Positions 1 to 64,000 of a DNA stretch of 64,000 bases are shown piece after piece. Within the stretch, counting starts at the first letter, position 1, and every line of letters starts with the position of its first letter. The notes beneath the pieces were generated by a model. It was given only the letters and a program-made list of their open reading frames with translations, had not been told where the DNA came from and made no database searches. This DNA comes from Streptomyces sp. S4.7 (lineage in GTDB: Bacteria > Actinomycetota > Actinomycetes > Streptomycetales > Streptomycetaceae): the NCBI RefSeq assembly GCF_010384365.1, contig NZ_CP048397.1, forward strand, positions 7,073,683-7,137,682, written 5' to 3'. The position numbers and the translations under genes were made by a program.

Positions 1-759
1 ATCCGGCGGAACTTCGGCATCGCCGATCTCGCACCCGAGGCCCGGGCGGCCGGAGTCGGCGCCACCGTTCTCGTCCAGACCGTGACGGTCGCCGGGGAGA
101 CCCCCGAATTCCTCGCCCTCGCCGACACGAGCGAGCTGATCGCCGGTGTCGTCGGCTGGACCGACCTCACCGCCCCCGACATCGCCGACACCCTCGCGGC
201 GCTGCGCGAGATGCCCGGCGGCGACAAGCTCGTGGGCATCCGGCACCAGGTCCAGGGCGAACCCGACCCCGAGTGGCTGCTGCGTCCCGACGTACGGCGC
301 GGACTCACCGCCGTGGCCGCCGCCGGGCTCGCCTACGACCTGATCGTCCTGCCGCACCAGCTCCCGGCCGCGATCGCGACCGCCGCGGCGCTGCCCCAGC
401 TGACCTTCGTACTCGACCACCTCGGGAAGCCGCCCGTCGCCACGGGCGACCTCGCCCCCTGGGCAGGTCACATCCGGGCGCTGGCCGCCAGGCCCAACGC
501 CGTCTGCAAGCTCTCCGGGCTGGTCACCGAGGCCGCGTGGGACTCCTGGACGGCGGACACGCTGCGCCCGTACACCGAGACGGCGCTCGACGCGTTCGGC
601 TCCGCGCGGCTGATGTTCGGCTCGGACTGGCCGGTCTGCCGGCTGGCCGCCTCGTACGCCGAGGTCGTGGCCGTCACCCGTACGCTGACCGGCGATCTGA
701 GCGAGAACGAGCGGCGGGCCGTCTTCGGCGGGACGGCCACGGCGGTCTACGGGCTCTGA
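1..759 (+). CDS. Amidohydrolase family protein (5'-partial)
   Basis: The reading frame is open from base 1, so the N-terminus lies outside the window; 252 codons are visible. Family marks are VGIRHQVQGE, the VLDHLGKP segment, CKLSGL and the FGSDWPV motif near the C-terminus. Together these are typical of the amidohydrolase-2 (TIM-barrel metal-dependent hydrolase) group that includes L-fuconolactone hydrolase. The substrate cannot be told from sequence; a cyclic sugar lactone is the family guess. The upstream context is missing, so a sugar catabolism operon could not be checked. The in-frame GTG/ATG codons inside the window are not the true start. Confidence 0.85.
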   Translation: MRRNFGIADLAPEARAAGVGATVLVQTVTVAGETPEFLALADTSELIAGVVGWTDLTAPDIADTLAALREMPGGDKLVGIRHQVQGEPDPEWLLRPDVRRGLTAVAAAGLAYDLIVLPHQLPAAIATAAALPQLTFVLDHLGKPPVATGDLAPWAGHIRALAARPNAVCKLSGLVTEAAWDSWTADTLRPYTETALDAFGSARLMFGSDWPVCRLAASYAEVVAVTRTLTGDLSENERRAVFGGTATAVYGL

Positions 760-807
760 ACCGGCGCCCGCCGGGCGTTCGCGCCGGTGCTGCGGCACGC
801 TTGACGC

Positions 808-1674
808 ATGCCGGAAGTCCCCGAAGTCGAAGCGCTGAGAGAGTTCCTCGACGGCCATCTGGTCGGCAAGGAGGTGGCCCGCGTCCTGCCCCTGTCGATC
901 AACGTCCTCAAGACGTACGACCCGCCGCTCACCGCGCTGGAGGGCGCCACCGTCAGCGGGATCGAGCGGCACGGCAAGTGGCTCGACATCGTGGCGGGCG
1001 ACTCCGGGCTCCATCTCGTGATCCATCTGGCCCGCGCGGGCTGGCTGCGCTGGAAGGACGAGTTCCCGGCCACCCCGCCGCGCCCGGGGAAGGGACCACT
1101 GGCGCTGCGGACCGTCCTGGCCGGGGGCGACGGCTTCGACCTGACCGAGGCGGGCACCACCAAGCGCCTCGCCGTCCACCTCGTACGCTGCCCCTTCGAG
1201 GTGCCCGCCGTCGCGAGCCTCGGCCCCGACCCTCTGGACGAGTCCTTCGACCGGGACGCCCTCGCCGCGCTGCTCGCGGGGGAGCGGCGGCAGCTCAAGG
1301 GCGCCCTGCGGGACCAGCGGCTGATCGCCGGGATCGGCAACGCGTACAGCGACGAGATCCTGCACGCGGCGAAGATGTCCCCCTTCAAGCCGGTCCAGAA
1401 TCTGACCGACGACGAGATCACCGTCCTCCACGACGCGATGCGCACGACGCTGAACTCGGCGATCGAGCGCTCGCGGGGTGTCGCCGCGGGCCGGCTCAAG
1501 GCCGAGAAGAAGAGCGGTCTGCGGGTGCACGGCCGGGCCGGCGAGACATGCCCCGTCTGCGGCGACACCATCAGGTCGGTCGCCTTCGCGGACTCGTCGC
1601 TCCAGTACTGCCCTACCTGCCAGACGGGCGGCAAACCGCTCGCCGACCGCCGGACGTCCCGGTTCCTCAAGTAG
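808..1674 (+). CDS. Fpg/Nei-family DNA glycosylase
   Basis: 288 aa base-excision-repair glycosylase with AP-lyase activity expected. It begins MPEVPEVEAL, so the catalytic Pro2 and Glu3 of the Fpg/Nei family are present. The middle holds the helix-two-turn-helix region (LIAGIGNAYSDEIL), and the C-terminus carries a four-Cys zinc finger (Cys248, 251, 268, 271) ending in ...RTSRFLK. Length is normal. Whether it prefers oxidised purines (Fpg) or pyrimidines (Nei) is not decided by these motifs. It stands 48 nt after the amidohydrolase on the same strand, and convergent to the anti-sigma gene. Confidence 0.9.
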   Translation: MPEVPEVEALREFLDGHLVGKEVARVLPLSINVLKTYDPPLTALEGATVSGIERHGKWLDIVAGDSGLHLVIHLARAGWLRWKDEFPATPPRPGKGPLALRTVLAGGDGFDLTEAGTTKRLAVHLVRCPFEVPAVASLGPDPLDESFDRDALAALLAGERRQLKGALRDQRLIAGIGNAYSDEILHAAKMSPFKPVQNLTDDEITVLHDAMRTTLNSAIERSRGVAAGRLKAEKKSGLRVHGRAGETCPVCGDTIRSVAFADSSLQYCPTCQTGGKPLADRRTSRFLK

Positions 1675-1719
1675 CGGTGACCACCTCCGTACGAAGGCGG
1701 CGCCGGCCGCCCCGTACCG

Positions 1720-2388
1720 TCACCCGCCCCGAACCGTCATCACCCGGTGGCCCTGCGCCGTACGCACCTCGAACCGGTCGATCTCGTACGGCCGCAGCGC
1801 GGCGCCGCCCCACGTGACCATCGGCCCGTCGCTCCCGGCACGTGCGGACCAGGTCATCACGGTCTCCTCCGACCCGTCACGGCCGACGGCGATCAGCGCG
1901 CACACCCCGGCCGCCGCCGACTTCGACAGCTCCAGTGCGATGTCCGTGCCCCAGCCCCGTTCCGCCGCCGTCACGACCGCGGCCGTCCCGGTCATGCGGT
2001 CCTTCGCCGTCCACCGCTCGGCCGTCGGCACCGCCGGGGAGCCGCCGCCCCGCTGCGCGTCGACGATCGCGAACGGGCCGCCCACCGCGATCACCATCGC
2101 CGCCGCCAGCAGGGCCAGCCGCCGTCTGCGGCTCACCCGCCGCCGGGCGGCCGTCCCTTCGAGCATCCGGTGCAGCAGCTCGGGCCCCGCCGACACGATG
2201 GGCGCCACCCGCGCGGGGGTCCCCCGCGTGTACTCGTCGAGCTGACCCCTCACCGCGTCGAAATCGCCCAACAGCAGTGTGCAGTGCGGACAGTCCATGA
2301 GATGGTCCTCGAAGCGGAAGGCGTCTGCCGCGTCGAGGACGCCGAGCGCGTAGGCGCCCACGTCGCGATGGATCTCCGGGGTCCGCAT
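1720..2388 (-). CDS. Membrane zinc-binding anti-sigma factor (RskA/ZAS type)
   Basis: 222 aa. The N-terminal ZAS domain has the H-x3-C-x2-C signature (His29, Cys33, Cys36). One transmembrane helix lies at about residues 91-110 after an Arg-rich stretch, and a C-terminal extracytoplasmic domain of about 110 residues follows. The start is the ATG at 2388 preceded by AGGGGGC; an upstream in-frame ATG exists but adds an untypical tail. Such proteins hold an ECF sigma factor at the membrane and release it on a signal. No sigma gene is adjacent: the upstream gene is the divergent LytTR regulator, so the cognate sigma factor is unknown. Confidence 0.8.
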   Translation of the reverse strand: MRTPEIHRDVGAYALGVLDAADAFRFEDHLMDCPHCTLLLGDFDAVRGQLDEYTRGTPARVAPIVSAGPELLHRMLEGTAARRRVSRRRRLALLAAAMVIAVGGPFAIVDAQRGGGSPAVPTAERWTAKDRMTGTAAVVTAAERGWGTDIALELSKSAAAGVCALIAVGRDGSEETVMTWSARAGSDGPMVTWGGAALRPYEIDRFEVRTAQGHRVMTVRGG

Positions 2389-2488
2389 GCCCCCTGATAC
2401 GGGGCGCGACGGCGAATCACTCAAACGACATCCCTGTCCACGCATCGATATCCGTTCCCGATCCGGGCCCACCACGCCCCGGAGCCCT

Positions 2489-2503
2489 TAAACTTCCGCG
2501 TCA
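2489..2503 (+). promoter_or_regulatory. Possible leaderless promoter of the LytTR gene
   Basis: TAAACT at 2489-2494 fits the TAnnnT -10 consensus and sits 8 nt before the ATG at 2503. No Shine-Dalgarno is visible, so transcription probably starts at or next to the start codon. Confidence 0.35.
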
Positions 2504-3252
2504 TGCTGCGTGTACTGGCCGTGGACGACGAAGAGCCCGCCCTCGAAGAGCTGCTGTACCTCCTGCGGGCCGACCCGCGGATCCGCGGTGCCGAGGGCGC
2601 CACCAGCGCGACCGAGGCGCTGCGCCGTATCGGGGCCGCGCTCGACGCGGGCCCGGACGATCCGGCCGCCGTCGACGTCGTCTTCCTCGACATCCACATG
2701 GCGGGGCTCACGGGTCTCGACGTCGCCAAGCTGCTGGCCGGTTTCGCCGAACCCCCGCTGATCGTCTTCGTCACCGCCCACGAGGGCTTCGCCGTCCAGG
2801 CGTTCGACCTCAAGGCCGTCGACTACGTGCTCAAGCCCGTCCGCCGGGAGCGGCTGGCCGAGGCCGTGCGGCGCGTCGCGGAGCTGGTGGGGGAGCGCGG
2901 CCCCGTCGTGGACACCTCCACCGACCAGATCCCCGTCGAGCTCGGCGGCGTGACCCGCTTCGTCCCCGTCGCCGACATCGTCTACGCCGAGGCCCAGGGC
3001 GACTACGCCAGACTCCACACCGACACCGCCAGCCATCTGGTGCGCATACCCCTCACCACCCTGGAGGAGCGCTGGCGCTCCCGCGGATTCGTACGGATCC
3101 ACCGCCGGCATCTCGTCGCCATCGCCCGCATCGACGAACTGCGCCTCGACGCGGGCGCCATGAGCGTGCGCGTCGGCGAGGCGGAACTGGCGGTCAGCAG
3201 ACGTCACTCCAGGGCCCTGCGTGATCTGCTGATGCGCCAGCCCGGCCGCTGA
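2503..3252 (+). CDS. LytTR-family response regulator
   Basis: 249 aa. The receiver domain spans residues 1-120 with the acidic pair Asp8/Asp9, phospho-acceptor Asp63 (FLDIHM) and Lys111 (DYVLKPV). A LytTR DNA-binding domain covers about 145-245 (RFVPVADIVYAEAQGDYARLHT ... FVRIHRRHLV). It acts as the transcription factor of a two-component system whose kinase is almost certainly the LytS-type protein encoded at 5240-6436. The two genes flank a transporter pair, like the pyruvate-responsive BtsSR/YpdAB systems of enterobacteria. Regulation of the downstream transporter genes is an inference from this layout. Confidence 0.9.
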   Translation: MLRVLAVDDEEPALEELLYLLRADPRIRGAEGATSATEALRRIGAALDAGPDDPAAVDVVFLDIHMAGLTGLDVAKLLAGFAEPPLIVFVTAHEGFAVQAFDLKAVDYVLKPVRRERLAEAVRRVAELVGERGPVVDTSTDQIPVELGGVTRFVPVADIVYAEAQGDYARLHTDTASHLVRIPLTTLEERWRSRGFVRIHRRHLVAIARIDELRLDAGAMSVRVGEAELAVSRRHSRALRDLLMRQPGR

Positions 3253-3364
3253 CCTGGCCCTTCGCCGGGCGGTCGGTAACGGGCCGGGGCTTCCCTCCGC
3301 CTCGGCGGTCTGCTTAGACTCCGGCCCTGGCACCGGTGCCCGGGACGAAGGGGGAGCAGAGACC

Positions 3365-3727
3365 ATGACCGCGGAATCCCACCCCAAGCGGGAGGTCGTC
3401 ACCGGCGAGCCCCGTCGCGTACGCCCGCTGCCCCGCTACCGCGCCCAGTCCGAGATCGACGAGCAGACCGCGCTCGGTGACGCCTACGTCCGCTCCCTCA
3501 TGCGCAGCCAACTCCGCGCCGGACTCACCGCGTTCGCCCTGCTCGCCGCAGTCGTCGGCACGCTCCCGCTCGCCTTCGCCGCGCTTGGCGACTCCACCGT
3601 CGTCTGGGTGGTGCTCGGCGTCGCCGCCTATCCGCTGCTGACGCTGCTGGCGTGGTGGTACGTGCGGCGCGCGGAGCGCAACGAGCGGGACTTCGCCCGG
3701 CTGGTGAAGGGCCGGCCGCTGCCGTGA
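3365..3727 (+). CDS. Small membrane protein, DUF485-like symporter partner
   Basis: 120 aa. The soluble N-terminus (about 50 residues) is followed by two transmembrane helices at about 55-78 and 81-103, and a charged tail with RRAERNERDF, typical of the small proteins encoded just before sodium:solute symporters (YjcH/ActP-like pairs). A GGGGGAGCAGAG ribosome-binding region precedes the ATG. Its TGA overlaps the GTG start of the symporter (GTGA at 3724-3727), so translation is coupled. It probably assists assembly or function of the symporter; no enzymatic motif is seen. Confidence 0.75.
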   Translation: MTAESHPKREVVTGEPRRVRPLPRYRAQSEIDEQTALGDAYVRSLMRSQLRAGLTAFALLAAVVGTLPLAFAALGDSTVVWVVLGVAAYPLLTLLAWWYVRRAERNERDFARLVKGRPLP

Positions 3728-5211
3728 GCCAGAGCTGGACGGTGACGGCCGTCGCCGTCGTCGTGGTCGCCACCGTCCTCGTCGGCGGCTTCGGCCTGCG
3801 CATATCGCGCACCACCTCCGACTTCTACGTGGCCTCCCGCACCGTGCGGCCCGGCCTCAACGCCGCCGCGATCAGCGGCGAGTACCTCTCCGCCGCCTCC
3901 TTCCTCGGCATCGCCGGACTGCTCCTGCTGCACGGCCCCGACATGCTCTGGTACCCGGTCGGCTACACCGCCGGCTATCTGGTCCTGCTGATCTTCGTCG
4001 CCGCCCCGTTGCGGCGCTCCGGCGCGTACACGCTGCCCGACTTCGCGGAGGGACGCCTGGAGTCCCGCCCCGCCCGGCGCGTGGTCAGCGCGCTGGTCGT
4101 CGGTGCGGGCTGGCTCTATCTGGTGCCGCAGCTCCAGGGCGCGGGCCTCACGCTGGAGATCCTGACCGGTGCGCCGAACTGGTTCGGCGCGGTCCTGGTC
4201 GCGGTCGTCGTGGTGGTGGCCGTCGCGGCGGGCGGCATGCGCAGCATCACCTTCGTGCAGGCGTTCCAGTACTGGCTCAAGGTCACGGCCCTCCTCGTCC
4301 CGGCGATCTTCCTGCTGCTGGCCTGGCAGGGCGACGGCCGGCCCCCGATCGACTTCGACCTGACCGAGATGTCGAGCCGCGCCGACCACCCCATGTACGC
4401 GACGTACGGGCTGATCGTCGCCACCTTCCTCGGCACCATGGGCCTGCCGCACGTCGTGGTCCGCTTCTACACCAGCCCCAACGGCCGGGCGGCGCGCCGG
4501 ACCACCGTCGTCGTGCTCGCCCTGATCGGCGGCTTCTATCTGCTGCCGCCGGTCTACGGCGCGCTCGGCCGGCTGTACGCGCCGGCGCCCGCCCTCGGTA
4601 CGGATGCCGACGCGGCCGTGCTGCTGCTGCCCGATCTGGTGATCGGGGGCACGGCCGGCGATCTGCTGGGCGCGCTCGTCGCGGGCGGCGCCTTCGCCGC
4701 GTTCCTGTCCACCGCCTCCGGTCTGACCATGGCGGTGGCCGGGGTGCTCACCCAGGACGTGCTGCCCTCGCGCGGGGTACGGCACTTCAGGCTGGCCACG
4801 CTGCTCGCGATGCTGATACCGCTCGGCGGTTCGCTGGTGGTCAGCGGCATGCCGGTGGCGGACGCCGTCGCGATGGCCTTCGCCGTCTCCGCGTCCTCGT
4901 TCTGCCCGCTGCTGGTGCTCGGCATCTGGTGGCGGCGGCTGACCCCGCCCGGCGCGATAGCCGGACTGCTGCTCGGCGGCGGCTCGGCGTTGGTGGCCAT
5001 CGGGATCACGGTCAGCGGCGCCGTACGGTCGGGGTGGCCGCACGCGCTGCTCGCCTGGCCCGCCGTCTGGTCGGTGCCCGTCGGGTTCCTCGCGATGATC
5101 CTGGTGTCGCTGGCCACGCGCTCGCGGATACCGCCGGGGACCAAGGCCGCCATGACCCGCTTCCATCTGCCGGAGGCCCTGATGCCACGGGCCCGGGGAG
5201 GCCCGCGATGA
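3724..5211 (+). CDS. Sodium:solute symporter, acetate/pyruvate (ActP/MctC) type
   Basis: 495 aa integral membrane protein. The GTG start at 3724 overlaps the stop of the preceding gene. The N-terminal signature RTTSDFYVASRTV...GEYLSAASFLGIAGL is characteristic of the cation/acetate branch of the SSS family. About 13 hydrophobic helices follow, including LPHVVVRFYT and the FAAFLSTASGLTMA segment that contributes to sodium binding. It likely imports a short monocarboxylate with Na+. It is the centre of a module with a LytTR regulator and a LytS-type kinase, which suggests substrate-induced expression. The exact substrate (acetate, pyruvate, propionate or lactate) cannot be read from sequence. 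Confidence 0.88.
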   Translation: MSQSWTVTAVAVVVVATVLVGGFGLRISRTTSDFYVASRTVRPGLNAAAISGEYLSAASFLGIAGLLLLHGPDMLWYPVGYTAGYLVLLIFVAAPLRRSGAYTLPDFAEGRLESRPARRVVSALVVGAGWLYLVPQLQGAGLTLEILTGAPNWFGAVLVAVVVVVAVAAGGMRSITFVQAFQYWLKVTALLVPAIFLLLAWQGDGRPPIDFDLTEMSSRADHPMYATYGLIVATFLGTMGLPHVVVRFYTSPNGRAARRTTVVVLALIGGFYLLPPVYGALGRLYAPAPALGTDADAAVLLLPDLVIGGTAGDLLGALVAGGAFAAFLSTASGLTMAVAGVLTQDVLPSRGVRHFRLATLLAMLIPLGGSLVVSGMPVADAVAMAFAVSASSFCPLLVLGIWWRRLTPPGAIAGLLLGGGSALVAIGITVSGAVRSGWPHALLAWPAVWSVPVGFLAMILVSLATRSRIPPGTKAAMTRFHLPEALMPRARGGPR

Positions 5212-5243
5212 CTCCGATCACCCCGATGAGAGGTTCACGATGA
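5208..5243 (+). other. 11-codon bridging ORF between symporter and kinase
   Basis: An ATG at 5208 overlaps the symporter stop (ATGA), runs for 11 codons (MTPITPMRGSR) and ends in a TGA that overlaps the kinase ATG at 5240 (again ATGA). It may serve only to carry ribosomes across the 28-nt gap. It has no separate ribosome-binding site and may be chance. Confidence 0.25.
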
Positions 5244-6436
5244 GCGGCGCCGCCCTCGCGGTACTGATCGTGCTCGGCGCGCTGCTGTCCGCCGGGGGCT
5301 TTGTGCTCGGCCGCCGTACCGGGCAGGGCCGCCCGGACCGGACCAGTGACGTCGGTACGCCCGTCGAGCACGCCACCTTCGAGACCCTGCACACCGCGTC
5401 GCTCGCGGCCCCGCCGCTGCGCGCCGGGCTCACCGAGGAGAGCGCCGGCAAGGCCGCCCGCCGGCTGCGCTCACTGCTGGGGACCGACGCGCTCTGCCTC
5501 ACCGACCGGGACCGGGTGCTGGTCTGGGACGGCCTCGGGGAGCACCACGGCAAACATGTGATGGACCATGTGCAGGGGCTGCTCGCCAGCGGGCGCGACA
5601 CCGCCTTCGCCAGCGGCTGCGGCGATCTGGACTGTCCGCTGCGCTGGGGCGTCGCCGCGCCGCTGACCGTCGACCACCGGGTGCTCGGCACTCTCGTCGC
5701 CTATGCCCCTCGGGAGTCCGCGGTCCTCGCGCGGGCGGCGGGTGAGGTCGCCCGCTGGGTCTCCGTACAGCTCGAACTCGCCGAACTCGACCGCTCCCGC
5801 ACCCAGTTGATCGAGGCGGAGATCAAGGCGCTGCGCGCCCAGATCTCGCCGCACTTCATCTTCAACTCACTGGCCGCGATCGCCTCGTTCGTCCGTACCG
5901 ACCCCGAGCGGGCGCGCGAACTTCTCCTGGAATTCGCCGACTTCACCCGGTACTCGTTCCGCAGGCACGGGGACTTCACCACCCTCGCCGACGAACTGCA
6001 CTCCATCGACCAGTACTTGGCGCTCGTCCGGGCCCGCTTCGGCGACCGCCTGTCGGTCACCCTCCAGGTCGCCCCCGAGGTGCTGCCGGTCGCGATGCCG
6101 TTCCTCTGTCTCCAGCCGCTCGTCGAGAACGCCGTCAAACACGGCCTCGAAGGCAAGATCACGATGAGCCACATCACCATCAGCGCGCTCGACGCGGGCT
6201 CGGAGGCGGAAGTGGTGATCGAGGACGACGGTGTGGGCATGGACCCGGAGCGGCTGCGCCGGATCCTGCGCGGCGAGGGCGGCCTGTCCACGGGCATCGG
6301 ACTGCTCAACGTGGACGAGCGGCTGCGCCAGGTCTACGGGGACGACTACGGGCTCGTCATCGAGACGGGGGTGGGAGCCGGGATGCGGATCACGGTACGG
6401 ATCCCGAAGTACCGCGCGGGTGTGCACGGCACCTGA
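5240..6436 (+). CDS. LytS-type sensor histidine kinase
   Basis: 398 aa. One N-terminal transmembrane helix (about 4-24) is followed by a GAF-like cytoplasmic sensor region (about 50-180; GTDALCLTDRDRVLVWDGLG...). The His_kinase (PF06580) box SPHFIFNSL carries the phospho-acceptor His205, and the C-terminal HATPase domain has LQPLVENAVKHG (N box) and EDDGVGMD (G1). This is the cognate kinase of the LytTR regulator at 2503-3252. With only one helix, sensing is probably by the GAF-like domain inside the cell. It is likely co-transcribed with the symporter through ATGA overlaps. Confidence 0.9.
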   Translation: MSGAALAVLIVLGALLSAGGFVLGRRTGQGRPDRTSDVGTPVEHATFETLHTASLAAPPLRAGLTEESAGKAARRLRSLLGTDALCLTDRDRVLVWDGLGEHHGKHVMDHVQGLLASGRDTAFASGCGDLDCPLRWGVAAPLTVDHRVLGTLVAYAPRESAVLARAAGEVARWVSVQLELAELDRSRTQLIEAEIKALRAQISPHFIFNSLAAIASFVRTDPERARELLLEFADFTRYSFRRHGDFTTLADELHSIDQYLALVRARFGDRLSVTLQVAPEVLPVAMPFLCLQPLVENAVKHGLEGKITMSHITISALDAGSEAEVVIEDDGVGMDPERLRRILRGEGGLSTGIGLLNVDERLRQVYGDDYGLVIETGVGAGMRITVRIPKYRAGVHGT

Positions 6437-6478
6437 GGGGGGCCCGGCGGCCCGGGAACGCCGAGGACGCCCGTCGTT

Positions 6479-7021
6479 TCAGAACAGATGGATCGCCAGA
6501 TGCCCCAGCGGCAGCCCCAGTTGCCACGCCGGGGTCCACACCTGTGGCCCTTCCTCCTCGTACCGCTCCGCGTTCCTGCGGCCGGCCGCGAGCGGATCGC
6601 CGGGCGCGCCCATCGCGTCGAGGTCCGGCGCCAGCAGCTCGGTCTCCTCCAGCCACCGCCAGGCGGCCAGGGCCAGTTCGAGATCCGGGTCGTGGACGGC
6701 GGTGCCGGTCCGCTCCGCCTGGAACACCCGGGTCTCCAGCAGGTCGAGCTGGTGACAGACCCATTCACGCCAACCGGTGCCGTACTCGGTCAGCGTCCGC
6801 CACTCGTCCATCCGTGCCACGCCGCCGGGCCCGCCGACCGCTCCGTCGGACAGGAAGATGGTCAGGGCGAGGGCGTCGCGACCCGCCCGGTACTCAAGTG
6901 TGGTGGGCGGCATCAGATCGCCGGTGCGCAGTAGTTCGTCGGCGATGTACTCCGCGTACATCCATGCCATGGGGACGAGCAGGCCGCCTCCACCGCCTTC
7001 GTCATGACGTTCCGGACGCAT
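6479..7021 (-). CDS. Conserved hypothetical protein
   Basis: 180 aa; not recognised as a named family. The C-terminal two thirds are rich in Trp and Leu (LAAWRWLEETELLAPD, WQLGLPLGHLAIHLF) and look like a soluble alpha-helical protein. There is no signal peptide, transmembrane helix or catalytic motif. The start may be 7021 or the ATG further in (MAWMYAEYIADELL), because the first 17 residues are Gly-rich and weakly conserved in character. It is convergent with the kinase gene and divergent from the ZAS gene. Confidence 0.6.
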   Translation of the reverse strand: MRPERHDEGGGGGLLVPMAWMYAEYIADELLRTGDLMPPTTLEYRAGRDALALTIFLSDGAVGGPGGVARMDEWRTLTEYGTGWREWVCHQLDLLETRVFQAERTGTAVHDPDLELALAAWRWLEETELLAPDLDAMGAPGDPLAAGRRNAERYEEEGPQVWTPAWQLGLPLGHLAIHLF

Positions 7022-7133
7022 TGTTTTGCGCCTTCCTTCCCCTCCGTGGACGCTGCTTCACGGAGCATTGAACCGGCGGCCGGTGCCCAGCGTGGCCAGA
7101 AGAGCAGGATCCGACAGAGGACCGGAGGCGATT

Positions 7134-7328
7134 GTGACGGGTGAGGCCGGCGGTGACCCGCATGTGCGGTCGCAGCTCGGTGCCTACGCGCTGGGAGCTC
7201 TCACGCCCGAGGAGGACCGGCTCGTCGCCGGACACCTGGACGGCTGTGCGAAATGCGCCGCCGCCTATGCGGAGGTGGCCGATGGCGCGGCGCTCCTCGC
7301 ACTCTTCGACGAGGAGGACCTGTGGTAG
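7134..7328 (+). CDS. Minimal ZAS (anti-sigma zinc-finger) protein
   Basis: 64 aa. The start is GTG 7134 with GGAGG five nt upstream. It consists only of a ZAS-type domain: HVRSQLGAYALGAL then H-x3-C-x2-C (His34, Cys38, Cys41). It has no transmembrane helix and no sensor domain, so if functional it is a soluble, minimal anti-sigma factor. Its last 64 nt overlap, in antisense, the 3' end of the ECF sigma gene at 7265-7843. The normal layout for such a pair is co-directional with an ATGA overlap, so the convergent order is odd. The protein could also be a remnant of a longer anti-sigma factor. Confidence 0.6.
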   Translation: MTGEAGGDPHVRSQLGAYALGALTPEEDRLVAGHLDGCAKCAAAYAEVADGAALLALFDEEDLW

Positions 7329-7843
7329 CCCGGCAGGGAGCGGCCGAGGGCGCGGAGCGCGTAGTAGGAGCGGGACTTGACGGTGCCGGCCGGGATGCCG
7401 AGCACCTGCGCGGCCTCGACCACGCTCAGACCCCTGAAGTAGATCTGCGCGAGTACGGCGCGGTGCTCCGGGCTCAGCGACTTCACCGCCTGGCGGACGT
7501 CGAGCGCGGCGACGGAGCGCTCCGTGGGGTCGCCGGGCTCCGGGGTGGCTTCGAGGACGCCGTCGCTGACCTCGGTGGGGCGGGCGAGACGTGAGCGGCG
7601 GGCGTCTATCGCCAGTCGGCGGCCGACGGTGAAGAGCCAGGGCCGCATGGACTCGTAGGGGCCCTCGAAAGCCTCGGGATGCTGCCAGGCGCGGACCAGA
7701 GTCTCCTGGAGCAGGTCTTCGGCGCGCTGCCGGTCGCCGTAGGTCAGACCGAGCAGGAAGTGGAGCAGTGCGGGGCCGTGGTCGCGCTGCAACTCCGCCA
7801 GCGCCCGCTCGTCGGTCGTCGCCGTGGCCGTGGCGGTGGTCAT
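7265..7843 (-). CDS. ECF-family RNA polymerase sigma factor
   Basis: 192 aa. The start is ATG 7843 behind AAGGGA; the frame stays open further upstream but that part is non-coding in character. Region 2 (LLHFLLGLTYGDRQRAEDLLQETLVRAW...RPWLFTVGRRLAIDARR) and region 4 (VKSLSPEHRAVLAQIYFRGLSVVEAAQVLGIPAGTVKSRSYYALRAL) are complete. The final ~18 residues are a Ser/Ala-rich tail encoded on the strand opposite the ZAS gene. It diverges from the CapA-like lipoprotein gene across an AT-rich intergenic region. It probably directs its own promoter and perhaps the capA-like gene. Confidence 0.88.
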   Translation of the reverse strand: MTTATATATTDERALAELQRDHGPALLHFLLGLTYGDRQRAEDLLQETLVRAWQHPEAFEGPYESMRPWLFTVGRRLAIDARRSRLARPTEVSDGVLEATPEPGDPTERSVAALDVRQAVKSLSPEHRAVLAQIYFRGLSVVEAAQVLGIPAGTVKSRSYYALRALGRSLPGYHRSSSSKSARSAAPSATSA

Positions 7844-8038
7844 CGTGAACGTCCCTTCTCGCGGGGGTCGCTGCCGTCGGCGTCGTTGCCGTTGGCGTAT
7901 CGGAACGCATGGGGTGCGTCCGGGGACAGACGGCTCACAAGGGTCTGCGACGAGCGGTCGCTCCGCGCGGCGAGTGGTGCGGTGAACGGTTCGGCCGATC
8001 CGTTTCGTCCATTTCGAGTGATTAGCCACGTCTGGTGT

Positions 8039-8067
8039 ATTAATCAAATTAATATGAAGATATTCAT
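8039..8067. promoter_or_regulatory. Two adjacent AT-rich palindromes in the sigma/capA divergent region
   Basis: ATTAAT-CAA-ATTAAT (8039-8053) is followed directly by ATGAA-GATA-TTCAT (8054-8067). The 29-nt stretch is almost entirely A/T inside a GC-rich genome. It lies 196 nt upstream of the sigma start and 48 nt upstream of the lipoprotein start, so it is placed to control both. Confidence 0.5.
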
Positions 8068-8114
8068 GCGTTGACCGTTTGGTCGCCTTCCTCGTCAATG
8101 AAGGGGCCTGACCG

Positions 8115-9317
8115 ATGACGACGCGCATGCGACACGGAGCGGTGGCCGCCGCCGCCCTCATGCTCGGTACGACCGCCGGATGCGCCGGGCCCGGCGCCGG
8201 GAGAGCCGCCGGCGACCTGCCCGTCACGAGCGCCGCCGGGTCCGGCACTTCGGCGGCGGGCGGCGCCACACCGCGGCGCGGGTTCACGCTCGTCGCCTCC
8301 GGAGACGTCCTGCCGCACGCCTCCGTCATCCGCCAGGCCAACGCGGACGCGGGCGGCGCGGGCCACGACTTCGTACCGATGCTCGCCGGGGTGAAGCCCG
8401 TCGTCTCGGCCGCCGATGTGGCGATCTGTCACATGGAGACGGTGTACGGCCCCGACGGCGGACCCTTCACCGGCTACCCGTCGTTCAAGTCACCGCCCGA
8501 GATCGCCGCCGCGCTCAGGGCGACCGGCTACGACTCCTGCTCCACCGCGTCCAACCACTCCCTGGACGACGGTGCCGAGGGCATCAGCCGCACCCTCGGG
8601 GCCCTCGACAAGGCCGGGGTCAGGCACGTCGGCTCGGCACGCTCGGCGGACGAGGACACCCGGCCCGTACTGCTCGACGCGGGCGGCGCGAAAGTCGCCC
8701 AACTGGCGTACACCTACGACACCAACGGCAGGCCGCTGCCCGACGGACAGCCCTGGGCGGTCGACCTCATCGACGAGGAGAAGATCGTCGCCGACTCACG
8801 GGCCGCCCGCGCGGCGGGCGCCGACGTCGTCGTCGTGAGCCTCCACTGGGGTACGGAGTGGCAGACGGCGCCCGACGAGAAGCAGCTGACCCTCGGCGGG
8901 CGCCTCACCGCGTCCAGGACCGGGAGCCGTCCCGACATCGACCTGATCATCGGCACGCACGCCCATGTCCCGCAGGCCTACGAGAAGGTCAACGGCACCT
9001 GGATCGTCTACGGCATGGGCGACCAGATCGCCGGCGAGATGATCAACCACGCCGGACAGTTCGACCCGCGCGGCACCCAGGGCTCGATCGGCCGGTTCAC
9101 CTTCGCACCGCCCGCCGCCGAGGGGGAGCGCTGGTCGGTGACGAAGGCGGAGTTCGTCCCGCAGACCATGGACAACACCGTCGGGCGGGTCGTCAATCTG
9201 TCCCGGGCCCTGGACGACGACCCGGCCAGGGACGACTACCGGACCACACGGTCGGCGATCGAGGCCGCGGTCCTCGGGCGCGGCGCCGCCAAGGACGGGC
9301 TCACGATGGGCCGTTGA
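8115..9317 (+). CDS. CapA-like lipoprotein (PGA_cap metallophosphoesterase fold)
   Basis: 400 aa. It has a type II signal peptide with lipobox TAGC (Cys about 20), then a low-complexity linker. The CapA/poly-gamma-glutamate capsule domain follows from about residue 55: ASGDVLPH, HMETVY, STASNHSLDDG, VSLHWGTE and IIGTHAHVPQ, which are the metal-binding motifs of this calcineurin-like fold. AAGGGG lies eight nt before the ATG. It is probably an extracytoplasmic hydrolase or polymer-export helper. No capB/capC neighbours are present, so poly-glutamate synthesis is not implied. Confidence 0.88.
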   Translation: MTTRMRHGAVAAAALMLGTTAGCAGPGAGRAAGDLPVTSAAGSGTSAAGGATPRRGFTLVASGDVLPHASVIRQANADAGGAGHDFVPMLAGVKPVVSAADVAICHMETVYGPDGGPFTGYPSFKSPPEIAAALRATGYDSCSTASNHSLDDGAEGISRTLGALDKAGVRHVGSARSADEDTRPVLLDAGGAKVAQLAYTYDTNGRPLPDGQPWAVDLIDEEKIVADSRAARAAGADVVVVSLHWGTEWQTAPDEKQLTLGGRLTASRTGSRPDIDLIIGTHAHVPQAYEKVNGTWIVYGMGDQIAGEMINHAGQFDPRGTQGSIGRFTFAPPAAEGERWSVTKAEFVPQTMDNTVGRVVNLSRALDDDPARDDYRTTRSAIEAAVLGRGAAKDGLTMGR

Positions 9318-9351
9318 CGCCGGACCTCGGCAAAGAGGCCCGTACGCCGCC

Positions 9352-9813
9352 CTACGGGACGACCGTCACCGGCCAGCGGCCCGCCTTGACCAGCCGTACC
9401 GCCACCGAGCCGATGAAGCGGTGCCCCGCCGACTCGGACGCGCCGACCACCACGGCGTCCGCCTTCAGGTCGTCGGCCGCGGAGACCAGTCCGTTGTAGG
9501 GGTCACCGCGCAGGGTGTGGAACTCCCAGCGGACGTCCCAGATGCCCCTGACCCGCTCGGCGCTGGTGCGGATCTCCTCCGCGAGACCTTCGGCGATCTC
9601 CTCGGTCGTATCGGCGACCGGGGCGCCGAGCGCGGCGCCCGTCGACATCAGCGGCTGCACGTACACGACCGCGAGCAGGGCGTTCTGCCGCCGGGCGAGA
9701 CCACCGGCGTAGGCCGCCGCGCGCAGGGACGACTCGGAGCCGTCCACACCGGCGACGATCACCTTGGGGCCGTCCGTGCCGCGTTCGAAGGGGGAGGGCT
9801 GCTGATCCGTCAC
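9352..9813 (-). CDS. Universal stress protein (UspA family)
   Basis: 153 aa single-domain UspA fold: VIVAGVDGSESSLRAAAYAGGLA at the N-terminus, and the C-terminal ATP-binding motif of the G-x2-G-x9-G(S/T) type is approximated by VVGASESAGHRFIGSVAVRL. It probably binds ATP and acts in stress or dormancy physiology. It is convergent with the CapA-like gene and divergent from the deacetylase. Confidence 0.88.
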   Translation of the reverse strand: MTDQQPSPFERGTDGPKVIVAGVDGSESSLRAAAYAGGLARRQNALLAVVYVQPLMSTGAALGAPVADTTEEIAEGLAEEIRTSAERVRGIWDVRWEFHTLRGDPYNGLVSAADDLKADAVVVGASESAGHRFIGSVAVRLVKAGRWPVTVVP

Positions 9814-10036
9814 GCCAGGAGGCTACCGGCTCCCGGAATCCGGGCCACCGGGGGTGCGCCCGGAGGCCGGTCCGTCCCCGGTCGCCGGAGGCCGGCGACC
9901 GGGCAGCGGCCGGGGCGGGATCCGTTCCACGGGCGAGGCGCGACTGACGCTCATAAGATCATCCCATCGGGTGCTTTCCCCGCGCTCGCCGGTGTCGATG
10001 AGGTGCGGGAGCCGTCGGCCGTGCGAGCCATTGGCC

Positions 10037-10921
10037 ATGGAACCCACCAAGATGAACCAGATGGTCCCGGGGCGACGGGCCGTGCTGCGCCTCGCCGCCG
10101 TCCTCGGGGCCGTCGGCCTGGCCCGGCTGATGACCACGGGTGAGACCCACACGCCGGTCCGTCCGGCGACCGGTAGCCCCCCGGCGGGTGGCGCTGCGGC
10201 CGGACCGCCCCCGGCGCTCCCCGGCGGGTCGTCCGCCTACAGGCTGAGCCCCATGACGGACTTCCAGCCGCCCGGATACCGCCCGACCCGTCTGCCCGTG
10301 CGCGCCGAGCCCTTCATGGAGATGCCCGGCCTGGGCCGCTCGATGGTGCTCACCTTCGACGACGGGCCCGACCCCAAGTACACCCCCGGCATCCTCAGGG
10401 CGCTGCGCGCGCACGACGTACGGGCGATGTTCTTCGTCTGCGGCGGTATGGCCGAGGGGCAGGGGGACCTGCTGCGGGAGATGGCCGACGACGGGCACAT
10501 CGTGGCCAACCACAGCTGGTCGCACCCGGAGCTGCCCACGCTGAAGCCGGCCAGGATCCGTGAGGAGATGGAGCGCACCAGCGAGGTGATCGAGCGGGCG
10601 CTCGGCCTTCCGCCGGTCTGGTTCCGCGCCCCGTACGGCTCCTGGAACCGGCACACCTTCAGGATCGGCGCCGATCTCGGTATGGAGCCGCTCGCCTGGA
10701 CCCTGGACACCCTCGACTGGAAGTCACCGGGCACCGGGAAGATCGTCCGCAGGGTGCTCGACCGGGCCGCGCCCGGAGTCGTGGTGCTGTCGCACGACGC
10801 GGGCGGCGACCGCTCGCAGAGCGTGGCCGCGCTGCGCGACTACCTGCCCGGGCTGCTGAAGAAGGGATACACCATCACGGTGCCCAGGCGCGGATACGGC
10901 ATCACCGCGCCGAAGCCCTGA
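10037..10921 (+). CDS. Secreted polysaccharide deacetylase (NodB domain)
   Basis: 294 aa from ATG 10037 (ATG 10052 is the alternative; neither has a strong ribosome-binding site). The N-terminus has a twin-arginine-like signal (GRRAVLRLAAVLGAVGLA). The NodB domain covers about 95-285: LTFDDGPD (catalytic Asp and metal Asp), HSWSHPE (metal His pair) and RAPYGSWN. It likely removes acetyl groups from peptidoglycan or another cell-wall glycan. A strong hairpin terminator follows immediately. Confidence 0.88.
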   Translation: MEPTKMNQMVPGRRAVLRLAAVLGAVGLARLMTTGETHTPVRPATGSPPAGGAAAGPPPALPGGSSAYRLSPMTDFQPPGYRPTRLPVRAEPFMEMPGLGRSMVLTFDDGPDPKYTPGILRALRAHDVRAMFFVCGGMAEGQGDLLREMADDGHIVANHSWSHPELPTLKPARIREEMERTSEVIERALGLPPVWFRAPYGSWNRHTFRIGADLGMEPLAWTLDTLDWKSPGTGKIVRRVLDRAAPGVVVLSHDAGGDRSQSVAALRDYLPGLLKKGYTITVPRRGYGITAPKP

Positions 10922-10928
10922 CACCCGC

Positions 10929-10964
10929 GAGCGGGTGGGGCGGCGCACGCCGCCCCACCCGCTC
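10929..10964. terminator. Strong bidirectional terminator
   Basis: A perfect 17-bp GC-rich inverted repeat (10929-10945 and 10948-10964) with a 2-nt formal loop lies between the convergent deacetylase and sortase genes. Confidence 0.8.
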
Positions 10965-10987
10965 CGTGCTGATCCGGCGCGGTCCCC

Positions 10988-11647
10988 TCAGCGGGTCTCC
11001 ACCAGCCGGGCGAAGACCACGACGTTGCCGTCGTAGCCGCCCGCCTTCGAGTAGCCGCCGCCACAGGTGATCACGCGCAGCTCGGAGTGGCCGGTGTCGC
11101 CGTACACCCGCGCGCCCGGGAAGTCGTTCTTGGAGAAGACCTCGACGCCGTAGATCTCGAACACGGCCACCCGCTCGTCGAATCGGGTGACTTCGATGTG
11201 CTCGCCCTTGCCCAGCGAGCCGAGACCGTAGAAGACCGCGGGGCCCGCCTGGTTGTCGACGTGGCCCACGACGACGGCGGTGCCGCGCTGGCCCGGGGCG
11301 ACGCCGTTCTGGTACCAGCCCGCCATGTTCGCGTCCTGCGGCGGCGGGGCGGCGATCCAGCCCTCCGGGTCGAGCCCCACGTCCATCACGGGCGCGTCGA
11401 CCTTGATCGCGGGAATCGTGACACGGGACATGGGTGCGTACGGCAGGGGCTTCACGATGGGGACGGTCCCGGGCTCGGCGACCTGCTCCTGCCGGGTGTC
11501 CAGCGCCGCCGCCGAGGCGGGCTGGGGCGGTCCGAGGGACACGTCGGCCCCGTTCCGCATCAGTGCGAGACCAGAGAGCATGACGAGAGCCAGGACGCCC
11601 CAGGGCGAGCGTTTCCTCGACTCCGAGCCGCTGTGGGCCAGGCCCAT
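10988..11647 (-). CDS. Class F sortase
   Basis: 219 aa. An N-terminal signal-anchor helix (about 15-32) is followed by a linker and a sortase beta-barrel. The catalytic triad is visible: His129 in VVVGHVDNQ, Cys195 in VITCGG and Arg214 in VVFARLV. The short single-domain form and TCGG fit class F (actinobacterial) sortases, which covalently attach secreted proteins to the cell wall. The next two secreted-protein genes (11969-12454 and 12578-13204) end in a related hydrophobic-plus-Arg tail and are the likely substrates, though neither has LPxTG or LAxTG. Confidence 0.88.
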   Translation of the reverse strand: MGLAHSGSESRKRSPWGVLALVMLSGLALMRNGADVSLGPPQPASAAALDTRQEQVAEPGTVPIVKPLPYAPMSRVTIPAIKVDAPVMDVGLDPEGWIAAPPPQDANMAGWYQNGVAPGQRGTAVVVGHVDNQAGPAVFYGLGSLGKGEHIEVTRFDERVAVFEIYGVEVFSKNDFPGARVYGDTGHSELRVITCGGGYSKAGGYDGNVVVFARLVETR

Positions 11648-11968
11648 GGTTCTCCCTTCGTGGGCGCCTGGTACGCACGCTAGGTGCGGTCGTCCGTGCC
11701 CGCGAGAGCTGGAGGGCGAATGGGTGGCGCGGCCGTCCGTGCCCGTGCCGCTGCCCCATTCGAGTAGTCGTCATATAAAAACTTCTGACGGTCTGTGACC
11801 TGCGGGTCCGTCAGGCCCGGTCAGGTTCTGTCGGCGTGTCGCCTCACCATGGTGGAGCAGTGCCGAAATGCGTCGAACGCGCCAGTTGGTGATGGTTCGT
11901 CATGGAGGGCGTACTCGTCGAATTTCCCGGAGCACCGCTTTGGGGCGTCTTCCACTGGAGGCTCAACG
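11648..11968. promoter_or_regulatory. Divergent promoter region between sortase and surface protein
   Basis: 321 nt without a credible gene. An A/T-rich stretch (TCATATAAAAACTTC at 11771-11785) stands out and may hold a promoter. The surface-protein start has GGAGG at 11957-11961. Confidence 0.4.
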
Positions 11969-12454
11969 ATGCGTGCTTCACGCGCTCTCATGGTGACTGC
12001 CGCGGCCTGCGCCGCCGTGGCGCTCTCCGCCCCACTGGCCGGGGCAACCAGCGGCCCGACCAACGTCCGCGTCAACCCGTTCGCCGTCCACCAGGGCGGG
12101 ACGCTGCACATCACCGTCGACGGCTGCGGCCACGGCGGCACTGTCACGTCCAACGCCTTCCCCACGGCGCAGCTCTCGGTGAACTCCTCGGGCCACTCGG
12201 AGGCCAGGGCCCGTATCCACAACAACGCCACGCCCGGTGACTACAACCTCTCCGTCAAGTGCAGCGACAACAGCCGCATCGCGACCCACCGCTTCCGGGT
12301 GCTCTCCGGCCAGGGCGCGGAGGGCGGCATCGGCGGCTCCATCGGCCCCAGCTCGACCGAGATGGCAATCGGGGCCGGTCTCGTCGGCACCGCGGCGGTC
12401 GGCGGCACGTACTTCATCGCACGTCGCCGTCGTGCGGGCAACGCGCTCGTCTGA
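11969..12454 (+). CDS. Secreted surface protein with C-terminal anchor, paralogue A
   Basis: 161 aa. GGAGG lies seven nt before ATG 11969. A Sec signal peptide (1-26) precedes an Ig-like domain with two Cys (DGCGHGG and VKCSD), likely a disulfide. The C-terminal anchor is GGIGGS, TEMAIGAGLV, a hydrophobic helix and RRRR. The layout matches a sortase substrate, but the pentapeptide is not LPxTG. The neighbour at 12578-13204 shares both the domain pattern (V-x-P...GG...TV-x-GC...ARA...PG-x-Y...C) and the anchor, so the two are paralogues. Function beyond surface display is unknown. Confidence 0.78.
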   Translation: MRASRALMVTAAACAAVALSAPLAGATSGPTNVRVNPFAVHQGGTLHITVDGCGHGGTVTSNAFPTAQLSVNSSGHSEARARIHNNATPGDYNLSVKCSDNSRIATHRFRVLSGQGAEGGIGGSIGPSSTEMAIGAGLVGTAAVGGTYFIARRRRAGNALV

Positions 12455-12473
12455 CCGGCCGGACCTCCGTACG

Positions 12474-12527
12474 CCGAACGTCCGTCGCCCCAAGCCTCCT
12501 CAGGGACTTGGGGCGACGGACGTTCGG
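12474..12527. terminator. Perfect 21-bp hairpin between the two surface-protein genes
   Basis: The arms 12474-12494 and 12507-12527 are exact reverse complements with a 12-nt loop. It sits between two convergent genes and should terminate both. Confidence 0.85.
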
Positions 12528-12577
12528 TCCGCTCCCCGGACCGGCGGGGGCGGGGAGGGCGGGGGACGGTGGAGGGG

Positions 12578-13204
12578 TCAGTGCAGACGGTTCGCCGAGC
12601 GACGGCGCACGACCAGAACGGTGCCGACGGTCGCCGCGGCGACCAGACCGGTCCCGATCGCGAGTTCCGTGCCGTTCATGCCCATGAAGCTGCCGCCGAG
12701 ACCGCCCTTGACGCCGCCGGGAGGCGCGATCGCCGTGGAGCTGGTGGTGCCCGTCCTGGTCGGGGTGGCGGTCGTCGTCCCGGTCGGCGACACGGTCGGG
12801 GTGGGAGTCACGGTCCCGGTCGGCGTCACGGTCGGGGACGGCGTCGGGGACGGGGTGCCGCCCGCGATGGTCAGGTCGGTGGTGCCCTCCTCGCCGTTGC
12901 AGATGAAGGTCACCTCGTACATCGCGCCGGGCTTGGCGTCCCAGAAGACGGAGGCGCGCGCCGATCCGCCTGAGGGGATGGGGGTGTCGTCGAACACCCC
13001 GGACTCGGCGGTGGCGGTGCTGCTGCAACCGGTGACCGTGAGGGTCACCTCCCCGCCTGCGGCGACGACCGAGGGGGTGACGGCGAAATCGAACGGTGGG
13101 TCGGGGGCCGCCGCCGTGGCCGTGGCCATGGCCACGGCAGGCGTAGTCAGTGCGAGTGCGGCCGCTCCCAGCAGAGCGGCGGACGCGGCACGTATCGCGC
13201 GCAT
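12578..13204 (-). CDS. Secreted surface protein with C-terminal anchor, paralogue B
   Basis: 208 aa. Signal peptide 1-31; Ig-like domain (about 38-115) with two Cys (TGCSS and FICNG) similar to the paralogue at 11969-12454. A Thr/Pro-rich stalk follows (about 118-160, repeats of TPSPTP/TPTGTVTPTP). The C-terminal anchor is GGLGGS, TELAIGTGLV, a hydrophobic helix and RRRS. The stalk would span the cell wall, as in classical sortase substrates. The start ATG 13204 is followed by a typical n-region. Function is unknown; cell-wall display by the nearby sortase is inferred. Confidence 0.78.
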   Translation of the reverse strand: MRAIRAASAALLGAAALALTTPAVAMATATAAAPDPPFDFAVTPSVVAAGGEVTLTVTGCSSTATAESGVFDDTPIPSGGSARASVFWDAKPGAMYEVTFICNGEEGTTDLTIAGGTPSPTPSPTVTPTGTVTPTPTVSPTGTTTATPTRTGTTSSTAIAPPGGVKGGLGGSFMGMNGTELAIGTGLVAAATVGTVLVVRRRSANRLH

Positions 13205-13386
13205 GGTCGATCCTCCGGGTCTTCGAGGGGGAGTGCGGAACTGATTTCCGCGGATGGCGGGAAATGCACCTCGATACCCGGCACGCTAGGAGCCCGCCGC
13301 CACCGCCGCGATCGCAGTCCGGCGAACGGGTTGTCCTGTCACCCGACCGGCCGCGCGCCCTCCCGGCCGCCGCCGGGGCCCTCGTC

Positions 13387-13423
13387 GACCGCCGGACGGG
13401 CCTGTTGAGCCCGTCCGGCGGTC
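13387..13423. terminator. Hairpin terminator after the DUF4239 gene
   Basis: A 15-bp perfect inverted repeat (13387-13401 and 13409-13423, 7-nt loop) lies 11 nt beyond the DUF4239 stop on the minus strand. Confidence 0.75.
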
Positions 13424-13434
13424 CCGGGTCCGTC

Positions 13435-14199
13435 CTAGGTACGGATGTGCGGGAAGAGATCGACGAACGGGGCCGCCGTCGCGGAGATACCCCGACCGTA
13501 CGGAGCGTCGAAGTCCCAGATCAGGAAGAGCAGAAACGCGATCAACGCGCTGAAGAGACCCGCCAGCAGCAACTCCCGCCAGGTGCGGCGGATCTGGAGC
13601 GTGAAGATCAGCCCGACCGTCACGACGGCCCCGATGATCAGGCCGAACCAGACGACCCCCGGCATCGTCGCCCCCGCGTTCTCGCCCCTGGCACCTCGCG
13701 CGTCGTCGGCCGCCGCCACCTGGTCGACCAGAGGCTGATACGCCTGCGCCTCGTGGTCGTCGGCCGGTACGTAGTCGGTGACGCTCCGCCGCACCTGTTC
13801 CAGCAGCGCCGTGCCCTTCTCACTGAGGCTGTTGTGCTCCGACATGTGCGGCCACTCGGTGTGGACCACGTAGGAGACGTACGCGTCGACGTCGCCCCGG
13901 ATCCGGTCGCGCACCTCGGCCGGGTAGACCTCCGACCGTGCCTGCACCTCGTGCAGGGCCTGCGCCTCCTGGCGTACGGACTCCTGAGCGCCGCCACGCG
14001 CCTCCCAGACCCCGGCGATCGCCAGGCCCAGCACGATCGCGTAGACCACGCCGATCATCATCGTCATGTATTCCAGGACGTCAGGGCTCTCCGAGGGGTC
14101 GTCGTCGGCCGGTACCCGGCGGTTGTTGATGAGGACGATGGTCACGACGACCGCGCAGGCGGCGGCCATCGCGATGGTCAGGACAAGCCATTCCGACAT
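13435..14199 (-). CDS. DUF4239 membrane protein (bestrophin-like)
   Basis: 254 aa. It has two N-terminal hydrophobic helices (about 3-23 and 43-63), a soluble central domain (about 70-175, HEVQARSEVYPAEVRDRIRGDVDAYVSYVVHTEW), then two more helices (about 180-200 and 210-232). This layout and the central motifs fit DUF4239, sometimes called bestrophin-like. Channel function is not established for the family. It follows the Pro-rich gene by 13 nt and is likely co-transcribed with it. Confidence 0.82.
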   Translation of the reverse strand: MSEWLVLTIAMAAACAVVVTIVLINNRRVPADDDPSESPDVLEYMTMMIGVVYAIVLGLAIAGVWEARGGAQESVRQEAQALHEVQARSEVYPAEVRDRIRGDVDAYVSYVVHTEWPHMSEHNSLSEKGTALLEQVRRSVTDYVPADDHEAQAYQPLVDQVAAADDARGARGENAGATMPGVVWFGLIIGAVVTVGLIFTLQIRRTWRELLLAGLFSALIAFLLFLIWDFDAPYGRGISATAAPFVDLFPHIRT

Positions 14200-14212
14200 G
14201 GGTCTCCGTCAG

Positions 14213-14797
14213 CTAGTGGGAACGGGGGCGAAGGATGGCGGCGGCCAGGACCGCGGGTGCCGTGAGCAGCAGCATGAGCATCACGACCGACGTGCTGTTC
14301 GTCGGCTGCCTGCGGGCCGGCGCCTTGTACGCGGGCAGTACCCGTACCTCCGGCGGATCGGCCTTCGGCGGCGGCGAAGGCTCCGGTGCCGGCGAGGGAG
14401 TGGCCGGTGACGGCGGAGGGGGCGGGTCCGCGGCGGGCCGGACCGGTGGCGGCGCGAGCCGTGGCGGTACGGGCACGGGCTCGGCGACCGCGGGCGGCTC
14501 GGGCTCCGGTTCGGGCCGGGGTGGCGGCGGTGAGGGTTCGGGCGGGGGCTCGGGAGACGGCGGCGGGGGCGGTGGCGGAGGCTCCGGCGGGGGCTCGGGA
14601 GACGGCGGGGGCGAGGGCGGCGGTGTAGGCGGCGGTGAGGGCCAACAGGGCCCGTCTCCGATGACGACGACCGCGCCCGCACCGCCCGGCCCGGTCCAGG
14701 CCGAGACGCAGACATCCGCGGCGGCCGGCACGGGCGTGCTGACTATCCACAGGAGCCCCGTGACCACCAGGGTCCGCACGACAAGTGATCGGTTCAC
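14213..14797 (-). CDS. Secreted Pro-rich protein with C-terminal membrane helix
   Basis: 194 aa from GTG 14797, which gives a standard signal peptide (MNRSLVVRTLVVTGLLWIV...AAA); ATG 14830 is a possible alternative. After a short segment with two Cys (DVCVSAW...GPCWP) comes about 100 residues of Pro/Glu/Ser repeats (PPP, PEPP), then a hydrophobic helix (VVMLMLLLTAPAVLAAAIL) and a short RPRSH tail. It looks like a wall-spanning stalk tethered to the membrane. Partner function with the co-transcribed DUF4239 protein is inferred only. Confidence 0.7.
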   Translation of the reverse strand: MNRSLVVRTLVVTGLLWIVSTPVPAAADVCVSAWTGPGGAGAVVVIGDGPCWPSPPPTPPPSPPPSPEPPPEPPPPPPPPSPEPPPEPSPPPPRPEPEPEPPAVAEPVPVPPRLAPPPVRPAADPPPPPSPATPSPAPEPSPPPKADPPEVRVLPAYKAPARRQPTNSTSVVMLMLLLTAPAVLAAAILRPRSH

Positions 14798-14998
14798 GGC
14801 CGCAGCATGAAACAACGCCGCCCGCGGCATGCCGAAATACCGCTGGATTCGCCTGATCGTGGGGAATCGGGGCTTTCCGCGTTTCTTTCTGAAGATTCTT
14901 TGAAGCCCGTTGAACGCTCCTCACCCTCCCGTGCGTACTTAAGACCATGAACGGCGCGGCCTGGCGCCTCAACTGGCTTACAAAATACGGGAGTTGAC

Positions 14999-15943
14999 AT
15001 GAACACCTGGCGGAACGCCTCGCTCGCGGTGACCGCGGTGGCCGTACTGGCCCTGACGACGGCGTGCGGTCAGGAGAAGGGTGAGAGCCCCAACGGCCAG
15101 GCGGTGGGCGCCGCCGCACCCGCCGACGGCGGCTACGGATCGGACGCCGGCTACGGCGACGAATCGGCGACCGAGCCCAAGACCGCCGGTCAACTCGCCG
15201 TGTGGGACAGCAAGAAGCTCGGCGAGGTCGTCACGGACAGCGAGGGCATGACGCTCTACCGGTTCGACAACGACACCGCCGAGCCGCCCAAGTCGAACTG
15301 TGCCGGTGAGTGCGAGAAGGCATGGCCGGTCGTCGCCGCGGGCGACGTCAAGGCGGCGGCGGGTACCGACGCGTCGAAGATCGGAGAGGTCACCCGCGCC
15401 GATGGCACCAAGCAACTGACCCTCGGCGGCTGGCCGATGTACCGCTACGCCAAGGACGTCAACCCCGGTGACGCCAACGGGCAGGGTGTGGGCGGCACTT
15501 GGTTCGCCTCCGCCCCCGACGGGAAGAAGGCGGCCCTCGGTGCCTCCGGGGGCGAGGAGGCCGGTGCCTCCGAGGCCGATCTCGCCGGGCTGTCCGTCCG
15601 GAAGGACCCCAAGCTCGGTGAAATCGTCGTGGACTCCAAGGGTATGACGGTATATCGGTTCAAGAAGGACAGCGCGTGGCCGATGAAGACCGCGTGCACC
15701 GGCGCCTGCCTCGAAAAGTGGCCGGTCGTCGCACCGGTCGACAAGAACGACACAGAAGGCATCATCAAGAAGGGCTTCGTGACGTTCGACCGGCCGGACG
15801 GAATCAAGCAGCAGACCATCGACTGCTGGCCGATCTACACCTTCGCCGGCGATGCCAAGCCCGGTGACACCAATGGTCAGGGCGTCGGCGGCACCTGGTA
15901 CGCCGTCGCTCCCGACTCCAAGCTGGTCGGAGCGCCCAAGTAG
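14999..15943 (+). CDS. Two-repeat lipoprotein (PF03640, SCO0930 type)
   Basis: 314 aa. The lipobox TTAC places the lipidated Cys at about 23. A Gly/Tyr-rich linker precedes two tandem copies of the secreted repeat PF03640 (about 60-170 and 200-310). Each has a LGE(V/I)V-D-S-(E/K)-GMT-(L/V)-YRF stretch, a C-x3-C pair with KAWPVV or EKWPVV, and GQGVGGTW. GGGAG precedes the ATG. The function of the repeats is unknown; haem or redox roles have been suggested for relatives. In the remembered S. coelicolor order it also neighbours rmdA. Confidence 0.85.
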   Translation: MNTWRNASLAVTAVAVLALTTACGQEKGESPNGQAVGAAAPADGGYGSDAGYGDESATEPKTAGQLAVWDSKKLGEVVTDSEGMTLYRFDNDTAEPPKSNCAGECEKAWPVVAAGDVKAAAGTDASKIGEVTRADGTKQLTLGGWPMYRYAKDVNPGDANGQGVGGTWFASAPDGKKAALGASGGEEAGASEADLAGLSVRKDPKLGEIVVDSKGMTVYRFKKDSAWPMKTACTGACLEKWPVVAPVDKNDTEGIIKKGFVTFDRPDGIKQQTIDCWPIYTFAGDAKPGDTNGQGVGGTWYAVAPDSKLVGAPK

Positions 15944-15973
15944 TCCCCACGTCGCGCCCTCCGACCGAGCGGT

Positions 15974-16003
15974 CCGCCGTCACGCCCCCGTGCGTGACGG
16001 CGG
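15974..16003 (+). terminator. Hairpin terminator after the lipoprotein
   Basis: A 12-bp perfect inverted repeat (15974-15985, 15992-16003) with a 6-nt loop lies 30 nt after the stop. Confidence 0.7.
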
Positions 16004-16152
16004 GATGTTTGCATGTCAGGGTTCGGGTGTGACCGAGAACGGACCGCTAATTTCCGTTTCAGCTCGCTCTCTTGGCGGGCGATCAGTAGCCTCGGCTCGA
16101 ACACCGGCCATGTACAAGGCCGTTCACCCGTGGCGACTTGTTGGAGATCTCG

Positions 16153-16965
16153 ATGGAGCGTCCCGCCTGGGCACCGCAAGGCATCGACATATCGGTGCCG
16201 AGCGTTTCCCGCATTTATGACTACTATTTGGGCGGTTCGCACAATTTCGAAGTGGACAGGGAAGCGGCCCGCAAGGCAATGGAGTTCATGCCGGGACTTC
16301 CCAAGATCATGCAGGCGAATCGGGCGTTCATGCGCCGCGCCGTCCGTTTCGCCGTCGGCGAGGGCGTGACCCAGTTCCTCGACATCGGCTCCGGCATCCC
16401 GACGTTCGGCAATGTCCACGAGGTCGCCCAGGCCGCAGACCCGGCCGCCAGGGTCGTCTACGTCGACCACGACCCGGTCGCCGTGGCACACAGCAAGGCG
16501 GTGCTCGAAGGCAACGACAAGGCGGGCGTCGTGGCCGCCGATCTCCGCAGACCCCGGCAGATCCTCGACAGCCCCGAGGTCCGGGAACTCCTCGACCTGA
16601 GCCGGCCGGTCGGCCTGCTGCTGGTCTCCGTCCTGCACTTCCTGGAGGACGAGGACAAACCTCTCCAGGCCGTCACCGAGCTGACCGAAGCCCTCGCCCC
16701 CGGCAGTGTCGTCGTCGTGTGCCACGCCTCGTACGCGGGCATCCCGCTGCCCCAGGACCGGGTCGCCGGCACGGTCGGTGTCTACAAGGACATCCGCAAC
16801 CCGCTGGTCATGCGGACGCGAGAGGAGATCGCCCGGTTCTTCGACGGCTGCGACCTCGTCGAGCCCGGTCTGGTGCCCATGGGGAACTGGCGGCCCGAGA
16901 GCCCCGAGGGCCCGGAGGACCCGTACGCGTCGTCCGGGTTCGCCGGCGTGGGACGCAAGGCGTGA
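16153..16965 (+). CDS. SAM-dependent methyltransferase (PF04672)
   Basis: 270 aa from ATG 16153, with GGAG eight nt upstream. It begins with the family hallmark SRIYDYYLGGSHNFEVDREAA, then FLDIGSGIPT (SAM motif I) and VVYVDHDPVAV (motif II). This is the actinobacterial S-adenosyl methyltransferase family formerly called DUF574; substrates are unknown. Its stop overlaps the start of the downstream GGDEF-EAL gene (GTGATG), so the two are translationally coupled. A paralogue is at 62813-63631. Confidence 0.88.
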   Translation: MERPAWAPQGIDISVPSVSRIYDYYLGGSHNFEVDREAARKAMEFMPGLPKIMQANRAFMRRAVRFAVGEGVTQFLDIGSGIPTFGNVHEVAQAADPAARVVYVDHDPVAVAHSKAVLEGNDKAGVVAADLRRPRQILDSPEVRELLDLSRPVGLLLVSVLHFLEDEDKPLQAVTELTEALAPGSVVVVCHASYAGIPLPQDRVAGTVGVYKDIRNPLVMRTREEIARFFDGCDLVEPGLVPMGNWRPESPEGPEDPYASSGFAGVGRKA

Positions 16966-19196
16966 TGATACCGGCGGAGGTCCCCGACGAAGCGGCGGAA
17001 CCGGACGGACTGGAGGACCGGCTCAGGCGGTTCGCGACGATCTGGAGCCGGGCGATCTTCCCGGCGACGGCCACGTCGCTGACCCGGCCCGAGTTCGAAC
17101 AGCATCTGCTGCCCCTGGCACGCCGGTTGAGGGACGCTCTGCACGACAAGATCTTCGACGCCGCGCCCGCGCACGGCGTCGGTGCCGCGCTGGTGGCCGT
17201 GCACTGCACGGACCCCGAGACGCTCGCCGGCTCCCTGGGCGTCGTCGACGCCTATCTGGTGCTCTACTGCGGAGCGTCGGCCGACCCGGCCGACGAACTG
17301 GCCGCAGAGGAGTTGCGGGCACGCTGCGCCCGGCTCCAGCACGCGCTCGCCGCCGGGTTCGCCCTGGCGCTGCGCGAACGCACCCTCACCGAGCAGGAGG
17401 CCATCGCACGCTCCGCGCTCACGGCGCGCGGCGTCGCCGAGGACGCGCTGCACGCCACGGAGGCCCGGTTCCGCGCGGTGTTCGAGGGCGCGGCGATCGG
17501 CATCGGCATCGCCGACCTCGACGGCCATGTGCTGGAGGTCAACAACACCCTCACGCAGATGCTCGGCGGCCTCGAACACCATGTCCGCAGCAGGAACGTC
17601 AGCGAGTGGGTGCACCCCGACGACGGACCGCAGGTCTGGCGGATGCACGGCGAGCTGGTTCGCGGTGAACGCGAGAGCTTCCGGACGGAGAAACCGTTCT
17701 TCCGTAACGACGGCACCGTCCTGTGGACCAACCTGACGGTCTCGCTGCTCCGGGACGTCGACGGGGAACCGCAGTACCAGCTGGCGCTCCTGGAGGACAC
17801 CACCGAGCGGCGGCTGCTCAATCTGCGGCTGCGCTACGAGGCGACCCACGACGCCCTCACCGGACTGCCCAACAGGACGCTGTTCTTCGAGCGTCTGGAG
17901 AAGGCGCTGACCCCCGCCAGGGAGACGCCGAAGGAGCCGGTGGGAGAGACGGTGAAGGCCACCCCGACGCCGACCCGCTTCGGCCTCTGCTACCTCGATC
18001 TCGACGGCTTCAAGGCGATCAACGACAGCCTCGGCCACTCCGCCGGGGACCGTATGCTCGTCGAGGTCGCCGACCGGCTCCAGAGCTGCGCCACGGCGCC
18101 CGGCGAGATGGTCGCCAGGCTCGGCGGCGACGAGTTCGTGGCCCTGACCACGGGACCCGACTCCGTACGCGAGGTGAACGACCTCGCGTCACGCATCCTC
18201 GGCGCGCTCGCCACCCCGATCAGCCTGGACGGCCGGGAGTTCACCGTCCGGGGCAGCATCGGCATCGTCGAGGGCGAGTCGGGGGAGTTCACCGCGGCCG
18301 AGGTGCTGCGCAGCGCCGACATCACGATGTACCGGGCCAAGTCGGCGGGCGGCAACCGGTTCGAGCACGCCGACGCCGAGGCCGACGCCCGCGCCATCAC
18401 CCGGCACGGCCTCACCACGGCGCTGCCGACCGCGCTGGAGCGCGGCGAGTTCTTCATCGAGTACCAGCCACTGGTGCATCTCGCCGACGGCAAGGTGCAC
18501 GGCGCCGAGGCGCTGGTGCGCTGGAGGCACCCGACCCACGGGGTGCTCAGCCCCGACCGGTTCATCCCGCTCGCCGAGCACACCGGGCTGATCGTGCCGC
18601 TCGGGCGCTGGGTGCTGGAACAGTCCGTACGACAGGCCAGGGCGTGGCAGGAGGAGCTGGCGGCCGGCGCGTTCGCGGGTCCGGTGCGGATCAACGTCAA
18701 CCTCTCACCGGCCCAGCTGCACCACCCCGGCCTCGTCGCCGACACGGTGGAGGTGCTGGAGCGGGTCGGGCTCGCGCCGGGCTCGCTCTGCCTGGAGGTC
18801 ACCGAGTCCGCGCTGATCGGCGCGGACGAGGATCTGCTCAAACCGCTGCGGCAGCTCGCCGAGATGGGCGTCGACATCGCGCTCGACGACTTCGGCACCG
18901 GCTACTCCAACCTCGCCAATCTGCGCAGGCTGCCGGTGAGCGTGCTCAAGCTGGACCGCTCCTTCACCCAGGGAATGCAGCAGCACCCGGCCGACGCGGT
19001 CGACATCAAGATCGTCGAGGGGATCGTCTCGCTCGCGCACAGTCTGGAACTGACCGTGACGGTGGAGGGCGTGGAGACCGGGACGCAGGCCGACCACCTG
19101 CGAAGGCTGGGCTGCGACACGGCCCAGGGCTGGTACTACGCGCGTCCGGGCCCGCCCGAGATGCTGCACACCCTGTCGCTGGCCGACGCGGTCTGA
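16965..19196 (+). CDS. rmdA: PAS-GGDEF-EAL cyclic-di-GMP protein RmdA
   Basis: 743 aa. An N-terminal helical region (1-160) is followed by a PAS/PAC domain (about 165-285: ATEARFRAVFEGAAIGIGIADLDG). The GGDEF domain has an intact GGDEF at 387-391 and the EAL domain an intact EAL at 515-517, with DDFGTGYSN. Both activities, synthesis and hydrolysis of c-di-GMP, are therefore expected. The inhibitory I-site RxxD upstream of GGDEF is not seen (APGE instead). No transmembrane helix is present, so it is cytosolic. Domain order and neighbourhood match S. coelicolor RmdA (SCO0928), which affects aerial mycelium formation. The start is ATG 16965; GTG 16962 is equally possible. Confidence 0.85.
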   Translation: MIPAEVPDEAAEPDGLEDRLRRFATIWSRAIFPATATSLTRPEFEQHLLPLARRLRDALHDKIFDAAPAHGVGAALVAVHCTDPETLAGSLGVVDAYLVLYCGASADPADELAAEELRARCARLQHALAAGFALALRERTLTEQEAIARSALTARGVAEDALHATEARFRAVFEGAAIGIGIADLDGHVLEVNNTLTQMLGGLEHHVRSRNVSEWVHPDDGPQVWRMHGELVRGERESFRTEKPFFRNDGTVLWTNLTVSLLRDVDGEPQYQLALLEDTTERRLLNLRLRYEATHDALTGLPNRTLFFERLEKALTPARETPKEPVGETVKATPTPTRFGLCYLDLDGFKAINDSLGHSAGDRMLVEVADRLQSCATAPGEMVARLGGDEFVALTTGPDSVREVNDLASRILGALATPISLDGREFTVRGSIGIVEGESGEFTAAEVLRSADITMYRAKSAGGNRFEHADAEADARAITRHGLTTALPTALERGEFFIEYQPLVHLADGKVHGAEALVRWRHPTHGVLSPDRFIPLAEHTGLIVPLGRWVLEQSVRQARAWQEELAAGAFAGPVRINVNLSPAQLHHPGLVADTVEVLERVGLAPGSLCLEVTESALIGADEDLLKPLRQLAEMGVDIALDDFGTGYSNLANLRRLPVSVLKLDRSFTQGMQQHPADAVDIKIVEGIVSLAHSLELTVTVEGVETGTQADHLRRLGCDTAQGWYYARPGPPEMLHTLSLADAV

Positions 19197-19256
19197 CACC
19201 GTTCGGAGCAGGTGGCCGACCGGCTGCCCGCTCCGCTACGCGCGTCGCGTACCCGG

Positions 19257-20171
19257 CTACGCGGCAGGGCCGCCGCCGCTCGTATCGCTCCGCTCCCGCG
19301 TGCTGAACAGCACTTTCTGGAGTTCGCGGGCCGCGCGCGGGGGCGCGACATCGCTGCGGTGCGCGAGCGCGATCGTACGGCGCAGCCCCGGCGGCGCCAG
19401 CGGTGTCACCCGCAGATCGCGTCCCGCCTGCCGCGCCACCATGCTCGGCACCACCGCCACCCCGAGACCGGCGCGCACGAAGCCGAGTACGGCGTCCATC
19501 TCACCGCCCTCGACGGTGAACGTCGGCTCGAACCCCTCGGCCCGGCAGGCGGCCACGGTCAGTTCCCGCAGGTCGTAACCGTGCCGGAACATCACCAGCT
19601 GCTCACTGCGCAGATCGGAGATCCGCACGGGCCGGCGCGGGCCGGGCGCCGCCGCCGACGAGACCACGACCAGGTCCTCGTGCAGCAGCTCGACCGTCGT
19701 CAGAGCCGGTGACGGGGTCGGCAGCGGGAGCACCACCAGGGCGAAGTCCAGGGCGCCGCGCGCCAGTTCGCGTACGAGGTCGTGCGAACCGCTCTCCTCG
19801 ATGAGCAGCTCGATGCCGGGGTGCCGGTCGTGGAACTCGCGCAGCACCCCGGGCAGCAGCCCCGTACAGAGGCTCGGCGGTGCCCCGAGCCGTACCCGGC
19901 CGCGCCGCAGCTGGACCAGCTCCTGGACCTCGTGGCGCGCGGTCTCCGCGTCGGCGAGGATCCGCCGGGCCGTCGGCAGCAGGGCCTCGCCCGCGTCGGT
20001 GAGCGCGACATTGCCCCGCGCCCGGCCGAACAGCTCGGCACCCAGCTCCTTCTCCAGGGCCCTGATCTGCTGGGAGAGCGAGGGCTGGGAGACATGCACC
20101 CGCTCGGCGGCCCTGGTGAAGTGCAGGGTCTCCGCGACGGCGACGAAGTAGACGAGCTGCTGGAACTGCAT
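19257..20171 (-). CDS. LysR-family transcriptional regulator
   Basis: 304 aa from ATG 20171. It has an N-terminal winged HTH (MQFQQLVYFVAVAETLHFTRAAERVHVSQPSLSQQIRALEKELG) and a LysR substrate-binding domain (about 90-290). It is divergent from the succinate dehydrogenase operon with only 95 nt between starts. A perfect T-N11-A palindrome (20193-20207) in this gap is the expected LysR operator. It is therefore likely the regulator of sdhCAB and of itself; the effector is unknown. Confidence 0.88.
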   Translation of the reverse strand: MQFQQLVYFVAVAETLHFTRAAERVHVSQPSLSQQIRALEKELGAELFGRARGNVALTDAGEALLPTARRILADAETARHEVQELVQLRRGRVRLGAPPSLCTGLLPGVLREFHDRHPGIELLIEESGSHDLVRELARGALDFALVVLPLPTPSPALTTVELLHEDLVVVSSAAAPGPRRPVRISDLRSEQLVMFRHGYDLRELTVAACRAEGFEPTFTVEGGEMDAVLGFVRAGLGVAVVPSMVARQAGRDLRVTPLAPPGLRRTIALAHRSDVAPPRAARELQKVLFSTRERSDTSGGGPAA

Positions 20172-20192
20172 CCGGCCATCATAGGCACCACG

Positions 20193-20207
20193 ATAGGCAC
20201 AGCCTAT
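20193..20207. promoter_or_regulatory. LysR-type operator (T-N11-A palindrome)
   Basis: ATAGGC-ACA-GCCTAT is a perfect palindrome containing T-N11-A. A further half-site ATAGGCACC lies at 20181-20189. It is 22 nt upstream of the lysR start. Confidence 0.6.
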
Positions 20208-20228
20208 GGATATGAGCCGAACCATGTC

Positions 20229-20267
20229 TTGGACCTCTCGGTGCCCCCGCCCCTACCGTGCGTGTCA
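20229..20267 (+). promoter_or_regulatory. Possible leaderless promoter of sdhC
   Basis: TTGGAC (20229-20234) and TACCGT (20254-20259) are separated by 19 nt. The -10 ends 7 nt before ATG 20267, which has no Shine-Dalgarno, so a leaderless mRNA is likely. Confidence 0.4.
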
Positions 20268-21022
20268 TGGCACTGGCAACGCGTACGGACAAACGGGCGG
20301 ACCGGAAGGCGGGCGGCGGACCGGCCGGCGGGCCCCCCGGCAAGCGGCCCTCGGTGCTCGGCACCCTCTGGGGCTCCACGGTCGGCAAGAAGGCCGTCAT
20401 GGCCGTCAGCGGCCTGATCCTGCTCGGCTACCTCGTCGCGCATCTGCTGGGCAACCTGAAGATCTTCTTCGGCCCCGGTGAGTTCAACGCGTACGGACAC
20501 TGGCTGCGGACCATGGGCGCGCCCGTCCTGCACCACGAATGGGCCCTGTGGATCGTGCGCGTCGTGCTGCTCGCCGCCGTCGTCCTGCACGGCGTCTGCG
20601 CGTACCAGCTCAGCCGCCGCGACATCGCCGCCCGCCCCACCGCCTACGTGCACAAGCGCCGCCGCGCCAGCTACGCCACGCGCACCATGCGCTGGGGCGG
20701 GATCATCCTGGCGCTGTTCATCGTCTGGCACCTGCTGGACCTCACGACGCTCACCGTCAACGAGAACGCCCAGCCGGGCCACCCGTACGAGAACGTCGTC
20801 GCCACCTTCTCCACCTGGTACGGCAACGTCATCTACATCACCGCGATGCTCGCCGTCGGCATGCACGTCCGGCACGGCTTCTGGAGCGCCGCACAGACCC
20901 TCGGCATGGGCAGCGCCACCCGTGACCGCGTACTGAAGATCATGGCCAACGGCCTCGCGCTGGTGCTGACCGTCGGCTTCATCTCCCTGCCCGTAGGCGT
21001 CATGACCGGAGTGGTGAGCTGA
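20267..21022 (+). CDS. sdhC: Succinate dehydrogenase cytochrome b subunit
   Basis: 251 aa integral membrane subunit with five hydrophobic helices. Haem-ligand His candidates are in [31 protein letters not shown] and [10 protein letters not shown]. The single large subunit with no separate SdhD is the type B (Bacillus/actinobacterial) arrangement, which passes electrons from SdhB to menaquinone. The N-terminus (about 25 residues) is Lys/Gly-rich and cytoplasmic. It is followed by sdhA with one base between stop and start. Confidence 0.88.
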
Positions 21023-21023
21023 C

Positions 21024-22984
<1,961 letters not shown>

Positions 22985-22988
<4 letters not shown>

Positions 22989-23731
22989 GGCTCACCCTGC
23001 GCGTCTGGCGGCAGAGCGCCGCCGACGCCACCGGCGCCATGGTCACGTACGACATCGACGGCATCTCCGAGGACATGTCGTTCCTGGAGATGCTCGACAC
23101 GCTCAACGAGCGGCTGATCCTCGAAGGCGACGACCCCGTCGCCTTCGACCACGACTGCCGCGAAGGCATCTGCGGCGCCTGCGGCGTCGTCATCAACGGC
23201 GACGCCCACGGCCCGGAACGCACCACCACCTGCCAGCTCCACATGCGCCACTTCACCGACGGCGACACGATCGACGTCGAGCCGTGGCGGGCCGGGGCGT
23301 TCCCCGTCGTCAAGGACCTGGTCGTGGACCGGTCGGCCTTCGACCGGATCATCGGCGCCGGTGGCTACATCAGCGCCCCCACCGGCTCGGCCCCCGAGGC
23401 CCACGCCACCCCCGTGCCCAAGGCGGACGCCGACTTCGCGTTCGAGCACGCCGAGTGCATCGGCTGCGGCGCGTGCGTGGCCGCGTGCCCCAACGGCTCG
23501 GCGATGCTCTTCACCTCGGCCAAGGTGAATCACCTCAACGTGCTGCCCCAGGGCGCGCCGGAGCGCGAGAGCCGCGTCCTGGACATGGTCGCGACCATGG
23601 ACGAGGAGGGCTTCGGCGGCTGCACCCTGGCCGGCGAGTGTGCGACGGCCTGCCCCAAGGGCATCCCGCTCCCGTCGATCACGGCGATGAACAAGGAGTG
23701 GCTGCGGGCGACCCGCAAGGTCGCGCGGTAG
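22985..23731 (+). CDS. sdhB: Succinate dehydrogenase iron-sulfur subunit
   Basis: 248 aa. The N-terminal ferredoxin domain has the [2Fe-2S] pattern [11 protein letters not shown] and a later Cys (TTTCQL). The C-terminal domain carries [12 protein letters not shown] and [14 protein letters not shown] for the [4Fe-4S] and [3Fe-4S] clusters. The start ATG 22985 overlaps the sdhA stop. It conducts electrons from FAD to the cytochrome b subunit. Confidence 0.93.
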
Positions 23732-23771
23732 GCCGAGCCCTTCGGGGCGTACGCACTGCGCCGGGCACGCC

Positions 23772-24803
23772 TCAACTCCCGGTGCCCGCACCGAGACCCG
23801 CGATCCGTGCCAGGCGGGTGAACGAGTTCAGGAGGGCGTCGCGGTCGTACGTACTGGTCGTCACCAGTACCTCGTCGGCGGCGCTCTCCCTGATCACCGA
23901 CTCCAGGGCCTCGGCGACCTGTTCCTCGGTGCCCTGGACATGGCCGCGCAGCCCCGACTCGTAGAACTCCCGCTCCTTCGCGGTCATCGTCAGCGACTCG
24001 ATCCGCTCGGCCGGCGCGAGGGGCGGGAAGACACCACCGGCGCGGGAGTGGGCCATCGACCACGCTTCGGGTATCAGCAGCCGCCGCGCCTCGTCCTCGC
24101 TCGCGGCGACCGCCACCGTTCCCGCGACGACCACGTGCGGCCGGTCCGACCAGACGGACGGGCGGAAGCCGTCCCGGTAGCGCTCCACGGCCCGCAGCAT
24201 GCGCTCGCGGCCGCGCAGGTCGCCCACGACCATGGGCAGGCCGGCCGCCGCCGCGACGTCCGCGCCCTCGCCCACGGCCAGGACGAACGGCTCGGGCCGC
24301 AGGCCCTCGGCGGGCAGGGCGTGGACCTGCGGGTAGAGCCCCTGGTCGCCGGTGAACCAGCCGAGCAGTTCCTCGATCTGTCCGGCGAAGTCCTCGGGGT
24401 TCCGGACGGCTCGCTTGTCCTTGCCGAGCGCCCGGCGGATGCCGTCCGTGAAGCCGACCGAGCGGCCGATGCCCATGTCGATCCGGCCGGGGAACAGCGA
24501 CTCCAGCACCCCGAACTGCTCGGCCACGACGAACGGCCGGTGGTTGGGCAGCATCACCCCGCCCGTACCGACGCGGATCGTGGAGGTCGCGGCGGCGACG
24601 GCCGCCGCGAGGACCGTGGGCGCCGAGCCCGCGACACCGGGCACGCTGTGGTGCTCGGAGACCCAGAACCGGTGGTAGCCGAGCGCTTCCAGCCGCCGCG
24701 CGAGACGCACGGTGTCACGCAGTGCCTCAGGGGCGTCCCGGCCCTCACGGGTGCGGGAGCGGTCGAGTACGGAGAACGGGGTGTTCGCGATCACTGAGCT
24801 CAC
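23772..24803 (-). CDS. LLM-class flavin-dependent oxidoreductase
   Basis: 343 aa luciferase-like monooxygenase fold. The N-terminal motif YHRFWVSEHHSVPGVAGSAP and GTGGVMLPNHRPFVVAEQFGVLESLFPGRIDMGIGRS are typical of the group that uses FMN supplied as FMNH2 or F420. The substrate is unknown. It is convergent with sdhB and has only a short gap from the HAD gene, which is divergent. Confidence 0.87.
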   Translation of the reverse strand: MSSVIANTPFSVLDRSRTREGRDAPEALRDTVRLARRLEALGYHRFWVSEHHSVPGVAGSAPTVLAAAVAAATSTIRVGTGGVMLPNHRPFVVAEQFGVLESLFPGRIDMGIGRSVGFTDGIRRALGKDKRAVRNPEDFAGQIEELLGWFTGDQGLYPQVHALPAEGLRPEPFVLAVGEGADVAAAAGLPMVVGDLRGRERMLRAVERYRDGFRPSVWSDRPHVVVAGTVAVAASEDEARRLLIPEAWSMAHSRAGGVFPPLAPAERIESLTMTAKEREFYESGLRGHVQGTEEQVAEALESVIRESAADEVLVTTSTYDRDALLNSFTRLARIAGLGAGTGS

Positions 24804-24861
24804 GTCTGGTTCAACAGCGGCGCGGCGCCAGGATTCCCAGGCCCTTCTCTAGGCTGGGCGT

Positions 24862-25404
24862 GTGACGGAGAACAGGCGTGTGACGGGCGACAGGCGTACG
24901 GCGGACAACAGGCGTGTGACGGGCGACAGCAGGCCACTGGCCGTATTCGATCTGGACGGGACGCTCGCCGAGACCGCGCACCGCCAGCACTTCCTGGAGC
25001 GCAGGCCGAAGGACTGGAACGGCTTCTTCGACGCGGCGGGTCAGGACACGCCGCTGTCCGAGGGGGTGGCACTGGCCCTCAGGAGCGCAGAGGAGTGCGA
25101 GGTGGTGTATCTGACCGGCCGCCCCGAGCGCTGCCGCGCCGACACGCTGACCTGGCTGCGGGCGAACGGACTGCCGGACGGCCGGGTGTTCATGCGCCGC
25201 AACGACGACCGGAGGCCCGCCCGCACCACCAAGGTGCAACGGTTGCGCGCGCTGGCCGCGAAGCGCGAGATCCGGGTCCTCGTGGACGACGACGAACTGG
25301 TGTGCGACGCCGTGGAGCGTGCCGGGTTCCGGGTCGTACGTGCCCGCTGGGCGAGCACGTCACAGGCCATGAAGGACGGGCAGGAGCGCGAGGGGCGCAC
25401 CTGA
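24862..25404 (+). CDS. HAD-superfamily phosphatase (polynucleotide 3'-phosphatase-like)
   Basis: 180 aa from GTG 24862. The HAD motif I FDLDGTLAET, motif II-like VVYLTGRPE, and VLVDDDELVCDA (motif IV) are all present. The RPKDWNGFF stretch resembles the phosphatase domain of T4 polynucleotide kinase. The first ~22 residues come from a near-perfect 36-nt duplication containing three in-frame GTG codons, so the true start could also be 24880 or 24916. TAGGCT ends 6 nt before the first GTG, which favours leaderless initiation at 24862. Confidence 0.75.
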   Translation: MTENRRVTGDRRTADNRRVTGDSRPLAVFDLDGTLAETAHRQHFLERRPKDWNGFFDAAGQDTPLSEGVALALRSAEECEVVYLTGRPERCRADTLTWLRANGLPDGRVFMRRNDDRRPARTTKVQRLRALAAKREIRVLVDDDELVCDAVERAGFRVVRARWASTSQAMKDGQEREGRT

Positions 25405-25463
25405 GACGCCCCCGTCGCCGGGAAGCGCGGACGACTCACTGTCGGGGCGGTACGGCGCCCGGC

Positions 25464-25688
25464 TCAGCCCGCCGTGTCGCCGTCCTCCAGGCGGAAGCCG
25501 ACCTTGAGCCCGACCTGGTAGTGCTCGATCCGACCGTCGACGATATGGCCGCGGACCTGCGTCACCTCGAACCAGTCCAGCCCGCGGAGGGTCTGGGACG
25601 CCCGGCCGATTCCGTTGCGGATCGCCTCGTCGACGCCCGCCTCGGAGGTGCCGTAGATCTCGGTGACCCGGTAGGTGTGGTTGGTCAT
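25464..25688 (-). CDS. Dodecin (flavin-binding protein)
   Basis: 74 aa, full family length. MTNHTYRVTEIYGTSEAGVDEAIRNGI and LDWFEVTQVRGHI are the dodecin signature; the Trp in DWFEV stacks on flavin. It forms dodecamers that sequester FMN or FAD. It stands alone between convergent and divergent neighbours. Confidence 0.9.
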   Translation of the reverse strand: MTNHTYRVTEIYGTSEAGVDEAIRNGIGRASQTLRGLDWFEVTQVRGHIVDGRIEHYQVGLKVGFRLEDGDTAG

Positions 25689-25925
25689 GGGGTCGATCTC
25701 CTCTCCGCGCCGGTCGCGGTGTCACTCCACCGTGCCCCACCACGCGGCGGCGCGCGCGGCAGGAGAGGGCGCCGCGGAGAACGCACCGATGCCCCGGGCG
25801 CGGGCACGGGGGCTTGACCGGTCACCTGGTCCATACCAAAATCGCGCCAATGCCCGTGCGAGCACCAGTTGCTCCCCCCACGTCGGGTTTCACTCTTATC
25901 TGCCGCATGCCAGAAGGTGACCTAC

Positions 25926-27167
25926 GTGAAAAACCGCTTCCTTGTCGGTTCCGCCGTGTTCGCGTCCTCCGTAGCACTCGTGGGATGCGGGATGCTCCCC
26001 GGCGGCGACGACAAGGTCATCACCATCTGGCTCATGAAGGACAGCGTCTCCGCCGCGTACCTGGACCGGTTCACCGAGGCGTACGAGAAGGAGAACCCCT
26101 CGGTCGAGCTGGAGGTCCAGATCCAGGAGTGGACCGGGATCGGCAAGAAGGTGATGGCCGCGCTGGAGTCCGACGACTCGCCGGACATCATCGAGGTCGG
26201 CAACACCCAGGTCGCGCAGTACGCGGAGAGCAACGGCCTGCGGGACCTCACGCTGGAGTCCGTACGGGACCTGGGGAGCGAGGACTGGCTGCCGGGCCTC
26301 GCCGAGCCGGGAAGCATCAACGGCTCGCAGTTCGGCATACCTTGGTACGCGGCCAACCGCGTCGTCATCTACAACAAGGACCTCTTCGCGGAGGCAGGCA
26401 TCGAGGAACTGCCCAAGACCCGCGCCGAGTGGCTGGACATCACGGCCCAGCTCGACCAGGGGGACCAGCAGGGCATCTATCTGGCCGGTCAGGACTGGTA
26501 CACCCTCTCCGGCTTCATCTGGGACGAGAACGGTGAACTGGCGGTCGAGTCGGGCGGTGAGTGGGAAGGCAGGCTCGACACCCCCGAGGCGATCAGGGGC
26601 ATGAAGTTCTACAAGGAGCTACAGGCGCTCGGCGACGGCCCGAAGGACTCCGACGAGGTCAAGCCGGAGCAGGAGGGCGAGTTCGCGAAGGGCGACATCG
26701 CGCAGATCATCGACACCCCCAACTCCGCGGTCCAGATCGAGGAGAAGAACCCGGACCTCAAGGGCAAGCTCGGCTTCTTCCCGGTCCCCGGCAAGAGCGC
26801 CGAGGCACCCGGCGCCGTCTTCACCGGCGGCTCCGACCTCATCGTCCCCAAGAACTCCTCGCACCGGTCGGCGGCGGTCGAGGTGGTCAAGGCGCTCGCG
26901 GGCGAGAAGTGGCAGACGGATCTCGCCAAGACGATGAGCTACGTGCCGAACAAGACGACGCTCGCGGACGTCATCGAGGGCCAGGAGGCCACGGCCGCGA
27001 TGGCGGTCGGCGCGGCCGAGGGCCGCGCGACGCCCAACTCGCCGAAGTGGGCCAACGTCGAGCTGGACAATCCGATCAAGCCGTACATGACGGCCGTTCT
27101 CCAGGGTGAGGACCCGAAGACCGCCGCGGCGGCGGCGGACGCGAGGATCTCGGCGGCGCTGCGGTAG
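25926..27167 (+). CDS. Sugar ABC transporter substrate-binding lipoprotein (orphan)
   Basis: 413 aa from GTG 25926, preceded by AAGGTGA. The signal peptide ends in lipobox LVGC. The SBP_bac_1 fold is shown by ITIWLMKDSVSAAYLDRFTEAYEKENPSVELEVQ, DIIEVGNTQVAQYA, GIPWYAANRVVIYNKDLF and FTGGSDLIVPKNS. It binds a mono- or oligosaccharide outside the membrane. No ABC permease or ATPase genes lie nearby, so it must work with a transporter encoded elsewhere. Confidence 0.88.
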   Translation: MKNRFLVGSAVFASSVALVGCGMLPGGDDKVITIWLMKDSVSAAYLDRFTEAYEKENPSVELEVQIQEWTGIGKKVMAALESDDSPDIIEVGNTQVAQYAESNGLRDLTLESVRDLGSEDWLPGLAEPGSINGSQFGIPWYAANRVVIYNKDLFAEAGIEELPKTRAEWLDITAQLDQGDQQGIYLAGQDWYTLSGFIWDENGELAVESGGEWEGRLDTPEAIRGMKFYKELQALGDGPKDSDEVKPEQEGEFAKGDIAQIIDTPNSAVQIEEKNPDLKGKLGFFPVPGKSAEAPGAVFTGGSDLIVPKNSSHRSAAVEVVKALAGEKWQTDLAKTMSYVPNKTTLADVIEGQEATAAMAVGAAEGRATPNSPKWANVELDNPIKPYMTAVLQGEDPKTAAAAADARISAALR

Positions 27168-27441
27168 CGCGCGCGGCGGCGGCCGGGGACGAACAGGATC
27201 GGCGGGCCGGAACTGCGGATCGGCGGGCCACCGGTCTGCGGGGGCAGGCGCTTTACCAACGTCTTACCCGCCGGTTCCGGCCATTCAGCCGTCCCACATC
27301 CCCGCTCCGCCGGGCTGTCATGTCGAATCCAGCCGGACACGGAAGAAACAAGGTGCCGGGTCGCCCGGGTCCTGTCCGGTGGACAGGACCGAGCGGCGTC
27401 CCCCGTACCGCTCGTTCCTCCGTCCGGCACAGGAGACAGTC

Positions 27442-28242
27442 ATGTCCGCCTCACCCGCCGTCGTCCCCGCCACCCTTCCCACCCAGCTCCCTCTCCCCGC
27501 GGCCGTCCCCGACCAGCGCTACCTCGTCTCCCTCGCCCGTGACCAGGAGGACGTACGCGCCGCCCAGCGCCTGCGCCACACGGTCTTCGCCGGTGAGATG
27601 GGCGCCCTGCTCGACGGACCCGAACCCGGCCTCGACGGCGACGACTTCGACGCCCACTGCGACCACCTGCTGGTGCGCGACGCCGCGACCGGCGAGGTCG
27701 TGGGCACGTACCGGCTGCTGCCGCCGCAGGGCGCCCGTGCCGCCGGACGGCTCTACTCCGAGAGCGAGTTCGACCTCCGGCGGCTCGACCACATACGCGA
27801 CGACCTCGTGGAGGTCGGCCGCTCCTGCGTCCACCCCCTGCACCGCAACGGCGCCGTCATCGCCCTGATCTGGGCCGGGCTCGCCCGCTACATGACCCGC
27901 ACCGGCCACAACTGGATGGCCGGCTGCTGCTCCCTCCCGCTGGGCGACGGCGGCTCCCTCGCCTCGGCGACCTGGAACACCGTCAGGGACCGCAACCTCG
28001 CACCGGAGGAGTACTGGGTCACCCCGCACCGCCTCTGGACCCCGGACAGCGCCACCGTCCCGGCCGCACGCGCCGAACTCCCCGCGCTGCTCCGCGGCTA
28101 TCTGCGGCTCGGTGCCTGGGTCTGCGGCGCGCCCGCGCACGATCCGGAGTTCGGCGTCGCCGACCTGTACGTCCTGCTGTCGCTGCGCCGCACCAACCCC
28201 CGCTATCTGCGGCACTTCCTCTCGCTCGCCCCGGCGCGATGA
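27442..28242 (+). CDS. OlsB-like GNAT N-acyltransferase (ornithine lipid)
   Basis: 266 aa from ATG 27442, with AGGAG six nt upstream. The motifs RLRHTVFAGEMGA, DHLLVRDAATGEVVGTYRLL and EVGRSCVHPLHRNGAVIALIWAGLARYM are those of the OlsB/hemolysin-like acyl-ACP acyltransferases. These transfer a 3-hydroxy fatty acid to the alpha-amino group of ornithine. Its stop overlaps the start of the PlsC-type gene (ATGA), matching an olsB-olsA pair for phosphorus-free ornithine lipids. The acyl acceptor is an inference. Confidence 0.8.
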   Translation: MSASPAVVPATLPTQLPLPAAVPDQRYLVSLARDQEDVRAAQRLRHTVFAGEMGALLDGPEPGLDGDDFDAHCDHLLVRDAATGEVVGTYRLLPPQGARAAGRLYSESEFDLRRLDHIRDDLVEVGRSCVHPLHRNGAVIALIWAGLARYMTRTGHNWMAGCCSLPLGDGGSLASATWNTVRDRNLAPEEYWVTPHRLWTPDSATVPAARAELPALLRGYLRLGAWVCGAPAHDPEFGVADLYVLLSLRRTNPRYLRHFLSLAPAR

Positions 28243-29189
28243 GCGCCTGGCTGCCCACGGCGCCCTGCACGCCGCAGCTCTGCGGCCCCCGGGCGGACGC
28301 CCCGCGCCGGGGCACGTTCGCCGCGTCCGCGCGGCTGCTGGCCGGTCTCGTCGCCGTGGCCGTCGGGATCCTGCTCGTCCCGCCGGTCGCCCTGCTCGGT
28401 GCCGGGCGACGCGACCGGCTGACCAGGGGGTGGACGCGTACGGTGATCCGGGCCTTCGGGCTGCGCATCCGGACCGGCGGCGAATCTCCCGCGCCGATGT
28501 CCGGCACGCCGCTGCCTGACGTGCGGGTGTCCGGTGCGCCGGTGTCCGGCACGCAGGTCTGCGCTGCGCCGTTGCCGGACACGCCGGGCGGGGTGCTCGT
28601 CGTCGCCAACCACATCTCCTGGCTGGACATCCCGCTCGTCGCGACCCTGTTCCCGGGGCGGGTGCTGGCCAAGAGCGACATCCGGCGCTGGCCCGTCCTC
28701 GGCGCCGTCGCGGCGCGCGGCGGCACGCTCTTCGTGGAGCGCGACCGGCTCCGCGCGCTGCCGGACACCGTACGAGACGTCCGTGACGCCCTGCGCGCCG
28801 GATCCCGCGTGATCGTCTTCCCCGAGGGCAGCACCTGGTGCGGCAGGGACCAGGGACGTTTCACCGCGGCCATGTTCCAGGCCGCGCTGGACGCCGGGGT
28901 ACCCGTGCGTCCCGTACGGATCGGCTACCGCCCGCTGGGTCCCGCCGCCTTCGTCGGCGACGACCCGCTCGCCCTCTCACTGTGGCGGATCGTGCTGGCC
29001 CGCGGACTCACGGCGGAGATCGAGGTACTGCCCCTGATCCCCGCCGCGCGCCACACGGACCGCCGCTCGCTGGCCCGCGCCGCTCAGAGCGCCGTCGCCA
29101 GCGACAGCGCGAACCGCCCGGACTCGTCGGTCCACCAGTTCGTCAACTCCATCCCCGCACCGGCCAGTTCGGTGCGGACCCGGTCCTGA
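28239..29189 (+). CDS. PlsC/OlsA-type 1-acyl acyltransferase
   Basis: 316 aa. One or two hydrophobic segments (about 30-52) precede the acyltransferase motifs NHISWLD (H-x4-D) and FPEGSTW. Between RIRTGG (about 80) and GVLVVANHISW (about 117) lies a 30-residue insertion built of SG-x-P-(L/V)-x repeats, coded by imperfect DNA repeats at about 28495-28590. It is coupled to the OlsB-like gene. The last 106 nt overlap the 3' end of egtD on the other strand, and the tail after about 280 is low in conserved character. Confidence 0.82.
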   Translation: MSAWLPTAPCTPQLCGPRADAPRRGTFAASARLLAGLVAVAVGILLVPPVALLGAGRRDRLTRGWTRTVIRAFGLRIRTGGESPAPMSGTPLPDVRVSGAPVSGTQVCAAPLPDTPGGVLVVANHISWLDIPLVATLFPGRVLAKSDIRRWPVLGAVAARGGTLFVERDRLRALPDTVRDVRDALRAGSRVIVFPEGSTWCGRDQGRFTAAMFQAALDAGVPVRPVRIGYRPLGPAAFVGDDPLALSLWRIVLARGLTAEIEVLPLIPAARHTDRRSLARAAQSAVASDSANRPDSSVHQFVNSIPAPASSVRTRS

Positions 29190-30046
29190 GTGAACTTCGC
29201 CGACACTTCCGTACGCATCTCCTCGCCCGCCTCGAAGGTGACCACCAGATCCAGCTCGGGGACCTTCACGGTCAGGTCCCGGCGCGCTCTCAGCCGCATC
29301 TCGATCCACTGCTGATCACGGTCCCAGCGCGCCACATGGTCGAAGTCCGCCGGGTCGAAGTCGGCGCCCAACTCGCGGTCGACGACCGCCAAGACGTTTT
29401 TGTTGAAGGCGGCCGTCACACCTGACGCATCGTCATAGGCCCTGACCAGTACGGACTCCTCCTTCACCAGGTCCGTCCCGAGGAGCAGCGCGTCACCGGG
29501 CGCGAGCAGCGTCCGCACGGCCGCGAGGAACTCGGCGCGCTCCCCGGGGAGCAGATTGCCGATCGTCCCGCCGAGGAACGCGATCAGCAGCGGCCCCGGC
29601 ATCGCCGGCAGCTCCATGTCCTTGGTGAAGTCGGCGATCAGCGCGTGCACCTGGAGGTCCGGGCGCTCGGCGAGCAGCGAATCCGCGGCGCCGGTCAGCG
29701 CGCTCTCGCTCACGTCCACCGGTACGTAACCGCGCAGCAGCGGCAGCGCGTCGAGCAGGTGCCGGGTCTTCTCCGAGGACCCCGAGCCCAGTTCGACCAG
29801 GGTGCGTGCCCCCGTCGCCGTCGCGATCTCGGACGCGCGGGCGAGGAGGATCTCCCGCTCGGCGCGGGTCGGGTAGTACTCGTCGAGCGCGGTGATCTCC
29901 TCGAACAGCTCACTGCCCCTGGCGTCGTAGAACCACTTGGGCGGCAGGGACTTGGGGCTCCGGGTCAGCCCGTGCAGCACGTCGGCGCGCAGCGCGGCGT
30001 CGGTGGCGTCCTCGGGCAGGGTGCGGGTCAGCAGGTACGGGCTCAC
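29084..30046 (-). CDS. egtD: L-histidine N-alpha-methyltransferase EgtD
   Basis: 320 aa. Family motifs are PPKWFYDARGSELFEEIT, LDEYYPTRAE, LVELGSGSSEKTRHLL (SAM site), FLGGTIGNL and FNKN. It trimethylates histidine to hercynine, the first step of ergothioneine synthesis. The GTG start overlaps the egtC stop. It is last in the egtABCD operon. Confidence 0.93.
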   Translation of the reverse strand: MSPYLLTRTLPEDATDAALRADVLHGLTRSPKSLPPKWFYDARGSELFEEITALDEYYPTRAEREILLARASEIATATGARTLVELGSGSSEKTRHLLDALPLLRGYVPVDVSESALTGAADSLLAERPDLQVHALIADFTKDMELPAMPGPLLIAFLGGTIGNLLPGERAEFLAAVRTLLAPGDALLLGTDLVKEESVLVRAYDDASGVTAAFNKNVLAVVDRELGADFDPADFDHVARWDRDQQWIEMRLRARRDLTVKVPELDLVVTFEAGEEMRTEVSAKFTQDRVRTELAGAGMELTNWWTDESGRFALSLATAL

Positions 30047-30798
30047 GCGGGTGGCTCCTTGAGGGGGGTGAGCAGGACGTCGGCGCGGGTCGCCGCAAGC
30101 AGGGTGTGGTCGGGGACCTCGCGCCAGCGCGGATCGTCGTCGTAGGGCTCGGAGGCGACGACGGTGCCCCGGCCGGGCTCGGTGAGATACCAGAGCGTGT
30201 CGCCCCAGGCGGTCGCGGTGATCGTCGCACCGTCGGTGAGCAGCAGGTTCAGCCGGGAGCCGGGCGCCGCCCCGGCCACCTCCAGGACCGTGTCGGACAG
30301 CGCCTGGCCCATTCCGTCACCGTCCCGCAGCCGGTGCAGCACCAGCGCCCACACGAGCGCCGAGTCGGTGCGTGCGTCAAGTGACAGCAGTTCGGCGGAG
30401 GACAGGGAGGCGGCCGACGGCGCCAGGCTCGACGGCCAGCCGCGCGCCGCGCCGTTGTGGCTGAACAGCCAGGGCCCGGAGGCGAACGGCGCCGCCGCGG
30501 CCTCGCCGTCCGAACCCGATTCGGTGGCGTCCCGAACGGCCGCGAGCACCGCACCACTGCGGACCACCCTGGCCAGGTCGACCACGCTCTGATCGCCCCA
30601 GATGGGTCCGGTACGGCGGTAGCGCGCGGGCACCGGGTCGCCGTCCGCGTACCAACCGACCCCGAAACCATCGGCGTTGACCGTTCCGTACCTCTGTCTC
30701 CGCGGCTCCCAGGACTGCCGGTACAGCGCGTACTCGGGACTGATCAGCACCTCGCGCAGCCCCACCGGCGCCCCCACGTAGGCGATATGACGGCACAT
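30043..30798 (-). CDS. egtC: Ergothioneine amidohydrolase EgtC
   Basis: 251 aa class II glutamine-amidotransferase fold. It starts MCRHIAYVG, so Cys2 becomes the N-terminal nucleophile. NADGFGVGWY and FSHNGAARGW are substrate-site motifs. It removes the glutamyl group from the gamma-glutamyl hercynylcysteine sulfoxide intermediate. The ATG shares one base with the egtB stop (TGATG). Confidence 0.92.
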   Translation of the reverse strand: MCRHIAYVGAPVGLREVLISPEYALYRQSWEPRRQRYGTVNADGFGVGWYADGDPVPARYRRTGPIWGDQSVVDLARVVRSGAVLAAVRDATESGSDGEAAAAPFASGPWLFSHNGAARGWPSSLAPSAASLSSAELLSLDARTDSALVWALVLHRLRDGDGMGQALSDTVLEVAGAAPGSRLNLLLTDGATITATAWGDTLWYLTEPGRGTVVASEPYDDDPRWREVPDHTLLAATRADVLLTPLKEPPA

Positions 30799-32189
30799 CA
30801 CACAACTCCGGCGGAACGCGCGGTACGGAAACCGGCGAAGATCTGTCGGCGTACCGGCAGGTCCCAGTTGCGGAACGTGCCGCGGCACGCCACCTGGTCC
30901 ACGGCGAACGAGCCACCGCGCAACACCTTGTGCGCACCGCCGAAGAACACCTCGGAGTACTCGCGGTAGGGGAAGGCGACGAAACCCGGATAGGGCAGGA
31001 AGTCGCTCGATGTCCACTCCCACACGTCGCCGATCAACTGCCGTACGCCCAGCGGCGACGCGCCCAGCGGATAGCTTCCCGCCGGCGCCGGCCGCAGATG
31101 GCGCTGGCCGAGGTTGGCGTGCTCGGGTGTCGGGTCCCCGTCGCCCCACGGATGGCGTCGGGAGCGGCCGGTTGCCGGGTCGTGCCGGGCCGCCTTCTCC
31201 CACTCCTCCTCCGTCGGCAGCCGCCGCCCCGCCCAACGGGCGTACGCGTCCGCCTCGTACCAGCTGACGTGCAGCACCGGCTCGTCGGCGGGGACGGGCT
31301 CGACCACCCCGAACCTGCGGCGCAGCCACTGCCCGGCCTCGCGCCGCCAGAACAGTGGTGCGGCGATGGAGTGTTCCCGGATCTGCGCCCAGCCCTCCGG
31401 GGCCCACCAGCGCTCGTCCGTGTAGCCGCCGTCCTCGATGAAACGCAGGTAGTCGCCGTTGGTCACCGGCACCGTGTCCAGGTGGAACGCGGGCACCAGC
31501 CGGTGGTGCGCGGGCCGCTCGTTGTCCAGCGCCCACGGTTGGGCCGAGGTGCCCATCGTGAACTGCCCGGCCGGCACGAGGATCTCACCCGGCAGATCCG
31601 CCGCGTCGACCGGATCCGGGGCCGGGGGTTCGGGCGCCGTGAGCGCGGCGGGACCCCGGCGCAGCTGATGGGTGATCAGCATCGTCTCGTCGTGCTGCTG
31701 TTCGTGCTGCGCGATCATGCCGAAGGCGAATCCGGCGTCCAGCAGCGGACCGCCCCGCAGGGGGCTGCTGCCGAGGATGTCCATGACCCGGCCGCGGATG
31801 TCGGAGGCGTACGCGCGCGCCTCGGTCGGGGCGAGCAGCGGAAGCGTCGGACGCAGCGCCCTCGGATGCTCGAAGGCGTCGTAGACGGAGTCGATCTCGG
31901 GCCGGACAGCCTCACGGCCGCCGACCGTACGGAGCAGCCACTGCTCCTCCTGATTGCCGATGTGGGCCAGGTCCCAGACCAGCGGTGACATCAACGGCGA
32001 GTGCTGCGCGGTCAGTTCGGGCTCGTCCACGCAGGAGGTGAGGAGCGCGGTGCGTTCGCGCGCGGTGGTCAGCGCGTCGACGGCCCGCCGTCGCAGCGCG
32101 TCCACGTCCTCGACGAGGGATATCCCGCCGTCGGACCTGTCGGTGGTCCTGTCCGCGGTCTCGGCCGGTGTTCCGGCGTGCTCGGTCAT
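30798..32189 (-). CDS. egtB: Hercynine oxygenase EgtB
   Basis: 463 aa from ATG 32189 with GGAG upstream. The N-terminal DinB-like domain has HIGNQEEQW and the iron-binding HX3HXE motif in AQHEQQHDE. The C-terminal FGE-sulfatase domain (from about 205) has VPAGQFTMGTS, VSWYEADAYARWAGRRLPTEEEWEKAAR, GDVWEWTSSDF and FRNWDLPVRRQIFAGFR. It couples gamma-glutamylcysteine to hercynine with O2. Its ATG overlaps the egtA stop. Confidence 0.93.
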   Translation of the reverse strand: MTEHAGTPAETADRTTDRSDGGISLVEDVDALRRRAVDALTTARERTALLTSCVDEPELTAQHSPLMSPLVWDLAHIGNQEEQWLLRTVGGREAVRPEIDSVYDAFEHPRALRPTLPLLAPTEARAYASDIRGRVMDILGSSPLRGGPLLDAGFAFGMIAQHEQQHDETMLITHQLRRGPAALTAPEPPAPDPVDAADLPGEILVPAGQFTMGTSAQPWALDNERPAHHRLVPAFHLDTVPVTNGDYLRFIEDGGYTDERWWAPEGWAQIREHSIAAPLFWRREAGQWLRRRFGVVEPVPADEPVLHVSWYEADAYARWAGRRLPTEEEWEKAARHDPATGRSRRHPWGDGDPTPEHANLGQRHLRPAPAGSYPLGASPLGVRQLIGDVWEWTSSDFLPYPGFVAFPYREYSEVFFGGAHKVLRGGSFAVDQVACRGTFRNWDLPVRRQIFAGFRTARSAGVV

Positions 32190-33460
32190 GTGCGGAGCTC
32201 CTTCCCGGTCACGGGGACGTCCAGGTCGTCGGCGGGGCAGCGGCCCGGTACGACGTACCGCTCGTCGAAGGCCGCGACGGCCTCCTGTACGGCCTCGGTG
32301 GCACCCGTACGGGGCAGCGCCTCCCGCGCGGCGGCGAAACACTCCACGGCCGCCGCGTGCAGCTCGGGGTCGGCGAGTCCGTCGCGGGCCGCGGTGACCC
32401 AGAGCGGATTGCCCGGCGCGGGCAGGGTGCCGGCCGTCTCGGCGAGCGACTTGACGGTGCGGTACACCCTCTCGGCGGCCTCGGCGTCGTCGAACAGCGC
32501 GGTGGTCACCGCCAGCGGCACCATCCAGCCGTCGTCACCCGGCTGGGCGTCGATCATCCGCAGCTCCAGGTGGCCGCGTGGACGTACCGGCGGGAACAGG
32601 GTGGTGATGTGGTAGTCGAGGTCGGCGCGCACCGGCGGGCGCGGCAGACCCGACCGGATCCAGTCACGGAAGGTCAGGCCCTCGGGCACGTCCCAGGGGC
32701 CGTCCGCCGTCCGGACACACATCACGGGCGCGTCCAGCGCGTACGCCGCCCAGGCGCGACGCGGTTCGCGCCGCATGTCGGGCGACTTGGTGCGCGCCGG
32801 GTCCAGGTCCGTCCACAGCGCCTGCCTGGTGGATCGCCAGCCGGTGACACGGCGGGCCTGGACGGGTGAGTTGGCGAACGCGGCCACCAGCACCGCGCCC
32901 AGCAGATGGGCGAGCTGCCAGCGCCTGCCGTAGCCGAGCGGGCCCGGCTCCTCGGTGCCCGCGTCGAGGCAGACCTGGATGGAGGCGGAGGAACGCATCA
33001 TGGCGCGGCCCGAGGGGCCGATCCGGTCGAGGTAGGTCTCCATCGCGTCGTACCGCGGCTCCTGGAGGAGCCTGCCCGGTGAGTGCCACGGATCCTGTCC
33101 GAGGCCGGTGAGCGTGAGACCGGCCGTACGCAGTGCGCGGCGTACGGCGGCGAGGTCCGCCGCGGTGGAGTCGACACACTCCATCAGGGAGGTCGCGGGG
33201 GCCGAGCTGAGCTCCAGCTGGCCACCCGGTTCGAACGTCAGCGCCGATCGCAGGGGGAGGTCCCGCAGGCCGCCGAAGGCCTTGTCGAGACGCGCGGTCC
33301 GAACGGGCAGTTCGGGGTCGTACAGATCGTGAACGAGCCATTCCAGTTCAACACCGACGATGCGGGGCGGCCCTGTCTTGAAACATATGCCGCGCAGCAG
33401 CGCCTCGGCGTCGTCCTCGTTGAGAGACGGGCCCTCAGCTGCGATTTCCTCCGACGACAT
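32186..33460 (-). CDS. egtA: Glutamate-cysteine ligase EgtA
   Basis: 424 aa from ATG 33460, preceded by AGGAGGAG. Motifs GVELEWLVHD, FEPGGQLELSSAP, MRSSASIQVCLDAG and HLELRMIDAQP are those of the GCS2-type glutamate-cysteine ligases. It makes gamma-glutamylcysteine for EgtB. It is first in the operon; the 154-nt gap to the divergent PARG-like gene should hold the operon promoter. Confidence 0.92.
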   Translation of the reverse strand: MSSEEIAAEGPSLNEDDAEALLRGICFKTGPPRIVGVELEWLVHDLYDPELPVRTARLDKAFGGLRDLPLRSALTFEPGGQLELSSAPATSLMECVDSTAADLAAVRRALRTAGLTLTGLGQDPWHSPGRLLQEPRYDAMETYLDRIGPSGRAMMRSSASIQVCLDAGTEEPGPLGYGRRWQLAHLLGAVLVAAFANSPVQARRVTGWRSTRQALWTDLDPARTKSPDMRREPRRAWAAYALDAPVMCVRTADGPWDVPEGLTFRDWIRSGLPRPPVRADLDYHITTLFPPVRPRGHLELRMIDAQPGDDGWMVPLAVTTALFDDAEAAERVYRTVKSLAETAGTLPAPGNPLWVTAARDGLADPELHAAAVECFAAAREALPRTGATEAVQEAVAAFDERYVVPGRCPADDLDVPVTGKELRT

Positions 33461-33614
33461 GGTCGGCTCCTCCTGTCGAAGACCGTGACCGGTCCCCGTC
33501 CCGGGGTCCGGGGCGGAGCGCTTTGTCCAACCTAAGGCCACTCCCGCCGCTCCGCACAAGAGTGCCCCTCCGGGTCGAAAACATGGTTGCTTCGGGCGTG
33601 TTTCCTGACGCACG

Positions 33615-34577
33615 ATGCCTGTCATGAGCGCACGGCTGCGGGGGATCGCGAAGCACACCGAGGAGATCGTCGAGGCGGGCGGATACCACGCCGAGGACGG
33701 GCGCCGGGTGCCGCTCGCCGCGCTGCTGGAGGCCGCCGCCGAAGGCACCCGGCTGTACGGCCCGGAGCCCGTGCCGGTGACCCCGGACACCTCCCGTACG
33801 ACATCCATCGAGGTCACGGGCGAGAGCAGCCTCCAGGCCGCCCGCCGGATGACATCCTCCTCGGCGGGCCCCGTGGCCGTCCTGAACTTCGCCTCCGCGC
33901 GCAACCCGGGCGGCGGCTACCTGAACGGAGCACAGGCCCAGGAAGAGGCACTGTGCCGGGCCTCCGCCCTCTACGTCACCCTGCTGAGGGCCCCCGACTA
34001 CTACGCGCACCACCGGGCCGAGCGCAGCCCCTTCTACAGCGACCGCGTGATCCACTCGCCCGGCGTACCGGTCTTCCGCGACGACCGGGGCCGGCTGCTG
34101 GACACACCGTTCACCGTCGGTTTCCTCACCTCGCCCGCCCCGAACGCCGGGATCGTCGCGCGCGACCACCCGCAGGAGAGCCATCGTGTTCCGGCCGCCC
34201 TCGCCTCCCGCGCCGAACGGGTCCTGGAGGTGGCGGTGGCGGGCGGCTACCGGCGGCTGGTGCTCGGGGCGTGGGGCTGCGGGGTCTTCCGCAACGACCC
34301 GGCGAGGGTGGCCGGCGCGTTCCGGGCGCTGCTGGTCGGGCCGTCGCGGGAGGGGGCCGAGACGGGCGCGGGGGAGCCGGCGGGCGCGGGCGCGGGCCGG
34401 TTCGCCGGGCACTTCGACGAGGTCGTGTTCGCGGTGCTGGACCGGACGGCCGATTCGGCCACCCTGGCCGCCTTCCGCCGGACGTTCGCCGACGTCTCCC
34501 CGGGAACCGGCCCCGTCGCCCCGTCGGACACCGGCCCCGGCTCCCGTTCCGGCACGGTGGCTCAGCGCCAGCCGTAA
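33615..34577 (+). CDS. PARG-like ADP-ribose glycohydrolase (TIGR02452 family)
   Basis: 320 aa. The microbial PARG signature GGG-x(n)-QEE is present as NPGGGYLNGAQAQEEALCR (about 97-115). VLGAWGCGVFRNDP is the phosphate-binding loop of the macrodomain-like fold. The enzyme is expected to remove ADP-ribose polymers or units from proteins. The start may be ATG 33615 or 33624. The C-terminal ~40 residues are low-complexity, and the last 16 nt overlap the MazF-like gene in antisense. Confidence 0.85.
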   Translation: MPVMSARLRGIAKHTEEIVEAGGYHAEDGRRVPLAALLEAAAEGTRLYGPEPVPVTPDTSRTTSIEVTGESSLQAARRMTSSSAGPVAVLNFASARNPGGGYLNGAQAQEEALCRASALYVTLLRAPDYYAHHRAERSPFYSDRVIHSPGVPVFRDDRGRLLDTPFTVGFLTSPAPNAGIVARDHPQESHRVPAALASRAERVLEVAVAGGYRRLVLGAWGCGVFRNDPARVAGAFRALLVGPSREGAETGAGEPAGAGAGRFAGHFDEVVFAVLDRTADSATLAAFRRTFADVSPGTGPVAPSDTGPGSRSGTVAQRQP

Positions 34578-35035
34578 CGCTCCCGCAGCCGCCCCACGAC
34601 CCGGTTGAACCGTCCCCGGTCCAGTGCGCACGCCTCACGCCGCATGCCCGCGTCGTGGATCCGCAGCACCCGGTCCAGATCGACCCACGACTCACGCCCT
34701 TGCCGGTCCCACGGTCCCACCCCGATCGGCACCCACTCATGGTCGCGGTCGTGCCGCTTGCTGGAGAGCTGCACGGCGAGCAGCGTCCCGGCCGGTTCGC
34801 GGGCCACCACGAGCACCGGCCGGTCCTTGCCGCGCCCGTCGTTCTCCTCGTACGGCACCCAGGTCCAGACGATCTCGCCGGGGTCGGGGTCGCCGTCCCT
34901 GTCGGGGGCGTACGAGGTGCGTACGGGCCCGACGTCACGGGGTTCGGCCTCGGTGGTGGCCGAGGGACCGCTCCGGCCGGGGAGTTCGGCCTCGGGGGAG
35001 TGACCGGCGGCGCCGGATTCGGTGAAGGGCTTCAT
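34562..35035 (-). CDS. PemK/MazF-family protein
   Basis: 157 aa from ATG 35035. After a ~45-residue disordered start, the CcdB/PemK barrel begins at PGEIVWTWVPYEENDGRGKDRPVLVV, with a second block LAVQLSSKRHD. The fold belongs to MazF-type endoribonucleases. No antitoxin-sized gene is next to it, and the long N-terminus is unlike classical toxins, so it may be a domesticated family member. It is convergent with the PARG-like gene. Confidence 0.72.
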   Translation of the reverse strand: MKPFTESGAAGHSPEAELPGRSGPSATTEAEPRDVGPVRTSYAPDRDGDPDPGEIVWTWVPYEENDGRGKDRPVLVVAREPAGTLLAVQLSSKRHDRDHEWVPIGVGPWDRQGRESWVDLDRVLRIHDAGMRREACALDRGRFNRVVGRLRERYGWR

Positions 35036-35129
35036 CCGACCGAAGGTAGAGCGTCGGCGCCGCCGACCGCCGAGCGGGGCGGCCCGGAACCGTTTTCGGA
35101 CGCGCGCCCCGCCCCGCTCGCGCCCGGTG

Positions 35130-35837
35130 TCAGACCCAGCCCTCCAGCGCGGCCATGAACGCGTCGAAATCGTCACGGTGCGCGGTGTGCCCCGCGCCCT
35201 TGACCGTACGGACCTCGAAACCCCGCGCCCGCAGTTCCACGACGTCGGCGGGCGAGACCATCGGGCTCGGATCGGCGGTCGTCACCAGCGAGGGGACCAC
35301 CGGCCGGGCGGGCCGCAGGCCCGCGCCGAAGGCCGGGGCGATGCCGTACGCCGTCCCCTCGTCCCACACGGCGAGGCTCGCCACCTCAAGGTCCACGTCC
35401 ACGTCCTCCCACCGCGGGTTGAGCGCGGATATCTCCTCGCGCGAGAGCGTCTTGCCCGCCGCCAGCCGCGCGGGCCCCTCGCTCCCTGCGGCGCCCGCCG
35501 CCGGACCCGGCAGATGCCACGCCGGGTCGCAGTAGACCGCGCGTCGCGGCGCCAGGCGCTCCACCGCGAGCGCGAGGGCCATCCCGCCCAGCGAGTGACC
35601 GATCGCCACCTCCGCGCCGGTGGGCAACGTCTCCACGAGGTCGTCGGCGAAGTCCCCCGGCCCGTAAGGGCCTCGGCCGCTCGCGCCGTGACCGCGCAGA
35701 TCGACGGCGATCACGCGCAGTCCGCGCGCGGCCAGCTCGGGGCCCACCCGCCGCCAGGTGCGGTGGTCGGCCATGATGCCGTGGACCAGGAGCGCGACGC
35801 GGTCGCCGTCGCCCCAGGTGTGGGTGTGCAGTCGCAA
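35130..35837 (-). CDS. Alpha/beta-hydrolase
   Basis: 235 aa from a TTG start at 35837, which has AAAGGGA six nt upstream. The fold motifs are LLVHGIMADHRTW (oxyanion region), GHSLGGMAL (nucleophile Ser in G-x-S-x-G) and GAGHTAHRDDF (catalytic His). The substrate is unknown. It is divergent from the LacI gene, which may control it. Confidence 0.83.
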   Translation of the reverse strand: MRLHTHTWGDGDRVALLVHGIMADHRTWRRVGPELAARGLRVIAVDLRGHGASGRGPYGPGDFADDLVETLPTGAEVAIGHSLGGMALALAVERLAPRRAVYCDPAWHLPGPAAGAAGSEGPARLAAGKTLSREEISALNPRWEDVDVDLEVASLAVWDEGTAYGIAPAFGAGLRPARPVVPSLVTTADPSPMVSPADVVELRARGFEVRTVKGAGHTAHRDDFDAFMAALEGWV

Positions 35838-35844
35838 GACAATC

Positions 35845-35859
35845 CCTTTCTTGAAAAGG
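35845..35859. promoter_or_regulatory. Short inverted repeat in the hydrolase/lacI gap
   Basis: CCTTTCTTGAAAAGG has 5-bp arms (CCTTT/AAAGG) and lies 8 nt upstream of the hydrolase start codon, overlapping its ribosome-binding site. It could be an operator; the evidence is weak. Confidence 0.25.
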
Positions 35860-35939
35860 TGAGTTGAGGGACGCGTTTCAGGTGCGACGACCGAGCGGGA
35901 CGACAGGCCGCGAAGTCTCCCGGCGAGCCGTCTGGAAAG

Positions 35940-37037
35940 ATGCCGAGGGCGATGAGCCAGTTACCTGAACAGTCCTCCCCGCAGTCCTCCCCGCGGCGGT
36001 CCGAACCGCCCGCCGAACGCCCCGGCCGCACCACCGGCCCTCCCGTCCCCACCAGCGCCGACGTCGCCCGCCTGGCCGGAGTCTCCCGGGCCACCGTCTC
36101 GTACGTCCTCAACAACACCTCCGCCGTACGGATCAGCGAGCCGACCCGCCGCAAGGTCCGCGAGGCCGCCGAGGAGCTCGCGTACGTCCCCCACGCCGCC
36201 GCGCGCAGCCTGCGCGCGGGACACACCAGAATTGTGCTGCTCCCCACCGCGCGCGTCCCCGTCGGCCCCCTCTACAGCCGCTTCCTCGACGAACTCCAGT
36301 GGGCGCTGCGGCGGTTGGACTACACCGTCGTCCAGTACGGCAGCCTCGGCCTCGACGGAGACGAGGCGGCGCGTGCCTGGGCCGAACTGCGCCCCGTCGC
36401 CGTCGTCTCCCTCGGCGAGATCGCGCTCACCCCCCAAGGGGTGGAGATACTCAAGCGCTCCGGCGCGAAAGCCGTCATCACGCTCGGCCCGCGGCGGGTC
36501 GAGGGCGCGCACGCCCTGGTCATGGACCAGCGCGAGATCGGCGGCTGCGCCGTTGAGCACCTGCTGGAGCGCGGACGCCGCCGGATCGGGGTGGTGATGC
36601 CGGAGGAGCCGGGTCTCGACCTCTTCTCGGAGCCCAGGCTCGTCGGCGCGCGGGCCGCCGTCACGGCGTCGTCCACCGTCGCGCACGTCGAACCTCTGCC
36701 GCTGTCCTACACGGAGGAGTCGGCGGCCAGGCTCGCCGCCCGCTGGGACGGCCTCGGGCTGGACGCGGTCTACGCCTACAACGACGAGTACGCGATGCTC
36801 CTGATGCGGGCGCTCCAGGACGCCGGAGTCACCGTCCCCGGCGACACGGCGGTGCTCGGCGCCGACGACCTGCTGCTCGGCAGGCTGCTGCGGCCCCGGC
36901 TCTCCACCGTGCGGATCGACCTCGTCACCGGGCAGCGGCTGGCGGCCCTGGTCGACCGCGTGGTGCGCGATCCCGGCGGGGAACCGGAACGGCACGATCT
37001 GATGGGGGCGCGGGCGGTACGGCGCGAGTCGACCTGA
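35940..37037 (+). CDS. LacI-family transcriptional regulator
   Basis: 365 aa. After a Pro/Ser-rich N-terminal arm (about 35 residues) comes the LacI HTH (TSADVARLAGVSRATVSYVLNN) and hinge (AARSLRAGHTRIVLL). The periplasmic-binding-like sensor domain runs to the end (GGCAVEHLLERGRRRIGVV; VYAYNDEYAMLLMRAL). The start could be 35940 or 35952. It probably represses the divergent hydrolase or itself; the sugar ligand is unknown. Confidence 0.88.
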   Translation: MPRAMSQLPEQSSPQSSPRRSEPPAERPGRTTGPPVPTSADVARLAGVSRATVSYVLNNTSAVRISEPTRRKVREAAEELAYVPHAAARSLRAGHTRIVLLPTARVPVGPLYSRFLDELQWALRRLDYTVVQYGSLGLDGDEAARAWAELRPVAVVSLGEIALTPQGVEILKRSGAKAVITLGPRRVEGAHALVMDQREIGGCAVEHLLERGRRRIGVVMPEEPGLDLFSEPRLVGARAAVTASSTVAHVEPLPLSYTEESAARLAARWDGLGLDAVYAYNDEYAMLLMRALQDAGVTVPGDTAVLGADDLLLGRLLRPRLSTVRIDLVTGQRLAALVDRVVRDPGGEPERHDLMGARAVRREST

Positions 37038-37089
37038 CGCGGCCCCGGACGACATGCGCGGCCTCCGGCCGTTGTCTAGCGTCACCAGC

Positions 37090-37407
37090 ATGAGCACTCA
37101 TTGGCACCCCTATCCGCGGCGCTTCGAGATCCTGCTGGTGCCGGAGCACGTCGACGGCCGCACGGGCCCGCCGGACGCGGCGACCGCCCTGCGCTCGGCC
37201 GTCGTGGAGGCGACGGGGGAGACCGGTGAGTCCGGCTACCCGCATTACGAGGGCGGCGGCATGGTCGCGGACATCGACCCCGAGACCCGCACCGTCGAAG
37301 GTCTGCTGATCGACGGGTACGAGGTGGACTACGGGCTGTCGGCGCGGGTCGTCGACGCCACCGCCGGCCCGGACACACCCGGTGTCGCGGAGCCCCGCAC
37401 CAACTGA
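37090..37407 (+). CDS. Hypothetical protein, leaderless start
   Basis: 105 aa; family not recognised. It is an acidic soluble protein (HWHPYPRRFEILLVPEHVDGRTGPP at the N-terminus) with no signal or membrane segment. TAGCGT (37077-37082) ends 7 nt before ATG 37090 and no Shine-Dalgarno is present, so the mRNA is probably leaderless. Coding character (third-position GC) supports a real gene. Confidence 0.55.
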   Translation: MSTHWHPYPRRFEILLVPEHVDGRTGPPDAATALRSAVVEATGETGESGYPHYEGGGMVADIDPETRTVEGLLIDGYEVDYGLSARVVDATAGPDTPGVAEPRTN

Positions 37408-37520
37408 CCGGCCGGCCTGCCCGCCGCCCTTTTCCGACGTCCTCGGACTCCCCCCGACTCTCCGCGCGCCTCCCATGAAAGAGTGCGCGAGCGAACAGCC
37501 GACCGAAGGGGAGAGAGCCG

Positions 37521-38723
37521 ATGAGCGATCCGATGACCATCCGCGACGTCTACGTCGTCGACGCCGTCCGCACGCCGATCGGAAAGTTCGGCGGCGCGCT
37601 CTCCTCCGTACGGCCGGACGATCTCGCCGCCCATGTCGTACGGGCGCTCGTGGACCGAACGCCGGAACTCGACCCGGCCAGGATCGACGACGTGGTGCTC
37701 GGCGCGGCCAACGGCGCCGGAGAGGACAACCGCGACGTCGCGCGCATGGCCGCGCTGCTCGCCGGGCTGCCCGTGACCGTCCCCGGCGTCACCGTCAACC
37801 GGCTCTGCGGCTCGGGCCTCGAAGCGGTCATCCAGGCGGCGCGCGCCGTCGCGCTCGGCGACGCGTCGATCGTCGTCGCGGGAGGCGTGGAGTCCATGTC
37901 GCGCGCTCCCTGGGTGCTCCAGAAGCCCGAGCGCGCCTTCCCCGCCGGGCACCAGCAACTGCACTCCACGACGCTCGGCTGGCGCATGACCAACCCGGCG
38001 ATGGCCGCCGAATGGACGGTCCCGCTCGGCGAGGGCGCCGAACTGATCGCCGACAAGCACGCGATCACCAGGGCGGCACAGGACGCGTTCGCGCTGGAGA
38101 GCCACCGCAAGGCGGCCCGTGCGTGGAGCGAGGGACTGTACGAGGCCGAGGTCGTGCCGTACGCGGGAGTGGAACTCGCTCGCGACGAATGCGTCCGCGA
38201 CAACACGTCCCTCGAAGCCCTCGGCAGGCTCAGGCCCAGCTTCCGTAAGGAGGGCGAGGGGACGGTCACGGCGGGCAACGCCTCACCGCTGAACGACGGC
38301 GCCGCCGCCCTGCTCCTCGTCGACGAGGCGGGCCTGCGCGCGACGGGGCGCGAACCCCTCGCCCGGATCAGGACCTCCGCCGTCACCGGCATCGAGCCGC
38401 AGCTGTTCGGTCTCGGCCCGGTCGAGGCGGTCCGCCGCGCGCTGGCGAAGGCGGGCCGGGACTTCGCCGACCTCACCACGTTCGAACTCAACGAGGCTTT
38501 CGCCGCCCAGTCGTTGGGCTGCCTCGCCGAGTGGCCGGAGCTGGACCCCGCCGTCGTGAACCCGCGCGGCGGCGCGATCGCCATCGGTCACCCGCTGGGT
38601 GCCTCGGGTGCGCGGCTGGCCGGTTCCGTCGCCCACCAACTGGCGGCGGCGGGCTCGGGGACCGGTCTCGCCGCCCTCTGCATCGGTGTCGGCCAGGGCC
38701 TCGCGCTCGTTCTGGAACGCTGA
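37521..38723 (+). CDS. Acetyl-CoA acetyltransferase (thiolase)
   Basis: 400 aa. The catalytic residues are Cys96 (NRLCGSGL), His357 (AIGHPLGASG) and Cys387 (LCIGVGQG). GGVESMSRAPWV is the usual thiolase motif. Degradative (PcaF/PaaJ-like) and biosynthetic forms are not separable here. AGGGGAGAG lies seven nt before the ATG. It is convergent with the thioredoxin gene. Confidence 0.9.
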   Translation: MSDPMTIRDVYVVDAVRTPIGKFGGALSSVRPDDLAAHVVRALVDRTPELDPARIDDVVLGAANGAGEDNRDVARMAALLAGLPVTVPGVTVNRLCGSGLEAVIQAARAVALGDASIVVAGGVESMSRAPWVLQKPERAFPAGHQQLHSTTLGWRMTNPAMAAEWTVPLGEGAELIADKHAITRAAQDAFALESHRKAARAWSEGLYEAEVVPYAGVELARDECVRDNTSLEALGRLRPSFRKEGEGTVTAGNASPLNDGAAALLLVDEAGLRATGREPLARIRTSAVTGIEPQLFGLGPVEAVRRALAKAGRDFADLTTFELNEAFAAQSLGCLAEWPELDPAVVNPRGGAIAIGHPLGASGARLAGSVAHQLAAAGSGTGLAALCIGVGQGLALVLER

Positions 38724-38746
38724 CGCGCGGACCCTGCGCCCCGGCG

Positions 38747-39172
38747 TCACGCGCTCGCGGCGCTCCCGGACCCGGTGCCGTCACCCGGCGCCGGGGTCTG
38801 CGCCTTGGCGGCGGCCTCCGCCTCGGCGACCGACTTGCGGACCTCTTCCATGTCCAGCGCGCGGGCCTGCCCGATCACGTCCTCCAGGGCCGTCTCGGGC
38901 AGCGCGCCGGGCTGGGCGAACACCGCGACGTTGTCCCTGACGATCATCAGCGTCGGGATGGAACTGATCTCGAACGCCGCGGCCAGCTCCTGCTGCGCCT
39001 CCGTGTCGACCTTGGCGAAGACCAGGTCGTCGTGGCGCTCGGACGCCTGCTCGTACACCGGGGCGAACTGACGGCACGGACCGCACCAGGAAGCCCAGAA
39101 GTCGATCAGGATGAAGTCGTTCTCCGACACCGTCCGGTCGAAGTTCTCCTTGGTGAGTTCCACAGTGGCCAT
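38747..39172 (-). CDS. Thioredoxin
   Basis: 141 aa. It has the thioredoxin fold with WASWCGPCRQF (active-site CGPC at residues 30-33) and the cis-Pro in SIPTLMI. A ~30-residue Ala/Glu/Gly-rich tail extends past the usual 105-110 residues. A disulfide oxidoreductase gene diverges from it with a 129-nt gap. Confidence 0.9.
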   Translation of the reverse strand: MATVELTKENFDRTVSENDFILIDFWASWCGPCRQFAPVYEQASERHDDLVFAKVDTEAQQELAAAFEISSIPTLMIVRDNVAVFAQPGALPETALEDVIGQARALDMEEVRKSVAEAEAAAKAQTPAPGDGTGSGSAASA

Positions 39173-39301
39173 GACCTGATACCTCTTCCTGTTCTCTCCG
39201 GATGAAGTCGCCTCGCACAACGGTGCGTGCCACCGCCGTATTCCTGGCCCATTCCCGAAGATCGTGTGGCCATGCGCCGGGCGTCGCACCAGACTGGCCC
39301 C

Positions 39302-40732
39302 ATGACGGAAGCGATTGAGTACGACGTGGTGGTGCTGGGCGCGGGACCGGTCGGGGAGAACGTCGCCGACCGGGTCAGGGCCGCCGGTCTGAGCGCGGCG
39401 GTCGTCGAGAGCGAACTGGTCGGCGGCGAGTGCTCCTACTGGGCGTGCATGCCCAGCAAGGCCCTGCTGCGTCCGGTGATCGCCCGTGCGGAGGCACGCA
39501 GGGTGCCCGGTCTGAGCCCGTCCGTACAGGGGCCGCTCGATGTGCCGGCCGTCCTCGCGCACCGCGACGAGCACACCTCGCACTGGAAGGACGACGGCCA
39601 GGTCCACTGGCTCGACTCGATCGGCGCGGTGCTCCACCGGGGTCACGGCCGGCTCGACGGTGAGAAGCGGGTGACCGTGACCGACCCCGAGGGCGGCGTC
39701 CAAGTACTCACCGCCCGCCACGCGGTCGCCGTCTGCACCGGCACCAGCGCGGTCCTGCCGGACCTGCCGGGCCTGGCGGGCGCCAAGCCCTGGACGAGCC
39801 GCGAGGCGACCGGCTCCCGGACCGTGCCGGACCGGCTCGTGGTCGTGGGCGGGGGAGTGGTGGGCGTCGAGATGGCCACGGCCTACCAGGGCTTCGGCTC
39901 GGACGTCACGCTGCTCGTACGGGGCGACGGTCTGCTGCCCCGTATGGAGCCCTTCGTCGGGGAACTCGTCACCGACTCACTGACGGAAGCGGGCGCCTCC
40001 GTACGTACGGGCGTCTCCGCCGCCTCCGTCGAGCGCGACGGCGGCAGCGGACCGGTCACGGTGGTCCTCGACAACGGCGAGCGGATCGAGGCGGACGAGA
40101 TCCTCTTCGCGACCGGCCGGGCGCCCCGCACCTCGGACATCGGGCTCGACACCGTGGGGCTGAAGGCGGGCTGGCTGACGGTCGACGACAGCTGCCGGGT
40201 CGAGGGCAGCGACTGGCTCTACGCGGTCGGCGACGTCAACCACCGCGCGCTCCTCACCCACCAGGGCAAGTACCAGGCCCGCATCGCGGGCGCCGCCATC
40301 GGGGCCAGGGCCCAGCGCGTCCCCCTGCTGGAGGACGACCGCTGGGGAGCCCACGCGGCGACGGCCGACCACGTCGCGGTCCCCCAGGTCGTCTTCACCG
40401 AGCCGGAGGCCGCCTCGGTCGGCCTCAGCCTCAAGGAGGCCGAGGAGGCGGGCCACCGGGTCCGCGCGGTCGACTACGACATCGCCAATGTCGCGGGCGC
40501 GAGCCTGTACGCGGAGGGCTACCGGGGCCGCGCCCGGATGATCGTGGACCTGGACAGCGAGATCCTGCGGGGAGTGACCTTCGTGGGCCCCGGCGTCGGC
40601 GAACTGCTCCACTCGGCCACGGTGGCGGTCGCCGGGGAGGTCCCGATCGCCCGCCTGTGGCACGCGGTCCCGTCCTACCCCACGATCAGCGAGGTCTGGC
40701 TGCGGCTGCTGGAGGCGTACCGGGACGCCTGA
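39302..40732 (+). CDS. FAD-dependent pyridine nucleotide-disulfide oxidoreductase
   Basis: 476 aa. FAD motif VVVLGAGPVGENVADRV, redox-active disulfide GGECSYWACMPSK (C-x4-C), NAD(P) motif VVVGGGVVGVEMATAY, and the FAD motif YAVGDVN are all present. At the C-terminus HAVPSYPTISEVW carries the HxxP..E dyad. It resembles dihydrolipoyl dehydrogenase/mercuric reductase relatives; no merA-specific Cys pair is seen. CAGACT ends 7 nt before the ATG, again suggesting leaderless initiation. Confidence 0.87.
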   Translation: MTEAIEYDVVVLGAGPVGENVADRVRAAGLSAAVVESELVGGECSYWACMPSKALLRPVIARAEARRVPGLSPSVQGPLDVPAVLAHRDEHTSHWKDDGQVHWLDSIGAVLHRGHGRLDGEKRVTVTDPEGGVQVLTARHAVAVCTGTSAVLPDLPGLAGAKPWTSREATGSRTVPDRLVVVGGGVVGVEMATAYQGFGSDVTLLVRGDGLLPRMEPFVGELVTDSLTEAGASVRTGVSAASVERDGGSGPVTVVLDNGERIEADEILFATGRAPRTSDIGLDTVGLKAGWLTVDDSCRVEGSDWLYAVGDVNHRALLTHQGKYQARIAGAAIGARAQRVPLLEDDRWGAHAATADHVAVPQVVFTEPEAASVGLSLKEAEEAGHRVRAVDYDIANVAGASLYAEGYRGRARMIVDLDSEILRGVTFVGPGVGELLHSATVAVAGEVPIARLWHAVPSYPTISEVWLRLLEAYRDA

Positions 40733-40765
40733 GGGCGTCCGCGCCGCCCGCCGTCGACGGGGCGC

Positions 40766-40791
40766 CGTAGGCCGCGCCGTACCGGCCTACG
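40766..40791. terminator. Hairpin terminator
   Basis: A 9-bp perfect inverted repeat (40766-40774, 40783-40791) with an 8-nt loop lies between the convergent oxidoreductase and the broken HEAT-like gene. Confidence 0.6.
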
Positions 40792-40815
40792 GACGCGGAC
40801 CACACGCGCGACCGC

Positions 40816-42630
40816 TCACTCCGTCCGCAGGACCACCCCCAGCGCCGCGTCCCGCACGTCCGGTGACGGGTGGAGAGGAGCGCGCGCAGGGCCCCGCGCC
40901 ATTCGGTGGGCCAGCCGAGGCGGTTGCCTGTCGCGGAGACCAGGGCGACCGACAGGAGGCCCGTGGCCGGGTCGCCGGTGGTGGTCAGCCCGGTCGCGGC
41001 GGCCAGGACCGTCGCGGGGTCGGAAGGGAGAGGACCGGAACCGAAACGGCCGCGCAGCTGGTGCGCCGTGGCCGCCGCGAGGGCGGGGCGGTCGGTCGCG
41101 TTGGCCGCCAAGTTCCGCAGCCGCGCGGTGTTCCGCAGCCGCGCGGTGAGTTCGGGGAGACCGGCGTCCGGGTCCACGAGGGCGCGCAGCACGTCCGCGC
41201 GGGCCCCGGCGAGTGACGGCTCGTCGGCGAGCAGCGCCGCCACCGCCTCCAGCACCGGATGTATCTCGCGGACCGGCCGGTCCGGCAGGGACCGCAGGAG
41301 CGCGAGCGCCCGCTGCCGGGCGGGGAGGTCGCGGTCCTCCGGAGCGTCCGGCTCGCCCGCGGCGATCGCGGGGAGCAGCACCGCCAGTGCGTCGTGCAGC
41401 GGACTTCCCGGCGCCGCCCCGCCGACGGGATGCGGCAGGCCGGAGGCGGCCAGCCGGCCGATCGCCGTCACGGCGGCCCGCCAGACGGTGCGCGTCCCTG
41501 CTCCCTCGGCGAGGTCGGTGACCCGCTCGGACAGGCCGTCCACCACATCGGGGGCGTACCGCGCCCACAGGGGGAGCACACGCAGCCCGGCCGTCGCCGC
41601 CTCCGGGTCCGCCGAGCGGCACACGTCGCGTGGCAGCAGGCCGAGCACCGGCAGCACGTCGTCGGCGTCCTTGTTCTCGACACCGGCCGTCGCCAGGTCG
41701 AGGAAGTCGCTCCGGCGGTGCGGCGGCAGCGCCTTGAGCAGCACGGCGAAGTGCGGGCGGCCGATCCAGTGGCGGCCGAGCGCGGGCAGCGAGGGAGGGG
41801 CGGCCCGCACGATCCGCCGCAGGACGGACGCCGACGGCAGTGGCGGGTACGACGGCCCGACCCCGTCCGCCGGGATCAGCAGCCGTACGGTGCGCTCCGC
41901 GTCGACGGCCACGAATTCGTTCAGCCGCGGGACCAGGGCCGCGGGCAGTACATCGGGCCGGTGCCGCTCCAGCAGCGACAGCACCCGCTCGGCGCGGGCG
42001 GAGACGGCCGCGCCCACGCCTTCCGCGTACCGGTGCCAGGAGGTGTCGCGCTCGGCGCGCGGGCGGGCCGCGAGGTCACGCTCGGCGTGGTCGGAGCACC
42101 TCGTCGGGGAAGTTGAGGCCGATCCTGGTCCAGGAGTCGAGGGCGTAGGAGAGTTCGGGCAGGACCGCCGCCACGAACTCCGCCGAGCAGACGGGCAGCA
42201 GCTTGGCCGCCGTGTGATCACCCCACTGCTCGCGCAGCCTCGGGACCAGGCGCTCGGCCAGGGCCGTACGTCCGCTCGCCAGTACGACCTCGCCCAGCCG
42301 CTGCCGCGTGTCGGCGGAGGCGTCCTCGTACGCCGCCTCGATCGCCGCGGCCGGGAGCGGCAGCGTGCGGGCGGCCCGCATCGCGTACGCCCGGACCACC
42401 GGGTCCCGGTCGGTCAGCCGCCCGGCCAGGAAGTCGATGTGCCGCCCGACCAGGGCGGCGAACGCCGCGAGCCGTCGCCCGTAGGTGCCGCGCCCCGCCA
42501 ACTCCGCCACCAGGGAAGGCAGTTCGTCGACCGGATCGAGCGAACGGGCGCTGTGGGCAAGGTGCTTGAGACGGTCCGGGTACGACAGTGGTTCGAGTGC
42601 GACAAGCAGGCGGTCGACCGTGAGTGACAT
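40816..42630 (-). pseudogene. HEAT-repeat-like protein broken by two frameshifts
   Basis: The full reading would be about 600 aa. The N-terminal frame runs from ATG 42630 to a stop at 42076 (MSLTVDRLLVALEPL...). The protein then continues in another frame from ...VLR into HAERDLAARPRAERD, so one extra base sits at about 42088-42091. Near 40866-40880 the frame shifts again: the natural end HPSPDVRDAALGVVLRTE is read only in a third frame and stops at 40816. The helical Leu/Ala-rich content resembles HEAT/armadillo proteins. The role is unknown. Sequencing errors would give the same picture. Confidence 0.75.
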
Positions 42631-42680
42631 GACCGTGATGGTGCCGCCGCCCCGCCGGGCCCCACCCGGTACGGCCCGGA

Positions 42681-44951
42681 CTACGCGTTTGTACCGACGT
42701 ACTCCCGCAGATGCCGCGCCGTGACCGTGTCCGAGTGCGCCACCAGATCGGCCGGCGTACCGGTGAAGACGACCTGCCCGCCGTCGTGGCCGCCGCCCGG
42801 CCCGAGGTCGACCAGCCAGTCCGCGTGGGCCATCACCGCCTGGTGGTGCTCGATCACGATCACCGTGTTGCCCGCTTCCACCAGCCGGTCGAGCAGCGCG
42901 AGCAGCTTGTCCACGTCCGCCATGTGCAGCCCGGTCGTCGGCTCGTCCAGGATGTAGACGGACGACTTCTCCGCCATCTGGATCGCCAGCTTCAGCCGCT
43001 GCCGCTCACCGCCCGACAGGGTGTTCAGGGGCTGTCCGAGCCGCAGATAGCTCAGCCCCACGTCGTTGAGCCGGCCGAGGATCGCGTGAGCCTGCCCGCC
43101 GGGGAAGTAGTCGTACGCCTCCGCGACCGACATGGAGAGCACCTCGCTGATGTTCTTGCCGTTCAGCCGGTAGGTGAGCACCTGCGGAGTGAACCGCTTG
43201 CCCTCGCACTCCTCACAGACCGAGGCGACGCCCGCCATCATCGCGAGGTCGGTGTAGACGAGCCCGAGCCCGTTGCAGTTGGGGCAGGCACCCTCCGAAT
43301 TCGCGCTGAAAAGCGCCGCCTTGACCCCGTTGGCCTTGGCGAAGGCGGTACGGATGGGGCTCAACAGACCTGTGTACGTCGCCGGGTTGCTCCGCCGCGA
43401 ACCCCGGATCGGCGACTGGTCCGCCACCACCACGCCGTCCCTGTTGGAGAGGTAGCCGTGGATCAGTGAGGACTTCCCCGACCCCGCGACCCCGGTGATC
43501 ACGCTCAGCACACCGGTCGGGATGCCGACGCTCACATTCTTGAGGTTGTGCAGATCGGCGCCCTCGATCGACAGCTGTCCGTCCGGCTCACGCACCGACT
43601 CCCGCAGCCGCGCCCGGTGTTCGAGATGCCGCCCGGTCAGCGTGCCCGAGGCGCGCAGGCCCGCCACGTCCCCCGTGTAGCAGATCTGTCCGCCCGCCGT
43701 ACCGGCGCCGGGACCCAGATCCACCACATGATCGGCTATCGCGATGACCTCGGGCTTGTGCTCCACCACCAGCACCGTGTTGCCCTTGTCCCGCAGCCGC
43801 AGCAGCAGATCGTTCATCCGCCGGATGTCGTGCGGGTGCAGCCCGATCGTCGGCTCGTCGAAGATGTACGTGGCGTCGGTGAGGCTGGAGCCGAGATGCC
43901 GCACCATCTTCACGCGCTGCGCCTCACCGCCGGAGAGCGAGGACGAGACGCGGTCCAGGCTCAGATAGCCGAGACCGATCTCGACGAGCGACTCCAGGAG
44001 ATCCCGCAGATTGCCGAGCAGCGGTGCCACGCCCGCGTCGTCGATCTTCCGTACGTACTCGGCCAGATCACTGATCTGCATCGCCGAACACTCCGCGATG
44101 TTCACGCCGTTGACCTGCGAGGAGAGCGCGGCGGCGCTCAGCCGGCTGCCACCGCAGGACGGGCACTCGGCGAAGACCACGGCCCGGTCCACGAACGCCC
44201 TGACCGGCGCCTGCATGGAATCGCGGTCCTTGACCAGGATCGTCCGGTTGACCTTGGTGACGAGCCCCTCGTACGTCATGTTGTTGGAGCCGACCTTGAC
44301 CTTGGTCGCGGTCCTGTGGAGGAAGACCTCCCACTCCTCGGGGGTGAAGTCCTTGAGCTTCTTGTCCGGGTCGTAGAAGCCGGAGGCGACCATGATCTGC
44401 CAGTACCAGGCGTCGACCTGGAAGCCGGGGACGGTGATCGCGCCCTCGTTCAGGGAGAGTTCACGGTTCACGAGCTGGTCGATGTCGATCTTCGAGACCT
44501 GGCCGATCCCCTCGCACTCCGCGCACATGCCTTCGGCCGCGTTGAAGCTGAAGGCGGTCGAGGTCCCGATGTGCGGGGTGCCGAGCCGGCTGAAGATGAT
44601 CCGCAGCATGGTGTACGCGTCGGTCGCAGTACCCACCGTGGAACGGGAGTTGGCGCCCATCCGCTCCTGGTCGACCACGATCGCGGCGCTCAGGTTGTGC
44701 AGCGAGTCGACGTCGGGCCGGCCCATGCTCGGCATGAACGACTGGATGAACGCCGTGTACGTCTCGTTGATGAGGCGCTGCGACTCGGCGGCGATCGTAC
44801 CGAAGACCAGCGAGGACTTGCCGGATCCCGAGACGCCGGTGAAGACCGTGAGCCGGCGCTTGGGGATGTCGAGCGAGACCTCCCTCAGGTTGTTCTCGCG
44901 GGCCCCGCGGACCTGGATCACGTTGTGACTGTCGGCGGCTGGGATGTTCAC
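42681..44951 (-). CDS. Short UvrA-family ATPase (DrrC-like)
   Basis: 756 aa, much shorter than true UvrA (~950) and without the full UvrB-binding insert. Two ABC modules are seen: Walker A TGVSGSGKSS and TGVAGSGKSS, with signatures SSLSGGEAQR and NTLSGGERQR. Zinc-finger pairs are CAECEGIGQ and CPNCNGLGLVY. Members of this group include DrrC and UvrA2, linked to DNA-binding drug self-resistance. The GTG start 44951 has AGGAG upstream. No drug cluster is visible in the window. Confidence 0.87.
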   Translation of the reverse strand: MNIPAADSHNVIQVRGARENNLREVSLDIPKRRLTVFTGVSGSGKSSLVFGTIAAESQRLINETYTAFIQSFMPSMGRPDVDSLHNLSAAIVVDQERMGANSRSTVGTATDAYTMLRIIFSRLGTPHIGTSTAFSFNAAEGMCAECEGIGQVSKIDIDQLVNRELSLNEGAITVPGFQVDAWYWQIMVASGFYDPDKKLKDFTPEEWEVFLHRTATKVKVGSNNMTYEGLVTKVNRTILVKDRDSMQAPVRAFVDRAVVFAECPSCGGSRLSAAALSSQVNGVNIAECSAMQISDLAEYVRKIDDAGVAPLLGNLRDLLESLVEIGLGYLSLDRVSSSLSGGEAQRVKMVRHLGSSLTDATYIFDEPTIGLHPHDIRRMNDLLLRLRDKGNTVLVVEHKPEVIAIADHVVDLGPGAGTAGGQICYTGDVAGLRASGTLTGRHLEHRARLRESVREPDGQLSIEGADLHNLKNVSVGIPTGVLSVITGVAGSGKSSLIHGYLSNRDGVVVADQSPIRGSRRSNPATYTGLLSPIRTAFAKANGVKAALFSANSEGACPNCNGLGLVYTDLAMMAGVASVCEECEGKRFTPQVLTYRLNGKNISEVLSMSVAEAYDYFPGGQAHAILGRLNDVGLSYLRLGQPLNTLSGGERQRLKLAIQMAEKSSVYILDEPTTGLHMADVDKLLALLDRLVEAGNTVIVIEHHQAVMAHADWLVDLGPGGGHDGGQVVFTGTPADLVAHSDTVTARHLREYVGTNA

Positions 44952-44986
44952 GGAGTGCTCCTGGTGATTCTCGGCGAGCAGCTAGC

Positions 44987-44997
44987 GTACACCGTAC
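44987..44997. promoter_or_regulatory. Possible operator upstream of the UvrA-like gene
   Basis: GTAC-ACC-GTAC is a short inverted repeat 36 nt before the start codon, of the kind bound by TetR-type repressors. No regulator gene is adjacent. Confidence 0.3.
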
Positions 44998-45079
44998 TCA
45001 GTGAGGGTCGCACATATTTTCGATCGGTTGGTGATGTGACTCCCGGGGGCGTGGTTCTCGGTCGCGCGAGTGGTGGGCG

Positions 45080-46171
45080 CTACAGCCAGCCGTTGCGGCG
45101 GAAGCTCCGGTGAAGGACGTAGCAGGCCGTCGCCATGAGAGCGACGACGGCCGGATAGCCGTACGTCCATCCCAGACCGGGCATGTGCTCGAAGTTCATC
45201 CCGTAGATCCCGCAGACCGTCGTCGGCACGGCGACGATCGCCGCCCACGCGGTGATCTTGCGCATGTCCTCGTTCTGCGCGACGGTCACCTGCGCGAGAT
45301 GCGCCTGGAGGATGGAGTCCAGCAGATTGTCGAACGCGGCGATCTGATCGGTCAGCCGGGCCAGATGGTCGGCGACGTCGCGGAAGTACGGCCGTGCGTC
45401 GGCCGTGACACCCGGCAGCGCCCGGTTGGCCAGCGCGCCGAGCGGCCGGTCCAGCGGCGCCACGGCCCGCTTCAGCTCCAGCAGTTCGCGCTTGAGCTGG
45501 TAGATGCGCCCGGCGTCACCCCGGCCCGCCCGGCCCGCCGATTCGTTGAAGACCTCGCTCTCGACACGGTCGACGTCGTCCTGGACGGCGTCGGCGACGG
45601 CGAGACAGTCGTCGACCACCTGGTCCGCGATCGCGTGCAGCACGGACGACGTACCCATGGCCAGCCGCTCGGGCGAGGCCTCCAGCCGCTCCCTGAGGGG
45701 TCCGAGCGAACCGTGCCTGCCGTGCCTGATCGTGATCACGAAGTCCTGCCCCGTGAAGACCATCAACTCGCCCGTGTCCACCACTTCACTGGTCGCGGTG
45801 AGCACTTCGTCCTCCACGTAACGGCAGGTCTTGAAGACCGCGAACAGCGCCCCGTCGTAACTCTCGACCTTCGGCCGCTGATGCGCGTGCACGGCGTCCT
45901 CGACGGCGAGCGGATGGAGCCCGAACAGGTCGGCGAGGCCCTTGAACTCGGCTTCGTCCGGCTCGTGCAGACCGATCCAGACGAAGCCCCTGCCGGACCT
46001 GCGGACCCGTCGCACGGCTTCATCGGCCGGGCAGTCGCCCGGCTGCCGTATGCCGTCCTCGTAGACCACGCAGTTCACGACGGCGCTGCCGAGCGGTGAC
46101 CGGGCCGGATGGCTGAGGTCGACGGTGCTGCGGTAGCCGCGCCGCACCGCCCGGCGGGGGCGACGGATCAT
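45080..46171 (-). CDS. CorA-family magnesium/cobalt transporter
   Basis: 363 aa from ATG 46171. A large soluble N-terminal domain (about 1-290) is followed by two C-terminal helices, with the signature loop CGIYGMNFEHMP between them; GMN is the selectivity motif. It forms a pentameric Mg2+ channel. It runs codirectionally with the CDF gene upstream. Confidence 0.88.
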   Translation of the reverse strand: MIRRPRRAVRRGYRSTVDLSHPARSPLGSAVVNCVVYEDGIRQPGDCPADEAVRRVRRSGRGFVWIGLHEPDEAEFKGLADLFGLHPLAVEDAVHAHQRPKVESYDGALFAVFKTCRYVEDEVLTATSEVVDTGELMVFTGQDFVITIRHGRHGSLGPLRERLEASPERLAMGTSSVLHAIADQVVDDCLAVADAVQDDVDRVESEVFNESAGRAGRGDAGRIYQLKRELLELKRAVAPLDRPLGALANRALPGVTADARPYFRDVADHLARLTDQIAAFDNLLDSILQAHLAQVTVAQNEDMRKITAWAAIVAVPTTVCGIYGMNFEHMPGLGWTYGYPAVVALMATACYVLHRSFRRNGWL

Positions 46172-46250
46172 GGGCAGGGGCTCCGTTCGAAGGATCGGCG
46201 GCCAGTCTGCCACCACCCCTCGGGGGCCGTCCCGGCTCCCTGCGAAGACG

Positions 46251-47297
46251 CTACGTACCGCCGGTCCGAGAGGTCTCCGGTGGTGCCTCCGTGATGTCGA
46301 GGAAGACATGGTCGGCCTCCGGCCAGGTCCCGGCCACGGAACGCTTGATACGTACGCAGATCAGCTCGATCTCCTCGCTGTCGAGCCCCGGCACCAGATC
46401 GATCCGCGCCGCGATGAGCGCCGAGTCCATGCCGAGCCGCATGGTCAGCAGCTGGGCGACGTTGTCGATCTCGGGCTGGGCGTCGAGGAGCGAGGCGATC
46501 CGGCCGCGCAGTTCGGGATCGACGGACTCACCGACGAGCTGGACGCGCGCCTCGGAGCCGAGCCGGTACGCCACGTACACCAGCAGCAGACCGATGCCGA
46601 AGGACGCGCCCGCCTCCCACACCACCTCGCCGGTGACCAGATGCAGCACCATGCCCGCCATCGCGAGCAGCACACCGAGCACGGCGGTCGCGTCCTCGGC
46701 GACGACGGTCCGTACGGCGGGGTCCTTGGCGCTGCCCTTCTGCTTGCGCAGCTGATGCAGGGCGCGCAGCAGCGAACTGCCCTCGGCCACCAGGGCCACG
46801 CCGAGGACGATCAGGCCGGCCGTATAGCCGCTGGGGCTCTCCCCGTCGTCCGTGACCAGGGCGTTGTAGCCCTGGTAGAAGGAGAAACAGCCGCCCATGA
46901 CGAAGATCCCCACGGCCGCCAGGAGCGACCAGAAGTAGCGCTCCTTGCCGTATCCGAAGGGGTGACGGCGGTCTGCCGGGCGCCGGCTGCGGTGCAGGGC
47001 GGTGAGCAGGAAGACCTCGTTGACGCTGTCGGCCACGGAGTGCGCGGCTTCCGAGAGAAGCGCGGGCGACCCCGAGATGAGACCGCCGATCGCCTTCGCG
47101 ACGGCGATGACGATGTTCGCGGCGAGGGCCACGAGGATGGTGATCCGGGTATTTCCGTCGGACTTCTGTGTGTCGGGCTTCTTCTCGTCGAGTGTCTCCG
47201 TGTCGGACTCTTTCGCGTCGGACTTCTTCGCTTCGGGCGTCCTCGTGTCCGGCTTCTTCCTGTCCGGCTTCTTCGAGTCGAGTTCTTTCTGGTTCAA
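46251..47297 (-). CDS. Cation diffusion facilitator (CDF) transporter
   Basis: 348 aa from a TTG start at 47297 with GGAAGG upstream. An unusual ~47-residue charged N-terminus of KKPD/KKSD-like repeats precedes six helices. Family motifs are LLSEAAHSVADSVNE (metal site H-x3-D), HPFGYGKERYFWS, and a cytoplasmic C-terminal domain (LAAQPEID-like region). It exports divalent metals such as Zn2+ or Fe2+ in exchange for protons. The frame is open much further upstream but that part lacks homology signals. Confidence 0.83.
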   Translation of the reverse strand: MNQKELDSKKPDRKKPDTRTPEAKKSDAKESDTETLDEKKPDTQKSDGNTRITILVALAANIVIAVAKAIGGLISGSPALLSEAAHSVADSVNEVFLLTALHRSRRPADRRHPFGYGKERYFWSLLAAVGIFVMGGCFSFYQGYNALVTDDGESPSGYTAGLIVLGVALVAEGSSLLRALHQLRKQKGSAKDPAVRTVVAEDATAVLGVLLAMAGMVLHLVTGEVVWEAGASFGIGLLLVYVAYRLGSEARVQLVGESVDPELRGRIASLLDAQPEIDNVAQLLTMRLGMDSALIAARIDLVPGLDSEEIELICVRIKRSVAGTWPEADHVFLDITEAPPETSRTGGT

Positions 47298-47585
47298 GTC
47301 GGCCTTCCGCTCTCGGGCGTGGCCGGACCCCACATGTCGGCCGCTCCGCCGCGTGTACCCCGCGGGCACCGGCCGAATCGACGCCACGAGACGCCGTGCG
47401 GCGCCGTACGGCGTGGGCAGGACCGATCCGGCCATCGGCACGGCGATCCGGTGCGTCCGGGGCCGCAGACCCGGCCGTCTCGCGTTCCGGGCGACATGCG
47501 GGCCGGGTGCTCTGCTGGCACAGTCGTCAGGGAGCGGAGGGGAGCCGGGGCATCCACCGACACGACCCGAGTGAGGCGAGCGGTC

Positions 47586-48377
47586 ATGGCACCGAGGCAT
47601 CCTGTGTTCGGGGCGCCGTGCTGGGCGAGCCTGCTTGCCCGCGATCTCGCGGACACGCAGAGCTTCTACGGTGCCGTACTCGGCTGGACCTTCCGCCCCG
47701 CCAAGCTCGGCGACCAGTTCGTCGTGGCGGAGTCCGACGGTGTACCCGTCGCGAGCATCGGCGCGCTGGCCCCCGCGCTCCAGGTCGCGGTGGCCTGGAC
47801 GCCGTACTTCGTGGTGAGCGACGTGGACGCGACGGCCGCCCGCATCAGGGAGCGCAGCGCAACGGTCGCCGTGGGCCCCCTGGCCTTCGAGATGGGGCGG
47901 GCGGCGCTCGCCGCCGACCGGGACGGTGCCGTCTTCGGCTTCTGGGAGGGTGAGCCGCTGCCCGACGCCACAGCCAAGCTCGGCGGCCCCCCTTTCCGCC
48001 TGGAACTGCGGACCTATGACGCCATCGCTGCGGCGATCTTCTACGGCGAGGTGCTGAAGTGGGCCGAGGACGGGACGGGCACCATCGACGTCAGCTACGA
48101 GCAGGACCGCGTCGTGCTCCGTACGGGGCGGGGCGCGGGGCACGTCGTGGCGCGAATAGGCAGCGGTGGCATCGAGGCGGCGGCGGACCCCCATCTGCGC
48201 CCGCGGTGGCATGTGTCGTTCGCCGTGGACGGTGTGAAGGCGATCAGGGCGGCGGCCGAGACCGCCGAGGCGATGGGCGGCGCCGTGGTCGCGGCGGAGA
48301 AGACCGCGTACAAGGACGGGGAGCAGGTGACGCTGCGGGATCCCGACGGCGGTCTCTTCACCCTGACGGACCGCTGA
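47586..48377 (+). CDS. VOC-family protein with two glyoxalase-like domains
   Basis: 263 aa. Two betaalphabetabetabeta units are present: ASLLARDLADTQSFYGAVLGWTF (about 14-125) and RLELRTYDAIAAAIFYGEVLKW (about 136-260, ending VTLRDPDGGLFTLTDR). Proteins of this layout include hydroxylases and antibiotic-binding proteins; the activity is unknown. The start ATG 47586 has GAGG upstream. Confidence 0.82.
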   Translation: MAPRHPVFGAPCWASLLARDLADTQSFYGAVLGWTFRPAKLGDQFVVAESDGVPVASIGALAPALQVAVAWTPYFVVSDVDATAARIRERSATVAVGPLAFEMGRAALAADRDGAVFGFWEGEPLPDATAKLGGPPFRLELRTYDAIAAAIFYGEVLKWAEDGTGTIDVSYEQDRVVLRTGRGAGHVVARIGSGGIEAAADPHLRPRWHVSFAVDGVKAIRAAAETAEAMGGAVVAAEKTAYKDGEQVTLRDPDGGLFTLTDR

Positions 48378-48582
48378 GCGCGAGCGCTCCGGGCGACGGG
48401 CCGCGAGACGGAGGCCGGCCCGCCCGGGTTTTCGGCCCGCGATCGGGTATGCGGCCCGGCGGGCGACCCGGCGCTCCGCGGTCGGTGAGCCGCCGTCCGG
48501 CGACCGGCGCGCCACCGCGACCGGGGCCCGGCGACCACCGACGTGACCATGACGACGTGCCGAACACCAGGCGACGAAGGGA

Positions 48583-48870
48583 ATGACCGTGAACGAGCGA
48601 CATCCGGAGGGCAACGAGGGGAACGGCGCGGCCGTCCCGAGGGACCTCCCCGACCAGCACGCCCACCCCGGTGACGATCCGCTGGACGTGGATGTGGAGG
48701 GCATGGGCTCGTCCGATGAGCCCGACGACGCCCCGGACCCGGCAAAAGCCCCGGAGGAGCCCGACCAGTCGCTGCCCGACGCGGACGAGGCCGGAGCGGG
48801 CAGGCGCGGCGAACCCAACACCGGCGGGGTGCATCCCGAGCAGCCCGTCCCCGACGAGCCGTCGGGCTGA
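48583..48870 (+). CDS. Acidic disordered small protein
   Basis: 95 aa, rich in Asp, Glu, Pro and Gly (DDPLDVDVEGMGSSDEPDDAPD...), so intrinsically disordered. No known domain. It lies 37 nt before the next small gene on the same strand. The start may be ATG 48583 or GTG 48589. Third-position GC supports coding. Confidence 0.5.
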   Translation: MTVNERHPEGNEGNGAAVPRDLPDQHAHPGDDPLDVDVEGMGSSDEPDDAPDPAKAPEEPDQSLPDADEAGAGRRGEPNTGGVHPEQPVPDEPSG

Positions 48871-48907
48871 CCGGCCCGGCGCCCACTTCCCAGCGGAGGA
48901 AACCACG

Positions 48908-49300
48908 GTGAAGAGCACGCGAGAGCCCGCGGCGGCACACGGCATCGACGCGGAAGTGACGGTGGAACTCAGCGGTTGCGAGACGGAGGACGCGCACGCC
49001 GTGTTCGGCGCGCTGCGCACCGTCTTCGCCTCCGACCGCGCGCCCGACGACAGGCCGCAGGAGGTGACGGGCGCCCGTCCGACGGTGTGGAGTTCGACCT
49101 TCGACGTGTCGGAGGTACGGCGGAAGGCCGGCCCGACCCGGCTGAGCGGGCCGGTGACCGCGGACGTCCAGGGCGGCTACTGGGCGGTCGCGAAACTCCA
49201 GGAGGAACTGACCGGCGCGTTCGCCGTACAGGTGCTGGGTACGGCCGCGGGTGACCAGGAACAGGAGGTCCAGCTACGGCTGGACACACGCCATCGGTGA
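48908..49300 (+). CDS. Hypothetical protein
   Basis: 130 aa from GTG 48908, behind GGAGGA. An alpha/beta-like composition (DAEVTVELSGCETEDAHAVFGALRTVF) with no recognised family. The stop codon lies inside the first unit of a tandem repeat at 49297. It is probably co-transcribed with the preceding disordered protein. Confidence 0.55.
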   Translation: MKSTREPAAAHGIDAEVTVELSGCETEDAHAVFGALRTVFASDRAPDDRPQEVTGARPTVWSSTFDVSEVRRKAGPTRLSGPVTADVQGGYWAVAKLQEELTGAFAVQVLGTAAGDQEQEVQLRLDTRHR

Positions 49301-49399
49301 GACGCCGCCCGTGAGACGCCGTCAGTGAGACGGCGCCCGCGAGACGCCCCGTGAACGCTGCCGGTGGGACGCCGTCCGCGAGACGCGGTCAGTGAGATG
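49297..49399 (+). repeat. ~14-nt tandem repeat array, consensus GTGAGACGCCGYCM
   Basis: Units begin at 49297, 49311, 49325, 49339, 49351, 49364, 49378 and a partial one at 49392; two are 12-13 nt. The array fills the gap between two genes, and the first unit supplies the stop codon of the upstream gene. Confidence 0.8.
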
Positions 49400-49427
49400 T
49401 CCGTTCGCGGGAAGAGGAGGCTGAGAA

Positions 49428-49802
49428 GTGACGAGTGTGACGTTCTCTCTGGTGGCGCTGGACTGTCAGAACCCGGCGGCCCTCGCCGAGTTCTACCAAG
49501 GCGTGCTCGGCGGGGAGATCAGCCACGACTACGAGGACTGGTGGGTGCTGCGCGAACCGGGCGGTGCCCGGATCGCCTTCCAGCGGGCCCCCGGCCACCG
49601 CGCCCCGGACTGGCCGCGCGCGGACTCCGACTCGCGGCAGGCGCACCTCGACTTCGAGGTGGCCGATATGGCGGCCGCGCAGGAGAAGGTGCTGGCGCTC
49701 GGCGCCACCGCTCTCGATCTCGATGACGACGGGGGTAAACGTGGCTTCCGGGTGTACGCGGATCCGGCCGGTCATCCCTTCTGCCTCTGCCGGACCGCCT
49801 GA
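49428..49802 (+). CDS. VOC-family (glyoxalase-like) protein
   Basis: 124 aa from GTG 49428. A single glyoxalase/bleomycin-resistance fold: LVALDCQNPAALAEFYQGVLGGE, RQAHLDFEVADMAAAQEKVLALGA and YADPAGHPFCLC. The substrate is unknown. It is the second VOC gene within 2 kb. Confidence 0.83.
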   Translation: MTSVTFSLVALDCQNPAALAEFYQGVLGGEISHDYEDWWVLREPGGARIAFQRAPGHRAPDWPRADSDSRQAHLDFEVADMAAAQEKVLALGATALDLDDDGGKRGFRVYADPAGHPFCLCRTA

Positions 49803-50034
49803 CCGACCGGGGACCCGCTTCGACCAGCGCGTTTTCCGTCCTGTCCGCCCCCGGAGCACTGTCTCGCGCCGTGCCCCGGGAGCAGCCGCGAGGAGCCGAC
49901 GAGTTGCGCATTCGGCTCCGTCGGGTCAGTCTTTTCAGTGACCCAGAAGTGGCTGACGCTCACGCTTCGTATTCGGGGGTCGTTGCAACAACGAGGTGAA
50001 GCAAGTGGGCCCCTGTGTGTGAGGAGCCTGGACC

Positions 50035-50532
50035 ATGACGATTCCACTCGGCCGCTACTACGAGGTGGAATTGCACGCCTCTCCGGAGCGCGTATCGCAG
50101 ATCCGGCGCATTGTCGCCGCACACCTTCGACACTGGAATCTCGACCCGCAAGTCGACCCGGTCTGCTCGGGCATCGACGAACTGCTGACCAATGTCCACC
50201 GTCATGTCGGTGAGGGCAGCAAGTGCGCGGTCGAACTCCGCTGGACCGGCCGGTATCTCACGGCCGCCGTCTCGGACAACGGACCCGAGCTGCCCCGGCT
50301 GTCCTCGGCCGGTGGCGGCGGACTCGCCCGCCTCGCCTCACTGAGCGACAGCTGGGGTACCTGTGGGACGGTGGAAGGCAAGGTCGTCTGGTTCACCAGG
50401 AGCGTGGAGGCGCCGCAGAACGTCCTGCGGCTGCCCACCCTCCCGGTGGGCGGGACCGACGCGGCGGCGAAGGAGCCGGTTCCGGCACTGACGCCGGTAC
50501 CGGCGTTCGCACCGTTCCTGGCCACGGCCTGA
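50035..50532 (+). CDS. HATPase (RsbW-like) regulatory protein
   Basis: 165 aa. HATPase_c_2 domain at 15-125 with N box IDELLTNVHRHV and G1 box AVSDNGPEL, followed by GGGGLARLASL. A Pro/Ala-rich tail follows. Such stand-alone proteins act as anti-sigma or regulatory kinases in Streptomyces. Its partner is not visible here. A terminator hairpin follows at 50566. Confidence 0.85.
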   Translation: MTIPLGRYYEVELHASPERVSQIRRIVAAHLRHWNLDPQVDPVCSGIDELLTNVHRHVGEGSKCAVELRWTGRYLTAAVSDNGPELPRLSSAGGGGLARLASLSDSWGTCGTVEGKVVWFTRSVEAPQNVLRLPTLPVGGTDAAAKEPVPALTPVPAFAPFLATA

Positions 50533-50565
50533 CGACGGCGCCGTATCCCGTATCTCGGGGCAGGG

Positions 50566-50590
50566 CGGCTCCGGGCCCGGCCCGGAGCCG
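50566..50590 (+). terminator. Hairpin terminator
   Basis: An 11-bp perfect inverted repeat (50566-50576, 50580-50590), 34 nt after the HATPase gene. Confidence 0.7.
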
Positions 50591-50762
50591 TATCGCGGCC
50601 CTCGCGGGCGCGTTCCGGCCGTCGTCCCGGATCAGCTTCCGGGGCCGTGTTTCGGACGGCCTCGCGGCCCACGCTCCGGTTTGTACTTTTCGGTCCGGTG
50701 ACCTCGGGTACGCGCTCGGACGAGAGCCCGTGTCCAGGTGGCGCGGAGACAAGGAGTCAGAG

Positions 50763-50939
50763 ATGGAAACCGACCAGGGCACGCGGACGTTCCGCGGCCG
50801 ATCGGCCGAGCGCGAGGGGCAGTTGCGTACGTGCCTCCCGGCGCGCGTCACGATCCGCGACGGCGAACCGAGAGACGCCGGCCAGGGAAAGCAGGAGACG
50901 GTGGATCAGGAGTGGAATGTGGTTCGGGGAGAGGACTGA
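50763..50939 (+). CDS. Small protein coupled to the WhiB gene
   Basis: 58 aa, charged and soluble (METDQGTRTFRGRSAEREG...; ends WNVVRGED). AAGGAG lies six nt before ATG 50763. Its stop is directly followed by the WhiB ATG, so the two are likely translated as a unit. No family is recognised; a single Cys is present. Confidence 0.55.
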   Translation: METDQGTRTFRGRSAEREGQLRTCLPARVTIRDGEPRDAGQGKQETVDQEWNVVRGED

Positions 50940-51317
50940 ATGACTGCGAGGCTGCACATCGATCAGACAGGTACGGCGGACGAGAGCCGGGCGGGCTCCG
51001 GTTGCGACGTGTGGGAATGGCTGCGGGACGCGGCCTGCGCGCACGCAGATCCCGAACTCTTCTTCCCGGTGGGGGATTCCGGTCCCGCCGCCGAACAGGC
51101 GGAGCGCGCCAAGGAGGTGTGCCACAGCTGCCCGGTGGAGAGGCAGTGCCTCGAATGGGCGCTCAACACCGGTCGTACATCCGGGGTTTGGGGCGGCACG
51201 GATGACGAGGAACGCCGCCGGCTGCGGCGCAACGGCCGACGTCGGGTGCCCGCGCCGCGCGGCAGGCAGTCGCAGGCGTCGGGGCCGGGCGGCACGCGCC
51301 GTCCTCGCAGCCACTGA
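50940..51317 (+). CDS. WhiB-family iron-sulfur transcription factor
   Basis: 125 aa. The four cluster Cys are Cys33, Cys61, Cys64 and Cys70 (C-xn-C-x2-C-x5-C), followed by the GVWGGTDDEERR turn and a basic tail that contacts DNA. WhiB proteins hold a [4Fe-4S] cluster and act with the principal sigma factor. Which paralogue (WblX) this is cannot be fixed from sequence alone. Confidence 0.92.
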   Translation: MTARLHIDQTGTADESRAGSGCDVWEWLRDAACAHADPELFFPVGDSGPAAEQAERAKEVCHSCPVERQCLEWALNTGRTSGVWGGTDDEERRRLRRNGRRRVPAPRGRQSQASGPGGTRRPRSH

Positions 51318-51409
51318 GAGGCGCGCCCGACCGTTCGACGTCCGACCGTTCGACGTCCGACGGCACAACGTCCGGTGGCGCAAGGCCCCTTGAAGGAGGC
51401 GTGAGTTCG

Positions 51410-52369
51410 ATGAGCAGCACCCGAGGAGCCCGCTCGGCGGACTCCGCTCCGGCGGGCGGGGAAAGCGTCCGGGCGGGCGGCCGGACCGTACGTGTCCACC
51501 GGCCGGACAAGGTCCTCTTCCCCGCCGCGGGCGGCGGCGTCGACCTCACGAAGGCGGATCTGGCCGAGTACTACCGCTCCGTCGCCCGGTACATGCTGCC
51601 TGAACTCAGAGGCAGACCACTGATGTTGGAGCGGCATCCGGACGGACTCGACGGACCCCGCTTCATGCAGAAGAACATTCCCGGCAACTACCCCGACTGG
51701 GCGCGGCGGGCCGAGATGGCGAAGAAGGGCGGGACCGTCACGCACCCGGTGTGCGACGACACCGCGACGCTCGTCCACCTCGCCGACCAGGCGAGCATCA
51801 CCTTCCACCGCTGGCTGTCACGGGAGGACCGCCCGGACTTCCCGGACCGGCTGGTGTTCGATCTCGACCCGGCCGAGGACGACTTCGAGCCCGTACGCGA
51901 CGCCGCGCTGCTGCTCGGCGAACTGCTCGGCGAGGTGGGACTGCCGGCCACGCTGATGACGACCGGGTCCAAGGGGCTGCACGTGATCGTCAGGCTGGAC
52001 GGAGCCGAGGGATACGACGAGGTACGGGGCTTCGCCACCGACGTGGCGCGCGTACTGGCGGCCCGTGCGCCGGACCGGCTGACCACGGAGCAGCGCACGG
52101 ACGCCCGTGGCGGCCGGCTCTATCTGGACGTCCAGCGCAACGCGTACGCGCAGACGGCGGTCGCGCCCTTCTCGGTACGCCCGAGAGAGGGCGCTCCGGT
52201 CGCGACACCCATCAGCTGGGACCAGTTGGAGGACCCCGAGGTCAACGCGCGGCGCTGGACGGTCACGAACGTACTGGAGCAGGCGCGCACCCGCCCCTGG
52301 TCCGGAGTTCCGGCCAGGGGCAGGGCGCTCGGCCCGGCGCGGCGGAGGCTGGACGCCCTGTCCCCGTAG
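51410..52369 (+). CDS. LigD-type DNA polymerase/primase domain protein (NHEJ)
   Basis: 319 aa from ATG 51410, with AAGGAGG upstream. It is a stand-alone archaeo-eukaryotic primase polymerase domain: LFPAAGGGVDLTKADLAEYYRSVA, LVFDLDPAED (catalytic D-x-D) and TTGSKGLHVIVRLDG. It extends or fills ends during non-homologous end joining. The ligase and nuclease domains of LigD are absent and must be elsewhere. Ku is encoded 4 kb downstream. Confidence 0.88.
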   Translation: MSSTRGARSADSAPAGGESVRAGGRTVRVHRPDKVLFPAAGGGVDLTKADLAEYYRSVARYMLPELRGRPLMLERHPDGLDGPRFMQKNIPGNYPDWARRAEMAKKGGTVTHPVCDDTATLVHLADQASITFHRWLSREDRPDFPDRLVFDLDPAEDDFEPVRDAALLLGELLGEVGLPATLMTTGSKGLHVIVRLDGAEGYDEVRGFATDVARVLAARAPDRLTTEQRTDARGGRLYLDVQRNAYAQTAVAPFSVRPREGAPVATPISWDQLEDPEVNARRWTVTNVLEQARTRPWSGVPARGRALGPARRRLDALSP

Positions 52370-52384
52370 CGGCCGTGTCCGGAC

Positions 52385-52738
52385 TCAGACGCTGTCGGGG
52401 AACTCTCCCGCCAGCGCGGCGGCCATCCGCAGGTGCGGACCGGCGTCGGTGGCCCGCCCCTGCCGCTCCAGCGTGCGTCCCAGCATCAGGCGCGCGTACT
52501 GCTCGACGGGGTCGCGCTCCAGAACGGCGAGCAGCTCCGTCTCGGCCTTCCGGAGCCGGGCGGAGTGGTAGTACGCCCGGGCGAGCAGCAGCCGCGGCGC
52601 GACCTGCTCGGGGACCTCCGCCACGAGCCCTTCGAGGATGCCGGCCGCCGTGACGTACTCCTGCGCCTCGAAGAACTGCTGGGCGCGTCCCCAGCGCTCG
52701 GCGGCGGTTCCGAAGTCGTAGTACGTGCTGGTGTCCAC
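52385..52738 (-). CDS. Tetratricopeptide-repeat protein
   Basis: 117 aa from GTG 52738, with AGGAGGAG upstream. Two to three TPR-like helical pairs are seen: AQQFFEAQEYVTAAGILEGLV, ARAYYHSARLRKAETELLAVLERDP and LGRTLERQGRATDAGPHL. It is probably a protein-protein interaction module. It is convergent with the LigD-type gene. Confidence 0.82.
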   Translation of the reverse strand: MDTSTYYDFGTAAERWGRAQQFFEAQEYVTAAGILEGLVAEVPEQVAPRLLLARAYYHSARLRKAETELLAVLERDPVEQYARLMLGRTLERQGRATDAGPHLRMAAALAGEFPDSV

Positions 52739-52872
52739 TGCTCTCCTCCTGGCTCTCGTGCTGTTCACCGGCCCACAACAGCGCCGGGCGCCCGAACATT
52801 CCGATGGTTGAAACTTTGACATTCTCCTCGACCGTTATCCCGTGGATGCTGCCGTGAGGTACCGGTCGGGAT

Positions 52873-52886
52873 TAAGTTGTGCGCCA
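52873..52886 (+). promoter_or_regulatory. Possible leaderless -10 of the pirin gene
   Basis: TAAGTT (52873-52878) ends 7 nt before ATG 52886; no Shine-Dalgarno is seen. Confidence 0.35.
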
Positions 52887-53851
52887 TGAGCAATCTTGAT
52901 CGTCAGGCGACGCTCTCCGTCTGCGGCGGCCGCGGCTTCGTCGTCGCCGAGCCGGTGCGTGAACTCCTCAGCCCCCGTCACGTCAAGCTCGGCGAGTCCA
53001 CCGAGGTACGCCGACTGCTGCCCAACCTCGGGCGCCGCATGGTCGGCGCGTGGGCCTTCGTCGATCACTACGGCCCCGACGACATCGCCGACGAGCCCGG
53101 CATGCAGGTGCCGCCCCATCCGCACATGGGACTCCAGACGGTCAGCTGGCTCCACGACGGCGAGGTCCTGCACCGCGACAGCCTGGGCAGCCTCCAGACC
53201 GTACGCCCCCGGGAGCTGGGCCTCATGACCTCGGGCCGGGCGATCAGCCACTCCGAGGAGAGCCCCCGCCCCCACGCCCGGCTCCTGCACGGCGCCCAAC
53301 TGTGGGTCGCGCTCCCCGACGCCCACCGCGGCGTGGACCCGCACTTCCAGTACCACGCGGACCTCCCCGAGGTCACGGCCCCGGGCCTGACGGCCACCGT
53401 CATCCTCGGCACCCTGGACGGCGCCACCTCCCCGGGCACGACGTACTCGCCCTTGGTCGGCGCCGACCTGACGCTCACCCCGGGCACGGACGCACGGCTG
53501 CCCCTCGACCCGGACTTCGAGTACGCGGTGCTGGCGATGTCCGGCGAGGCGCGGGTCGACGGCGTCCCGGTCCCGGCGGGCTCGATGCTCTACCTCGGCC
53601 GCGGCCGCACGGAACTCCTCCTCCGCACGGACTCACCGGCGGGCCTGATGCTGCTGGGCGGCGAGCCGTTCGAGGAGGAGATCGTGATGTGGTGGAACTT
53701 CATCGGGCGTTCACATGAGGAGATTGAGGTGGCACGCAAGGACTGGATGGAGGGCCCCCGCTTCGGCGAAGTGACGGGTTACGACGGCACCCGCCTCCCC
53801 GCCCCGGAACTCCCGCCGGTAGCCCTGAAGCCACGCGGCCGGGTGCGCTGA
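52886..53851 (+). CDS. Pirin-family protein
   Basis: 321 aa bicupin. The metal-binding N-terminal cupin is shown by VDHYGP, PHPHMGLQTVSW and HSEES (His and Glu ligands); LHGAQLWVALP is also typical. The C-terminal domain ends with EEIVMWWNFIGRSHEEIEVARKDW. Pirins bind Fe and some oxidise flavonoids; a redox or regulatory role is likely. GTG 52877 is an alternative start. Confidence 0.9.
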   Translation: MSNLDRQATLSVCGGRGFVVAEPVRELLSPRHVKLGESTEVRRLLPNLGRRMVGAWAFVDHYGPDDIADEPGMQVPPHPHMGLQTVSWLHDGEVLHRDSLGSLQTVRPRELGLMTSGRAISHSEESPRPHARLLHGAQLWVALPDAHRGVDPHFQYHADLPEVTAPGLTATVILGTLDGATSPGTTYSPLVGADLTLTPGTDARLPLDPDFEYAVLAMSGEARVDGVPVPAGSMLYLGRGRTELLLRTDSPAGLMLLGGEPFEEEIVMWWNFIGRSHEEIEVARKDWMEGPRFGEVTGYDGTRLPAPELPPVALKPRGRVR

Positions 53852-53896
53852 CCTGGCCTGATTGATTCTGTGACGGCATGCCGCGTGGCCTTCGCT

Positions 53897-53927
53897 GAGC
53901 CCCCTCGCCGGACCGGCGAGGGGGCTC
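53897..53927 (+). terminator. Strong hairpin terminator after the pirin gene
   Basis: A 15-bp perfect inverted repeat (53897-53911 and 53913-53927) with a 1-nt formal loop. Confidence 0.8.
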
Positions 53928-53941
53928 GGCTGTGCCTGCTG

Positions 53942-54352
53942 GTGGGCGCTCCCTCGGATTGGGCGGCGGTCACAGGTGTTGGCGGTGGCCTGCCCGTCGG
54001 CTACCCCCTGCCACCGGAGACCGGCTGGTGGAAAGCGATGGACGAGGAGACCTCAGCGGAGTTCGCGGCCGAGACCGGTGAACGCACGCTGGGCATCGTC
54101 GAACTCGCGGTACGTGCCGGGTGCCGGCGGCAGGGGGTGGCAGCCAGGATGCACTCCCATCTCCGGCACGGCCTCGGCGTCGAGCGCGTCACGTTGGCGA
54201 TGCGACCCGATCCGGAAGCGGCACCCGCGCACGCCGCTTACGCCGCATGGGGCTACCACCAGGTCGGCCACTGGCAGCCGGCAGACGATGAGCCCGTATC
54301 CCACATCATGCTGCTGACCCTGCCGGTCGCCGCACACCGGGTCGGCCGGTGA
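53942..54352 (+). pseudogene. N-terminally truncated GNAT acetyltransferase
   Basis: The visible frame encodes the second half of a GNAT domain: TLGIVELAVRAGCRRQGVAARMH (acetyl-CoA loop R-x-x-G-x-A) and AHAAYAAWGYHQVG. The first strands of the fold are missing. Upstream, the same frame runs straight into the pirin terminator hairpin, so it cannot be a real N-terminus. Likely a gene remnant; expression from GTG 53942 or ATG 54038 cannot be excluded. Confidence 0.55.
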
Positions 54353-54644
54353 CCGGGAACATGGTCAGGCTGCGGGAGTTGCCCCGGCGCCATCCCCGCG
54401 GGGGCCAGACGGACCCGCGTACGCCGGATCGGGGGAACCTGCCCGCCGGGCAGGGTGAGCCGCACAGGCTGCCCGGCGCGGGCGGCGCGGGCGGCGCGGG
54501 CAGGAGGATCCTGTGTCGCATCCTGCCCACGGCCCCGTCGACATCTGCCGGCCGCGGCGGGAATGTGCCGTGTGGGCGGCGGATGGTGCGCGGTACGGGA
54601 TCCAGCGCCTGGGGCACGGGTGACACCACCGTCGGGGCCACCTG
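54353..54644 (+). other. Intergenic stretch, no credible gene
   Basis: 292 nt. It has a short GC-rich triplication (GCGGGCGGC units near 54476-54505) and an open frame starting at 54349 whose composition is not gene-like. Nothing else is seen. Confidence 0.5.
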
Positions 54645-56065
54645 ATGGGCAAGGGGGGTTCGAGACCGGGGCGTCGTCGTCGGGGGAGTGCCGGCGACGT
54701 CCCGCGGCGGGCGGGGCTGCTGCGGGAGCGGGGGTTCCGGCTGTACTGGAGTGCGCAGAGCGTGTCGCTGGTCGGGGACGAGATCTCGTTCCTGGCGGTG
54801 CCGCTGGCCGCCGTGTTGTTGCTGGACGCGGGCGCGGCCGAGATGGGCTGACGGCGGCGGAGCTGCTGCCCTCGTTGCTGCTGTCGATCCCCGGCGGGGC
54901 GTGGGCGGACCGGCGGACGAACCGGCGCGGAGCAATGATCGTCGCGGACATCGGGCGGTTCGCCGCCGTCGTCTCCCTGCCGCTGGCGTACGCGTTCGGC
55001 GCGCTGACGATGGCTCACCTGTATGTGGCGGCGTTCGCCGTCGGGTCACTGACCGTGCTGTTCCGGGTCTGCAATCACCACGTGTACGCGTCCGTGGTCG
55101 CCGCGGAGAGGTATGTGGACGGCAACGCCCTGCTCTCCGGGAGCAGGTCGGTGGCCGCGCTCGCCGGACCGAGCACGGGCGGAGCGCTGGTGCAGGCACT
55201 GTCGGCGCCGTTCGCCCTGCTGATGGACGCCCTGACCTATCTGGTGTCGGCGGTCTGTCTGGGACGTATCAGGTCGCAGGAGGCGCCGCCCGCCTCTCGC
55301 GGTGAGGGCGGCCTGGCGGGCGGACTGCGGTGGGTGACGGCGCACCGCACCCCGGCCCTGCTGCTGGCGGGAGTCGCCACGCTGAGCCTGTGCCAGACCC
55401 TCACGACGACGCTTTTCGTTCTTTACGGGACCACCGAGTTGTCACTGAGCCCCGGAGCGATCGGCGCGGTGTTTGCCGTGTTCGGGCTCGGCGGCCTGGC
55501 CGGCGCGTACGCCGCCCCGCGCGTGGTGCGGCGGATCGGCATCGGCCCGGCCATCGTGACCGGCTTCCTGTGCTTCAGCCTGCCCCTGCTGCTGGTGCCG
55601 CTGGCCGACGGCCCGGCTGCGTGGGTGATCGCAGCGCTGGCCGCCGCCTACCTCGGCGCCGGCTGCGGAGTCGCGGTCCTGGACATCTCCGCCAACAGCT
55701 ACCTGATCGCCGTCATCCCGCCCACGCTGCGCTCCCGCGTCATGGGCGTGGTGCAGACGGCCAACTTCGGGGTGCGCCCGATCGGCGCGGTGCTGGCCGG
55801 CACGCTGGGCACCGCGCTCGGCCTGCGGACCACCCTGTGGATCGGCACGGCGGGTGCCGTGCTGAGCGTGCTGTGGGTTCTCGCGTCCCGGCTGCATCGC
55901 GTCCGGGAACTGCCCGAACTCCCCGCGCACCAGGCGCGAGCGGAAGACGTTGAACGTGCTCTCTGGCAGGCCGTGCGAGACCATGGCCCTCCTCTCCGCA
56001 CCTCCGTGCCGTACGACGAGCCGAGGGGCATGGTCTGCGCGGGTGAATCACATAGAATCGAATGC
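54645..56065 (+). pseudogene. MFS transporter with frameshift and lost stop
   Basis: The start ATG 54645 gives RGFRLYWSAQSVSLVGDEISFLAVPLAAVLLLDAGAAEMG, then a premature TGA at 54849. The protein continues in another frame from LTAAELLPSLLLSIPGGAWADRR at 54848, as if one G were lost from the run at 54845-54847. The rest is a normal 12-helix MFS protein of the enterobactin-exporter/MFS_3 type to about 55930 (...RVRELPELP). No stop follows; the frame runs into the DUF6233 gene. Sequencing error at the G run is possible. Confidence 0.72.
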
Positions 56066-56066
56066 A
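56053..56066 (+). promoter_or_regulatory. Possible leaderless -10 of the DUF6233 gene
   Basis: TAGAAT (56053-56058) ends 7 nt before ATG 56066 in a locally A/T-rich stretch. Confidence 0.4.
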
Positions 56067-56395
56067 TGTTTGATTCATCGGAGGAGCGACTCAAGGCGCT
56101 CCGATTCCTGCGCAACGTCCAGGTCAGGCACCTGGATCAGACGGACCGGTGGATCGCGGACGAGGAGCGGCGGGCCGCGGAGCAGGCCCGGCGACGGCCG
56201 CCTCCGCCCCCGCCCGACTGGGCACTCGAACGCGGGAAGCGCGCTCTTCCCGTGCTGGTCCACACCGCGCAATGCTGGGAGCCCTTCTTCATGCAGGCGA
56301 TCACCCGGGAGCAGGCGCTCGAGGCGCTCACGCGTGGCGGGGTGCCGCCCTGTGCGCGATGCGAGCCGGACAAGGCGCTCGGTGTGCTGGACTGA
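56066..56395 (+). CDS. DUF6233-family protein
   Basis: 109 aa. The pattern RLKALRFLRNVQVRHLDQTDRWIADEERR..., PPDWALERG, a conserved Cys (HTAQCW) and the ending CARCEPDKALGVLD fit DUF6233, common in Streptomyces accessory regions; the function is unknown. It lies in frame with the upstream MFS remnant but has its own -10-like element, so it is likely expressed separately. Confidence 0.75.
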   Translation: MFDSSEERLKALRFLRNVQVRHLDQTDRWIADEERRAAEQARRRPPPPPPDWALERGKRALPVLVHTAQCWEPFFMQAITREQALEALTRGGVPPCARCEPDKALGVLD

Positions 56396-56401
56396 AACGG
56401 G

Positions 56402-57301
56402 CTACGCGGAGCGGGGCTTACGGCCTGCGGTCTTCTTCTCCCCCTTCTTGGCCGGGGCCTTCTTGGCGGTGGTCTTCTTGCGGGCCGGCATGTCGTGCAC
56501 GGTGGCGTCCTCGCCGCTCTCTCCGCGGGACTTCTTCGCCTGCTGTACGGACTGCTCCAGCGCGGACATCAGGTCCACCACCCGGCCGCCCTGCTTCGCC
56601 TCGGCCTTCGGCGCGGCCGGGGTCTTGCCCTCGGCCTTCGCCTCGATCAGCTTCTCGACGGCGTCCGTGTAGGTGTCGCGGAATCCGGACAGGCCGTCCA
56701 GCTCCATCGTGTCCATCAGGGCGAGTGCGCCCTCGATCTCGCTCTCGTCCAGCTCGACCGGCGCGGGTGCGAGTTCGGAGGGGTCGCGGACCTCGTCGGG
56801 CCAGTGCATCTGGTGCAGCACCATCGCGTTCTCCTTTACGGACAGCAGCCCGAGACGCTCGCGGCCGCGGAGCGCGTACTTGGCGATGGCCGCCTTCGAG
56901 GACCGCTCCAGGGCCTTCCGCAGGAGGGTGTACGGCTTGGCGGCGACCTCGCCGGCGGCCTCCAGGTAGTAGGTGTCTCCCAGGCGGATCTGGTCGATGG
57001 TGTCGCGGTCGACGAAGGCGACGACATCGATGGCTTTCGCGGTCGGCAGCGGCATGTCCGCCAGCTCGTCGTCCGAGATGGGGATGATCTTGTCCTTGGC
57101 CACTTCGTAGCCCTTGCCGATCTCGTCCGACGTGACTTCCTCGCCGTCGATCTCGCAGATCTTCCGGTTCCGTACGAGCCCCATGTCTTCCAGGTGGACC
57201 CGGCGGAAGTGGATGCTGTGGTCCTCCATCGCGGGGAGCAGCCGGATCGGGATCGTGACCAGGCCGAACGAGATGGCACCGCTCCATACAGCTGACGGCA
57301 T
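56402..57301 (-). CDS. ku: Ku protein (NHEJ)
   Basis: 299 aa from ATG 57301. The Ku core runs from MPSAVWSGAISFGLVTIPIRL through RRVHLEDMG...ICEIDGEEV to about 250. A Lys/Ala-rich tail (RKKTTAKKAPAKKG) follows, as in other actinobacterial Ku proteins, and helps DNA binding or ligase recruitment. The homodimer caps broken DNA ends. The LigD-type polymerase partner is at 51410-52369. Confidence 0.93.
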   Translation of the reverse strand: MPSAVWSGAISFGLVTIPIRLLPAMEDHSIHFRRVHLEDMGLVRNRKICEIDGEEVTSDEIGKGYEVAKDKIIPISDDELADMPLPTAKAIDVVAFVDRDTIDQIRLGDTYYLEAAGEVAAKPYTLLRKALERSSKAAIAKYALRGRERLGLLSVKENAMVLHQMHWPDEVRDPSELAPAPVELDESEIEGALALMDTMELDGLSGFRDTYTDAVEKLIEAKAEGKTPAAPKAEAKQGGRVVDLMSALEQSVQQAKKSRGESGEDATVHDMPARKKTTAKKAPAKKGEKKTAGRKPRSA

Positions 57302-57624
57302 GCGACCCTCCGTGGCCGGACGGCGGCCAGGCCGCCAGTAGGGAGAACGAGGCGGGCGAACCGCCGCCCGTACTCCGATCCTCACCCCGCCCTGCCCGGC
57401 TCGCACCACGAGCCGGACGCACCCGGCCAAGGTCTCGGACTCGGCAGAGCCGTGGCCGCCGAGTCCGACCACCGCCGTCGAACCGTGCCGCGACATCTGC
57501 CGGGTGGTCCGTGGCCGGACGCTACGGAGGGGAAGGTCCGTCCCCCGCCCGCGTCAGCGAGCCGTGAATCCCGAGGGGTTCCCGTTGGGGACGCCAAACA
57601 AAATCGCCCACGTCAACGGGATAG
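57302..57624. other. Ku/marR divergent intergenic region
   Basis: No gene is seen. It contains an 11-bp perfect inverted repeat (57435-57445, 57458-57468), which is not placed to terminate either neighbour. Confidence 0.5.
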
Positions 57625-57636
57625 ATGAGCTGTCAA
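57625..57636. promoter_or_regulatory. MarR-type operator 1 (ATGAGCTGTCAA)
   Basis: ATGA-N4-TCAA palindrome ending 21 nt before the marR ATG and just upstream of a TACACT -10 (57646-57651). Placement suits autorepression. Confidence 0.5.
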
Positions 57637-57657
57637 CGTCTTCGTTACACTCCCTCG

Positions 57658-58125
57658 ATGAACGCAAAGCCTCGCTGGCTGACCTCGGAGCAGAAGGTCG
57701 CCTGGGACAGTTTCATCCGTATGCAGGAAACGCTCATCGGACGACTCTCCCGCCTGGTCCAGGCCGACTCCCATATGTCCGCCTCCGACTACATCGTGCT
57801 GGCGAGTCTCACCGAAAGAGGCGGCGGGCGGATGCGCTTCCTGGACCTCGCCAAGCTGGTGGAGTGGGAGAAGAGCCGCATGTCCCACCAGGTCCGGAGG
57901 ATGGCGACGCGCGGACTGGTGGCCAGGGAAGAATGTCCCGATGACGGACGCGGAGCGTTCATCGTCGCCACCCCGGCCGGCTACAAGGCGATCGAAGACG
58001 CCGCGCCCGTGCACGTCGAACACGTCCGCCGACTGTTCATCGACGCCCTGACCCAGGAAGAACTCGACACGCTCGCCCGGATCTCGGACCGCGTTCTCGC
58101 GCACATGAAGAAGCAGTCTGACTGA
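57658..58125 (+). CDS. MarR-family transcriptional regulator
   Basis: 155 aa from ATG 57658. The winged HTH is LDLAKLVEWEKSRMSHQVRRMATRGLVAREECPDDGRGAFIVATPAG, with helices before and after for dimerisation. TACACT ends 6 nt before the ATG, so the mRNA is probably leaderless. Five (W)TGA-N4-TCAA palindromes in the following 2.5 kb are candidate binding sites, including one in its own promoter. The ligand is unknown. Confidence 0.88.
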   Translation: MNAKPRWLTSEQKVAWDSFIRMQETLIGRLSRLVQADSHMSASDYIVLASLTERGGGRMRFLDLAKLVEWEKSRMSHQVRRMATRGLVAREECPDDGRGAFIVATPAGYKAIEDAAPVHVEHVRRLFIDALTQEELDTLARISDRVLAHMKKQSD

Positions 58126-58850
58126 CCGATCAGAGATTCGACGAGTTCATGGCATGGCCGGGTGAAGTCCGCCCCGGCGTCGGCTCAGTGAGGGCGTTCT
58201 GACGTGCGGGCTGCCAGCCAAGTCTCCTCACGGTTCCCAGGCCTGTACGGGGAGGTTGGGGAGCTAGTTGACTAATCAACCGTCACCGTAGGGTGATCTC
58301 GCCGACTCGTCAATCGCCGGCTTCGCGGAGGTGCCGCAGCGGGAATGCTCGCGATCGGCGGCACGTGCCCGAAGCTGCTAACGGGTCGCCGGCGGCTACG
58401 CGTCCGCCCACCAGGGCGTCGGCCTGCTGCACTGCTCCCCACGCCCTGTGCAGCTGATGAGGGGCCCCGAGTTCCAGGAGCCGTCGAACGTGCGGCACGC
58501 AGATGGAATGCAGGACGCCGCACGGCTTGACGACGAACGTGCGGACTGCGGCGTACCTGCCGGGTGGGGTCGCCAGTCCGCAACGATCTTTCCCTCGAAA
58601 GGCGGCGACTGGTCGGCCAACTGCTGGCTGCTCCTTAGCAGTTGCCCTAAGTGGCCATCGCGGACACTCCACCGGCCAGGCGGCTCGGGCCGTGGCCGAG
58701 CGCCGCGACGGCTTTGCGCCCACCCCGAACCTGCCGCCACGCGGCACGGAACTGCGCCTCACCTCCCGCCCCCCACCTGCGCGGCCACGCCTCGGCCCCG
58801 GTGCCGACATGCCCGTCTCGCCGCGTCATATGGCCTCCGCGCAGGGATAG
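58126..58850. other. 725-nt region without a recognisable gene
   Basis: Open frames on both strands lack homology-like motifs and codon bias. Only one palindrome (58268-58279) stands out. It may hold decayed sequence. Confidence 0.5.
58268..58279. promoter_or_regulatory. MarR-type operator 2 (TTGACTAATCAA)
   Basis: TTGA-N4-TCAA; TTGACT could be a -35 with TAGGGT (58289-58294) 15 nt later. No gene directly follows. Confidence 0.45.
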
Positions 58851-58893
58851 TTGACGCGTCAAAGAGTGGCGCTTAATGTGGATGACGCGTCAA
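58851..58893 (+). promoter_or_regulatory. Promoter with two MarR-type operators (3 and 4)
   Basis: TTGACGCGTCAA (58851-58862, perfect palindrome) and ATGACGCGTCAA (58882-58893) are 31 bp apart, about three helical turns. The first half of operator 3 is also a -35 (TTGACG) spaced 17 nt from TAATGT (58874-58879). Operator 4 overlaps the expected start site. Confidence 0.65.
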
Positions 58894-59006
58894 CCAAATG
58901 GTTCGAGGTCGTCGGCCGGTCGGCCCGTATCTGGCTCGCCGTCAGCATCAAGATTTCGGTGCGCCGCCCGAGGCCCGTGGACGCGAGACTCCAGCAAGGG
59001 AATCCC

Positions 59007-59663
59007 ATGAGCACTGAGACCAAGGCCGGACTCGACGCGCTGCTGACGCCCGAGGAGAGCGTTCTGGTGCTGATCGACCACCAGCCGTTCCAGTTCGCCA
59101 ACCTGCACAGCCATGAGCCGACGATGGTCGTCAACAACGTCGTCGGACTCGCCAAGGCCGCCAAGGTGTTCGACGTTCCGACGATTCTGACGACCGTTCT
59201 GGAGGAGCGCGGCGGCTTTCTCCTCCAGGGTCTTCAGGATGTGTTCCCGGAGCAGAAGCCGATCAACAGGACCTTCATCAACGCCTGGCAGGACGAGCGC
59301 GTCGTGGACGCCGTCAAGGCGACCGGACGCAAGAAACTGATCCTCGCGGGTCTGTGGACGGAGATCTGTCTGGCGATGCCGGCGATACAGGCGGCGGGCG
59401 AGGGCTTCGAGGTCTTCGCCGTCACTGATGCCTCGGGCGGTGTCTCGAAGGAAGCCCACGACATGGCCGTGCGGCGCATGGTCCAGGCGGGCGTGGTTCC
59501 GATCACGTGGATGGCCGTGTTGGGCGAGTGGCAGCGCGACTGGGCCCGTGAGAAGACCGTGCAGGGTGCCGCCGAGGTCCAGGCGCAGCACGGTGGCGCA
59601 AGCGGTGTGGCCTTCACCTGGGAGATGCAGCTCCTGGCCATGCCCACCGGAAGCGAGGCGTGA
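59007..59663 (+). CDS. Isochorismatase-family cysteine hydrolase (YcaC-like)
   Basis: 218 aa from ATG 59007, with AAGGG upstream. VLVLIDHQPFQF carries the catalytic Asp24 and GLWTEICLAMPAIQA the nucleophile Cys121. TDASGGVSKEAHDMAVRRMVQAG is the YcaC-type C-terminal motif. The physiological substrate is unknown. It is preceded by a promoter carrying two MarR-type operators and followed by relics of an ABC binding protein. Confidence 0.88.
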   Translation: MSTETKAGLDALLTPEESVLVLIDHQPFQFANLHSHEPTMVVNNVVGLAKAAKVFDVPTILTTVLEERGGFLLQGLQDVFPEQKPINRTFINAWQDERVVDAVKATGRKKLILAGLWTEICLAMPAIQAAGEGFEVFAVTDASGGVSKEAHDMAVRRMVQAGVVPITWMAVLGEWQRDWAREKTVQGAAEVQAQHGGASGVAFTWEMQLLAMPTGSEA

Positions 59664-59672
59664 CATCGCGAC

Positions 59673-60090
59673 CGCGCCGCGGCTCCCATCCGCATCGGGT
59701 ACTGCCTGTCGCTGACGGGTTCCCTCGCGGACGACAGCCGGTCGGCCCGTCGCGCCCATGAGATCCGGCGGTTCTCCGCTCTCGACACAGGGGTGGAATC
59801 CCCGGCCGGAAAGAGTGGCGCTCGCGTACGCCGGCGCCGAGTCTCGCGCGCGCAGTCCCATTCTCGGCGCTAGGGCCAACAGGGGCGCGCCGGCGAAGCC
59901 GGTGTGGACCTCCCGCGCCACTACGCGGTGCCACTCGCCTGCGCTCAGATGCAGGTGGCCGCACGGACCGTCGAAGCGACTGGCGGTAACCGTCTTCCGG
60001 AGAGCTCGGCCAACCGCAGGCAGCCGTATGGCAGCGGGTCGCCGGACAATCGGGCGACCCGCTGTCGGTTCGCACGGGCATTGAGGGTTC
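59673..60090 (+). pseudogene. Relics of a branched-chain-type ABC substrate-binding protein
   Basis: Directly after the hydrolase stop, a frame encodes PIRIGYCLSLTGSLADDSRS and ARRAHEI (59685-59756), which look like the mature start of a Peripla_BP_6 binding protein. About 150 nt later another stretch reads DLPRHYAVPLACAQMQVAAR (about 59907-59966), like the C-terminal part of the same family. The ~250 residues between are missing and the rest does not align with the family as remembered. Most likely a deleted gene. Confidence 0.5.
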
Positions 60091-60110
60091 CTGCCTGCGA
60101 CATGAGTAAG

Positions 60111-60122
60111 TTGATGCATCAA
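60111..60122. promoter_or_regulatory. MarR-type operator 5 (TTGATGCATCAA)
   Basis: A perfect 12-bp palindrome 54 nt before the GNAT start. Confidence 0.5.
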
Positions 60123-60176
60123 CCGGGTTGGGTTGGTGTGCAACGAGATCCACGCGGGGACTTGAGGGAGGACAAC

Positions 60177-60485
60177 ATGGCAGTGGAAGTGAGCGACGCT
60201 CCCGGAGCCAAGCGGTACGAGGCCCGGGTTGACGGAAAGGCCGATGTCGCGGCCGTCGCGGAGTACATCCGCACCATGGAACTGGTCGCGTTCGTACACA
60301 CCGAGGTCTCGCCGGAGTACGAGGGCACGGGAGTCGGGTCGGCGCTGGTCCGCACCGCTCTCGACGAGGCGCGGGCCGCGAACCTGCGGGTGCTGGCCAC
60401 TTGCCCGTTCTTCGCGGGGTGGATCGCCCGGCACCCCGATTACCAGGACCTGCTGTACCAGTCCCGCAGCAGAGTCAGCGACTGA
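60177..60485 (+). CDS. YjdJ-like GNAT acetyltransferase
   Basis: 102 aa from ATG 60177, with GGGAGG upstream. The short YjdJ-type GNAT fold (PF14542) is recognised from FVHTEVSPEYEGTGVGSALVRTALDEARAANLRVLATCPFFAGWI. The acetyl-CoA loop is EGTGVGSAL. The substrate is unknown. It precedes a broken yjdI-like gene, its usual partner, and follows a MarR-type palindrome. Confidence 0.82.
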   Translation: MAVEVSDAPGAKRYEARVDGKADVAAVAEYIRTMELVAFVHTEVSPEYEGTGVGSALVRTALDEARAANLRVLATCPFFAGWIARHPDYQDLLYQSRSRVSD

Positions 60486-60516
60486 ACAGCCAGGCATGGC
60501 AGCGACGGAGGCCGGC

Positions 60517-60762
60517 ATGAGCAGCGGTACGGAGAAGAAGGCGTACACGAGCCAGTCGATCACCGTGACCTTCGAGGCCGGGCGATGCTTGCACGCCGCC
60601 GAATGCGTCCGCGGCCTTCCTGAGGGCCTTCGACCCTGGCCGGCGCCCGTGGATCCGGCCCGACAGTGCCGGGGCCGGGCGCGTGGCCGAGGTGGTGCGT
60701 CGCTGTCCCTCGGGTGCGCTGCAGTACGAACTCGTGGACGGCGGGGCAAAGACGCCGGGCTA
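60517..60762 (+). pseudogene. YjdI-like (4Fe-4S) mono-cluster protein, frameshifted
   Basis: It starts MSSGTEKKAYTSQSITVTFEA, GRCLHAAECVRGLPE in one frame. At about 60621-60630 the frame shifts and continues as FDPGRRPWIRPDSAGAGRVAEVVRRCPSG, ALQYELVDGG, stopping at 60762. These are the Fer4_19/YjdI halves. The usual CDGSH-like C-terminal domain is not readable; a CRCG fragment near 60905 may be its trace. GGAGG lies before ATG 60517. Confidence 0.62.
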
Positions 60763-60952
60763 GCCGGCGCGGATCCTGCGCAACGCTGATCGCGCACGGC
60801 GAGTTGAGCGCGGACACGTCGGTATGGCCGCCTGCCGAGGCCAGGGGGGCCTCCCGTACGGCGGATGTCCCTCGCAGCGCAGCTCTCCGAGTACGGCATC
60901 CGCTGCCGCTGCGGGCCCCGGCGAGTCTCGGCAACAGGATCGAAGGAACGCC

Positions 60953-61243
60953 ATGACCGAGCAGGCTCGGCGCAACACCGAAATCGTGCTTACCGCCATG
61001 CGTCAGCTCTTCAAGGAGAAGGACGTCACCGCGCGCGATCGATACTGGGCTGACCCTTACGTGCAGCGCAGTCCCCAGATGCCCAGCGGTCTGGACACGC
61101 TCCGTGCCGCGGTGCCGGGCCTGGCGGGATTCTCGTGGGAGCCGCAGCGGATCGCCGCGCAGGGCGACCTCGTGTTCACCCGCCGTCCGTCCCCGGCCGG
61201 GGACCCGGTCCGGCGGTTCCTCATGCTGCCGGCGAGAGGATGA
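60953..61243 (+). pseudogene. SnoaL-like protein, C-terminally truncated
   Basis: 96 aa. RNTEIVLTAMRQLFKEKDVTARDRYWADPYVQRSPQMPSGLDTLRAAVPGL resembles SnoaL-like/NTF2 proteins. After GDLVFTR the expected second half (HWD motif region) is missing; a shifted frame offers EDEIL shortly after. Probably frameshifted. A short start region with GAAGGAA precedes the ATG. Confidence 0.5.
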
Positions 61244-61505
61244 GATCCTGCCATCATCATCGAACGTCAAGGGCTCGTCACGCCCCGCCCCACGGCGGGC
61301 CGGCGTCGCGCATCCGAAGCCACGCCGACCGGCGACGGGCAGCTTCACGTCGCCGTGCACTTCGCTCGCGGCCCCGCGAGATCCGCGACCCCGTCTTGTT
61401 TCAACGGCCTCGGCGGCCTCGGCGGCCTCGGCACGGTCGCACTCGGCGCCACCGTCGCGCTATGGGCCGTGACGCCTCTCCCCTTGCGACAGGAGGACCT
61501 GCCTC
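61244..61505. other. Intergenic region with a short triplication
   Basis: 262 nt, no gene. GGCCTCGGC occurs three times in tandem near 61405-61431. AGGAGG before the glutaminase start is clear. Confidence 0.5.
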
Positions 61506-62738
61506 ATGAAGACTCCCGTGCCCGACTACCTGGACGAAGTGCTCGACAGCCTGCGTGACGACACCAGCGGCGGCAACGCCGACTACATCCCCGAGCTCGC
61601 CGAAGCTGATCCGGAACGTTTCGGCATGGCGCTGACCACGACACTCGGTCGCACTTACGCTGCCGGCGACGCCGACACGGAGTTCACCATCCAGTCGATC
61701 TCCAAGCCGTTCGCCTACGCGGCCGCCATCATCGATCGTGGCCTCGACCGCGTCCTGGACGCCGTTGGGGTCGAGCCGTCCGGCGAGGCCTTCAACGAGC
61801 TCTCCCTCGAAGGGGACACCCACCGGCCCAAGAATCCAATGATCAACGCCGGAGCCATCACCGCGCATTCGCTCCTGGCCGGCGCGGAGGCAGGCCAGGA
61901 CGACCGGGTCGACCGTGCCGTGACGTTCTTCTCCCGCCTCGCGGGCCGGGATCTGCAGGTCGACGAGCGGGTGTGCGCTTCGGAGCTCGGCTCCGCGCAC
62001 CGCAACCTCGCCCTCGCCTACATGCTGCGCACCTACGGCATTCTCGACGGGGACGTGCCCTCCGTCGTAGAGGGATATACGCGCCAGTGCTCCATCCTGG
62101 TCAGCGTGCGGGACCTCTCCGTGATGGCCGCGACGCTCGCCACCGGAGGTATCCAGCCCGTCACCGGCGAGCGGGTGATGGACCCCGGCGTCGCCCAGCA
62201 CGTCATGGCCGTGATGGCCGCGGCCGGGATGTACGACGCGGCGGGCGACTGGCTCACCCGCGTGGGCATCCCCGCGAAGAGCGGCGTCGCCGGGGGCATC
62301 GTCGGCGTCCTGCCCGACCGGGTGGGAATCGGAACCTTCTCCCCGCGCCTGGACTCCCACGGCAACAGCCAGAGAGGACGCCGTGCCTTCGAGCGGCTCT
62401 CCCGGGACATGGGGATGCACCTGTTCGCCTCCGACCAGGGCAGGCTCGACGCCGTCGACGTGAGCGAGTCACGGGGCGCGGTCACCTTCGCCCTGCGGGG
62501 CAACGTCCAACTCACCGCCGCCTCCGAGCTCTTGGACCTGATGGCCGACTCGGACGGCACGGCCGACGTGGTTCTGGACGTCACCAGGGTGCATTCCTTC
62601 TCCGATCTCGGCCGTCGCATGTCGCTCGAAGGTCTGCGTCGACTGCGGCTGGACGGACGCGAGGTCGCCGTCCGGGACCCCTCGGGCGTGCTGCCGGACC
62701 CTGATCTGGGAGACGGCAGCTACCCGGATGCCCTCTGA
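61506..62738 (+). CDS. glsA: Glutaminase A fused to a STAS domain
   Basis: 410 aa. The beta-lactamase-like glutaminase domain covers about 1-305, with catalytic Ser64-x-x-Lys67 (TIQSISKPF), EPSGEAFNELSLE, NPMINAGAI, and KSGVAGGIVG. The C-terminal part (about 315-400, VSESRGAVTFALRGNVQLTAASELLDL... VVLDVTRVHSFSDLGRRM) is a STAS domain as in anti-sigma antagonists. This fusion is known in actinobacterial and vertebrate-like long glutaminases. It hydrolyses glutamine to glutamate and ammonia. AGGAGG lies upstream. Confidence 0.9.
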   Translation: MKTPVPDYLDEVLDSLRDDTSGGNADYIPELAEADPERFGMALTTTLGRTYAAGDADTEFTIQSISKPFAYAAAIIDRGLDRVLDAVGVEPSGEAFNELSLEGDTHRPKNPMINAGAITAHSLLAGAEAGQDDRVDRAVTFFSRLAGRDLQVDERVCASELGSAHRNLALAYMLRTYGILDGDVPSVVEGYTRQCSILVSVRDLSVMAATLATGGIQPVTGERVMDPGVAQHVMAVMAAAGMYDAAGDWLTRVGIPAKSGVAGGIVGVLPDRVGIGTFSPRLDSHGNSQRGRRAFERLSRDMGMHLFASDQGRLDAVDVSESRGAVTFALRGNVQLTAASELLDLMADSDGTADVVLDVTRVHSFSDLGRRMSLEGLRRLRLDGREVAVRDPSGVLPDPDLGDGSYPDAL

Positions 62739-62812
62739 CCGCCCCACCCCGCTCTGGCTACGCAAGAAGAAGCGCCCGATGCCGATGCCGATGGCGGTCG
62801 GTCGGGCTCCGG

Positions 62813-63631
62813 CTAACGTTTGATGCCTACGCCTGCCAGCAGGCTGATCTGCGCGTCCGTGATCTCGGCCGCGTGCGCGGCGGGCTCGGCCGGACGCCAG
62901 CGGTGGCAGCAGCAGATGCCGGGGTCGACCAGGTCGAGCCCGTCGAAGAAACGGCGGACTTCGCCGTGTGAACGGAACTGCACCGGAGACCCGGACTTCG
63001 TGTAGACCTCCGCGACCTTGTTCCAGGTGACGGGGTCGAAGTCGGGCGTGCAGTGGTTCATCGCGAGGGCGCTGCCCGCCGGGAGTGGGTCGAGGAGCCG
63101 GCGGACGATGGCGTACGGGTCGTGGGGGTCGGTGATGAAGTGCATGAGCGCGTTGAGGGACAGGGCGATGGGCTGGTCGAAGTCCAGCACCCCCGCGTCC
63201 TCCACGGCTTCCATCAGCGCGTCGGGGTCGGTAACGCTGGCCTGGACGTAGGCCGTGCGTCCCTGTGTCGTGCTGCGCATGAGGCGTTCGGCGTACTTCA
63301 GGACGAGCGGGTCGTTGTCCGCGTACACGACGCGGGCGTCGCGTGCGACGGACTGGGCGATCTGGTGCAGGTTGGGCTCGGTCGGGATGCCCGTGCCGAT
63401 GTCGAGCCACTGGCGGATGCCGTACTCCTGCGCCAGGACCCGGGTGGCCCGGTGCATGAACGCGCGGTTCTCGCGCGCGGTCATGTAGATGCCGGGGTGA
63501 GCCTGGGCGGCGACCAGGGCCGCCTCCTTGTCTATCTCGAAGTGGTCCTTGCCGCCGAGGAAGTAGTCGTACATCCGGGCCGAGTGCGCCTTGCTCGTGT
63601 CGAGATCCTGGCCGGCGTGCCTGGTGCTCAT
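62813..63631 (-). CDS. SAM-dependent methyltransferase (PF04672)
   Basis: 272 aa from ATG 63631, with GGGGAG upstream. Hallmarks are SARMYDYFLGGKDHFEIDKEAA, WLDIGTGIPT and VVYADNDPLV. It is a paralogue of 16153-16965. The substrate is unknown. It lies 82 nt downstream of the DUF397 gene on the same strand; this trio with an HTH regulator is common in Streptomyces. Confidence 0.88.
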   Translation of the reverse strand: MSTRHAGQDLDTSKAHSARMYDYFLGGKDHFEIDKEAALVAAQAHPGIYMTARENRAFMHRATRVLAQEYGIRQWLDIGTGIPTEPNLHQIAQSVARDARVVYADNDPLVLKYAERLMRSTTQGRTAYVQASVTDPDALMEAVEDAGVLDFDQPIALSLNALMHFITDPHDPYAIVRRLLDPLPAGSALAMNHCTPDFDPVTWNKVAEVYTKSGSPVQFRSHGEVRRFFDGLDLVDPGICCCHRWRPAEPAAHAAEITDAQISLLAGVGIKR

Positions 63632-63713
63632 GTTCTCCCCTTCATGCCTGTGTCTGTCGGCCCGCAGGCCAGGGACGGAGACGGTGCCGTCGTCCCTTCT
63701 GCTCACCGTCGGA

Positions 63714-63965
63714 TCACCCGGCGGTCAAGTGGTCGGCCAAGCCCTCTTTGACTCCGCGGACGAACGCGGTGATCTCCTCCGGCGTGTAGATCAGCGCCGG
63801 GCCGGCCGGGTCGGCGGACTGCCGTACGGCCACGCGGCCATCGGCGAGTTGTTTCGTCTCGACACACTGGCCGCCGTTCGGCCCGCTCCAGGGACGTTCC
63901 CAGCCCTGTTCCCCGAGACTGTGTGCCGGCATGCCGTTGTAGACGCCCTCGTCGGTCATCGTCAT
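63714..63965 (-). CDS. DUF397-family protein
   Basis: 83 aa. WERPWSGPNGGQCVETKQLADGRVAVRQSADPAGPALIYTPEEITAFVRGVKEG is the DUF397 signature. AAGGAG lies before ATG 63965. These small proteins pair with XRE-type regulators and can act as their antagonists. The upstream frame at 63962-64000 overlaps the start (ATGA). Confidence 0.87.
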   Translation of the reverse strand: MTMTDEGVYNGMPAHSLGEQGWERPWSGPNGGQCVETKQLADGRVAVRQSADPAGPALIYTPEEITAFVRGVKEGLADHLTAG

Positions 63966-64000
63966 GAGTACTCCTTGCGCATGCGGTTCAGGAGCGCTTT
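63962..64000 (-). CDS. C-terminal end of an upstream gene (likely XRE regulator), partial
   Basis: The final 12 codons read KALLNRMRKEYS and stop in a TGA overlapping the DUF397 ATG. The usual partner of DUF397 genes is an XRE-family HTH regulator, but only this tail is visible. Confidence 0.45.
   Translation of the reverse strand, partial: KALLNRMRKEYS

Follow-up and report, generated by a model that had tools for sequence, protein, structure and literature searches.

We describe a locus in which a class F sortase, SrtF, is encoded beside two secreted proteins, P1 and P2, that are, judging from the sequences, very probably what it attaches. The three genes would form a dedicated, cis-encoded sortase-substrate set, with SrtF cleaving the C-terminal tails of P1 and P2 and joining both proteins to the cell wall; we give this reading a probability of roughly 0.78. 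The observations behind it are the linkage of the genes, the anatomy of the tails, the conservation of a motif within them, the presence of such tails on unrelated ectodomains, and the way in which motif and sortase clade vary together.

Locus layout

The DNA analysed (the window) is a stretch of 64,000 nucleotides, positions 7,073,683 to 7,137,682 of contig NZ_CP048397.1, from Streptomyces sp. S4.7, whose genome of 7.94 Mb encodes five class F sortases. The features of the locus are listed below.

10988..11647, minus strand: srtF, class F sortase with an N-terminal transmembrane (TM) helix (residues 16-31) and a sortase domain, assigned by NF033748, AlphaFold, PDB fold and invariant columns
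11024-11026, minus strand: codon of SrtF Asn208, at the usual Arg position ahead of strand b8
11063-11065, minus strand: codon of SrtF Cys195, invariant column
11261-11263, minus strand: codon of SrtF His129, invariant column
11648..11968, no strand: divergent intergenic region of 321 bp between srtF (minus) and P1 (plus), from the gene arrangement
11969..12454, plus strand: P1, secreted two-Cys Ig-like protein of 161 amino acids, candidate SrtF substrate, from translation, orthologous loci and model
12314..12340, plus strand: putative sorting motif of P1, GAEG-GIGGS, residues 116-124, with G119, G120, G122 and G123 invariant in 65 sequences
12474..12527, no strand: perfect 21-bp inverted repeat, loop of 12 nt, in the gap where P1 and P2 converge, candidate two-way terminator
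12578..13204, minus strand: P2, secreted two-Cys Ig-like protein of 208 amino acids with a Thr/Pro-rich linker, candidate SrtF substrate, from translation and orthologous loci
12689..12715, minus strand: putative sorting motif of P2, GVKG-GLGGS, residues 164-172, with G170 invariant and G168 and G171 kept in 54 of 55 sequences

The divergent intergenic region presumably holds the promoters of both srtF and P1; no sigma-70 consensus was found at the expected places, this region included. For a terminator, the inverted repeat was the one feature obtained, and it is not accompanied by a T run. Every named relative of the locus comes from Streptomyces, and the three-gene layout recurs in many species: among 80 named orthologous loci, several of which end at contig borders, P1 is present as the divergent neighbour at 64 and P2 upstream of SrtF at about 50.

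The sortase and its active site

SrtF is a class F sortase, as a preliminary description of this DNA had proposed. It scores 206.1 bits against NF033748, the NCBIfam class F model (curated cut-off 166), and its AlphaFold model (pLDDT 88.9) is a sortase beta-barrel that PDB sortases match at E values of about 1e-9, the top match being SrtA of A. oris (E 1.8e-9). No solved class F sortase structure could be found by sequence.

The usual catalytic triad, which the same description had reported, is present in two of its members only. His129 and Cys195 are invariant, but Asn208 replaces the Arg; all 87 Streptomyces class F sortases and all 47 from across the phylum share these three residues, and class E sortases encoded in these genomes have Arg at the position matching Asn208. 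The sole Arg nearby, R214, is kept in merely 16 of the 87. The predicted active site of SrtF is His-Cys-Asn, not His-Cys-Arg. Since the Arg-to-Asn swap is already known as a trait of actinobacterial class F sortases (PMC6998099), the missing canonical Arg is no argument against the activity of SrtF.

Two neighbours with a shared tail

Both P1 and P2 begin with signal-peptide-like segments, and their two-Cys domains are related (BLASTP, 34% identity over 68 amino acids, E 4e-6). Residues 31-115 of P1 are modelled as an Ig-like beta-sandwich, C53 and C98 being the invariant Cys pair; matches to Ig and IPT/TIG domains (E about 1e-3) are weak and indicate the fold only, and the tail of the model is of low confidence (pLDDT <50). 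Two secreted neighbours with a related two-Cys Ig-like domain, as first described, are thus borne out.

The tails can be aligned apart from the domains (P1, GAEGGIGGS...TEMAIGAGLV...RRRR; P2, GVKGGLGGS...TELAIGTGLV...RRR), in both cases in the order motif, about 10 residues, single helix, Arg cluster. In P1 the helix spans residues 133-151 approximately and is followed by RRRR at 152-155, with R152-154 invariant in 65 sequences; in P2 the cluster is RRR at residues 200-202, with R200 and also G184 invariant in 55 sequences. The motif is the best conserved segment of either protein. Mean column entropy in P1 (64 named orthologues) is 0.46 bits for the motif, 0.91 for spacer and TM helix and 1.50 for the Ig-like domain; in P2 (about 50 orthologues) it is 0.83 for the motif, 1.54 for the Ig-like domain, 1.70 for the TM helix and 2.26 for the linker. 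Because GxxGGxGGS is the best conserved segment in the orthologues of both, the likeness of the two tails, noticed at the outset, is not due to chance.

LPxTG and LAxTG pentapeptides are absent from the sequences of P1 and P2, as had been stated, and the LPxTG anchor models PF00746 and TIGR01167 gave no match to either protein up to E = 1. The nearest described family is NF058571 (GVDTG_CTERM, 'GVDTG sorting domain-containing protein'), which has the same tail shape of G-V-x-T-G, spacer, TM helix and Arg cluster; its name is silent on the acting sortase. P1 and P2 have this shape, with a class F sortase adjoining, but Gly replaces the Thr of the model in both, and they stay below its cut-off of 29 bits: 18.8 and 19.5 bits, respectively, as whole proteins (E about 1e-3), and 21.8 and 23.2 bits in the search of the whole genome. 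Tails at other class F loci do pass it (L006 and L167, 42.9 bits; L285, 37.8; L149, 31.1).

Linkage of the tail to class F sortases

A profile (A3) built solely from five tails of the source genome was run on 15 unseen complete genomes. At E<=1e-3, 39 of its 55 matches fall no more than 2 kb from a class F sortase, against an expectation of 0.17, and at E<=1e-9 this holds for 25 of 28 (0.09 expected). The single genome among 101 of the genus that is without a class F sortase is without the A3 tail too.

In a census of the 87 class F sortases above cut-off in 16 genomes, with 4 kb of flank on each side, about 80 are accompanied, at a distance of 1.6 kb or less, by a gene for a secreted protein with such a tail, almost without exception immediately upstream and on the same strand; the motif expression was derived from the same loci that it counted, the controls being the zone from 1.6 to 4 kb, the A3 profile and the NCBI model. 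That outer zone holds 6 such tails in total over all 87 loci. The automatic count was 80, with one false partner (L134) included and one true partner (L166) left out. The automatic partner of L134 was discounted, as was that of L183, which is a transporter.

About 7 of the 87 sortases are without a recognised partner. Four of these (L094, L148, L150 and L152) all belong to one genome, G011; at L094 the beginning of an Ig-like protein and a TM tail are fused in one short open reading frame, which suggests decay or assembly errors.

A3 is too narrow outside Streptomyces, and GVDTG_CTERM was therefore used for the test across the phylum. Of 158 genomes, 23 encode a class F sortase above cut-off, and all 12 genomes with an above-cut-off GVDTG_CTERM match are among them (Fisher, 4e-12); with the genus itself left out, the figure is 7 of 7 (Fisher, 9e-8). 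Nineteen of the 24 GVDTG_CTERM matches have a class F sortase no more than 1 kb away. The preliminary description had asked whether the motif might be equally common without class F sortases, and by both measures (39/55 for A3; 12/12 genomes for GVDTG_CTERM) it is not. Genomes G152 and G246 have a weaker GVDTG match and no above-cut-off class F sortase; their class F-like matches reach 109 and 125 bits. Matches to GVDTG_CTERM in the source genome down to E = 1 were mostly LAETG proteins or chance and were left uncounted.

A proposed general signal and its variants

Within the source genome, the secreted neighbours of class F sortases end in HVRTGVGGS, GVKAGIGGS, PVRAGGGG and APDTG tails, in addition to the pair of the window, with one set per sortase. 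Distant class F sortases also have upstream partners, with GGVPAGGG, GGVATGAGG, GGVETGGGS, GPIDTGGGS and AVNTG. Compared across these loci, the general class F signal would be [GAPSH][VAPM]x[T/A/G]G followed by a brief spacer, a single TM helix and Arg residues; such a pentapeptide can be read as the LPxTG frame with residues one, two and four relaxed. The GG(I/L)GGS of P1 and P2 is its Gly variant, belonging to one sortase clade. The idea that the shared stretch is a new sorting signal is upheld in its link to class F sortases and has to be amended otherwise: the shape is already covered by NF058571, the core is wider than the stretch first picked out, and the TE(M/L)AIG part is specific to this type of locus, outside the core of the general signal.

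Proposed mechanism and alternative explanations

In the sortase scheme, a protein is secreted, arrested by a TM helix and Arg residues, attacked by the sortase Cys and transferred to a wall precursor. P1 and P2 would likewise be secreted and then retained in the membrane by the C-terminal helix and Arg cluster. Membrane-bound SrtF (His129/Cys195) would cut shortly ahead of the helix, at G-[V/A]-x-G↓G-x-G-G-S (arrow, cut), so that the putative scissile bond of P1 and P2 lies between two Gly residues, the Gly form of [GAPSH][VAPM]x[T/A/G]↓G. Cys195 would attack the bond that precedes the final Gly of the pentapeptide, giving an acyl-enzyme on Cys195, and the new C-terminus would be joined to the wall; in the wall precursor of Streptomyces, LL-diaminopimelate carries a Gly, whose amino group is the most likely acceptor. 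We infer the cleavage, the exact bond, the wall attachment, the acceptor, and the service of its own neighbour by each sortase from the comparisons above. Extended to the Actinomycetota, the class F sortases would probably, if with less assurance than for the locus itself, constitute phylum-wide, cis-encoded and largely one-to-one pairs with the signal [GAPSH][VAPM]x[T/A/G]↓G and an Asn-for-Arg site, the Gly-Gly bond being that of the clade found in the window.

The alternative that survives best accepts the tails as sorting signals but has them handled by a pool of class F sortases, or by class E sortases, rather than by the adjacent SrtF specifically. Genes unlinked to class F sortases bear the tail as well, also within the same genomes, which makes processing in trans, or by a different sortase, possible; service in trans is frequent among sortases, and class E sortases with LAxTG substrates are encoded in these genomes as well. 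Against it, the pairing is close to one to one, LAxTG tails are unlike these tails, and the motif classes match the sortase clades: the type of residue that precedes the Gly (T, A or G) requires 7 changes on the sortase tree, compared with 28-39 in 500 shuffles. Gly-type sortases cluster with a GVKAG clade (99% SH-aLRT, quick tree). Because co-inheritance of neighbours would yield the same agreement with the tree, it is to be read as consistency and not as specificity. We regard this alternative as possible but doubtful.

It is unlikely that P1 and P2 are ordinary surface proteins with a single TM helix, placed beside SrtF for regulatory or historical reasons and carrying a Gly-rich linker, while SrtF acts elsewhere. 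Gly-rich spacers ahead of TM helices are common in high-GC organisms, neighbours within an operon are inherited together, and deletion of all four class F sortases of Actinoplanes missouriensis gave no phenotype (PMC13251363), a result that also counts against the reading of a dedicated sortase-substrate set. However, fixed G-x-G-G positions would be unexpected in the linker of a free TM protein, and the motif is conserved above both TM helix and ectodomain. Moreover, throughout the phylum the neighbours of class F sortases combine unrelated ectodomains with one and the same signal shape, which is rare elsewhere; tails were found on two-Cys Ig-like, DUF4331 (506 bits), DUF4397 (59 bits), CHRD-like (under the gathering score) and low-complexity ectodomains.

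Processing of a GlyGly-CTERM-like tail by a rhomboid-type protease (rhombosortase), which the Gly-Gly before the C-terminal TM helix, common to both systems, and the weak resemblance of one partner tail to the GG_III-CTERM model (E 0.23) might suggest, is rejected as very improbable, in that GlyGly-CTERM proteins are rhomboid-processed whereas this genome has no rhombosortase above cut-off (best TIGR03902 score 49.1 bits, cut-off 84, the model having matches in all 14 controls), about 10 residues separate motif and helix here, and the tail is linked to class F sortases.

Relation to known systems

A sortase with its sorting signal is known as a kind of system, and the tail shape has been named by NCBIfam (NF058571); we found no open-access paper that ties such tails to class F sortases, or that treats GVDTG as a sorting signal. 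Subscription papers may contain an earlier mention.

The class E/LAxTG system of Streptomyces (SrtE1, SrtE2, chaplins) is likewise an actinobacterial anchoring system with a pentapeptide, TM helix and basic tail, and LAETG tails of that type are present in the same genomes. P1 and P2 differ from it in their pentapeptide, G[V/A]xGG, and SrtF in being of class F, with Asn for Arg. The enzyme of Cutibacterium (Propionibacterium) acnes is of the same class as SrtF and the sole class F enzyme for which in vitro work is reported; according to PMC13257024 (citing Di Girolamo 2019) it uses LPxTG, a point against the proposed reading. The partner tails described here are without LPxTG; the nearest form, APxTG, occurs next to one class F clade of Streptomyces.

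The role of class F sortases in Actinobacteria has been described as unknown, and the substrate searches in the papers that say so relied on LPxTG-like motifs or PF00746 (PMC13251363, PMC6998099); such searches miss the class F partner tails. For S. coelicolor, five class F enzymes are given in one source (PMC5148588) and two in another (PMC6998099). For nearly every Streptomyces class F sortase, the linkage of genes now points to a likely substrate with a defined pentapeptide. If the proposed reading is true, annotation could be corrected, P1 and P2 being under the present NCBI cut-off, and the class would offer an orthogonal ligase family, with Gly, Ala or Thr before the cleaved bond, usable for protein labelling.

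Additional observations

A further tail in the source genome, GARGGLGGS (G000:C1:5210502-5210627), has no class F sortase beside it. Four other unlinked proteins (L184, L191, L192 and L193) are short and secreted, with a D-rich two-Cys domain and a GVRGG-type tail; the domain looks excalibur-like by eye alone, and for L184 there is no Pfam support at E 0.01. Some class F partners have larger ectodomains, in contrast to the small Ig-like proteins: L149 (CHRD-like), L143 (a GVETG relative) and L164 (DUF4331).

At 14213-14830 (minus strand) the window encodes a proline-rich secreted protein with one TM helix and a basic C-terminus, in which the motif is absent. A similar proline-rich TM protein occurs near the orthologous locus L225, and the gene may be part of the neighbourhood.

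Partners of the GMHTG/GVHTG clade (L097, L125, L145, L110, L105 and L106) carry 2 to 5 copies of the putative sorting motif GG[MV]HTG[GS], counting the one at the C-terminus, and the spacing is often regular (45 residues in L097, about 32 in L125); the repeated copies could possibly serve as multiple cleavage or acceptor sites.
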